DNA from: Spirochaetes bacterium GWB1_36_13 | Lineage (GTDB): Bacteria > Spirochaetota > GWB1-36-13 | Direction of reading: 5' to 3' | DNA length: 36,765 nt | NCBI GenBank assembly: GCA_001829155.1 | Contig: MIAO01000151.1 | Coordinates: 1 to 36,765, forward strand | Position numbers and translations under genes: made by a program | Shown: positions 1 through 36,765 of the stretch, piece by piece | Numbering within the stretch: position 1 is the stretch's first letter | Layout of the letters: each line of letters opens with the position of its first letter | The notes under the pieces: generated by a model | What the model saw: the letters and a program-made list of their open reading frames with translations, nothing else | Told to the model about the DNA's origin: nothing | Databases searched by the model: none

Positions 1-753
1 CGGCGGGAAATCTTGATCCTGAAACGGTTTATCCAGAACCGGCTCGATAGAAAAGTATATGCTGTAGAGAAAATAAATCATCCCACTGCCTTTTCAGTCC
101 CTGTTTTTTCCCATCGGGCTTCTCTTTTCAGGGATTATCCTGAGCCCTGGTATTCGCTTCAGAAGAGAAAGGTAGAAAATCTCTTTCTTGCTGTGAAAAA
201 ATTTGATTCCCTTGTCTTAAAAAAGGGCGGGTTTTTTTCATTCTGGAAAATTCTGGGGCGTCCTCTTGTCTTGAAAGGGTATCAGAAGGGGATGGTGATT
301 CAAAACGGGAAACTGGCGGTAAACGATGCAGGCGGGCTTTGCCAGCTTTCCAATGCTTTTTTGTGGACTGCCCTTCATCTGGGATTTTCCATTGTTGAAA
401 GACACAGGCATTCTTTTGATTTTTTTCCCGACTCCAGGAGGAATGTTCCTTTTGGGATAGGGGCGACGATTCTTTATAATTACAAAGATTTGGTTTTTCA
501 AAATCAGGATTCGATCGATTATCTTTTTAAAGTTTATTTAAGTGATGAATTTCTTCATATCGATGTTTTCGCATCGGAAAAACCTCTTTTCAGCTATCAA
601 ATCGAAGAAAAAGACCATCGGTATTTGCTGGAAGGAGAAAAAAAATACCGGTCAAACCGGATTGTGCAGAAAAAAATCAACCAGAAAGGGGAGACGGTAG
701 AAGAAAAAACCGTTTTAGAAAATAAAGGGTTGGTTTTGTATGATATTGAATAA
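1..753 (+). CDS. VanW family protein (5' end outside the window)
   Basis: Family of the VanW accessory protein from VanB-type glycopeptide-resistance clusters; the biochemical role is unknown and members are widespread outside resistance loci. The diagnostic core is clear: a KGGFFSFWKILGRP segment, GGLCQLSNAFLW, then ERHRHSFDFFPDSRR and GATILYNYKDL. The track places a TTG start at base 13, but the frame is open to base 1 and the first visible residues (RFIQNRLDRKVYA) correspond to a point roughly 25 residues into typical ~275-aa relatives. I therefore treat the gene as 5'-truncated by the window edge. No resistance genes such as vanH, vanA or vanX are nearby, so a resistance role is not implied. 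Confidence 0.88.
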   Translation, partial: RREILILKRFIQNRLDRKVYAVEKINHPTAFSVPVFSHRASLFRDYPEPWYSLQKRKVENLFLAVKKFDSLVLKKGGFFSFWKILGRPLVLKGYQKGMVIQNGKLAVNDAGGLCQLSNAFLWTALHLGFSIVERHRHSFDFFPDSRRNVPFGIGATILYNYKDLVFQNQDSIDYLFKVYLSDEFLHIDVFASEKPLFSYQIEEKDHRYLLEGEKKYRSNRIVQKKINQKGETVEEKTVLENKGLVLYDIE

Positions 754-858
754 AATTCCAAAAAGTAATAAAAAATAAATTTCTCTCTTCCTGGGTCTTT
801 TTTTTTCATTATATTTATATATTAAGCGATTTTAAATTGTAAAAAAGAAAGAGGAAAA

Positions 859-1080
859 ATGAAAACAAAAAATAAATCTCTTTCGGTTGTTTTAGACGAA
901 AAGAGTTTAAAAATGGTTGAATATTTTGCTGAAAATATTCATGTCAGTAAAAGCTGGGTTATTAATCAGGCTGTTCACAAATATTTCAAAGATTTTGAAG
1001 AAACTCTATCTGATCAGAGGATAGCTAGTTTGTCAAAAACAATATCTCATGAAGAAATACTAAAAGAATATGGCTTATAA
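859..1080 (+). CDS. Ribbon-helix-helix antitoxin/repressor
   Basis: A 73-aa protein with a short beta strand (SLSVVLDEKSL) followed by two helices (MVEYFAENIHVSKSWVINQAVHKYF), the pattern of CopG/RelB-type ribbon-helix-helix DNA-binding antitoxins. The C-terminal tail (about 48-73) would be the toxin-wrapping part. It has a good ribosome site (GAGGAAAA) and its stop overlaps the start of the toxin-like frame at 1070 by 11 bases, the coupling expected of a type II toxin-antitoxin pair. By analogy it would bind its own promoter and neutralise a RelE/ParE-fold partner. The partner is broken here, so it may now be an orphan repressor. Confidence 0.8.
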   Translation: MKTKNKSLSVVLDEKSLKMVEYFAENIHVSKSWVINQAVHKYFKDFEETLSDQRIASLSKTISHEEILKEYGL

Positions 1081-1234
1081 ACTGGAATGGGACATAAGAG
1101 CCTATAAAGAGTTAAAAGCAATTGAAAACAAGCAGGCAGTTCAAATTTTAAACAGCTTGAATCAAATAGTGGAAAATCCTCATCATTCCGGAAAAATGCT
1201 GAAGGGTAATAAAGATATTTATGAAGAGCTTTGA
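1070..1234 (+). pseudogene. Truncated RelE/ParE-like toxin remnant
   Basis: Not in the ORF track. Starting from the ATG that overlaps the antitoxin stop, the frame reads MAYKLEWDIRAYKELKAI and later NPHHSGKMLKGNKDIYEEL, then stops at TGA after 54 residues. RelE/ParE-family toxins are usually about 85-95 aa and continue after the GKxLKG segment with LWRYRVGxYRxI. Immediately after the stop, the same frame (L-stop-R-stop-E-I-G) looks like a mutated version of that strand with two TGA codons. The C-terminal half with most catalytic residues is absent. TGA is a normal stop elsewhere in the window, so recoding is not a reasonable explanation. Most likely a decayed toxin. Confidence 0.72.
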
Positions 1235-1236
1235 AG

Positions 1237-2736
1237 ATGAGAAATCGGTATATGAAAAAAAAGTTAGAAATCAACAAAATAATTGACAATAAATACTTTT
1301 ATCCTGTTCTGGTGACGGTTCTTTTAGTTTCTTCTTTTTTTATAAGGCTTGCTGCCTTGAACCAGACAGAGTTCGGCAATGGGTGGGATGTTTATTTTTA
1401 TCTGGAACAGCTTCAGTCTCTTGTTCATTACGGCAAGTTCCACTCTCCCGATGTTTCTTTAATCTATCCCTATTTTCTTCTTTTTTATTTTCTGACGGGC
1501 AGTTTTTTACTGGCAGTGAAAGCGGGGAGTGCGCTCCTTTCCTCTTTTTTGGTTTTAAGTAGTTTTCTTTTAGTGAAAAAACTTTCAGGAAGATCTTTGA
1601 TTGCTTTGATGATTGCTTCTTTTCTGGTTTTCTCGCCCACTCTCACTTTTTTTACAGCGCAGTTTCCGAAAAACCTGATGGGGCTTGGGTTCCTCATTTT
1701 TTTTCTTTATTTCTTTTTGAATCAGAAAAAAATAGCCGCCCTGATTTTTTTTATTCTTGCTTTTATTACCCACAGGTCAACGGCGGGACTTTCCATTGTT
1801 TTTCTGGTTCTTTATTTTCTTTCGCGTCCCGGAATTTTCAGGCGTTATTGGATGATCTTTGCCAGTGTTTCAGGGATTGGGATTGCTGTTTCTTTTACTC
1901 TGCCGGGCACAATTCATATTGATGATTTTTTAAGATTTAAAGAGTTTTTCGGAGGATTTCAATTTCCTTTTTTCTCTTTTTTTGAAGCGCTGGGAAAAGA
2001 TCAATTTTCTTTTCTCTGGACAGTGGAAATAATACTGATTTGCTTTTCTTTCTTTTTTTCTCTTTTTTTGATTTTAAAACAGAGGCGTTTTTTTCTTTTA
2101 CCCCTCATCTTTCTGCTTCTTCTTTTGATTTTCCCTTTTTTCCGGTTCAATCTGGAAGGACCTGCCTACCGTTTTTTTCTGATTTTCCTTTTGGTTTCGC
2201 CTCTTCTTTTTTTTATTTTACTTGAAAGGGTTCAAAATTTTTTTCTTGTTTTTATTTCTTTGATATTCATAATTTTCTCTTTTTTTTCCTATTCTTCGTA
2301 TCAACCCAAACTCTTTGACCCGCCCTATGAGTTTTATCATAAAGTGATTGAAAAAAGCAGGGTGTTTTTGAAAGAAAAGGATTTTGAGCTTCTGGTGGCC
2401 AAGAAAGCGCTGGCTGAAATGACGGGCTTTGAGATGGAAAGAGATGCGATGGCGTGGAAACCGGATGAAGGTTACCGGAGTGAAAGGGTTTACCGATTTG
2501 TATCCGGTGTTTCTTATCAAGAAATCTTTTATTATCTTGGGAGTGTGCCCGAAAATGAAATTTATCAGATCGCGCCTGAGCTTTTGATTTTGAGAGAAGA
2601 TTTATGGGAAAAGTGCATTCAGAAGGCAAGAATTTTAGGGGAAGAGGGATGGGAAGAAAAGTTTTTCAACAAAGACAACCCCTATAAACGAAGACCTGGC
2701 TATCTTTTAAAAAATAAAGAGGGTAAAAAGAAATGA
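1237..2736 (+). CDS. Polytopic membrane protein, GT-C glycosyltransferase-like
   Basis: About 499 aa with roughly ten to twelve hydrophobic segments across residues ~20-365, then a soluble C-terminal region of about 130 residues. The first large loop after TM1 carries an acidic site (NGWDVYFYLEQL), reminiscent of the Asp-containing loop of GT-C enzymes that use polyprenyl-phosphate sugars (PMT/ArnT-like); specific function is not established. The track starts at TTG 1231; I prefer ATG 1237, with AAGAG about 8 bases upstream, while ATG 1252 is also possible. It overlaps the following acetyltransferase by 4 bases (ATGA), so the two are probably co-translated. Its 5' end abuts the decayed toxin. 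Confidence 0.7.
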   Translation: MRNRYMKKKLEINKIIDNKYFYPVLVTVLLVSSFFIRLAALNQTEFGNGWDVYFYLEQLQSLVHYGKFHSPDVSLIYPYFLLFYFLTGSFLLAVKAGSALLSSFLVLSSFLLVKKLSGRSLIALMIASFLVFSPTLTFFTAQFPKNLMGLGFLIFFLYFFLNQKKIAALIFFILAFITHRSTAGLSIVFLVLYFLSRPGIFRRYWMIFASVSGIGIAVSFTLPGTIHIDDFLRFKEFFGGFQFPFFSFFEALGKDQFSFLWTVEIILICFSFFFSLFLILKQRRFFLLPLIFLLLLLIFPFFRFNLEGPAYRFFLIFLLVSPLLFFILLERVQNFFLVFISLIFIIFSFFSYSSYQPKLFDPPYEFYHKVIEKSRVFLKEKDFELLVAKKALAEMTGFEMERDAMAWKPDEGYRSERVYRFVSGVSYQEIFYYLGSVPENEIYQIAPELLILREDLWEKCIQKARILGEEGWEEKFFNKDNPYKRRPGYLLKNKEGKKK

Positions 2737-3230
2737 AACTTTCGTTTATTGATTTGACTCCTGAAAATTGGGAAGTTTATAAAGTTTTTATCATGAAATC
2801 GGAAAGTACTTTTCCTGAAGAGGTTCAGGAAACTGAGGAAGATATTTATGAAACTCTTCTAAAAAAAGGAACCGCGGCAAAAATTGCGCTTGCAGACGGT
2901 GTTTATGCGGGCAACACCCTTGCCGGGAAACTGAATGAGGAAGAAATTGAGCTTTATTTATTGAAAGACAAAGGGATTAACCCTGATGCATCGATTTATC
3001 TTTATAATATTGTGGTGGATGAAGCCTATAAAAACAAAGGAATCGGTTTGAAACTCCTTTTAGAAACGGTGGAAAAAGCAAAAGCGATGGGATACCAAAA
3101 AATGATCGGGCATTTCAGAGAGAGCCAGTCTCTTGGGCTTTTTAAAAGAGCAGGGGGGCAAGAAATAGAACGGGTTGAAGATTGGTTTGATTCGGGTGAA
3201 TCTTATGTTTACTGTGAGTTGGATTTTTAA
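2733..3230 (+). CDS. GNAT family N-acetyltransferase
   Basis: 165 aa with a GNAT fold signature in the second half: a beta strand (IYLYNIVVDEAYKNKG) leading into the acetyl-CoA pyrophosphate-binding turn (YKNKGIGLKLL) and a following helix, then GHFRESQSLGLFKRAGG typical of motif B. The N-terminal half (about 1-75) is acidic and less recognisable. The substrate cannot be predicted. It overlaps the upstream membrane protein by ATGA, suggesting a shared transcript and perhaps a shared role in surface glycan modification, which is inference from position only. Confidence 0.8.
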   Translation: MKLSFIDLTPENWEVYKVFIMKSESTFPEEVQETEEDIYETLLKKGTAAKIALADGVYAGNTLAGKLNEEEIELYLLKDKGINPDASIYLYNIVVDEAYKNKGIGLKLLLETVEKAKAMGYQKMIGHFRESQSLGLFKRAGGQEIERVEDWFDSGESYVYCELDF

Positions 3231-3297
3231 AAACATTATACTGAAATGAATTTAAATTGCAAAAAAAACCTTTCTATCATTCCTATGAAGATGAGAA

Positions 3298-3320
3298 GCT
3301 ATTGAAAATAAGTATTTTAA
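3298..3320. repeat. 23-bp dispersed repeat, copy 1
   Basis: The 23-base string starting GCTATTGAAAATAAG and ending TATTTTAA is identical to bases 20942-20964, and a diverged version (ATTGAAAATTAAGACTTATT) lies at about 36706-36724. All copies are intergenic and near gene ends. They may be edges of a larger degenerate element. Confidence 0.65.
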
Positions 3321-3328
3321 ATAAACAG

Positions 3329-3356
3329 ATAACGAAGGAAATCCTCCCTCCGTTAT
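3329..3356 (-). terminator. Possible terminator of the STAS gene
   Basis: An inverted repeat (ATAACG-x-AGG paired with CCT-x-CGTTAT) sits just beyond the stop of the minus-strand STAS gene. The following minus-strand bases are only moderately T-rich, so this is a weak candidate. Confidence 0.35.
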
Positions 3357-3357
3357 T

Positions 3358-4062
3358 TTAAGCCTCAATTTTTTGAAGAGCTTCTGTCTCGGTTGCAAAA
3401 TAAGGAATAATTTCAAAAATTTCGAACATATCAAAAGTTTCATAGAGATTTTTAGAAAGATTGGTCAGGCAGATTTTCTTATTCATAGATTTTAAGGTAT
3501 CATGAATAGAAAGGAGAATCCCAAATCCCCGGCTATACACTGTTTTCAGTTGAGCACAATTCACAACCACATTCTGTATTTTACTTTCTTCCACATGCCC
3601 CATAATACTTTTATGAACCTTGTTGACTGCTTCCATGTTGAGAAAACCAGAGAGATTGAAAACGGATGTTTGAGCGTTTATTTGTTTTAATTCAATGTCA
3701 AAACGCTGGTTAAAATGGTTGATTGCCTGCTCCTCATATTTAAAATAGGGGATAATATCAAAAATTTCAAGCAGCTCAAAAGTTTTATAAACAGAAGGAG
3801 GAAGATTGCAAAGACAAAGTTCCCCTTTTTTTTCCTTGATTTTGTCATGAATAGAAATAATAGTACCGATTCCTTTACTGCATACAAATGAAAGATTTTC
3901 ACAATTGAAAATCACAAAAAGCTTTTTATCTCCCATCTCATCAAAAAGAGTGAAAGCTTTTTGAATAAAATAGTCGATTGTATCGACTTTAAGCTGCCCT
4001 TGAAGAGAGAGGACAAGGATTTCATTATTGATCAGGTTTTTTGATATTCTGATTTCTGCCAT
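3358..4062 (-). CDS. Tandem double-STAS domain protein
   Basis: 234 aa made of two consecutive STAS domains (about 1-118 and 119-234), the fold of anti-sigma factor antagonists such as SpoIIAA and RsbV. Each half repeats the same landmarks: a hydrophobic strand, then FVCSKGIGTIISIHD (first) or VYSRGFGILLSIHD (second), then a helix-strand end with EIFDIIPYF or EIFEIIPYF. In SpoIIAA the phosphorylated Ser immediately precedes the Gly of DSSGLG; here that position is Lys63 and Arg178, so neither half should be phosphorylatable there. The start ATG has AGAGGT upstream. The gene follows the RsbW-like ATPase by 9 bases and is probably co-transcribed, making a partner-switch module likely. Confidence 0.85.
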   Translation of the reverse strand: MAEIRISKNLINNEILVLSLQGQLKVDTIDYFIQKAFTLFDEMGDKKLFVIFNCENLSFVCSKGIGTIISIHDKIKEKKGELCLCNLPPSVYKTFELLEIFDIIPYFKYEEQAINHFNQRFDIELKQINAQTSVFNLSGFLNMEAVNKVHKSIMGHVEESKIQNVVVNCAQLKTVYSRGFGILLSIHDTLKSMNKKICLTNLSKNLYETFDMFEIFEIIPYFATETEALQKIEA

Positions 4063-4071
4063 ACCGTACCT

Positions 4072-4470
4072 CTATTGAAAATTCTTTTTTAACATGAGTT
4101 TGTTGCCTTTTTCGTTGTAACCGACTTGAGAGGAATATTTTTTCATCAGAAAAACTCCTCTGCCGTTATATGCTTTTGTATTGGTTTTTTCCTGGGTCAT
4201 TTTTTCTTTCCAGTTAAAACCCGTTCCTTCATCTTCAACCATCAAAACAAAACTTTTATTTTCATAAGAAAGATCAACCGTTATTTTCTTGGTTTCATCG
4301 TATTTATTTCCATGTTCTAAAGCATTGTAAAGGGATTCATTCAAAAGAATCGAGATAATGTAAACATCAGGAGGCATGTTATCAACAGTTCCGCCCATCT
4401 CTGCGACGACATCGGCGATGAATTTTGATACTGCTTCAATGCTTGATTTAATGACGGCTCTTTTTTTCAT
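4072..4470 (-). CDS. RsbW/SpoIIAB-like ATP-binding regulator
   Basis: 132 aa comprising a single GHKL ATPase domain of the anti-sigma/serine kinase type. The N box (LLNESLYNALEHGNK, residues ~42-56), the G1 box (VEDEGTGFNW, ~78-87) and the G2 box (GRGVFLMKKYSSQVGY, ~103-118) are all present. RsbW-type proteins bind either a sigma factor or a STAS partner and can phosphorylate the STAS protein. Here the adjacent double-STAS protein lacks the usual Ser at both sites, so a binding-only interaction or another partner is possible. It lies 68 bases after the outer-membrane barrel gene on the same strand, so read-through from the sigma operon is possible. Confidence 0.85.
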   Translation of the reverse strand: MKKRAVIKSSIEAVSKFIADVVAEMGGTVDNMPPDVYIISILLNESLYNALEHGNKYDETKKITVDLSYENKSFVLMVEDEGTGFNWKEKMTQEKTNTKAYNGRGVFLMKKYSSQVGYNEKGNKLMLKKNFQ

Positions 4471-4538
4471 TCAAATTAACCTGATAAAATTCATTATTCT
4501 AATAAAAAAGTTATTCAAAATTTAGTTTAAAACAAAAT

Positions 4539-5636
4539 TTAAAATAAAAATCCGATTCCTGCGCTGATTTTTTTGAGAAGCGCATCGTAAAGCTCATCGT
4601 TGGATTGATTTTTCTGAACAGCGGCCGAAAAATTCAGGTAGCAGGATTCAGAAAAATAGTATTTAAGCCTTAAGGTCAGATAAAAGGAAAGAATAGAAAG
4701 TTTTTCAGATAAAACAGGATTTCCAGAAGCGTCATAGGGATACCGTCCGTCATAATTCTCTCCTGTAAATCCTGTAGAAAAAATAATCTTCCAGTCTTTC
4801 GGGTTCCATTCGATAGAAAAAGCCCCTTCACTCACCAGCGTGTTGTAGTAATTCTTGAATATAACCTCATCCCCATCCAGAATCAGGGTTGTTTCAGAAG
4901 GACCGAAAAAAAGATCATTGCCGTCAGAAAAATAATTTTCAAGTTTCGCCTTCAATGAAAAAGTGATGAAAGAAGAAAGGTAGTAGTCCCAGGTAAAAGA
5001 ACCCCCGGCTTTGTTTCTGATTATTTTTTCCGAAGTTGACTGATAAGAAGAGTTAAAAATATATTTTTCAGTAAAAAAATCTTTCTCAAAGTTCAAATTT
5101 AAAGTGATTTTATGAGAGAGAGAAGGTGCAATTTCTGTTTTGATAGAGAAAGAGGCGTAATATTGATCGTAATCACTTTTAGAAAATAAATACCGCCCTC
5201 CATCTATTCCGAGAGCAAATACCATAAAATCAAAGTCACTTCTGTATTCGGGGTTGAAAAACACTTTCAGAAAAGTCCGGGATGAATCGTTCCACAAATT
5301 GTCATAAAATCCTCCCAATGTCAAATCCAGAGTATTTTCTTCTCCTTTAAGACGGTATTTCAGTTTTAAATTTCCGCTGAAATTGTCTTCTTCCTTTACA
5401 GAAAAGTATTTATCTAAAAAGAAATTTCCTTCCAGAAAAACAACACTGGATTCCCCCTGTACCGAAGCATGCCTGAATGACCAGAAAGAAGAAAGGATAA
5501 AACTCTCCTGATGATTTGAGTCTTCAAAAACATTTGAATCATAAGCGCTTTCTATTCCCAGATCGCTGTAGAAGGAAAATACAGCGGATTGAAAAAAAAC
5601 AAGGAAAAGAAAAATAATTTTTGCCGTTTGATTCAT
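4539..5636 (-). CDS. Predicted outer-membrane beta-barrel protein
   Basis: 365 aa with an N-terminal signal peptide (about MNQTAKIIFLFLVFFQSAVFS) followed by NVFEDSNHQ and then many alternating hydrophobic/polar strands rich in Tyr, Phe and Ser (for example FSLKAKLENYFSDG, FYLTLRLKYYFSES), ending in AGIGFLF. A terminal Phe after a beta strand is the usual C-terminal signal of BAM-inserted outer-membrane proteins. No enzymatic motif is visible; porin, adhesin or channel roles are all open. It is the last gene of the five-gene sigma operon, 13 bases after its upstream neighbour, with a strong ribosome site (AAGGAGAA). Confidence 0.75.
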   Translation of the reverse strand: MNQTAKIIFLFLVFFQSAVFSFYSDLGIESAYDSNVFEDSNHQESFILSSFWSFRHASVQGESSVVFLEGNFFLDKYFSVKEEDNFSGNLKLKYRLKGEENTLDLTLGGFYDNLWNDSSRTFLKVFFNPEYRSDFDFMVFALGIDGGRYLFSKSDYDQYYASFSIKTEIAPSLSHKITLNLNFEKDFFTEKYIFNSSYQSTSEKIIRNKAGGSFTWDYYLSSFITFSLKAKLENYFSDGNDLFFGPSETTLILDGDEVIFKNYYNTLVSEGAFSIEWNPKDWKIIFSTGFTGENYDGRYPYDASGNPVLSEKLSILSFYLTLRLKYYFSESCYLNFSAAVQKNQSNDELYDALLKKISAGIGFLF

Positions 5637-5649
5637 AGAGGATTCTCCT

Positions 5650-6312
5650 TTATTCTATTTCTTTTAACAAATCTTCAATCTGTCTTGGATTTTTCTTTTT
5701 TAAAACTGCTTTCATAAGCACTTGAGAGGCTTTTTGAGTATTTATTTTTTTATCTCTTAAACTGCTTAGAATACCGATCAGGCGTTTCAGATAGTCTTCG
5801 TCCGGATTTGCACGAAAGACCGCCAGAGCAATTTCGGTGATTTCATTTTGATGAAAGGGTATTGCAATCTGATCTTCATAGGAAAGATAGAAATAAATCA
5901 TTTTTGAAAGCTGTTCCTGAAAAGAATCAGAGGTTAGATTGAAAAGAATTTTTTCTATCTGAGCGATGGTGAATTTATTTCTGATCAGAAAAAAGACATT
6001 GTCCAGAAGAAGAATGTCTTTTATTTTATATTTCAGGCTGATTTCATCAATGAAAAGAAGATTTTTCTTTTCTTTTTTAATAAAAAGCAAAAGCTGTCCG
6101 GCAGGGACTTTTTTGATTGAAGCTTCTTTGATGATTTTCAAGAGGAGCTTTTGAGCGCCTTCGTTTTTCAATTCTTTTTCTAGAGTGTGAATTTCAGCCG
6201 CACTGTTCCCTAAAAAACTGTCATAGTCGCTTAAGTTTTCTCCTTGCGCCTCTGTATAAAAAGCGAAAAAAAGAAATAAAAGAAAAATTAAAATTTTCTT
6301 TTGAGTTTTCAA
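5650..6312 (-). CDS. Exported helical protein, operon member (unknown)
   Basis: 220 aa starting at TTG (AGGA about 6 bases upstream). A clear signal peptide (KKILIFLLFLFFAFYTEAQG) is followed by an almost wholly alpha-helical, Lys- and Leu-rich body with no recognisable catalytic motif. I do not recognise the family. Repeated helix-turn-helix hairpins such as NKFTIAQIEKILFNL suggest a solenoid-like scaffold. It sits 12 bases downstream of another exported helical protein and directly before the barrel protein, so a periplasmic adaptor role in the same system is a reasonable but untested guess. Confidence 0.6.
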   Translation of the reverse strand: MKTQKKILIFLLFLFFAFYTEAQGENLSDYDSFLGNSAAEIHTLEKELKNEGAQKLLLKIIKEASIKKVPAGQLLLFIKKEKKNLLFIDEISLKYKIKDILLLDNVFFLIRNKFTIAQIEKILFNLTSDSFQEQLSKMIYFYLSYEDQIAIPFHQNEITEIALAVFRANPDEDYLKRLIGILSSLRDKKINTQKASQVLMKAVLKKKNPRQIEDLLKEIE

Positions 6313-6324
6313 GTTTTTCCTGCC

Positions 6325-6906
6325 TTAGTTATTTCCATTCCCGGTCTGGGAAGAGCCTGCCCCTGTGTTGGGTTTTGCTGTTCCAGCCCTTTGTTTGTCG
6401 GTCATCCCTTTCTTTTTCATTTCTCTTGACATTTTATCTTTTTTATCACTGCTCCCATTCTCTGCAAGGGCTTTTTTCAGCTGGTTTTTCAAAGCATTTT
6501 TCACTTCATTCTGCAATGTTTTGGATGAATTTTTTTCCCCCTTTTCAGACTGGAAAACCTCTATCCCCTTTTTGACCGCCGCCAGAGTCTGATTTCTGGA
6601 TTCCTGTTTAAAATAACCGTAAGACCGCATCTGCTCGTAGTTTTTTTCGGCTTCTTCAAGAACAGCAAGAGATTCTGCCCCTTTTATTTTCTTCTGGAGA
6701 CAGGTTTCTATAATCTCTTGTATCAATTTTTTGTCATATTTCTGGTTTTTCCTGAGTCGGGCAAGATAGTGATCGAGGGAAGCATTTGCCTGAATCTCAA
6801 GTTTTTCCTGAAGCATGGTTTTGATTTCCTGCATTTCTTTTTCTTTTGCAAAAAGAAATGAAGAAATGAACATGAAAAAAAACATTAATTTGATAAAGCT
6901 TTTCAT
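6325..6906 (-). CDS. Exported helical protein with low-complexity tail (unknown)
   Basis: The track starts at 6936; I choose ATG 6906 because GAGGAGGA lies just upstream and a proper signal peptide follows (MKSFIKLMFFFMFISSFLFA). This gives 193 aa. The mature part is helical and highly charged (EIKTMLQEKLEIQ, LARLRKNQKYDKKLIQEI) and ends in a disordered Gly/Ser/Asn tail (TGAGSSQTGNGNN). No known domain is recognised. It is the third gene of the sigma operon, 16 bases after the CBM48 membrane protein. The tail could be a flexible linker to a partner or to the cell surface. Confidence 0.6.
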   Translation of the reverse strand: MKSFIKLMFFFMFISSFLFAKEKEMQEIKTMLQEKLEIQANASLDHYLARLRKNQKYDKKLIQEIIETCLQKKIKGAESLAVLEEAEKNYEQMRSYGYFKQESRNQTLAAVKKGIEVFQSEKGEKNSSKTLQNEVKNALKNQLKKALAENGSSDKKDKMSREMKKKGMTDKQRAGTAKPNTGAGSSQTGNGNN

Positions 6907-6922
6907 AGGCTCCTCCTCTCCT

Positions 6923-7384
6923 TTACTTAAAAACAACCAGAATCGAATTTTTATTGCCGAAATAGTCTTTTGCCCCCAGACTGTTTTTATCTTCCACTAC
7001 TTCATCATCTACCACCAGAGTGTAATGATAAATCACTTTCATCTTGACCACCAGATCCAGCGCCCACTTTCCGTCTTTGTATTCCAGCTTTTGTTTTTCC
7101 CAGTTATTGAAATCGCCCATGACAAACACTTTTTGATCAGGGGAGCCTTCGTAGCTGATTGAAGCCAGAGTTTCATCCGGCAGGAGACGGGAAGAAAAAG
7201 GGTTTTGAAAGAAGAAAAAACTCCCCAGCGCCAGAAGAAAAAGAAAACTCAAAACCAGTTTAAGCTGAAAATATTTTCTTTTTTCTTTTTTTCTTCTTAT
7301 TTTTCTGACGACTTTGTCTGAAAAATTTTCAGGAACATCAATTTCTTCAGAATATAATTTTTTAAGAAAATCCTGCATTTTCAT
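6923..7384 (-). CDS. Membrane-anchored putative anti-sigma factor with CBM48 domain
   Basis: 153 aa in three parts: a short cytoplasmic region (residues 1-40, basic near the membrane), one transmembrane helix (about 41-59, LKLVLSFLFLLALGSFFFF), and an exported C-terminal early-set domain (about 80-153) of the glycogen-binding/CBM48 type. The domain is recognised by VFVMGDFNNW, a WALDLVV strand, the YHYTLVVDDE strand and the closing FGNKNSILVV. One ligand-facing Trp usual in this family (in DGEWxxDP) is Val here. Ten bases separate it from the ECF sigma gene, and the position and topology match a transmembrane anti-sigma factor. No zinc-binding His/Cys motif is seen in the cytoplasmic part, so sigma binding is inferred from context. 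Confidence 0.72.
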   Translation of the reverse strand: MKMQDFLKKLYSEEIDVPENFSDKVVRKIRRKKEKRKYFQLKLVLSFLFLLALGSFFFFQNPFSSRLLPDETLASISYEGSPDQKVFVMGDFNNWEKQKLEYKDGKWALDLVVKMKVIYHYTLVVDDEVVEDKNSLGAKDYFGNKNSILVVFK

Positions 7385-7393
7385 ATCCTTATC

Positions 7394-7960
7394 CTATTCA
7401 AAAAAAAGTTTCCATCTCTCGTTTTCTGAAAGACTGATTTTCAATTTTTCCCTAGCCCTTTTTAATTTTGACTTGACCGTATTTTCACTTTCTTCCATAA
7501 TTTCAGCTATTTCAGTGGTGGAAAGATTTTCAGTATAATAAAGAACCAGAATAATCTGATACTTGACAGGGAGTGTTTTAATTTCTTTCCACAGCCAGAG
7601 TTTTATTTCCTCTTCTTCCAGATTGCCTTTTTTTTCTTCTGTTTCAACAATCTCTTCAAATAAAGGAAAAAAATTCTTAATTTTTTCTTTTCTTAACAAT
7701 TTTTTTGCTTTATTGACTGTGAGGGTGTAAAGCCAGTTTAAAAAAGAATAATCGGGATTGTAACGGTCGAGTTTTTCATAGATAGTCATAAAAACCTCCT
7801 GCGCTGCATCTTCGATCATAGATCTGTCTTTAAAATAAAAAAACTTGTGGAGGATTCGAAAGACCAGTTTTTCGTATTTTTTCACCAGTATGCCGAAATC
7901 ATCAGGGCTTCCTCCGTTTAAAAGGGCAAAGATAATCTCTTTATCTTCTTTCAGGCTCAA
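7394..7960 (-). CDS. ECF-type RNA polymerase sigma factor
   Basis: 188 aa with the two-domain ECF layout. Region 2 (about 18-90) contains FGILVKKYEKLVFRILHKFF, IEDAAQEVFMTIYEKLD and FLNWLYTLTVNKAKKLLR; region 4 (about 128-178) contains LPVKYQIILVLYYTENLSTTEIAEIM and the recognition helix ENTVKSKLKRAREKL. It starts at TTG with AAAGGA 8 bases upstream. It is the first gene of a five-gene minus-strand operon whose second gene encodes the likely membrane anti-sigma factor, so the operon is probably autoregulated. An intrinsic terminator of the preceding gene ends only about 27 bases upstream, so its promoter must overlap that element. Confidence 0.9.
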   Translation of the reverse strand: MSLKEDKEIIFALLNGGSPDDFGILVKKYEKLVFRILHKFFYFKDRSMIEDAAQEVFMTIYEKLDRYNPDYSFLNWLYTLTVNKAKKLLRKEKIKNFFPLFEEIVETEEKKGNLEEEEIKLWLWKEIKTLPVKYQIILVLYYTENLSTTEIAEIMEESENTVKSKLKRAREKLKISLSENERWKLFFE

Positions 7961-7987
7961 AAATGAATCCTTTGTTTTAAATTTAAG

Positions 7988-8014
7988 AAAAAAGGAAGAA
8001 TAAATCTTCCTTTT
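7988..8014 (-). terminator. Intrinsic terminator of the DUF4382-like gene
   Basis: On the minus strand AAAAGGAAGA pairs with TCTTCCTTTT around a 5-base loop, followed by a T run. It lies between the lipoprotein gene stop and the sigma factor start, separating two minus-strand units. Confidence 0.7.
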
Positions 8015-8028
8015 CCCTCTTTTTCTTT

Positions 8029-8820
8029 TTACTGAGTCAGTGTTACTCCGGCAGTTCCGGTAATGTCCAGAGTCTGTCCGGCTGTGACTGTTTTGTCGGC
8101 AATGTCATAAGCCTGATAAGTATCGGCTTCTATTTTGATATCATAAACCCCCGGTTCCAGATATCCTAAAAGGAAAGTACCGTCTGACTGAGCCACTGTC
8201 GCGGTTACAGCAGTTGTCTCACCGTCTTTGAAAGCGCTGACGACAATTTTAGGAGTAGAAGCATCGGGTACTGCAATTTTTCCAGAGAGGGCGCCGGTTG
8301 TGTTTTTCTGAACAATCCGGGTTACGGGAGTCATTCGGTAAACCCCATTGGTAACTGTCAGAGAGTGGGCAACATTGAAATCTACGATCAGCTCGGTGGT
8401 GATTCCTTCAGTCAGGTCAAACGCTTTGGTCAGTTTGACAGTGTTTGAATTGAGGGTGGCATCCTGCCGGGAGTTGTCATTTAAAATAACCCAGCTGGAA
8501 TTGACGGCAAACCTGATCTGCGCATAATGACCGGGAGTGAGAGAAGCAACGCCCAGATCCTGAAGAGCGGCATTGGTGAGAGCCAGAAGATTCACAGTTC
8601 CTCCGTCTGCAGACAGATTGACCCATCCTGTGTCGCTGGATGAAGTGGAAACGGAGACTGTGTCAAAGTTGATCCAGACTTCCTTTACATTGGAAAGGTC
8701 TGAGGGAGCGTCTGTGATAGACACTTTCAGGGTAGCATCGGAAACGGGAGTGTCTTTCTTACAACTGATGAGTGATAAGACAACACTCAAAATGACCAGC
8801 AGTTTAACAATGGTTTTCAT
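8029..8820 (-). CDS. DUF4382-like lipoprotein with C-terminal carboxypeptidase-regulatory-like domain
   Basis: 263 aa. A lipoprotein signal (VKLLVILSVVLSLISC, with Cys at +1) is followed by a domain resembling DUF4382 (about 28-175: LKVSITDAPSDLSNVKEVWI, LTPGHYAQIRFAV, FDLTEGITTELIVDFNV) and then a beta-sandwich of the carboxypeptidase-regulatory type (about 175-263: GALSGKIAVP, GTFLLGYLEPGVYDIKIEA). Such proteins are predicted surface or periplasmic lipoproteins of unknown role. The gene is visibly richer in G+C and in Thr, Val and Ser than its Lys/Phe-rich neighbours, which may reflect acquisition or expression-related codon bias. It has a good ribosome site (AAGGAG) and its own terminator. 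Confidence 0.82.
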   Translation of the reverse strand: MKTIVKLLVILSVVLSLISCKKDTPVSDATLKVSITDAPSDLSNVKEVWINFDTVSVSTSSSDTGWVNLSADGGTVNLLALTNAALQDLGVASLTPGHYAQIRFAVNSSWVILNDNSRQDATLNSNTVKLTKAFDLTEGITTELIVDFNVAHSLTVTNGVYRMTPVTRIVQKNTTGALSGKIAVPDASTPKIVVSAFKDGETTAVTATVAQSDGTFLLGYLEPGVYDIKIEADTYQAYDIADKTVTAGQTLDITGTAGVTLTQ

Positions 8821-8910
8821 AGCAAAGCTCCTTAAATAGTTTTTTTTATATTTCTATACCCCCTTTTTAAAAATCAGGGTGCAAAAAAATTAATTTTTAG
8901 CCCCCTATTA

Positions 8911-8970
8911 TTTAAATTAACTCGGACACCGAGCGGAGTCGAGGTGTCACTTCGGCTCCGCTCAGTGACC
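8911..8970. repeat. REP-like palindromic repeat, copy A (60 bp)
   Basis: Sixty bases identical to 28517-28576. The core is an imperfect ~20-bp hairpin (GGACACCGAGCGGAGTCG against the complement of CGGCTCCGCTCAGTGACC), strikingly GC-rich in AT-rich surroundings. Similarity continues in weaker form to about 9022 after a 21-base insertion. The pattern resembles REP/RAYT-type palindromes seen in many phyla. Confidence 0.85.
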
Positions 8971-9033
8971 GTATGGCTTCGATTAATGACCAAAACAAAG
9001 CGATGAAAGATTGCATCAGAAAAGACAATGACA

Positions 9034-9110
9034 CTTTCTGATCAACTTACAAATATCAATGATAAGAAGATAATTGAGGAAATGGCTTTCAATAATCGAC
9101 AGCCTGATTA
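9034..9110 (+). repeat. Dispersed repeat, inverted partner of 36689-36756
   Basis: The left block (CTTTCTGATCAACTTACAAA and the following ATATCAATGATAAGAAG) and the right block (TTCAATAATCGACAGCCTGA plus TTA) match the reverse complement of the window's last 75 bases. The right block is exact over 23 bases, the left block has 2-3 mismatches, and the spacer between them differs in length and sequence. Confidence 0.75.
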
Positions 9111-9250
9111 CAAACAAATCCATCTTATTCGTAAGAAAAAGTTTTTAACTCTTTATCATTTATTTTTTAGTATATTTTAAAAATAGACAATCAGGATTTT
9201 CTACCTTCAAATTAATATTCTGAATAATCCGGATACTCAAGGATATTTTT

Positions 9251-12200
9251 ATGGATTTTCAAGGTTATTCTATTTATAAAAATTACCAGATTTCAAAAAA
9301 ACTGGATGAAGGGGCTATGAGCTCGGTCTGGATAGCGGAAAACCCCGATCTGACAATTCCTTTTATTGCTGTAAAAATATTAAACAAAAACACCACTTCT
9401 TCCCGGATAGAAAATGTGATCCGTTTTAAAAACGAAGCAATGACCGTCTCAAAACTCCATCATCCCAACATCATAAAAATACTTGAAATCGGGGAAATCA
9501 ATGATCAGCTTTACATTGCCTCAGAATATATTGAAGGGAAAAGCCTTAAAAAACATTTGGAAGAAACCTCTTTCCCTATTGACGAAAGTATTGAAATAAT
9601 TCATCAGATCGCCTCTGCATTAACTTATATTCACAGCCATCATATTATTCACAAAGATTTAAAACCCGGCAATATCATGCTGACTCATCAAAAACTCCCG
9701 GAAGAAGAAAACAAGATCAAGGTTAAAATCATTGATTTTGGATTATCCGATGTAAAAGAACTTTCACGGTTTACGGACAAACAGGAAGTTGCCGGAACTT
9801 TCTACTATATGTCGCCGGAGCAAACGGGCATCGTGAAATACGCAATAGACGAAAGAAGCGATCTTTATTCGCTGGGCGCCTTGTTTTATGAGTTATTGAC
9901 GGGAACCCCTCCTTTTACGGGCAAAGAGGCGGGGAGCGTTATTCATCAGCACATTGCCAGAAAACCTATGAAGCCAAGAGAAATCAAAGCGGAGATTCCT
10001 GAAATTCTGGAAAAAATTGTTTTAAAACTTCTGGAAAAAGAGCCTGAAAAAAGGTATCAAAGCGCAGAGTATCTTTTAAAAGATCTCGAAAAGACCAAAA
10101 ATGGGGAGACAGATTTTATTCCCGGCGGTGAAGAAAAAATTGTCAAACTCAACTATCACGCTCCGCTGATTGGAAGAGAAAAGGAAATCAACGCTTTATC
10201 TCTCAGTATCGAAAAAATCCTTGAAAACAAGGGATGCTTTTACCTTGTCAACGGTGAAACAGGAACGGGAAAAACAAGACTTATTCAGGAAATACAGGAT
10301 AAAATCTATGGGACATACGCTTTTATTGATATTAAATGTTTTCTGGAACACAGCAAAATATCCTATGGAATTTTTAAAGATATCCTGAACTTTTATCTGA
10401 AAAGGTTTGAAACCTATCCGGATGAAAAAAAAGATATTTACCGTAAAAAGATTAAGGAAATCACAAAAGAATGCGGCGCTCTTATCTTACAGTTGAATCC
10501 AATGATGAGCGAATTTGTGGAAAAACCTAATGAACTCGTGGAACTGGACAAGGAACAGGAAAAAAAAAGGTTTATCTTTTTACTGGCTGATTTTTTTAAA
10601 CAACTTGCCAACCTTGAGATTCAAAAAGGCTTCTTTGTATTTATTGATGATATTCAATGGACAGATAGAGGCAGTTGGGAACTTTTAGAACTTTTTCTTG
10701 AAAATATTTCCCGCTATCCTATTTTTATTCTGGCAGCCTGCCGTCCTTCCGAAATTGCAGAAAATCATTTTATCCGCCCTTTTTTAGACAAAATATCTTA
10801 TTTAAACCATCCTTATTATAAAATTGATTTGAAAAATCTGGATGAGGAAGAAAATCTGGAATTGGTTTCCTCCCTTCTTTATCAAACAGAAGATAAAACC
10901 AGAGTTCTGGCTGATTTTCTTTATCAGAAAAGCATGGGAAACCCATTTCTTTCTATTGAGATTTTAAAGCAGATGGTCAGCGACCATATTGTCTTTTTCA
11001 AGGAAAACGACTGGTTTTTTGATTCTCAGAAAACTGAAAAAAACTCTATCCCTTTATCCGTCATTGAAATTTTTTTAAACAGAATCAACAAGCTGAATGA
11101 AAACGAAAAAATGATTATCGCATCCGCTTCAGTTTTTGGAAGAATGTTTGAAATGCAAGATTTTTTTGAGTTCAATGAAGGCATGCATCAAAAAATTGTA
11201 GAAACCATCGACAAAAGTATTCAGCTTCAGCTTATTGAGAAAAGCGAACAAAACCCTGGAACCTTTGTTTTTATCCATGATAAAATACAAAATTATTTTT
11301 ATTTTCTTCTGAGTAACGAACAGCAGAAAGCTTTTCATTTAAAGATTGCCGCTCTTCTTGAAAGGAAAAACCCTTTTTTAACCGAAGAAAATTTGTTTAG
11401 GGTACTGGAACACTATATCAAAGGGGAAAATGAAGAAAAGATATTGGAATATTCTTTTAAAGCAGGTCTTTCGGCAAAAAATCTTTTTATCCATGAAAAA
11501 GCCCTCCGTTATCTTTTTCTCAGCCAGAAATTGCTTAAAAAAAGGGGATTTGAAGGAAAAAAAGAATGGCTTGAAACTTCTGAAAATATTGGAGAAATTT
11601 ATCTAATTATCGGGAAAGTCGATCAAGCGCTTGCCGTTTATCAGGAAATCCTTTTATTCAAAAAAACAACTTATGAAAAAGCGGCTATTTATCAGAAACT
11701 GAGTTTTGCCTATTTTAAAAAAGGAGACCCTGTCTCATCTGAAAAATTTGCGCATATGAGTCTGGCATTACTGAAAGAACGATGCCCTAAAACAAAAATT
11801 GTATTTTTCATCAAACTGGTGAAAGAACTTTTTTTCTACGGCTTGATTTCCATCCTGCCGGATTTTCTTTTGAAAAAGACCATAAGAAACAGGGCAGTAA
11901 ACTGCCTGAAAGTCTGGAATTACTATACGCTGGATCTTATCTATGCTTTTAACAGCCTGTTTAAATATTCTTACACTATTTTAAGATCCCTGAACATCTC
12001 CAAAAGAATTGGCCAGTCATCCGAACTTGCTTTGACCCTGAATTCTTATTCCGGTTTTTTCTTAAACTTTTCTTTTTTTAAAAAAGCTCTTTCATATAAT
12101 ATAAAAGCCATGGAAATACAGAAAAAACTTAAAAATCAATGGGGCATTGCCAGAACACACCAGACTATCGGCTTTATTTATCAGTATCAGGCAGAATATG

Positions 12201-15200
12201 ACAAAAGTATTGAAAGTTTATCCAAAAGCATTGAGATATTCGAAAAAATAGGGGATTTAAGGGAGCTGGGAATTTCTTTGTATCTGCTTTCCCAGAATTA
12301 TTACTATGCCGGTGATTATAAAAAATCTTCAGAAATCAATACCCGCTACATGGAACTTTTTAATCAGACAAAAGATAATTACGGCATCAGCGGATCTCTT
12401 GCGGGGCTTGCCAAAGTGGCAATTGAAAAAGGAAGCCTGGATGAAGCGGAAGGCTTTATTCAGACTGGATTAGAATTAAGCGAGGAAAACCAGCTCTGGT
12501 ATGTTTATTCGGCTTTGAATATGGAGCAGGGGGTTCTTTTTTTAAAAAAGGGAGAACCTGTTCAGGCTTTAAACTATCTGGAAAAAGCAAAAGAAATTTA
12601 TTATAGCAAGAGATTTTTCAAACCCAATATCAGTTTAATTTTTCCTCTTTTTTCTGAAGCGTATCTTCTCGATTTTCAGGAAAAATCTTTTTCTCTCTCC
12701 TTGAAAGAAAAAAAACACTACCTTCATAAAATCAAAAAATCAGTACGGACAGCCTTAAAAAAAACAAGGCAATGGCATAATTTTTACAGCATCAGTTTAA
12801 GATCCGCTGCAAAATACTACCAAATGATCGGAAAAACCAAAAAAGCTGAAAAAATGTTCTTGAAAACCATTCAATGGAATGAAAAAATCAACCGGAAATA
12901 CGAGCTTGCTTTAAGTTATTACGAATACGGGAATTTTCTCGCATTTGCCTCCAGAGCGAAGGAAGCAAAGCGTTTCTGGGAAAAAAGTTATTTTCTGTTT
13001 CAGAAAATGGAGATTGATTTTTATTTAAAAAAGCTGAATATTCTTTTGGGTATCAACAATGAAGACTCCCTTCCTATTGAAAGATTGATTAACAAAAATA
13101 AGCTTCATACGATTATCAAAGCAAACTATGAGATCAGCGCCACTTTGAACCTGAATATTCTTCTGGAAAAAATTCTTGATCTGGCCATGGAAATCACGGG
13201 CTCCCAGAAAGGAATCCTTTTGTTGAAAAACATTGAATCAGAAAAACTGGAAGTCTCTGTCAACCGCAATATTTATCATGACGATCCCCTGAAAGAAGAG
13301 TTTTCCAGCAGTATCATTGAAAAGGTCTTTTCCGAAGGAGAAGCCTTAATTACAACCAACGCCTGCTCTGAAAAAAAATATCTTTATCAAAGCGTGTTAA
13401 ACTATGGACTCAAATCGATCTTGTGCTCACCCATTAAATACAAAAATGAAATCTTCGGGGTCTGCTATCTGGACAACCCTCTGGCAAAAGGCGTTTTCAC
13501 AATGGATGACAGGGAGCTTTTAAATGTTCTGATGACCCAGGCCGCAATATCGATTGAAAATGCCCGCCTCTACCAGTATGCGATTCTGGATACCCTCACC
13601 CAGCTGGTAACAAGAAAACATTTTTACTTCCTTCTTCAGAAAGAAATCAGCCGGACCCTGCGCTATCAGGCTTTTTTCGCCCTATTGATCATCGATCTGG
13701 ATGATTTAAAATATTTAAACGAGAATTATGGCAATGAAGCTGGCGATGAAGCAATCAGGGCTGTTGCAAAAATCATACGGGAAAGCTGCCGCAATACCGA
13801 TACTCCGGCAAGATTCGGCGGAGAACAATTTGCCGTTATCCTTCCGGAAACCAATTTGAAGGGAGCCGAGATTCTGGCCGGAAGAATCGTAAAAAAAATC
13901 GAAAACCAGAAAATAGACTATCAGGGCTATAGTCTAAAAACAAGCGCAAGCATCGGCATATCTTTGTTCCCCTATCATGCCTCCAATCAGGAGACATTGA
14001 TAAAAACAGCGGAAGAAGCGCTTTGTGTTTCTAAAAAAGGAGGAAAAAGCAAAGTCAGCGTCTATGAAAAAAAATCAGACACAACTCCTGCTTTTATTTG
14101 TGAACCTTCAAACTCTCATTCAATTTTAAATGAAGATAAAATAAAATCAATTTTTGAAACAACCCATGAAATCAGCTCTTTTATTCACCTTGAACACCTT
14201 TTGGATAAAGTGATCAGCATAGCTGTAGAAACAACCGGAGCTGAAAGAGGATTCCTTATGCTGGAAGACGAGGTTAAGGGAGAGCTTCAGATTGCGGCGC
14301 ATAAAAACATTAACAAAATAAATGAAAAATTTTACTCTCAAAGGATCGTGGAAGAAGTTTTCAAAACAGGGAACATTGTTCTTACAACCGACGCTGAAAA
14401 CGACTCGGTTTATAAAAAGTTCGACAGTGTTGTTTCCAACAAGCTGAAATCAGTGCTCTGCGTTCCAATTCTTTATAAAAGAGACATTAAAGGAGTTTGT
14501 TATCTGGATCATCCTTACGATACGGCTGTTTTTAAAAAAGAAGATATCAGTATCCTGAATGTTTTGATGACTCAAACAGCCGTTTCGATCGAAAACACCC
14601 GTCTTTATAAAATTCAAATGCTGGAAACAGAAAAAAAATATTTGGAAAAAATCAACAGCCTGAAAAACGAATTTCTGGGAATCGTCAGCCATGATCTGCG
14701 CTCCCCCATCGGAAAGATTCAGATGCTGTCAAGCTATATCATCAATAACCAAAATATTATTTCTAAAGAAGACAGCCATGAGTTTCTTTCTGACATAAAA
14801 AGCACAAGCCAGTTTATTCTTAATCTGATTGAAGATCTTTTGGATATTTCAAAAATCGAGATGGGGCACTTGGAACTTTGTAAATTCGATATCCCGGCAG
14901 AAAATTTGATTCAACAAATTATTCTTTTCAATCAAGCAGTTGCAAAAAATAAAACCATTTCCATTGTTTCCAAGATTGAATCAGGAGTCGAAGTCATTCA
15001 TGCGGATGAAGCGAGGATCAAACAAGTCTGCAATAATTTACTCAATAATGCTTTGAAATTTTCTCTCCCTCACTCAAAAATCACTATTCAGGTCAGCAGA
15101 AAAGAAGACAGCCTTCTTTTTCAATTTATCGATCAGGGTCCTGGAATTCCCGAAGCAGAAATAAGCAAACTCTTCCAGAAAGAATTTTACCAGACAAGCG

Positions 15201-15340
15201 TGAAATCTACTGATGGAGAAAAAGGAACAGGACTGGGGCTTTCCATTGTCAAAAAAATCGTTGAACTCCATGGAGGGCAAGTAGGAGTTGAGAGTCAGAT
15301 CGGAAAAGGCTCAAATTTCTATTTTACTCTGCCTCTCTAA
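9251..15340 (+). CDS. Giant Ser/Thr kinase-AAA-TPR-GAF-GGDEF-GAF-histidine kinase
   Basis: A 2029-aa cytoplasmic signalling protein with no transmembrane segment. Order: Ser/Thr kinase (about 8-285; AVKIL lysine, HKDLKPGN at ~134, DFG, MSPEQTG; glycine loop degenerate as EGAMSSV); AAA/STAND-type ATPase (about 305-620; Walker A GETGTGKT ~334, Walker B FVFIDDIQW ~464); TPR-like helical repeats (about 690-1270); GAF (about 1290-1440); GGDEF (about 1450-1610; RNTDTPARFGGEQF has an RxxD inhibitory site and GGEQF); second GAF (about 1640-1785); HisKA with SHDLRSP (~1813) and HATPase with DQGPGIP and GTGLGLSIVKKI (~1992). Trifunctional kinase/ATPase/histidine-kinase proteins are known from cyanobacteria and others; the inserted GGDEF adds predicted c-di-GMP synthesis. 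The ribosome site is AAGGA and a strong terminator follows. It is a single-gene unit. Confidence 0.93.
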   Translation: MDFQGYSIYKNYQISKKLDEGAMSSVWIAENPDLTIPFIAVKILNKNTTSSRIENVIRFKNEAMTVSKLHHPNIIKILEIGEINDQLYIASEYIEGKSLKKHLEETSFPIDESIEIIHQIASALTYIHSHHIIHKDLKPGNIMLTHQKLPEEENKIKVKIIDFGLSDVKELSRFTDKQEVAGTFYYMSPEQTGIVKYAIDERSDLYSLGALFYELLTGTPPFTGKEAGSVIHQHIARKPMKPREIKAEIPEILEKIVLKLLEKEPEKRYQSAEYLLKDLEKTKNGETDFIPGGEEKIVKLNYHAPLIGREKEINALSLSIEKILENKGCFYLVNGETGTGKTRLIQEIQDKIYGTYAFIDIKCFLEHSKISYGIFKDILNFYLKRFETYPDEKKDIYRKKIKEITKECGALILQLNPMMSEFVEKPNELVELDKEQEKKRFIFLLADFFKQLANLEIQKGFFVFIDDIQWTDRGSWELLELFLENISRYPIFILAACRPSEIAENHFIRPFLDKISYLNHPYYKIDLKNLDEEENLELVSSLLYQTEDKTRVLADFLYQKSMGNPFLSIEILKQMVSDHIVFFKENDWFFDSQKTEKNSIPLSVIEIFLNRINKLNENEKMIIASASVFGRMFEMQDFFEFNEGMHQKIVETIDKSIQLQLIEKSEQNPGTFVFIHDKIQNYFYFLLSNEQQKAFHLKIAALLERKNPFLTEENLFRVLEHYIKGENEEKILEYSFKAGLSAKNLFIHEKALRYLFLSQKLLKKRGFEGKKEWLETSENIGEIYLIIGKVDQALAVYQEILLFKKTTYEKAAIYQKLSFAYFKKGDPVSSEKFAHMSLALLKERCPKTKIVFFIKLVKELFFYGLISILPDFLLKKTIRNRAVNCLKVWNYYTLDLIYAFNSLFKYSYTILRSLNISKRIGQSSELALTLNSYSGFFLNFSFFKKALSYNIKAMEIQKKLKNQWGIARTHQTIGFIYQYQAEYDKSIESLSKSIEIFEKIGDLRELGISLYLLSQNYYYAGDYKKSSEINTRYMELFNQTKDNYGISGSLAGLAKVAIEKGSLDEAEGFIQTGLELSEENQLWYVYSALNMEQGVLFLKKGEPVQALNYLEKAKEIYYSKRFFKPNISLIFPLFSEAYLLDFQEKSFSLSLKEKKHYLHKIKKSVRTALKKTRQWHNFYSISLRSAAKYYQMIGKTKKAEKMFLKTIQWNEKINRKYELALSYYEYGNFLAFASRAKEAKRFWEKSYFLFQKMEIDFYLKKLNILLGINNEDSLPIERLINKNKLHTIIKANYEISATLNLNILLEKILDLAMEITGSQKGILLLKNIESEKLEVSVNRNIYHDDPLKEEFSSSIIEKVFSEGEALITTNACSEKKYLYQSVLNYGLKSILCSPIKYKNEIFGVCYLDNPLAKGVFTMDDRELLNVLMTQAAISIENARLYQYAILDTLTQLVTRKHFYFLLQKEISRTLRYQAFFALLIIDLDDLKYLNENYGNEAGDEAIRAVAKIIRESCRNTDTPARFGGEQFAVILPETNLKGAEILAGRIVKKIENQKIDYQGYSLKTSASIGISLFPYHASNQETLIKTAEEALCVSKKGGKSKVSVYEKKSDTTPAFICEPSNSHSILNEDKIKSIFETTHEISSFIHLEHLLDKVISIAVETTGAERGFLMLEDEVKGELQIAAHKNINKINEKFYSQRIVEEVFKTGNIVLTTDAENDSVYKKFDSVVSNKLKSVLCVPILYKRDIKGVCYLDHPYDTAVFKKEDISILNVLMTQTAVSIENTRLYKIQMLETEKKYLEKINSLKNEFLGIVSHDLRSPIGKIQMLSSYIINNQNIISKEDSHEFLSDIKSTSQFILNLIEDLLDISKIEMGHLELCKFDIPAENLIQQIILFNQAVAKNKTISIVSKIESGVEVIHADEARIKQVCNNLLNNALKFSLPHSKITIQVSRKEDSLLFQFIDQGPGIPEAEISKLFQKEFYQTSVKSTDGEKGTGLGLSIVKKIVELHGGQVGVESQIGKGSNFYFTLPL

Positions 15341-15378
15341 AACAGGAGTCCGAAAAACCGGGCTCCTGTTTCTTTTTT
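15339..15378. terminator. Strong, probably bidirectional intrinsic terminator
   Basis: AAACAGGAG-x-CCG pairs with CGG-x-CTCCTGTTT and is followed on the plus strand by TCTTTTTT. It lies directly after the giant kinase stop and before the convergent prs stop; the minus strand also reads into TTTT, so it could serve both genes. Confidence 0.85.
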
Positions 15379-16385
15379 CATACCAATAAAACTGAAATAC
15401 TTTTATTCTGATTGATATTGAAAATAACTTTTGCGAAAATACCGGCTACCGAGACTTCATGATACCAAGGTTCGTCTTTGATAAACAGAGCCCCTCTGAT
15501 AACTGCATCCGTTCCGATGACAACATCAATTATTTTTTTCTCATATGCGTTTTGGAGGTTTTCAACCGCATTGCCGCTGAAATAAGGGAAGGTACAGGCT
15601 ATAACAATTTGTTTTGCTCCATTATCTTTTAATAATTCACAGGCTTTCACAATCGTACCGCCGGTATCAATCATATCATCGACCACAAATACATTTTTTC
15701 CGTCCACATCTCCGATCAGTTTCATCACATCAATCTTGCTGATTTGAGCATAGTCTCTTGATTTATAAATTACAGCGAATTCTTTTCCCATCTTTTTGGC
15801 ATAAAAACGGGCACGGTCAGTCCCTCCTGTATCGGGAGCCACCACCATGAAATTTCCCTGAGGATAAATCAGTTTCAGTTCTTCCATGATTGCATTGGAA
15901 GCATGAAGGTTTTCAAGTTTGGCTGTATCAAAAAAACCGCCGATCGCATCACTATGGATATCGATTGTAATCACACGGTAAGTACCCACATCTTCCAAGA
16001 AACGGGCAGCCAGTTTTGCAGTAATTCCCTCTCTTTCTTTCCTTCTTTCCTGACGGCTGTAAGGATACTGAGGCACCACTACCGTGATTCTTCCCGCATC
16101 GGCTTGATGAGCTGCATCAATAGCGGTTAACAAAGCGATAAAATTATCATTGACAGAATAAGCGACTTGAGGATCGTTTAAAAGCTGGAAGATATAGACA
16201 TCGTCTCCCCGAAGCGGTTCTTTGATCACTGTTTTCACTTCCCCGTTTTTAAACCAGATCTCCTCTGAATCCACTTTTTTGAAATTCACCCCTGCTTCAC
16301 GGCACAAAGGAGCCAGCGCCTTATAAACCCTGTCCCCGAATTCTTTACCGCTGTTACAGAAAACAAAACTGATATTTTCGCTCAT
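15378..16385 (-). CDS. prs: Ribose-phosphate pyrophosphokinase
   Basis: 335 aa. Makes PRPP from ribose 5-phosphate and ATP for nucleotide, His and Trp synthesis. Hallmarks are visible: PQYPYSRQERRKEREGITAKL (flexible-loop and ATP region), DIHSDAIGGFF, VVAPDTGGTDRARFYAKKM, and the PRPP-binding loop VFVVDDMIDTGGTIVKA. Length is slightly above the usual ~315. The flexible-loop and some active-site details (for example QERRKERE in place of the usual RQDRK-type segment) place it in a divergent class, possibly the less regulated class II type. It is the last gene after mnmG and the HAD phosphatase, overlapping the latter by ATGA, and ends at a bidirectional terminator. Confidence 0.9.
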   Translation of the reverse strand: MSENISFVFCNSGKEFGDRVYKALAPLCREAGVNFKKVDSEEIWFKNGEVKTVIKEPLRGDDVYIFQLLNDPQVAYSVNDNFIALLTAIDAAHQADAGRITVVVPQYPYSRQERRKEREGITAKLAARFLEDVGTYRVITIDIHSDAIGGFFDTAKLENLHASNAIMEELKLIYPQGNFMVVAPDTGGTDRARFYAKKMGKEFAVIYKSRDYAQISKIDVMKLIGDVDGKNVFVVDDMIDTGGTIVKACELLKDNGAKQIVIACTFPYFSGNAVENLQNAYEKKIIDVVIGTDAVIRGALFIKDEPWYHEVSVAGIFAKVIFNINQNKSISVLLV

Positions 16386-17101
16386 ATAATTAAAGCCTCC
16401 CTAATTTTTTCCCAGTCTTTTGGTTCTTTTAAAAGAAATGTTTTTTTGATGCCGTTTTTTTGATAAGCCGCAATATCGCTTTTTTTATCTCCGATACCGG
16501 CAGCAAGTTTGAGGCCTGTTTTTTTGATCAGGTCCGCAAGCGCTTTATTTTTATATTTTTGATTGGCTATCGGATAATCTTTTGATGACCAGAAAATAAT
16601 GGGACCTGCCGGAAGAGAATGCAGATCAAACCATTGTTTGGTAAAACAGGAAAACCGTTCTTCCCGATGCGTCAGGTAAATAATATGGTAATGTTCTGAA
16701 AGAATTTTCAAAGTCTCTTCCGCACCCTGAATTTCTTTAAACTGCGACCTTGTGAGAAGCAACCAGTAGGAAAAATCAACAATAGTGTTATCAACATCAC
16801 AAACCAATGCCTGTTTCCGGTTATCTTTTTCAAGAACCAGAATATGAAAAAAACTGAAAAAATATTCCATATTCTGAATCTGGGTTTTTATTTTAAAAAC
16901 TCCGGAATTTTCAAACTCATATTCCAATTCAAAAAAACCATTCTGATCGGTTTCAGTTTCCCCGATCTTTTTATTTTCAAGAAAAAACTCAATCACCGTC
17001 TTTTTCATTCCAAATTTAAAATAAAGGAAATAACTGACCCAGCCTTTCAAAAAAACCGATTTATGATTTGTAATTTCATCGTTTGTATTAATCCAGATCA
17101 C
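16382..17101 (-). CDS. Lipin/App1-like HAD phosphatase with N-terminal Ig-like domain
   Basis: 239 aa from a GTG start that overlaps the mnmG stop (GTGA). Residues ~1-92 form a beta-sandwich-like N-terminal domain ([20 protein letters not shown] is typical of Ig/transthyretin-like folds). Residues ~95-239 carry the HAD motifs: DVDNTIVDF (DxDxT nucleophile loop), [19 protein letters not shown] with LPAGPIIF, and [17 protein letters not shown]. The HREERF...W...LPxGP and GxGDxxSDxxAY pattern is that of LNS2/App1-type phosphatidate phosphatases. Substrate is unproven; phosphatidate or another phosphorylated lipid is plausible. Tight coupling to mnmG and prs is unusual and its functional meaning is unclear. 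Confidence 0.78.
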
Positions 17102-18972
17102 AGGGGCTTCCTTTTTTTATTTTTCTCGATATAAACAATAATGTTCCAGATATCAGAAGGAGTAATCCCCTGAATCCTTGATGCCTGCCCCAGATTAACC
17201 GGCCTGACTTTGGAAAGTTTTTCCACCGCTTCTCTTTTCAAATTGGGTACCAGGCTGTAGTCAAAGTCTTCTGATAAAGGTTTATTTTCCACTTTACGGA
17301 ATTTTTGAATCTGCTCTTCCTGATTTTCAAGGTATCCCTCGTATTTAGAAGCCACCAAGAGACTGAAAAGTTCTTCATCATCCAGACCGCTGAAAAAAGA
17401 AATGGTTTTTGCGTCTTGATACCCGATTCCCTTCGTGAAAATTTTATCCAGAGAATCTCCCGGTTTGATTTTTTCATTATTTTTCAGTATTTCATAAGAC
17501 TCGATCTCTTCTTTTTTTAAGTGGATTTTTTTGATTTCCTGATGGCGGGTTTTCACTTTTTCCCATTTGGACTCAAATCTCTTATATACTCCCTCGGGAA
17601 TCAGCCCTATTTCAAACCCTTTTTGCATCAGCCTTTCATCCGCATTGTCATATCGGAGGTGAAGCCTGTATTCAGAGCTTGAAGTAAAAAGGCGGTAAGG
17701 CTCCTTAATTCCTTTGGTCACAATATCATCTAAAAGAATGCCTATATAAGACTCGTCTCTTCCTAAAATCAGCGGGAGCATGCCCTTGATTTTCCTCACT
17801 GCATTGATTCCCGCTATCAAGCCTTGAGCCGCTGCTTCCTCATAACCGCTGGTGCCATTGATCTGTCCAGCCAGAAAAAGATTTTCCACAATTTTACTTT
17901 CCAAAGAAAGCTTTAATTCTTCAGGATCAGCAAAATCGTACTCAACCGCGTAGCCTATCTTTAAAATTTCCGCGTTTTCAAGCCCGGGTATGGAATGGAT
18001 AAACTCATACTGAACACTTTCAGGTAAAGAAGAAGACATACCATTGACATAGACGCTTTCATGATAAAGCGATTCAGGCTCTAAAAAAAGCTGGTGGCGG
18101 TTTTTTTCAGGAAATTTTATCACCTTGTCTTCCAGAGAAGGGCAGTAACGGGGCCCCGTGCCTTCGATAACCTTGGTTCCGTAAAGGGGGGAAAGATGGA
18201 TGTTTCTGGAAATAATTTCATGGGTTTTTTCTGTCGTGTAAGTGATATAGCAGTTTATTTTTGATGATGGATGTGTTTGTGTCAAGTAGGAAAAAGAAAA
18301 AAGAGCTTCCTGGTTTTCCTGTTTTTCTATTTTAGAATAATCAATTGTTTTTCCATGGATTCTGGCAGGGGTGCCGGTTTTAAGCCGTCCGATCCTGATT
18401 CCGTTTTCCTTGAAAGAGGCAGATAGATACTCTGAAGATCTTTCTCCGAAGCGACCGGATTTCTCGTGATAATCGCCAATATGAATCAGTCCTTTTAAAA
18501 AAGTCCCCGCAGTGACAATCACCGCATCTGAAAAATAGGCAATTCCCCTCTCGGTTAAAATCCCTTTTACTTTTTTATTTTCTACAATAAAAGAAGCTGC
18601 AATATCCTGAATAAGAGAAAGTCCCGGCTGATTTTCCATGATCTTTCTCATCATGAGGGCATAGGATACTTTATCTGCCTGTGCGCGGGGAGCCCAAACA
18701 GCCGGCCCTTTTGAAAGATTGAGCATGCGGAACTGAATACCTGTCTGGTCTATGGTTTTCGCCATCTGCCCGCCCAGAGCATCCATTTCACGGACCACAA
18801 TCCCTTTGGCGATTCCTCCGATTGAAGGATTACAAGACATTTCACCGATGTGATCGATATTGATCATCATACAAAGTGTTTTCATCCCCATTCTGGCAGA
18901 GGCTAAAGATGCTTCGATTCCGGCATGTCCGGCACCGATTACAATAATATCATAAACCAGTTCTTTTTTCAC
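17098..18972 (-). CDS. mnmG: tRNA uridine-5-carboxymethylaminomethyl modification enzyme MnmG
   Basis: FAD-binding subunit that, with MnmE, installs carboxymethylaminomethyl groups on wobble U34 of certain tRNAs. Visible hallmarks: dinucleotide fold [77 protein letters not shown], and the C-terminal helical domain ending [16 protein letters not shown]. The track begins at TTG 19017; I prefer GTG 18972 ([13 protein letters not shown]) because AGGA lies 7 bases upstream and the resulting 624 aa match the family length. mnmE is not in the window. It is the first gene of a three-gene unit with the HAD phosphatase and prs. Confidence 0.95.
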
Positions 18973-19167
18973 TATTTTTCCTTTTTTTCCGCAAAAACTT
19001 CCATTCGCTCTTTTCAAAGTTTTAAGTTATCTTTAAACTAGAAATAAAAAAGAGATTTCATAATAAACTCAAGATTAATTTTCTTTTTCAAGTGTTTTTT
19101 TTTACATTTAAATTTAACGACAGAAACGAATCTTGAAAGGAAAAAAATCAAATCAGGAGAAAAAAAA

Positions 19168-19494
19168 TTGTCTGATGAAAGAAGAAAATTTCTCAGGGTG
19201 AAAAAAAGCTTCCCTTTTAACTACAATATACGGGGGGAAAAGGAAATTTACGATGCTGAAACCGCTGATATCAGCCTCGGAGGAATCGGTTATATCTGCT
19301 CAGAAAATCTGGCTATCAATAAGATCATTCATATGAGAATGCACATCCCCGGATTTAACGAACCCATGTCTATCCGAGGAATTATCCGCTGGAAAAAAGA
19401 CTTAGGGCAGGGAAAATATTTTCTGGGCGTTGAGTTTTATAATATTGAGCAAGAAGAAAAAGATTTGATTTTAAAAGCCTTAAGAGAAGGCTGA
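19168..19494 (+). CDS. PilZ domain protein (c-di-GMP receptor)
   Basis: 108 aa, essentially a lone PilZ domain. Both c-di-GMP-binding signatures are intact: the RxxxR element within ERRKFLRVKK at the N terminus and the D-x-S-x-x-G element in TADISLGGIGY. It starts at TTG with AGGAGA about 7 bases upstream. It is divergent from mnmG and followed within 18 bases by a small unknown gene and then pyrD, perhaps one transcript. The GGDEF domain of the giant kinase about 4 kb upstream is the only c-di-GMP source seen in this window, but the link between the two is inference. Confidence 0.9.
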   Translation: MSDERRKFLRVKKSFPFNYNIRGEKEIYDAETADISLGGIGYICSENLAINKIIHMRMHIPGFNEPMSIRGIIRWKKDLGQGKYFLGVEFYNIEQEEKDLILKALREG

Positions 19495-19512
19495 TAAGAT
19501 TCAGGAGGAAAA

Positions 19513-19812
19513 GTGGATCAGGAAAATTTTGAAATTATCAATGATCAGATTAAAACATTTATGTCATCTTATCAGGAAAATCCCTTTATGATTCCCCTGA
19601 AAAGAATCTTATCCTTACATAAAAGACTGGTTCAAACCCTTATCGATATAGAAGATCCGGTTGTAAAAAACATTTTGGGAAAAATGGATGATGCGGTTCA
19701 ACTCATTTTATCCGGCGATGAATCCATGCTTTTGGATACAGCAAAAGACAGCTATCATACCCTTTTATGGAAACTCCATCAATACCTTTTAAAATCGGTT
19801 TTCCCGAAATAA
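19513..19812 (+). CDS. Small helical protein (unknown)
   Basis: 99 aa from a GTG start with a strong AGGAGG ribosome site at 19503-19508. Predicted mostly alpha-helical and soluble, with no signal peptide and no recognisable motif (IPLKRILSLHKRLVQTLIDI, MLLDTAKDSYHTLLWKLHQY). I do not recognise it. It lies between the PilZ gene and pyrD with short gaps of 18 and 45 bases, so co-transcription is likely, and a role linked to the PilZ protein is possible but unsupported. Confidence 0.7.
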   Translation: MDQENFEIINDQIKTFMSSYQENPFMIPLKRILSLHKRLVQTLIDIEDPVVKNILGKMDDAVQLILSGDESMLLDTAKDSYHTLLWKLHQYLLKSVFPK

Positions 19813-19857
19813 AACTGATTTTTGCTCATCGATTTCAAGATTTTAAGGACACACTTT

Positions 19858-20919
19858 ATGCAAATTTATAAAAAATGGATCAAACCCTTTCTTTTTCTCA
19901 TGGATCCTGAAAAAGCGCACCATTTTACCCTTATCTCGCAAAACATTATGGGAAAAACAAAAATAAATAAACTTCTCAAGCCTCTGTTTCACTTTGATGA
20001 TCCTGTTTTAGAAACAGTGCTTTTTGGACTTCATTTCAAGAATCCTGTAGGGCTTCCCGCCGGATGTGACAAGAAAGGAAACACGATACAAACATGGGAT
20101 ACTTACAGCTTCGGCTGGGCCACTTGCGGCTCCATTACCCATTTACCCCAGCCCGGAAACCCCAAACCAAGGCTTTTTCGAATGGTGAAAGATGATTCTC
20201 TCCAAATCAATCTGGGATTAAACAGTATCGGCGCACAGGCGATGAAAAAGAAAATAGGCCAAAAAAAGCCTTCCTACCCATTCGGCATCAGCATCGCCCG
20301 GACTACAGACATTCCAGACGAAGAAGCGGTGGAAGACTATATGAAAAGTTTTCAGACCCTCTATTCTCTTCCGGATTATTTTGAAATCAATATCAGCTGT
20401 CCGAATATTCCAGACACTGAATATTTTAAACGGGGTTCTTTTCTTCCCAATCTTTTTGAAAAATTAAAAAACGCAAATACGCAAAATAAACCGCTTCTGG
20501 TAAAAATAGCCCCCTGTCTGGAAGACGATGAACTGAAATTAGTGCTTGACAATATGAGAGAATATGAAATGCACGGAATGATTATCTCAAATCTTTTAAA
20601 AGATTTTTCAGGCATTGCGCCGAAAAGCGAAGTACGGCAAGGCGGAATCAGCGGAAAACTTCTGGAGCCTTATACAAATCAAATGATCCGTAAAGTTTAT
20701 CAAAGGACAGATGGAAAACTTCCTATTATTGGTCTTGGGGGTATCTTCACAGGCAAAGACGCTTATGAAAAAATCAAGCTTGGGGCAAGTCTTCTCCAGC
20801 TTTACAGCAGTATGGTATTAGAAGGACCCGGGGTAGTGAAAAGAGTTTTAAAAGAACTGGCGTATCTTGTAAAACAGGATGGGCATCAAAATTTTCAGCA
20901 AGCGATTGGAAAATATTAA
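19858..20919 (+). CDS. pyrD: Dihydroorotate dehydrogenase, class 2-like but with Cys at the base position
   Basis: 353 aa. Oxidises dihydroorotate to orotate in pyrimidine synthesis. I choose ATG 19858 (AAGGA 8 bases upstream) over the track start at 19822. The N-terminal helix segment KKWIKPFLFLMDPEKAHH is the membrane-associating region of quinone-dependent class 2 enzymes. FMN-site features are recognisable: NPVGLPAGCDKKG, HLPQPGNPKPRLFR, INLGLNSIG, LLVKIAPCL, RQGGISGKLL, PIIGLGGIFTG. Oddities: the class 2 catalytic Ser (NISSPN in E. coli PyrD) is Cys181 here (INISCPN), as in class 1 enzymes, and the usual NIGKNK segment reads SIARTT. Electron acceptor therefore remains uncertain. Confidence 0.86.
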   Translation: MQIYKKWIKPFLFLMDPEKAHHFTLISQNIMGKTKINKLLKPLFHFDDPVLETVLFGLHFKNPVGLPAGCDKKGNTIQTWDTYSFGWATCGSITHLPQPGNPKPRLFRMVKDDSLQINLGLNSIGAQAMKKKIGQKKPSYPFGISIARTTDIPDEEAVEDYMKSFQTLYSLPDYFEINISCPNIPDTEYFKRGSFLPNLFEKLKNANTQNKPLLVKIAPCLEDDELKLVLDNMREYEMHGMIISNLLKDFSGIAPKSEVRQGGISGKLLEPYTNQMIRKVYQRTDGKLPIIGLGGIFTGKDAYEKIKLGASLLQLYSSMVLEGPGVVKRVLKELAYLVKQDGHQNFQQAIGKY

Positions 20920-20941
20920 ATTATTTTAGAATCATCTCCCT

Positions 20942-20964
20942 GCTATTGAAAATAAGTATTTTAA
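20942..20964. repeat. 23-bp dispersed repeat, copy 2
   Basis: Identical over 23 bases to 3298-3320 (GCTATTGAAAATAAG then TATTTTAA). It lies 22 bases after pyrD and 7 bases before a GC-rich hairpin. Confidence 0.65.
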
Positions 20965-20971
20965 GTTACAG

Positions 20972-21002
20972 ATTCCGGTCTTTTGCAAGCAAAAACCGGA
21001 AT
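20972..21002 (+). terminator. Hairpin after pyrD (terminator or repeat palindrome)
   Basis: ATTCCGGT and ACCGGAAT form an 8-bp stem around a 15-base loop that itself contains TTGC/GCAA. It follows pyrD, but there is no strong T run after it, so it could be a palindromic repeat rather than a classical terminator. Confidence 0.5.
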
Positions 21003-21100
21003 GACAGGTTTGCATTTTATATTCAGTTGTGTATATTTTCTTTTTTCTTTAATTTATTTTTATTATCATTAAATAAATAGTTTATAATTTTGGAGAAAAA

Positions 21101-22609
21101 TTGAAAAAAATACGCCTGTTATCATTTATTTTTTTCGCTTCTGCCATGATTCTTCTTTTTTATTATATGAGCCGCTCGAATTACCTTTTATTCCATTCTT
21201 TGGCTGAATTATTCAGCATCATTATTGCCGGAGGAATTTTTTTAATCGTCTGGAACACCAGAAAAATCTCTGAAAGCGCTCCTCTTTTTCTTCTCGGAAT
21301 CGCCTATTTTTTTATCAGTATTCTTGACCTTCTTCATACTCTTGGTTATAAGGGAATGAAGATTTTTACAGACTATGATTTTTATGCCAATCAGCTCTGG
21401 GTCGCAGCCCGATTTATGGAAGCGGTTTCTCTTTTTATTGTCGGGCTTTTTTCCAACCGTAAAAAAATTCCGTTTGTCTCTGTTTTTTACATTTATCTTG
21501 CTTTTACCACTTTAGCGGTTGTATCTATTTTTTTTATCAAAGTTTTTCCAGTCTGTTTTATAGCAGACCAAGGGCAGACGCTTTTTAAAATAGCCGCTGA
21601 ATATGTTATTATTGTAATTCTTGCCACTGGAATATATTTCCTTCATCAGAAAAAAAAATCTTTTTCACCCGTTATTTATAAACTTCTCTTCTGGTCTATG
21701 GTCATTACTATTGCCAGTGAATTTTCTTTTACCCTTTACACAGATAATTACGGAATTTTGAATTTTGTAGGGCACATTTTTAAAATTATCTCTTTTTTCC
21801 TGATTTACAAGGCAATCATAGAAACCAATCTGAAACATCCCTATGACATGATTTTTAAAAAATTAAAAGAAAAAGAGAGTTTTCTGGAAGAAGCCAATGA
21901 AACAAAAAACAAACTCTTTCTGATTCTGGCTCACGATTTAAAAGCTCCTTTTTCAAATATTTACAGCCTTTCAGAAATTTTAATCCATGATATTCAGCAA
22001 AAAACATTAAAAGAAAATGAAAAAGACAAGTACAATAAAATGATCTTTGACTCAGCGTTCCGTTATTCATCTCTTTTAGAAAATCTTCTTCATTGGGCAA
22101 ATACCCAGCTTGATCAGCTGGAATGCAAGAATGAAAAACTGGATTGTTATGAACCTGCTTTAGAAGCATTCGAATATCTTGAAAAAAGTGCGGAACAGAA
22201 AAATATTGAAATCCAGATTCTATTTCCTCCTAAAAAATTTTACGCTGACGCAGATCGGAATATGATTAATGCAGTTTTAAGAAATTTAGTGTCCAATGCG
22301 CTGAAATTTACTCCTCGGAAAGGGAAAATTGAGATATTGTGCGGCGAAGAAGAGAATTATTTAATAATCACTGTCAAAGACAACGGTCTCGGCATGTCTG
22401 AATCAATGGTAAAAAAATTATTTGAAAAAAATTCTTTTAACTCCACCTACGGTACAGAACAGGAAAAAGGGACAGGGGTCGGACTTGTGATCTGTAAAGA
22501 GTTTGTCAATAAAAACGGAGGGGAACTCCGGGTTGAAAGCCAGCTTGGAAAAGGCAGTATTTTTTCTTTTTCGTTGTTAAAATCTGAAAATAGTGCAAGC
22601 ATGTCTTAA
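21101..22609 (+). CDS. MASE3-type membrane sensor histidine kinase
   Basis: 502 aa. Residues ~5-245 hold seven to eight membrane helices with the sequence character of a MASE3 sensor (WNTRKISESAPLFLLGIAYF, LDLLHTLGYKGMKIF, QLWVAARFMEAVSL). A kinase core follows: HisKA with FLILAHDLKAPFSNIYSL (phospho-acceptor His), HATPase with N box VLRNLVSNALKF, G1 VKDNGLGMS and G2 GTGVGLVICKEFV. All catalytic boxes are intact. The start is TTG with GGAG just upstream. MASE3 ligands are unknown. No response regulator is encoded within the window, so its partner is elsewhere. It is followed by a 57-aa gene and xseB. Confidence 0.9.
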   Translation: MKKIRLLSFIFFASAMILLFYYMSRSNYLLFHSLAELFSIIIAGGIFLIVWNTRKISESAPLFLLGIAYFFISILDLLHTLGYKGMKIFTDYDFYANQLWVAARFMEAVSLFIVGLFSNRKKIPFVSVFYIYLAFTTLAVVSIFFIKVFPVCFIADQGQTLFKIAAEYVIIVILATGIYFLHQKKKSFSPVIYKLLFWSMVITIASEFSFTLYTDNYGILNFVGHIFKIISFFLIYKAIIETNLKHPYDMIFKKLKEKESFLEEANETKNKLFLILAHDLKAPFSNIYSLSEILIHDIQQKTLKENEKDKYNKMIFDSAFRYSSLLENLLHWANTQLDQLECKNEKLDCYEPALEAFEYLEKSAEQKNIEIQILFPPKKFYADADRNMINAVLRNLVSNALKFTPRKGKIEILCGEEENYLIITVKDNGLGMSESMVKKLFEKNSFNSTYGTEQEKGTGVGLVICKEFVNKNGGELRVESQLGKGSIFSFSLLKSENSASMS

Positions 22610-22662
22610 AAACGATTCAAATATTTATTAAATTTATTGTAAAAATAAAAAGAGGAACCCTT

Positions 22663-22836
22663 ATGAAACAACACACCAGCGAATGGCTCGATGTTTATTA
22701 CAAATCCTTGATTGATTCGCTCACATCAAAAGCCCTGCTTTTTGGAATGTGGGGGAATAAACCAATGGCTGCTTTTTTTGAAAACATGGCAAAATTTGCT
22801 GAAAAACAGTTTGAATCATTAAAAAAAGATAAATAG
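22663..22836 (+). CDS. 57-aa conserved-looking small protein
   Basis: Absent from the ORF track. ATG at 22663 with AGAGGA 6 bases upstream; sequence begins MKQHTSEWLDVYYKSLID and ends FAEKQFESLKKDK. Helical and amphipathic, with an aromatic centre (ALLFGMWGNKPMAAFFENM). It ends 6 bases before xseB, so translation is probably coupled. The length and helix character resemble small scaffold or phasin-like proteins, but I do not recognise a family. Confidence 0.65.
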   Translation: MKQHTSEWLDVYYKSLIDSLTSKALLFGMWGNKPMAAFFENMAKFAEKQFESLKKDK

Positions 22837-22842
22837 TCCCCT

Positions 22843-23085
22843 ATGAATTTTAATTTTGAGAAATCACTGGACAAACTTCGTTTGGTGGTTGAAAAAATGG
22901 AGAATCAGGATACGAGTTTAGAAGAATCACTTTCTCTTTACACAGAAGGCATAAAACTCTATAAGAGCTGCGCTTCTTTTTTAGAAACTTCCAAAAGAAA
23001 AGTGGAAATTCTGAAGAACGGAAAAGAGATTATTGAGAATCCGAAAATCAAGCCTGATATTGGACTATTTGAAGATATAGAATAA
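22843..23085 (+). CDS. xseB: Exodeoxyribonuclease VII small subunit
   Basis: 80 aa with the XseB signature: FEKSLDKLRLVVEKMENQDTSLEESLSLYTEGIKL followed by a helix (CASFLETSKRKVEIL). Several small subunits bind the large subunit XseA to form the single-strand exonuclease active in repair; length matches the family. xseA, often adjacent in other genomes, is not in the window. It is directly preceded by a 57-aa ORF with a 6-base gap. Confidence 0.92.
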   Translation: MNFNFEKSLDKLRLVVEKMENQDTSLEESLSLYTEGIKLYKSCASFLETSKRKVEILKNGKEIIENPKIKPDIGLFEDIE

Positions 23086-23182
23086 CAAAAGAGGGAAATA
23101 AATTTATATTTTTCCGCATAATTGATTATTTTATTAAGGGAACTATCCGAAAATAATTTAAATTTTATAAACAGGACATGAG

Positions 23183-24403
23183 ATGGAATATCTTTTGACA
23201 AATATTCATAGAATTGATTCTAAGGGAGAAGGGAAAGGGATCTTAGGTGTTTCATCTGATAATTTAATTACTTATAATTCAAAGAAAACCAAAAAGCCTG
23301 TTTCTTTCAATGTCGGCGGCGACTATTACGCTTATCCCGGATTTATCAATTCACATGACCACCTTCTTGGAAATTATTTTCCAAGAGTCGGGAACGGTCC
23401 TTACTTAAACTGGCTGCCATGGGACAACGATCTCAAATCTGCAAAGATTTATCAGGAAAGAGCCAAGCTGACGAATTATGAAATCTATTTTATCGCCTGT
23501 CTTAGAAATCTGATCTCAGGAGTGACCTGGATATCGGATCACATTCCCCATGTTGTCAATGAAAAATTTATTCCTCATTTACCGATTAACATAATCAGCC
23601 GTTATACTCTGGCTCACGAAGTTTCTTCCTATGACTTGAAATGGGGCGATCCCAAAAAAGAACACGAAATCGCTAAAAAAGAAAAAATCCCCTTTATTAC
23701 TCATATTGAAGAAGGATTTGACGAAGAGGCAAAAAAAGGAGTGGATTACTTAAAGGAATATCAGGCTTTAGACGAATATACTGTTATGGTTCATGGGATT
23801 GCCCTTTCTGAAGAAGATTTAAAAGATATCGGCATAGCAAAAGCTCATTTGGTTTGGTGTCCGACTTCAAATACTTTTATGTTCAGTAAAACAGCGGATG
23901 TCAAAAACTGGCTGAAAAATAAAATCAATGTCTGTCTAGGCACTGATTCTCCTATGTCAGGCGGATTAAACCTTTTAGAAGAAATCCGTTTTGCCCGCTC
24001 TGTCTATGAAAAAATGTACGGTGAAAAATTGGATGAAAGGCTGATTTTTCAAATGATTACCAGTAATCCGGCAAAAGCTTTTAAAATACCTGCGGGCGAT
24101 TTGAGTGAAAACTCTCCCGCCAATTTTGTCATTACCCGAAAAATTACGGATAATCCATACACCAACCTTGCATATCTCACATTAAGCGATATTGCTCTGG
24201 TAGTAGTAAATGGAAAGCCTCTTTATGGAGACATGAAGTTTGCGCCGCTTTTAAAAGAATTAAAAATCCAGCACTGGAAAATTGAAGTTGAAAACGAAGA
24301 AAAATTTCTGGCAATCCGGGGAAGTCTAAAAATCCTGAAAAAACTGAAGACGCTTTTAGGTTATCCGAAATACCTTCCTTTTTTGCCGATAAATCTTGAT
24401 TAA
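23183..24403 (+). CDS. Metal-dependent amidohydrolase (chlorohydrolase/deaminase-like)
   Basis: 406 aa of the amidohydrolase superfamily TIM barrel. Metal ligands are visible: GFINSHDHLLG (HxH, residues 58 and 60), PFITHIEEG (His), VMVHGIALSEED (His), and LGTDSPMSGG (Asp). The segment LVWCPTSNTFMFSKTADV resembles the SNxxL region of cytosine/guanine deaminases and TrzN/ATZ-type enzymes. It is closed by SDIALVVVNGKPLYG, the small beta-sandwich part found in this superfamily. Exact substrate cannot be inferred; hydrolytic deamination of a heterocycle is most likely. The gene is followed by two cNMP-domain genes at short distance (17 bases to the first). Confidence 0.82.
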   Translation: MEYLLTNIHRIDSKGEGKGILGVSSDNLITYNSKKTKKPVSFNVGGDYYAYPGFINSHDHLLGNYFPRVGNGPYLNWLPWDNDLKSAKIYQERAKLTNYEIYFIACLRNLISGVTWISDHIPHVVNEKFIPHLPINIISRYTLAHEVSSYDLKWGDPKKEHEIAKKEKIPFITHIEEGFDEEAKKGVDYLKEYQALDEYTVMVHGIALSEEDLKDIGIAKAHLVWCPTSNTFMFSKTADVKNWLKNKINVCLGTDSPMSGGLNLLEEIRFARSVYEKMYGEKLDERLIFQMITSNPAKAFKIPAGDLSENSPANFVITRKITDNPYTNLAYLTLSDIALVVVNGKPLYGDMKFAPLLKELKIQHWKIEVENEEKFLAIRGSLKILKKLKTLLGYPKYLPFLPINLD

Positions 24404-24420
24404 GAGAGAGGATTAAAAAA

Positions 24421-25005
24421 ATGCCTTCTTTAAGAAAATATAGATCCAATTCCATCATTTATTTTGAAGGGGATGTAGGAAAAGAAAATGAAGGAGCAAG
24501 AGAAATTCTCTTGATCCGGGAAGGAAAAATTCTTTTAACCTATAAAAATGTCACTGGCGAGACAGTGAATGAAGTGATCGGAAAGGGCGAGTTCTTCGGG
24601 GTTCGTTCCGCTATTACCCGTTCGCCGAGAGAAGAAAGAGCGACCTGTATTGAAAACTGCGAGGTTCTTATTTTTGAGGTTCCTGAATTTGAAGAACTGA
24701 TTAAAAAAAATCCTCCTATCGGCTTGAAAATCCTTAGAATGCTATCCAATAATCTCCGGCTGATTACACGGGAAGAAAAGAAAATGATTACCCAGAATAC
24801 TTTTGAAGACCCCGGTACAGAACTTTATAAAATGGGACTTTATTTTTTTAGTCAGAGAGCTTATTCAAAAGCAATTCAAATCTGGAAACGCTTAGGCGAT
24901 ACCTATCCTGACCATCCTGAAGTTGAGCCTGCAAAAGAAATGATCCAGCAGTCGGAAGAAGCAATCAAAACCGGCTATCACCCTACGATTAAGCGAGGAG
25001 ATTAA
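24421..25005 (+). CDS. cNMP-binding-fold protein with C-terminal TPR-like segment
   Basis: 194 aa. Residues ~5-120 form a Crp-type cyclic-nucleotide-binding beta barrel (EILLIREGKILLTYKN, VIGKGEFFGVRSAI), and residues ~132-175 form a TPR-like helix pair (LYKMGLYFFSQRAYSKAIQIW) in place of a DNA-binding domain. The phosphate-binding cassette is degenerate: the usual FGExA...R(S/T)A is FFGVRSAITRSPREERA, lacking the Glu, so canonical cAMP binding is doubtful. It sits 1 base before a second cNMP-domain protein whose cassette is intact, suggesting a duplicated or heteromeric pair. Confidence 0.8.
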   Translation: MPSLRKYRSNSIIYFEGDVGKENEGAREILLIREGKILLTYKNVTGETVNEVIGKGEFFGVRSAITRSPREERATCIENCEVLIFEVPEFEELIKKNPPIGLKILRMLSNNLRLITREEKKMITQNTFEDPGTELYKMGLYFFSQRAYSKAIQIWKRLGDTYPDHPEVEPAKEMIQQSEEAIKTGYHPTIKRGD

Positions 25006-25006
25006 A

Positions 25007-25660
25007 ATGGCTGAAGGACAAAAAAATTTTTTAAAAGAGTATAAAAAAGATACTGTTATTTTTTGTGAATATGAACCGGGCAATGCCTTTTATCTGATTC
25101 GCAAAGGCAAGATAAAAATCACAAAAATTACTGAAAAATATGAAAAAACAATCGATATTCTGGAAGAAGGTTCTGTTTTTGGAGAAATGGCAATCATTGA
25201 TCAGGCTCTCCGAAGCGCAACCGCGATTGCTGAAACAGATGTCCAGTTGACAGAATTCACCAAAGAAAACTTTAAAGGAATCTTAAGCACGCATGCCGAA
25301 CTTTTGGTCAACCTGATCCGGATCGTCTGTTTCAGGACGACAGATGCAAAAAGAAGGCTTTCCCTCCTTCAGATCAAAGACGATGAAGGAAAAGTGATTG
25401 ATGCGATTTTAATGCTGGCGGAAGGGTTGATTCGAAAAAATCCAGAGCTTCTTGAGGAAAAAAACATTGCGATTAATTCAACAATTTCTGATGTCGGACA
25501 CTGGTGCGGGCTGGATGAAAAAACTGCAAAATCGGTTATTTTCAACCTTGAAAAAATGGAAAAGCTTGAAAGTAAACCTGGTGCAATCATTATTAAAGAC
25601 TATGTGGATCTTCGAAGAATTCTTGAACGCAAAAAAAAGATGGCAAAATTAAACGATTAG
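25007..25660 (+). CDS. Crp/Fnr-family transcriptional regulator
   Basis: 217 aa. The N-terminal cyclic-nucleotide-binding barrel has an intact phosphate cassette (GSVFGEMAIID then LRSATAIAE), followed by the long dimerisation helix (HAELLVNLIRIVCFRTTD) and a winged-helix-like C terminus (AINSTISDVGHWCGLDEKTAKSVIFNLEKMEKL, about 155-190). The layout is that of Crp/Fnr regulators that bind DNA as dimers. No Cys cluster for an iron-sulfur centre is present, so a nucleotide or other small ligand is more likely than oxygen sensing. It is directly adjacent to the TPR-bearing paralogue and 43 bases before a carbonic anhydrase gene. Confidence 0.85.
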   Translation: MAEGQKNFLKEYKKDTVIFCEYEPGNAFYLIRKGKIKITKITEKYEKTIDILEEGSVFGEMAIIDQALRSATAIAETDVQLTEFTKENFKGILSTHAELLVNLIRIVCFRTTDAKRRLSLLQIKDDEGKVIDAILMLAEGLIRKNPELLEEKNIAINSTISDVGHWCGLDEKTAKSVIFNLEKMEKLESKPGAIIIKDYVDLRRILERKKKMAKLND

Positions 25661-25703
25661 TGATTTTATTTTTAAGTTTGACAAAAAGGTAGAGGGACAA
25701 GAG

Positions 25704-26327
25704 ATGGAAAAACTTTTAAACGGAGTTGTACAGTTTAAAAAAGAAGATTTTGAGGCTCATAAAGAGCTTTTTCAGGAACTTGCTAATTTTCAGAAGCCCC
25801 ATACTCTTTTTATCGGGTGCTCAGACTCCAGAATTGTGCCTAATATGATCACCAGCACTCTTCCGGGAGAGCTTTTTGTGATTCGCAATATTGCCAATAT
25901 CGTCCCTCCTTACCGTATTAAAGATGAATATCTGGCAACAACTTCCGCGATAGAATATGCTGTTATTGTCTTGGAAGTCGAAAATATTATTATCTGCGGG
26001 CATTCAAACTGCGGGGGATGTAATGCTTTATGGGCGGATTCTGAAAAACTTTCAAAAACTCCGAATGTTAAAAAATGGCTTGAACTTTTTGAAGATGTTA
26101 AGGAATCGGTTAAAAAAGTCCCTGAATCTGAAAATCATTCAGCCCGTGAATGGATTACTGAACAGCAGAATGTTTTAAAACAGATGAAACACCTTCTTTC
26201 CTATCCTTTTATCCGTGAAAAATACCAGAAAAATCAGCTCAATATTTACGGATGGCATTATATTATAGAAACTGGAGAAGTTTTTCAGTTCAATAAAGAA
26301 ACCGGCAGTTTCGAACTGATTAAATAG
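25704..26327 (+). CDS. Beta-class carbonic anhydrase
   Basis: 207 aa. Interconverts CO2 and bicarbonate. Zinc ligands and the active-site dyad are intact: FIGCSDSRIVPNMI (Cys and Asp-Arg), IIICGHSNCGGCNAL (His and Cys), with LFVIRNIANIVPPY in between. The C-terminal part (IREKYQKNQLNIYGWHYIIETGEV) is typical of the bacterial CynT/Can subgroup. Bicarbonate supply for pyrimidine and fatty-acid synthesis is a plausible role; the position downstream of the cNMP regulators may indicate co-regulation. Confidence 0.93.
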   Translation: MEKLLNGVVQFKKEDFEAHKELFQELANFQKPHTLFIGCSDSRIVPNMITSTLPGELFVIRNIANIVPPYRIKDEYLATTSAIEYAVIVLEVENIIICGHSNCGGCNALWADSEKLSKTPNVKKWLELFEDVKESVKKVPESENHSAREWITEQQNVLKQMKHLLSYPFIREKYQKNQLNIYGWHYIIETGEVFQFNKETGSFELIK

Positions 26328-26356
26328 TCAACCCTGAAAAACCCAAATTTTAAAAC

Positions 26357-26455
26357 AACCCTGCACGAGGCAGGGGTTCCCCGTCCTCCGTGTCCTTAAA
26401 GACTTAAGGATAAGGTGATTTGAGTCAAATCAGATGAAACCTTTTACTGTAAAGG
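26357..26455. ncRNA. Cluster of hairpins; candidate structured RNA or leader
   Basis: Four inverted repeats follow one another in about 100 bases. (1) AACCCTGC/GCAGGGGTT (26357-26378), which overlaps and excludes an alternative longer stem CACGAGG...CCTCCGTG with inner GGGG/CCCC (26364-26392). (2) TCCTTAA/TTAAGGA (26393-26410). (3) GATTTGA/TCAAATC (26417-26431). (4) CCTTT/AAAGG (26440-26455). The first part is GC-rich in an AT-rich region. On the minus strand hairpin 1 is followed by TTGTTTT, like a terminator. No known family could be assigned, and the strand is undecided. Confidence 0.45.
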
Positions 26456-26575
26456 ATTTCTTGACTTTTTCAGGCTCGACTCATGAGATAAATTCATTAA
26501 GCGAATTCCTGATTTCTTTGTAAAACAAGTTTTCTTTCTATAAATTTGATTCAAAATACCAGAAGGATATTTTGA

Positions 26576-26665
26576 ATGATCAGACTGGACGATATTCAGG
26601 AAATCAGAAAACGAACAGGGGTCGGATTAAAGGAAGGCGTTGAAAAAATATTCGAACGGATATGA
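26576..26665 (+). CDS. 29-aa ORF with UBA/TS-N-like sequence
   Basis: Too short for the track. ATG 26576 with AGAAGGA 8 bases upstream; reads MIRLDDIQEIRKRTGVGLKE then GVEKIFERI. The IRKRTGVGLKEG pattern resembles the small helical N-terminal domain of EF-Ts (RERTGAGMMDC) and related UBA-like domains. Its 3' end overlaps the TTG start of the membrane protein by 26 bases, so it may be a coupled leader peptide or a degenerate fragment of a longer two-domain protein. Confidence 0.45.
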   Translation: MIRLDDIQEIRKRTGVGLKEGVEKIFERI

Positions 26666-27353
26666 AAAAATCAGCCGAAAAGGAAGCCGTTTATTTCAAT
26701 ATCTGATTCGATTTTTTATCTTTATGCTGATTTATGGAGTTTTTTTTACTGTTTTGGGATATGAGAAAGCGCCCTTGGGAGAGTCTATTGCAAAATGGAC
26801 TGCCCAGTTAAACGCTGTTTTTTTAGACTGTGAAACTGACTTTTTAAATGGACATCAGGCAAAAAATTACTCTCTTATCGTGAATAAAAAACAAATGCTT
26901 TCCAATGAACCGATCAAAATCGGATTAAAAGTCAAATACGACGAACTTTATTCTTTGACACTTGGGACAACACTGCCGCACTATCCTCAACTCAAAATTT
27001 TCAATGAGGTTATGAAAGAGATCAAAGACAATCAAAAACCATTGAACCAGCCCCGCTATCCCCTGGATAAAAAAGAAGAAAACAGCAACACTCGAAAAAG
27101 TTTGGAAATCAATCTTTTGGGAGAAAAAAATTATTTGATTGATATCCGGCCTTCTGTTTTAGATATTGAATTGATCAAAAACAGTAAAACTGAAAATTAC
27201 TTTATCCTGAAAATTTCAATGCCGAATCATGAACCCAATCCGGTCAAAATTTTTATGATTATTTTTGTCCTTGGAATAGTTTTATATTTGAGTTTTTTTA
27301 TCTGGATGGTTATAAAAATGAGCCATTCTTCAAAGCAGGCAGAAAAACATTAG
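26640..27353 (+). CDS. Two-TM membrane protein with large extracytoplasmic domain (unknown)
   Basis: 237 aa from TTG 26640; AGGAAGG lies immediately upstream within the overlapping 29-aa ORF. One hydrophobic helix near the N terminus (LIRFFIFMLIYGVFFTVLG, about 22-42) and one near the C terminus (IFMIIFVLGIVLYLSFFIW, about 201-225) flank a hydrophilic central domain of about 155 residues containing IKIGLKVKYDELYSLTLG and ending NPVKIF. No known motif is recognised. The topology (N-in, large outside domain, C-in) is like several accessory proteins of membrane complexes. The preceding small ORF probably drives its translation. Confidence 0.65.
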   Translation: MKKYSNGYEKISRKGSRLFQYLIRFFIFMLIYGVFFTVLGYEKAPLGESIAKWTAQLNAVFLDCETDFLNGHQAKNYSLIVNKKQMLSNEPIKIGLKVKYDELYSLTLGTTLPHYPQLKIFNEVMKEIKDNQKPLNQPRYPLDKKEENSNTRKSLEINLLGEKNYLIDIRPSVLDIELIKNSKTENYFILKISMPNHEPNPVKIFMIIFVLGIVLYLSFFIWMVIKMSHSSKQAEKH

Positions 27354-27384
27354 AATGAAACAAGATTTTTTCAGTGCTTTACAA

Positions 27385-27413
27385 TTGAAATTAATTCTTT
27401 TAAAATCTATATT
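27385..27413 (+). promoter_or_regulatory. Sigma-70-type promoter for the KAS III-like gene
   Basis: TTGAAA, a 17-base spacer and TATATT, about 65 bases upstream of the ATG at 27478. A short palindrome (ATGATATAATCAT) follows at 27418-27430 near the expected transcription start. Confidence 0.5.
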
Positions 27414-27477
27414 CATTATGATATAATCATAAAAATAATTAAATTTATCACTATAAAATTTACTTCTGGAGGAGAAA

Positions 27478-28488
27478 ATGGCAAAAGCAAAAATAGTCGG
27501 AGTTGGACTCTATGCTCCGGGCGAGCCGATTAACCACGATGAACTCAAAAAACTTGCCGATATTGAATTTGACGCATCAAAACTGGAAAGCAAATTAGGA
27601 TATGACAAAAGACACCTCGCACAACTCAGGGGAATAGATGAAACCACAGCAGACTTTGCCACAAAAGCGGCATTGGCGGCGATAAAGAATGCGGGGATCG
27701 ATGCGAAACAGGTAGGGCTTTTCATAGTCGGAACTGATTCTCCTGAATATATTTCTCCTGCTACTTCTGTTCTGGTTCAAGGCCGGATTCAGGGAGGAGA
27801 GCAGTTTTCCGGGGCTTTCGATGTTGTTTCTTCCTGCGCCAGCGCTATGACTGCTTTTGATATTGCAGCGAAAATGATTGCGGGAGACCCTGCTTTAGAA
27901 TATGCAGTGGTAACCGGAGTTTATAATATGTCCCGATACATCCGCAAAGGGGATGTCTTTTCTATCCCTATGTTTTCAGACGGGGCAGGCGCCTTTGTTT
28001 TAAAAAGAACAGAAGATTCCGATCCTTCAGGCTATATGAACAATCTCTTTCTGGCAGACGGGACTCAGTGGGACTACCTTGGCGTTTATGCAGGAGGAAC
28101 CAGAAAACCGGTTACTCATGAACTATTAGACAAAGGCGAATATGGACTTGAGTCATTAAAACCCCTGCCAGGCGATAGAAATATCAAGCTCTGGCCGAAA
28201 TTTTTAGAAAAACTTTTAGAAAAAGCAAAAATCACGGTTAAAGATATTGATCATATTATTTTTACTCAAATCAACCGCTTTGTGATTCAGGAAGTCATGA
28301 AAATCATCGGCCTTCCGATGGAAAAAACAACCTGTATCATGAATAAATACGGATACACCGGATCTGCCTGTGTGCCAATGGCTTTTGCGGAAGCGGTTCA
28401 GGCGGGGAGTGTCAAGAAAGGCGATACAGTAGTCTTTATTGCATCTGGTTCAGGACTGACCGTCGCAGGAAATGTGTTTAAATATTAA
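27478..28488 (+). CDS. KAS III (FabH)-like thiolase-fold enzyme with altered catalytic triad
   Basis: 336 aa with the ketoacyl-ACP synthase III fold. The nucleophile is present in DVVSSCASAMTAFD (Cys120), and the closing region reads VFIASGSGLTVAGNVFKY. The other two catalytic residues of FabH are replaced: where FabH has PHQAN, this reads FTQIN (Thr263), and where FabH has YGNTSAA, this reads YGYTGSA (Tyr293), with the same 30-residue spacing. Strong GGAGGAG ribosome site. KAS III-like proteins with changed residues often act as acyltransferases or make beta-keto products from other acyl donors; the specific role is unknown. No fab cluster is adjacent. Confidence 0.83.
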   Translation: MAKAKIVGVGLYAPGEPINHDELKKLADIEFDASKLESKLGYDKRHLAQLRGIDETTADFATKAALAAIKNAGIDAKQVGLFIVGTDSPEYISPATSVLVQGRIQGGEQFSGAFDVVSSCASAMTAFDIAAKMIAGDPALEYAVVTGVYNMSRYIRKGDVFSIPMFSDGAGAFVLKRTEDSDPSGYMNNLFLADGTQWDYLGVYAGGTRKPVTHELLDKGEYGLESLKPLPGDRNIKLWPKFLEKLLEKAKITVKDIDHIIFTQINRFVIQEVMKIIGLPMEKTTCIMNKYGYTGSACVPMAFAEAVQAGSVKKGDTVVFIASGSGLTVAGNVFKY

Positions 28489-28516
28489 TTTCCTCATTAG
28501 TCTGTCGATTATTATT

Positions 28517-28576
28517 TTTAAATTAACTCGGACACCGAGCGGAGTCGAGGTGTCACTTCGGCTCCGCTCAGTGACC
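28517..28576. repeat. REP-like palindromic repeat, copy B (60 bp)
   Basis: Identical over 60 bases to 8911-8970. The similarity continues at lower identity (ACCAAAACAAA...AAAGATTTCATCAGAAAA) to about 28609, thereby covering the stop codon and last two codons of the convergent chemoreceptor gene. Just upstream, 28500-28513 shares GTCTGTCGATTATT-like sequence with the end-of-window repeat. Confidence 0.85.
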
Positions 28577-28600
28577 AAAACAAAACTATTAAAGATTTCA

Positions 28601-30334
28601 TCAGAAAAATCCAAGCGGTTTGTACTGCATTCGGAGAAATCCCCAAGCTTTGTCTTTGATTTTCAAAGAAAAAGAAAGATCCGTGATCCGGGTTCCCTCT
28701 TCAGTCAGATAGACCTGCATAAGAAATTCTTCTTTGTTTTTCTGAATTTTTGTGACCGCCGGATCCTTTAGTAGCATTTTATCCTTGCAGACAGAAGGAT
28801 CTTCTGCGACACAAAAAGGAACAAATCCTTTTTTATCCATCAGGAAACAGACTGAAAAAGATTTTTCAAATTCCATGGCGCGGAAAGTTAAACTGTCTTT
28901 CAATTGGTTCAAGATTTTTTTCATTTCTATTTCTGATTTTTTTTGGTAAGCTGTAGAAAATTTTTCAGATGTTTCCGGATAATACTCAGCTTCAAAGAGT
29001 TCTTTTTCACTGATAGCCCTGTCTGATAACTGTTTCTCAAAATAATTTTGAATCAAAATGATTGTGTCCTCAGCATTCTGACGGCAGAAGGACTGGAAAT
29101 TATCCATATCGAAATTATTGATAATTTTAGATATTTCTTCTGAGGAATAAGTAATGTAATTGGCTGTTTTGGAAAGGAGAATAAAGTCTTCTTTGAAGTC
29201 TGAAATAGTTTCCTGAATATTATTAATTTTAATATCAATGTCTTCCACTTCTGAAAGTTCATTCATGGCCACATCGTTGATTTCTTTCGTGGCTTCAAAA
29301 GATTTGTGCATAAAACCGGAAAGCTCGTCAAAGTATTTTTTTAAGTTTCCCGTATCGTCGATGACGCTGTGAATTATTTCCTTACTCTGTTCCACCCTGT
29401 GAAAACTTTTATCCATATCTTTATTCAGCGCTTGAAGGTTGTCATAAACTTTTTTACTGATTTCAGTCGTTGTATCCGAAAATTTCTGAATTTCTCCCGC
29501 CACAATTTTAAAACCGTTCCCGAGATGCCCTGCCCGTACGGCTTCAATTGAGGCATTAATCGAAAGGGTTTTTGTCTTTTTCGCAATCTCAAGGATCAGC
29601 TTCATGACTTTTCCAATTTCGCCCGTAAAAAGCTTGATTTTTTGAAGATAGGAAGTGGTATCAAGGATAAATGACTCGAGTTTTTGAACCGAAGAAACCG
29701 TGTTGGACATAACAAGGCTTCCCTTCTCATAAACCGTGTTTGCCTGATCGGCTACATTGAAAGCTTCCTGGCTTTTCATAACAACAATTTTAAAAGAACC
29801 GAGAAGTTCCTGCACCAGTTCAATGATTTCCTGAGCATAGTGGATCTGGGTTTCAGATTTTTTTTGCGAAACCTGAGTATAATAGTTGATATCGGCTGAA
29901 AAAATGGAGAGTTTTTCTGATTTATCGGTTAGAAAGGACATGGTTTCATTTAAAGTGGAAAGCAGAAAATTGATATAGTCTTCCATTGAAAGAAAAAGTT
30001 TTTTTGAAACAGAGAGTTTTTTAGTCAGATTAATCTGGTTGTGTTTCACAATATCTTTCAAAAACTGGTTGATCTTTGATATTTTTTCTTTGACTTCGAT
30101 CATTTCAGATTCTTCAGGGCATCTTTCGGTTTTTGGATCAAAAACTTCTTTTTTTTGATAAAGTTTCCAGAAAAGAGGGAAAAAAAAGAAAACAACCAAG
30201 GGGAGAAAAAACATCTTGTTGAAAACAATTCCTAAAACAGAAAAAACAAATTGAAGAATAAAAAGAATGGGAAGCACATTTTTATGGTTTAAAATAATTT
30301 GAATCTGCAGAAAAATTTGTTTTAATTTAATCAT
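28601..30334 (-). CDS. Chemoreceptor-like signalling protein with C-terminal sensory domain
   Basis: 577 aa. I prefer the second ATG (30334) because AAAGG is spaced 7 bases from it. N terminus: two hydrophobic stretches (about 20-60) forming a hairpin membrane anchor without a periplasmic domain. Then a long coiled coil whose tip (KTKTLSINASIEAVRAGHLG then NGFKIVAGEIQKF, about 255-290) is a diverged form of the methyl-accepting protein signalling tip. C terminus (about 470-577): a sensory domain seen at the end of some cytoplasmic-sensing receptors (EFLMQVYLTEEGTRITDLSF, WGFLRMQY). The receptor probably senses inside the cell. The stop codon lies inside a dispersed repeat. Confidence 0.82.
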   Translation of the reverse strand: MIKLKQIFLQIQIILNHKNVLPILFILQFVFSVLGIVFNKMFFLPLVVFFFFPLFWKLYQKKEVFDPKTERCPEESEMIEVKEKISKINQFLKDIVKHNQINLTKKLSVSKKLFLSMEDYINFLLSTLNETMSFLTDKSEKLSIFSADINYYTQVSQKKSETQIHYAQEIIELVQELLGSFKIVVMKSQEAFNVADQANTVYEKGSLVMSNTVSSVQKLESFILDTTSYLQKIKLFTGEIGKVMKLILEIAKKTKTLSINASIEAVRAGHLGNGFKIVAGEIQKFSDTTTEISKKVYDNLQALNKDMDKSFHRVEQSKEIIHSVIDDTGNLKKYFDELSGFMHKSFEATKEINDVAMNELSEVEDIDIKINNIQETISDFKEDFILLSKTANYITYSSEEISKIINNFDMDNFQSFCRQNAEDTIILIQNYFEKQLSDRAISEKELFEAEYYPETSEKFSTAYQKKSEIEMKKILNQLKDSLTFRAMEFEKSFSVCFLMDKKGFVPFCVAEDPSVCKDKMLLKDPAVTKIQKNKEEFLMQVYLTEEGTRITDLSFSLKIKDKAWGFLRMQYKPLGFF

Positions 30335-30469
30335 TTTCATGCCTTTTAGTTTCGTGATGAAAAATCCGAATCATGTTAGAATTAAATGAGGGTTAATATT
30401 AAATTTTACTCAAAAGAATTAAAATAATTATCGACTTGTTTTACTCTATAATATAATAATAAGAAATTT

Positions 30470-31267
30470 TTAATTTTTTTCAAGCAGTTTCCGCATACGC
30501 TCATGATACTCTTTCGCTTTCTTTTCAGGATCACTATCATAAATAACCGCTCTGGAAATATTGATTAAAAGGATATTGTCCTGATAAAGATTTTTAACAA
30601 CTTCCGCAAGATCGCCTCCCTGTGTGCCGACGCCCGGAACCAGAAGCGAAAGGTCTTTGAAACTGGATTTCATTTTTTCCAATTCCTCTTTTTTGGTTGC
30701 TCCGATCACAAGACCCAAATTTTTGTTTTTTTGGTTCCATTCTTTTACTTTTTCAAAAACTTTTTCATAGATTTTTTTACCGTCTTTGGTTTCAAGAAGC
30801 TCAAAATCAGATGCGGATGGATTTGAAGTTAATCCCAGTACAAAAGAAACCTTGTTCTGATAACGGATAAAAGGCTCTATTGAATCAAACCCCATGTAAG
30901 GCGCCAGAGTGACCGCATCTGCGCCCAGGTCTTCAAAAACAGCTTTTGCATAATACTCTGCGGTGTTCCCGATATCTCCTCTTTTTGCGTCCAATACAAC
31001 GGGTATTTCCAATTGATGCAGAATTTCAATAGTCCGGTAGAGGGCTTCCATTCCTTTCAATCCGTAAGCTTCATAAAAAGCCATATTGGGTTTATAAGCA
31101 ACACTGTATTTTTCTGTCTGCTCAATAATCCATTGATTAAAAGTTAAAATAGGATTTTTTTCTTTTTTCATCTTTTCAGGCATTTTTTGAATATCGGTAT
31201 CCAGTCCGATGCAGAGAAAATTTTGTTTCTTTTGAAACTGTTTTTGAAATTTATCTTTAAAACTCAT
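30470..31267 (-). CDS. pyrF: Orotidine 5'-phosphate decarboxylase (type 2)
   Basis: 265 aa. Converts OMP to UMP, the last step of de novo UMP synthesis. The catalytic signature is intact (VVLDAKRGDIGNTAEYYAKA), preceded by FLCIGLDTD and VAYKPNMAFYEAYG, and followed by TLAPYMGFDSIEPF and LLVPGVGTQGGDL. Length and motifs match the longer type 2 family rather than the ~230-aa E. coli type. It is divergent from the downstream chemoreceptor (31371) and separated from pyrD by about 10 kb, so pyrimidine genes are scattered. Confidence 0.93.
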   Translation of the reverse strand: MSFKDKFQKQFQKKQNFLCIGLDTDIQKMPEKMKKEKNPILTFNQWIIEQTEKYSVAYKPNMAFYEAYGLKGMEALYRTIEILHQLEIPVVLDAKRGDIGNTAEYYAKAVFEDLGADAVTLAPYMGFDSIEPFIRYQNKVSFVLGLTSNPSASDFELLETKDGKKIYEKVFEKVKEWNQKNKNLGLVIGATKKEELEKMKSSFKDLSLLVPGVGTQGGDLAEVVKNLYQDNILLINISRAVIYDSDPEKKAKEYHERMRKLLEKN

Positions 31268-31370
31268 GAAATTTCTCCTGAAAACTTATTTTTTTTAAGA
31301 ATCTGCCGTCAATATATTAGATTTACTCTTAATGATTTTTCAATTTAAATTTACCATAGGAGATTCTAAA

Positions 31371-33527
31371 ATGAAAATTAAAAATAGGTTTATTTTAACA
31401 TTCGGGGTTTCCACCCTCTTTCTTTTTCTTCTATTGGGTCTTTTTCTTTTTCTTTCTGTCCGGACTAAAATTCATAAAGAGCTGGAAAAAGAACTGAATA
31501 ATAAAATAGAAATGGTAAAAGATTATATCGAGAGCAATCTCAAAACAGGAATCAAAAATTACCTTCGGGGTATTGCGGAAAAAAGCAAAACTGATACAGA
31601 GATGTTTTATCAAGCGTTTTTTAATAAAGAAATCAAGGATGAAAAAGAAGCTCAAGACAAAGCTTGGGAATTTTTGAAAAAAATAACGATCGGTAAAACA
31701 GGATATATCTATATTTTGAATTCTCAAGGAATTCTTTTGAAACACCCGAAAGAATCTATTGTCGGAAAAGATATGAGCAAAGTGCCGAATGTAATCGAAC
31801 AGCTCAAAATGAAATCAGAAAAATCAGCTGGTTATATTGAATATATGTGGAAAAATCCCGGCGAAGAAAAAGAGAGGGCAAAGGCGCTTTATCAGGAATA
31901 TTTTGAAAAATGGGACTGGATCATTTCAGTTTCCTCTTATAAAGATGAATTTTCTAATCTGGTTGATTTGGAAAATTTACGGGCTGATGTTTCAAAAATC
32001 AGAATCGGAGACACCGGCTATCCTTTTGTTTTTGATGGAAATTTTGATTTTATCATTCACCCCAAGCTTCAGGGAAAAAACGGCAAGGATTTTCAGGATT
32101 CCAATGGCAAATTTTTTATGAAAGAGATAGGGGAAAAGAAAAACGGAAACCTTCATTATGACTGGAAAAATCCGGGAGAAGAAAAAGCCAAAGAAAAATT
32201 TTCATACTTCCGCTACATTCCTGAATTAGACTGGTATGTTGTTATTTCTTCTTATCTTTATGAGTTTTACAGTACGATTTATATTGTCAAAGATGTGTTG
32301 ATTATAGCCAGTATAATTTTTATCCTGATGTTTGCCGCATTGATTTTCTGGTCGGTGGGTTCTCTTTTGAAGCCGATTCATTCAATGAAAAACACTCTTT
32401 CTGACATTGCTCAGGGACAGGGAGACCTGACATACAGGATAGAAATTAAGAATGCGAATGAAATAGGGGAAATGGCGGGATTTTATAATTCCTTTGCGGA
32501 TAAAATAAAAACTCTGATTAAAAATATCAAGAACGAGAGCGAAAATATTGCGCAGACTGCCAATGACCTGGCTTCCAATTCGCATGAAAGCGCTTCCAGC
32601 ATCCAGGAGATCACCGCTTCTACTTCTTCTGTGCTTTCCAATATTCTCCGCCAGAAAGATAAAGTCATGACTTCTTCTAAAGAAATTGAAAGCATTTTAA
32701 CCGGTATCGGTGAAATCAACCGGATGGGCGATCAAATCGAGAACCAAATCGCTTCTGCATCCGCATCAATAGAAGAGATGGCAGCCAATATTGTCAGTTC
32801 AGCAAACATGGCGCATCAGGCTGATAATATCTCGAAAAATCTTGAAAATAAATCGGAAGAAGGAAAACAGTCGGTTGAAAAACTCAGCATTGCGATTGAA
32901 GAAGTAGCCAGAAACTCTGAAAATATTCAGGAAATGGTGAAACTGATCATGGATATCTCTGAGCAGACAAACCTTCTGGCAATGAACGCTGCTATTGAAG
33001 CAGCCCATGCCGGAGACTATGGGAAGGGGTTTGCCGTCGTTGCCGAAGAAATCAGAAAACTGGCTGATAAAAGCTCGAAAAGCGCAAAAGAAATTCAGGA
33101 AGTGGTGAGAAAAATCTCTGAGAGCATTTCTTATAACTTGGATATTTCTTCTAAAACAAGAGAAAACTTTACGATTTTAAAGAAAGAAATCGATCAGGTC
33201 AGAAACTCCAATCATGAAATTTCCTCTTCCATGGAAGAGCAGAAAACAGCGAATCAATCGATTCTGGAATCAATCAGCGCTTTAAACACTTATATTCATA
33301 CCATTGTGGATAAACTGAAAGAGCAGGTAAAAAAAGGTGAAACAATCGGCGGTTCTTTAAATGAACTGAAAATTATCAGCGAAGAGATTTCTACAGCGAT
33401 GGAAGAAGAAAAAAATGCCCTGCAGGATACAGCTGCATCGGCAGAACATATCAGCAACATTTCAAATGCTTTAAAAACAGCTTCAGATAAAATTAAAAAA
33501 GATTTTAACCAGTTTAAAATTGATTAA
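31371..33527 (+). CDS. Methyl-accepting chemotaxis protein with two Cache_2-type modules
   Basis: 718 aa. ATG 31371 is favoured over 31332 because AGGAGA lies just upstream and a membrane helix follows (RFILTFGVSTLFLFLLLGLF). The extracytoplasmic part (about 35-305) holds two similar Cache_2-like modules: KTGYIYILNSQGILLKHP with WDWIISVSSY, and DTGYPFVFDGNFDFIIHP with LDWYVVISSY. TM2 is at about 306-330, then HAMP (about 330-385), then the coiled-coil signalling domain with the canonical tip SEQTNLLAMNAAIEAAHAGD (about 525-545) and GFAVVAEEIRKLAD. A terminator follows directly. It should bind small molecules outside and signal to CheA/CheW, which are not in the window. Confidence 0.95.
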   Translation: MKIKNRFILTFGVSTLFLFLLLGLFLFLSVRTKIHKELEKELNNKIEMVKDYIESNLKTGIKNYLRGIAEKSKTDTEMFYQAFFNKEIKDEKEAQDKAWEFLKKITIGKTGYIYILNSQGILLKHPKESIVGKDMSKVPNVIEQLKMKSEKSAGYIEYMWKNPGEEKERAKALYQEYFEKWDWIISVSSYKDEFSNLVDLENLRADVSKIRIGDTGYPFVFDGNFDFIIHPKLQGKNGKDFQDSNGKFFMKEIGEKKNGNLHYDWKNPGEEKAKEKFSYFRYIPELDWYVVISSYLYEFYSTIYIVKDVLIIASIIFILMFAALIFWSVGSLLKPIHSMKNTLSDIAQGQGDLTYRIEIKNANEIGEMAGFYNSFADKIKTLIKNIKNESENIAQTANDLASNSHESASSIQEITASTSSVLSNILRQKDKVMTSSKEIESILTGIGEINRMGDQIENQIASASASIEEMAANIVSSANMAHQADNISKNLENKSEEGKQSVEKLSIAIEEVARNSENIQEMVKLIMDISEQTNLLAMNAAIEAAHAGDYGKGFAVVAEEIRKLADKSSKSAKEIQEVVRKISESISYNLDISSKTRENFTILKKEIDQVRNSNHEISSSMEEQKTANQSILESISALNTYIHTIVDKLKEQVKKGETIGGSLNELKIISEEISTAMEEEKNALQDTAASAEHISNISNALKTASDKIKKDFNQFKID

Positions 33528-33535
33528 CTGTTTTT

Positions 33536-33574
33536 CATGAGCAAGGATTTCAATCTTTTGCTCATGTTTTTTTT
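33536..33574 (+). terminator. Intrinsic terminator of the chemoreceptor gene
   Basis: CATGAGCAA and TTGCTCATG form a 9-bp stem with a 13-base loop, followed by eight T bases. The ORF-track start at 33537 is simply this hairpin's first arm. Confidence 0.92.
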
Positions 33575-33632
33575 GTTATCAAATAAAATTATACTATATT
33601 TTTTAAATATTATTTTAAAAAAGGGGATTCCA

Positions 33633-33950
33633 ATGAAACAAATGTTTGAACAGCTGATAAAAATTATTGAGAATGCAAATGGGGCAAGAGAAATCATCGA
33701 GACAGAATTTAAAAAATACTACGATATTAATAAACAGATGATTGAAGAATCAGCAAAAAAAATGGGTGAAAAAATGGAAGAGATGAAGAAAAATCTTCCA
33801 AATCCAAATGATTTTACTGTTATAATGGGCAAAATGTTTGAAGTGATGTCTGATATGGTAGGAGAAGAGAATTTTAAAAAAATGATGGAACTTCAGCAGA
33901 AATATCCTTTCTTACAGGAAGTCAGCAAAAAATTCATGCCTGGAAAATAA
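33633..33950 (+). CDS. Small helical protein (unknown)
   Basis: 105 aa when started at ATG 33633, which has AAGGGGA upstream; the longer track version begins inside the preceding terminator and is rejected. Predicted alpha-helical and Met/Lys/Glu-rich (MKQMFEQLIKIIENANGARE, GKMFEVMSDMVGEENFKKMM), soluble, with a conserved-looking end (YPFLQEVSKKFMPGK). No domain is recognised; the helical, Met-rich character is compatible with a scaffold or phasin-like coat protein. It has its own terminator and is probably monocistronic. Confidence 0.7.
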   Translation: MKQMFEQLIKIIENANGAREIIETEFKKYYDINKQMIEESAKKMGEKMEEMKKNLPNPNDFTVIMGKMFEVMSDMVGEENFKKMMELQQKYPFLQEVSKKFMPGK

Positions 33951-33966
33951 AAAACACTATTTTTGC

Positions 33967-33998
33967 CTCATCCCTGAATTCTCATGGGATGAGTTTTT
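33967..33998 (+). terminator. Intrinsic terminator after the small helical gene
   Basis: CTCATCCC pairs with GGGATGAG around an 11-base loop, followed by TTTTT. Confidence 0.9.
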
Positions 33999-34005
33999 CA
34001 ATCTA

Positions 34006-34299
34006 TTAAACTTCATTCAGCCATTTTTCAAGAATCTGAAAAGATTTTTCTTTATTTTCGATTTGACATTCCAAAGTAATGACACAATTCCCTTCAATTC
34101 CTTTTAAAGCAAAACAAGATTCGTATGTGCCGTGAAAAAAAGGTTTCAGCAGGCTGGGAAAATACTTTAAAATCATTTTTTTTTGAAGAAAAAAAATAAA
34201 TTGTTGAGGAACGGGTGAATCCAGAAGTATCTCATAAGTATCAAGAGGATCATCACAGGTCTGGCAGTTTTTGACTAAAAGAGTTTCAAGGATTTTCAT
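34006..34299 (-). CDS. Small protein of unknown function
   Basis: 97 aa, soluble, with several Cys residues (VKNCQTCDDP near the N terminus, ESCFALKGIEGNCVITLECQ centrally). The two N-terminal Cys form a CxxC pair, but no full metal-binding motif is visible. It lies downstream of flagellin on the same strand, separated by a terminator, and ends just before the convergent terminator at 33967. I cannot assign a function; weak ribosome site and short length make it a moderate call. Confidence 0.5.
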   Translation of the reverse strand: MKILETLLVKNCQTCDDPLDTYEILLDSPVPQQFIFFLQKKMILKYFPSLLKPFFHGTYESCFALKGIEGNCVITLECQIENKEKSFQILEKWLNEV

Positions 34300-34320
34300 A
34301 TCGGAAGTTTGAAATCATTT

Positions 34321-34355
34321 AAAAAAAGAGCACCCCGTTGGCGGGGCAGCCCTTT
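34321..34355 (-). terminator. Flagellin intrinsic terminator
   Basis: On the minus strand AGGGC-x-GCCCCG pairs with CGGGG-x-GCTCT, followed by seven T bases, right after the flagellin stop codon. Confidence 0.88.
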
Positions 34356-34357
34356 TA

Positions 34358-35218
34358 TTACCTGAGCAGCTGAAGAACAGCTTGGTTCTTCTGGTTTGCT
34401 TGCGCGAGCATAGAAGTTGCAGACTGACTGAGGATTGAGTTTTTAGAGTACTCAACCATCTGCTGAGCCATGTCTGTGTCTCTGATTCGAGATTCAGCAG
34501 CTTGCAGGTTTTCAGCAGCAATCATGATGCCTTTGGTTGCAAATTCAAGTCTGTTTTGGTATGCACCAAGGTCTGCTCTCTGTTTTGACAATCTTTTCAG
34601 TGCAGAATCTAAAACTCCGATTGCAGCATTGGATTTCTCAGGAGTAGAAAGAGAAAGAACTTCGTTTGTAGTAGTTTCTTTCAGTCCGAGACCTTTTGCT
34701 GTCATTGTTCCGATATTGACTTTTTCTCTTTGGTCCATGTTGGCTCCAATATGAAACCACATGCTTCCTGTAGCAGCACCGCCGGCAACTTGTTCAGCGT
34801 ATCGGCCTGTCAGCATGTTGAGTCCGTTGAACTGTGCGTGAGAAGCAATTCTGTCAACTTCATCGATCAGCTGAGAAACTTCAACTTGAATCTGCATTCT
34901 GTCTTCCGCAGTATAAATACCGTTTGAAGACTGAACAGCCAATTCTCGTACTCTCTGAACAATGTCTTGAGTGTTCTGAAGGTAACCTTCAGTGGTCTGG
35001 ATGAAAGAAACTCCATCCTGCGCATTTTGGCTTGCTCTGGTGAGTCCTCTGATTTGAGCTCTCATTTTTTCAGATACTGCCAATCCAGATGCGTCGTCCC
35101 CTGCTCTGTTGATCTTCATTCCTGAAGACAACTTCTCTAAGTCCTTCTGCAATCCAATGTCGTTTGATTTGAGCTGTCTGTTTGCATACATAGCGCTCAG
35201 GTTGTGATTAATAACCAT
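34358..35218 (-). CDS. Flagellin, spirochete FlaB type
   Basis: 286 aa, filament protein with intact D0/D1 ends and no variable central domain. N-terminal: [52 protein letters not shown]-terminal: [33 protein letters not shown]. The central [13 protein letters not shown] and [11 protein letters not shown] segment is characteristic of spirochete periplasmic core flagellins (FlaB). It has a very strong ribosome site (AAGGAGG, 7-base spacing), a leader with a hairpin, and its own terminator, consistent with high expression. The gene is divergent from the CBM48 lipoprotein-prmC unit. No other flagellar gene is in the window. Confidence 0.95.
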
Positions 35219-35241
35219 AACACACTCCTCCTTGAAGTATT

Positions 35242-35265
35242 AAAGTTCCCCTCCTAGGAAACTTT
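35242..35265 (-). promoter_or_regulatory. Flagellin leader hairpin with GGA near loop (possible CsrA-type site)
   Basis: On the flagellin strand AAAGTT-x-CC pairs with GG-x-AACTTT, with TAGGAGG at the loop, about 25 bases upstream of the AAGGAGG ribosome site. A hairpin-displayed GGA plus a GGA in the ribosome site is the arrangement of CsrA-controlled flagellin leaders. Suggestive only. Confidence 0.35.
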
Positions 35266-35267
35266 TA

Positions 35268-35299
35268 TTATAGTCGTCTAAAGGAAACTCTAAACTTTA
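35268..35299 (-). promoter_or_regulatory. Possible flagellar sigma-28-like promoter for flagellin
   Basis: Minus strand carries TAAAGTTT (a perfect match to the sigma-28 -35 consensus) and, 13 bases on, GACGACTATAA (partial match to GCCGATAA, also TATAAT-like). It lies about 50 bases before the start codon. A second minus-strand ACCGATAT at 35352-35359 is an alternative. Confidence 0.35.
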
Positions 35300-35307
35300 A
35301 AAAAATA

Positions 35308-35334
35308 TTAATGATTTATGGAAATAACCGATAA
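35308..35334 (+). promoter_or_regulatory. Sigma-28-like promoter toward the CBM48 lipoprotein
   Basis: TTAA, a 15-base spacer and ACCGATAA match the flagellar sigma-28 consensus TAAA-N15-GCCGATAA at 3 of 4 and 7 of 8 positions. It points toward the gene at 35437. Confidence 0.45.
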
Positions 35335-35436
35335 AAATGAATTATACTGAAATATCGGTTGGTGGATTTTGAAAAATAAACTTTCTCTATCAATTAGATG
35401 GGTAATAAAATTTGTATAGAAATAAAGGAGCCTGAT

Positions 35437-35823
35437 ATGAAATTCTTTTTCTTTTTTCTGATTTCCGTCTTTTGTTTTTCCTGCCAGCCTTCTGTGAAAC
35501 CGGCTGCAGATTCAAAAGAAGTTAAAAAGAATGCCCCGGTTGTTGAAAAAACTTCCGAAAAACAGTATTCTTTTACCTATAAAGGAGAAGCGAAATCTGT
35601 TTTTCTGACCGGAAACTTTAATAAATGGTCTGTCGATCATCCTGAATACAAGATGACTGAGAAAGAAAAAAACGAATGGATAATAACGGTACCGGAATCT
35701 CTTTTAATAAAAGGAAAAAACGAATATAAATTTGTAGCGGACAGCGAATGGAAGATTAATCCTGAAATTCAGTCGGAAGAATCGGGTCTTTCAGGGAAAA
35801 TCAATATTCTTGTGATTCAATGA
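35437..35823 (+). CDS. CBM48/AMPK-type glycogen-binding-fold lipoprotein
   Basis: 128 aa from ATG 35437, chosen over 35398 because AAAGGAG lies just upstream and a lipoprotein signal follows at once (MKFFFFFLISVFCFSC; a relaxed lipobox with Cys at +1). After a charged linker, residues ~45-128 form a single early-set domain of the AMPK/CBM48 type: SVFLTGNFNKW, EWIITVPE, KNEYKFVADSEWKINPE, INILVIQ. Both family Trp positions (NKW and SEW) are kept, unlike the anti-sigma version at 6923. Carbohydrate binding or a structural role is possible. It overlaps prmC by ATGA and may be driven by a sigma-28-like promoter shared with the flagellin intergenic region. Confidence 0.8.
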   Translation: MKFFFFFLISVFCFSCQPSVKPAADSKEVKKNAPVVEKTSEKQYSFTYKGEAKSVFLTGNFNKWSVDHPEYKMTEKEKNEWIITVPESLLIKGKNEYKFVADSEWKINPEIQSEESGLSGKINILVIQ

Positions 35824-36659
35824 AAATAAAAAGCTTTATTGCCGAAAATGAAGAATTTATGAAAAAATCCGGGATTACAAATGCCCGGAATGAATTATTC
35901 TGGATATTGGAAGAAAAAATTTCTTTATCTAAAAAAGATATTCTTCTTTTTCCAGAAAAACAACTCTCTCAAGAAGAGCTTGCGCTTCTTATCCCTTTGA
36001 TTCAAAAACGCTGCCAAAGGTATCCTCTCCAATACATCTTGGGTAAATCGGATTTTATGGGTCTGGTTTTTGAAGTGGGCGAAGGGGTTTTGATTCCCAG
36101 ACCCGAAACAGAGCTCATCGTTGGCTACGGGATTAAAAATTTTCCAAAAAACGCTTTTATCCTTGAAATTGGAAGCGGTTCAGGCTGCATTTCAACGGCG
36201 TTAAAATATTTTCGCCCTGATTTAAATATTGTTGCGGTTGATATCTCAGAAAAAGCCCTTGAATATACCCTGAAAAACTCAGAAACAATTTTAAAGCAGA
36301 AAACTCCTTTTCAATTTTATCTTTCCGACTGTTTTGAAAATATTCCTCCCTTTCCTTTTGATGCAGTCATTTCCAATCCTCCCTATCTTTCTTTAAATGA
36401 TATGCAAATGATTGATCGTGAACTTTTATATGAGCCCCCTATCGCACTTTCCCCGGGAGAGGAGGGGCTTTCTGTCTATCAAAAAATTGCAAAAGCAAGA
36501 CCTGATTACCTGAAAGCAAGCGGTCAGATTGTTTTGGAAATCGGTTATAATATTGAAGAAAATGTAAAAAAGATATTTTCAGATTACCGGTTAGTCGAAA
36601 CGATCCGGGATTTCCAGAACATTGCCCGCACCCTTGTTTTTGAAGCTTCATGCAGATAA
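35820..36659 (+). CDS. prmC: Peptide chain release factor N5-glutamine methyltransferase
   Basis: 279 aa. Methylates the Gln of the GGQ motif in release factors RF1/RF2. The N-terminal helical domain ends with QRYPLQYILGKSDFMGLVFE and VLIPRPETELIV, both PrmC/HemK signatures. The methyltransferase core has the SAM-binding motif ILEIGSGSGCISTAL, the acidic VAVDISEKAL and the catalytic ISNPPYLS. The start overlaps the upstream lipoprotein stop. prfA, often adjacent, is not seen here. Confidence 0.94.
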   Translation: MKIKSFIAENEEFMKKSGITNARNELFWILEEKISLSKKDILLFPEKQLSQEELALLIPLIQKRCQRYPLQYILGKSDFMGLVFEVGEGVLIPRPETELIVGYGIKNFPKNAFILEIGSGSGCISTALKYFRPDLNIVAVDISEKALEYTLKNSETILKQKTPFQFYLSDCFENIPPFPFDAVISNPPYLSLNDMQMIDRELLYEPPIALSPGEEGLSVYQKIAKARPDYLKASGQIVLEIGYNIEENVKKIFSDYRLVETIRDFQNIARTLVFEASCR

Positions 36660-36688
36660 AACAGCTTCAAATCCGAGTGGAAAAAATC

Positions 36689-36756
36689 TAATCAGGCTGT
36701 CGATTATTGAAAATTAAGACTTATTATCATTGATATTTGTAAGTTTATCAGAAAAG
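36689..36756 (-). repeat. Dispersed repeat, inverted partner of 9034-9110
   Basis: TAATCAGGCTGTCGATTATT with GAA is the exact reverse complement of bases near 9088-9110, and CTTATTATCATTGATATTTG with TAAGTTTATCAGAAAAG matches the reverse complement of 9034-9069 with few mismatches. It also contains a diverged copy of the 23-bp repeat. It may continue past the window. Confidence 0.75.
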
Positions 36757-36765
36757 GTAATTGTA

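Follow-up and report, generated by a model that had tools for sequence, protein, structure and literature searches.

A candidate ECF sigma/anti-sigma switch with a CBM48 domain and its envelope module in Spirochaetota and Bacteroidota

Introduction

What does an ECF sigma factor respond to when its gene is directly followed by that of a membrane protein with a sugar-binding fold, and which genes does such a pair serve? The question is raised by a locus in a stretch of 36,765 nucleotides from Spirochaetes bacterium GWB1_36_13, the whole of which is called the window here, where a first-pass annotation had proposed a five-gene envelope module under the control of its own sigma factor. In full-text searches of 5.39 million open papers, covering ECF sigma and anti-sigma factors with CBM48 as well as DUF4382, no description of such a system has been found. 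As far as could be searched, the combination is new, while its parts are of known kinds. Its analysis places orphan families such as the helical proteins, the barrel family and the DUF4382 lipoproteins in one testable regulatory circuit in two phyla and suggests that envelope proteins may now be sensed by what was classically a fold for sugar binding. Furthermore, in relatives the promoter is defined and the regulon near-private, so that the circuit lends itself to reconstruction in a laboratory strain.

Gene set and sigma factor

Re-reading of the coordinates confirmed five minus-strand genes with gaps of 9 to 16 bases (Table 1), that is 9 bases between the genes of the sigma factor and the CBM48 protein, 16 bases from there to helical protein 1, 12 bases between the two helical proteins and 13 bases from helical protein 2 to the barrel. 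The start of helical protein 1 was taken to be the ATG at 6906 and not the mechanically listed TTG at 6936. Co-occurrence of the genes extends to other genomes, but the set as first described was incomplete in that the DUF4382 lipoprotein gene had been left out.

Table 1. Features of the module and its upstream neighbour in the window
Feature	Position	Strand	Basis and remarks
ECF sigma factor	7394..7960	-	TTG start; sigma-2 and sigma-4 regions only; Pfam, NCBIfam
Membrane anti-sigma candidate (CBM48 protein)	6923..7384	-	Pfam, topology, homologues with Hx3Cx2C
Exported helical protein 1	6325..6906	-	Charged, G/N/Q-rich C-terminus; about 13 of 42 loci have a homologue
Exported helical protein 2	5650..6312	-	EGxxKxVP family; near-invariant third component, 41 of 42 loci
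Probable outer-membrane beta barrel	4539..5636	-	Homologue matches and alignment; GPxET-LxxDGDE segment
DUF4382 lipoprotein, probable regulon member	8029..8820	-	Directly upstream of sigma; Pfam PF14321, 4.7e-23
Hairpin, probable terminator	7990..8014		10-pair stem between DUF4382 gene and sigma; weak

ECF sigma factors possess the sigma-2 and sigma-4 regions only, joined by a linker of less than about 50 residues. The assignment of the first gene product to this family was upheld by matches to Sigma70_r2 (7e-14, residues 25-93) and Sigma70_r4_2 (1.8e-15, residues 122-173) in Pfam and to TIGR02937 (1.8e-29) in NCBIfam, with no other domain in the protein.

Recurrence of the sigma factor and CBM48 protein pair

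In a first search, 60 relatives were screened and the loci subsequently read, whereby one same-order genome, G001 (L037), was found to have the full gene set; G032, G035, G021 and G011 carry variants. Two profile searches were performed, one with ten sigma-linked proteins over 296 genomes and one with thirty over 393 genomes, the second of which gave two score groups, full-length matches with at least 105 bits and the remainder with about 100 bits or less, mostly covering CBM48 only. Co-occurrence in other genomes had been set beforehand as the observation on which the proposal should stand or fall. Among the unselected loci, i.e. matches not chosen for a sigma neighbour, an ECF sigma gene was located directly upstream of the transmembrane CBM48 protein in 26 of 26, 16 of them from the first batch and 10 from the second, which includes a truncated lower-scoring match (L180); the sigma frame is split in two assemblies and cut by the contig end in one. 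At the CBM48-only loci, a sigma neighbour was present in none of 13. Equally, the pair was found in 6 of 148 Bacteroidota genomes, with the ECF sigma gene upstream in all six. With the pair present at 35 further loci of Spirochaetota and at 6 of Bacteroidota, the association is more than chance.

The sigma tree gave no support either way for one origin of the CBM48-linked sigma factors. A plasmid search returned free CBM48 proteins, none of which adjoined an ECF sigma gene in the four annotated regions examined. One Bacteroidota sigma factor retrieved by a contig profile search with sigma alone was not part of any module, and the idea of connecting the module to TP0092/TP0093 of Treponema pallidum was dropped, as the sole CBM48 match of the small genome G055 lies far away in a 490-aa frame.

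The CBM48 protein as an anti-sigma factor

The description of the second gene product as a single-pass protein with an exported glycogen-binding-fold domain agrees with a Pfam match to AMPK1_CBM (CBM48; 5.4e-8) and one transmembrane segment (residues 41-59, 7264-7208), preceded by residues 1-40 (7384-7265) and followed by the CBM48 domain at residues 84-151 (7135-6932). As nine lysine or arginine residues occur in the 15 residues before the membrane segment and one in the 15 residues after it, the N-terminus is predicted to be cytoplasmic and CBM48 periplasmic. A gene adjoining that of an ECF sigma factor and a single membrane pass with the N-terminus inside characterise class I membrane anti-sigma factors, and both features are found in the CBM48 protein.

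The zinc motif Hx3Cx2C is present in about half of the proteins with a class I anti-sigma domain (ASDI). In the module family, it occurs in the cytoplasmic part of at least nine Spirochaetota members (L088, L089, L091, L092, L171-L174 and L178), with L091 showing in addition a weak zf-HC2 match (0.002, below the Pfam cut-off). The window copy does not contain Hx3Cx2C, and no anti-sigma domain was recognised by Pfam in its short N-terminus. On the other hand, such a mixture is as published for ASDI, where Hx3Cx2C is used as a signature and zinc and zinc-less members mix in groups (PMC7406223). The module differs from the known ASDI proteins by the short, zinc-less window copy and by a periplasmic CBM48, which is unmentioned in the literature searched.

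The earlier proposal of an anti-sigma candidate agrees with sigma adjacency, topology and the motif in relatives; for the window copy, which is zinc-less and short, the anti-sigma role is read from homologues and position. As judged from sequence, the reading of the CBM48 protein as an anti-sigma factor is well supported by the occurrence of the zinc motif in at least nine relatives, although it is missing from the window copy. It is very improbable that the CBM48 protein is just an envelope protein whose gene happens to lie in one operon with that of a sigma factor under some different control; a short window N-terminus with no detectable anti-sigma domain would fit such a role, but the invariable position right after sigma, the N-in topology and Hx3Cx2C in these members speak against it.

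Does CBM48 sense a sugar?

The CBM48 residues were numbered by AMPK-beta via alignment, with W100, K126, W133 and N150 being its glucan-contacting residues. The sigma-linked domains belong to the same family as the CBM48 of AMPK-beta (AMPK1_CBM) and have kept the W100 equivalent in 42 of 42 cases, W133 in 26 and N150 in 19; unlike in AMPK-beta, the K126 equivalent is lost in all 42 and W133 in 16, the window included. The window domain retains W100 and N150, but neither K126 nor W133, and hence not the residue set of a glycogen-binding CBM48. Most of the CBM48 domains in the phylum that are not sigma-linked keep the K126 lysine (13 of about 21), and the barrel-fused CBM48 domains of Bacteroidota have K or R at this position (6/6). 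Elsewhere in the window, a CBM48 lipoprotein keeps the lysine.

Can the switch still be operated by a carbohydrate? A periplasmic CBM48 would then bind an alpha-glucan or periplasmic oligosaccharide and free the sigma factor, as with RsgI of cellulolytic clostridia, a CBM-bearing anti-sigma factor (PMC12203970, PMC6056542). This precedent, a genuine CBM48 domain by Pfam and the partial retention of W100, W133 and N150 speak for such a sensor, which we nevertheless regard as unlikely in view of the complete loss of K126 versus its frequent conservation in the other CBM48 domains of the phylum, the additional loss of W133 in the window and the modules read, where no glycan enzyme or transporter recurs. 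The carbohydrate-responsive reading given to the locus at first is therefore unsupported. Some sugar binding may persist because W100 is kept throughout and W133 in the majority, but the sigma-linked CBM48 has probably changed its ligand, and the reading of a protein partner is preferred, with glycan sensing as a serious alternative.

Candidate partners in the envelope

Consistent with their annotation as signal-peptide proteins without known domains, neither helical protein 1 nor helical protein 2 had an accepted match in Pfam or NCBIfam. The family of helical protein 2, for which single-sequence AlphaFold gave a mean pLDDT of 50, has a conserved EGxxKxVP motif, and the single locus without it is truncated at a contig boundary. 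Helical protein 1 and the barrel recur less regularly. Among the 60 relatives and the own genome, helical protein 2 is restricted to the ten module genomes, each with a single copy located at the module, apart from one weak match (3e-5) outside of them; as most such sequences had helped to build the profile, their presence is expected, and it is the absence from other genomes that is the informative part of this count. That helical protein 2 is the direct partner of CBM48 is given less than an even chance, co-occurrence being the one observation that links the two.

The barrel product has a signal peptide and, in line with the original description, phenylalanine as last residue of its C-terminus ...GFLF. 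The window sequence by itself gave no domain match, so that the barrel call rests on homologues, which match OMP_b-brl (7e-5), BBP2_2 (7e-4) and a designed transmembrane barrel in the PDB (1.4e-3), while the conserved segment listed in Table 1 was identified in an alignment of near relatives. An outer-membrane beta barrel is thus probable rather than established; mean pLDDT in single-sequence AlphaFold was 33.

Alternatively, the barrel might itself be the sensor, an outer-membrane receptor that signals across the periplasm to the CBM48 of the anti-sigma factor like FecA to FecR. In fact, the barrel is located within the operon in many loci, and the Bacteroidota barrels carry a CBM48 of their own in 6 of 6 loci, predicted to be periplasmic because it is C-terminal on the barrel. 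Yet no barrel was detected at roughly every second locus of Spirochaetota, in contrast to the almost constant helical protein 2, and no TonB plug or signalling domain was found in the barrel by Pfam, NCBIfam and homologue search, which makes a sensory barrel rather improbable.

The DUF4382 lipoprotein and promoters

The DUF4382 lipoprotein consists of a lipobox LISC followed by DUF4382 and a carboxypeptidase-regulatory-like domain. Its gene is the only copy in the window genome. Few genomes of the phylum have DUF4382 at all (5 of about 60), yet it adjoins the module in the window, in L176-L179, where it is divergent, and in 6 of 6 Bacteroidota loci. The gene belongs to the module and is probably a member of the regulon. 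In the window, the hairpin that separates the DUF4382 gene from sigma weakly suggests that the two are transcribed separately; scanning the region for sigma-70 promoters and terminators gave numbers close to shuffled counts.

Autoregulated ECF promoters have AAC at -35 and CGT at -10. Upstream of sigma, GTAAC-N16-CGT was found in 7 of 27 non-redundant loci and missing in 20, while shuffled sequences gave 0.05 on average and never more than 1; the N16 spacing had been spotted before counting, and the contrast with spacers of 12-15 or 17-20, which gave no match upstream of sigma in the 27 loci, is large. Other forms of the ECF promoter were discarded, their signals being weaker or at chance level. 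An ECF promoter precedes the DUF4382 gene in L147, L149 and L151. In three whole Bacteroidota genomes, nine matches to GTAACC-N13-STCGTC were obtained, of which eight fall within the module locus, where they precede sigma, in G400 the helical gene, and DUF4382 genes, in G357 including a second tandem DUF4382 copy. As reversing the pattern for a control still produced six matches in these genomes, it is the position of the matches, not their number, that counts. The ninth match precedes another lipoprotein gene. Control of the module by the sigma factor, as anticipated, agrees with ECF promoters before sigma and other module genes in relatives; in the window, no GTAAC-N16-CGT promoter above chance was found.

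A model and its relation to known systems

In the proposed mechanism, the CBM48 protein would hold the sigma factor at the inner membrane by its cytoplasmic N-terminus, an anti-sigma domain of class I type that binds zinc in part of the relatives and is zinc-less here. Periplasmic CBM48, with its canonical glucan site gone, would most likely read envelope partners from the same operon, chief among them the near-invariant exported helical protein 2. A change in the state of the partner would inactivate the anti-sigma factor, perhaps by regulated proteolysis, upon which the freed sigma factor would transcribe the module to which it belongs together with the DUF4382 lipoprotein gene next to it. 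Regulated proteolysis is possible, although the site-2 protease family of the window genome lends it no specific support because it is also present in all controls.

As a whole, an ECF sigma/membrane anti-sigma switch is considered probable, and its control of its own envelope module is likely on account of co-occurrence, zinc anti-sigma family members and ECF promoters in relatives, whereas binding of sigma, the part played by helical protein 2, the way in which sigma is released and the use of a like promoter in the window genome are what we infer. More tentatively, at somewhat below even chances, the module might represent an undescribed class of envelope-sensing ECF systems in Spirochaetota and Bacteroidota, in which the CBM48 of the anti-sigma factor has turned from glycan to protein sensing, a new helical protein serves as its dedicated partner in the periplasm, and the regulon is nearly confined to the system's own operon and DUF4382 lipoproteins.

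With RpoE-RseA-RseB of Escherichia coli, the module shares the order of sigma factor, single-pass anti-sigma factor and exported periplasmic partner, a likeness in layout and not in homology, as well as envelope targets and, judging by promoters in relatives, probable autoregulation. It differs by CBM48 as periplasmic part, a helical partner and an apparently almost private regulon, and no RseA or RseB family domain was found in the module proteins by Pfam, NCBIfam and homologue search. Sigma-I/RsgI of Clostridium thermocellum equally combines an anti-sigma factor with an extracytoplasmic carbohydrate-binding-type domain, but here the sigma factor is of the ECF type, the envelope is Gram-negative-type, CBM48 has no glucan lysine, glycan-degrading genes are absent from the module, and the RsgI anti-sigma domain had no match in it (Pfam, NCBIfam). 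FecI-FecR-FecA likewise unites an ECF sigma factor, a membrane regulator and an outer-membrane barrel, here a probable one, at one locus; in contrast, by Pfam the CBM48 protein has no FecR domain and the barrel none of the plug and signalling domains of a TonB-dependent receptor.

In agreement with Spirochaetota as the phylum of the window genome, FlaA, the spirochaete flagellar sheath family, was detected in none of 14 control genomes, but in 59 of the 60 relatives and in the window genome.

Variants and neighbours of the module

The composition of the module varies among spirochaete families and, beyond them, in the Bacteroidota (Table). The two small exported proteins, which belong to one spirochaete family, are similar to each other at their C-termini. 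The extra short CBM48 protein is found in another spirochaete family than the one with the short form. In the six Bacteroidota loci (L147, L148, L149, L150, L151 and L152), the outer-membrane barrel of the module itself carries a C-terminal CBM48, in which, in contrast to the CBM48 of the anti-sigma candidate, the glucan-binding position is still occupied by K or R. Both the glucan-binding lysine and the second tryptophan are retained in the CBM48 lipoprotein candidate of the window, the gene of which is immediately followed by a PrmC-type methyltransferase gene.

The sole promoter match outside the module in the three genomes searched precedes another large lipoprotein gene, which the sigma factor may control as well. 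Downstream of the barrel gene in the window, a terminator-like hairpin occurs only beyond the RsbW-like HATPase and double-STAS genes. As this pair is absent after the barrel in G001, the relative with the same gene order, it may be unrelated to the module or a local addition. On the opposite strand, the 2029-aa protein looks, by its translation, like a Ser/Thr kinase, after which come ATPase, repeat, GAF, GGDEF and histidine-kinase-like parts.

Table. Variant and neighbouring features (L, loci in other genomes)
Feature	Location	Strand	Remark
Small exported protein	L041 6054-6455		flanks short form of module
Small exported protein	L042 5586-6047		flanks short form of module
Second short CBM48 protein	L040 6226-6567		between anti-sigma and helical genes
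Second short CBM48 protein	L087 5456-5812		between anti-sigma and helical genes
Second short CBM48 protein	L093 5744-6082		between anti-sigma and helical genes
Second CBM48 protein, lipoprotein candidate	window 35398-35823	+	no sigma gene linked
Large lipoprotein gene	L167 4623-6350, genome G357	-	preceded by promoter match
2029-aa protein	window 9251-15340	+	reading from translation only
RsbW-like HATPase gene and double-STAS gene	window 3358-4470	-	same strand as barrel, after barrel
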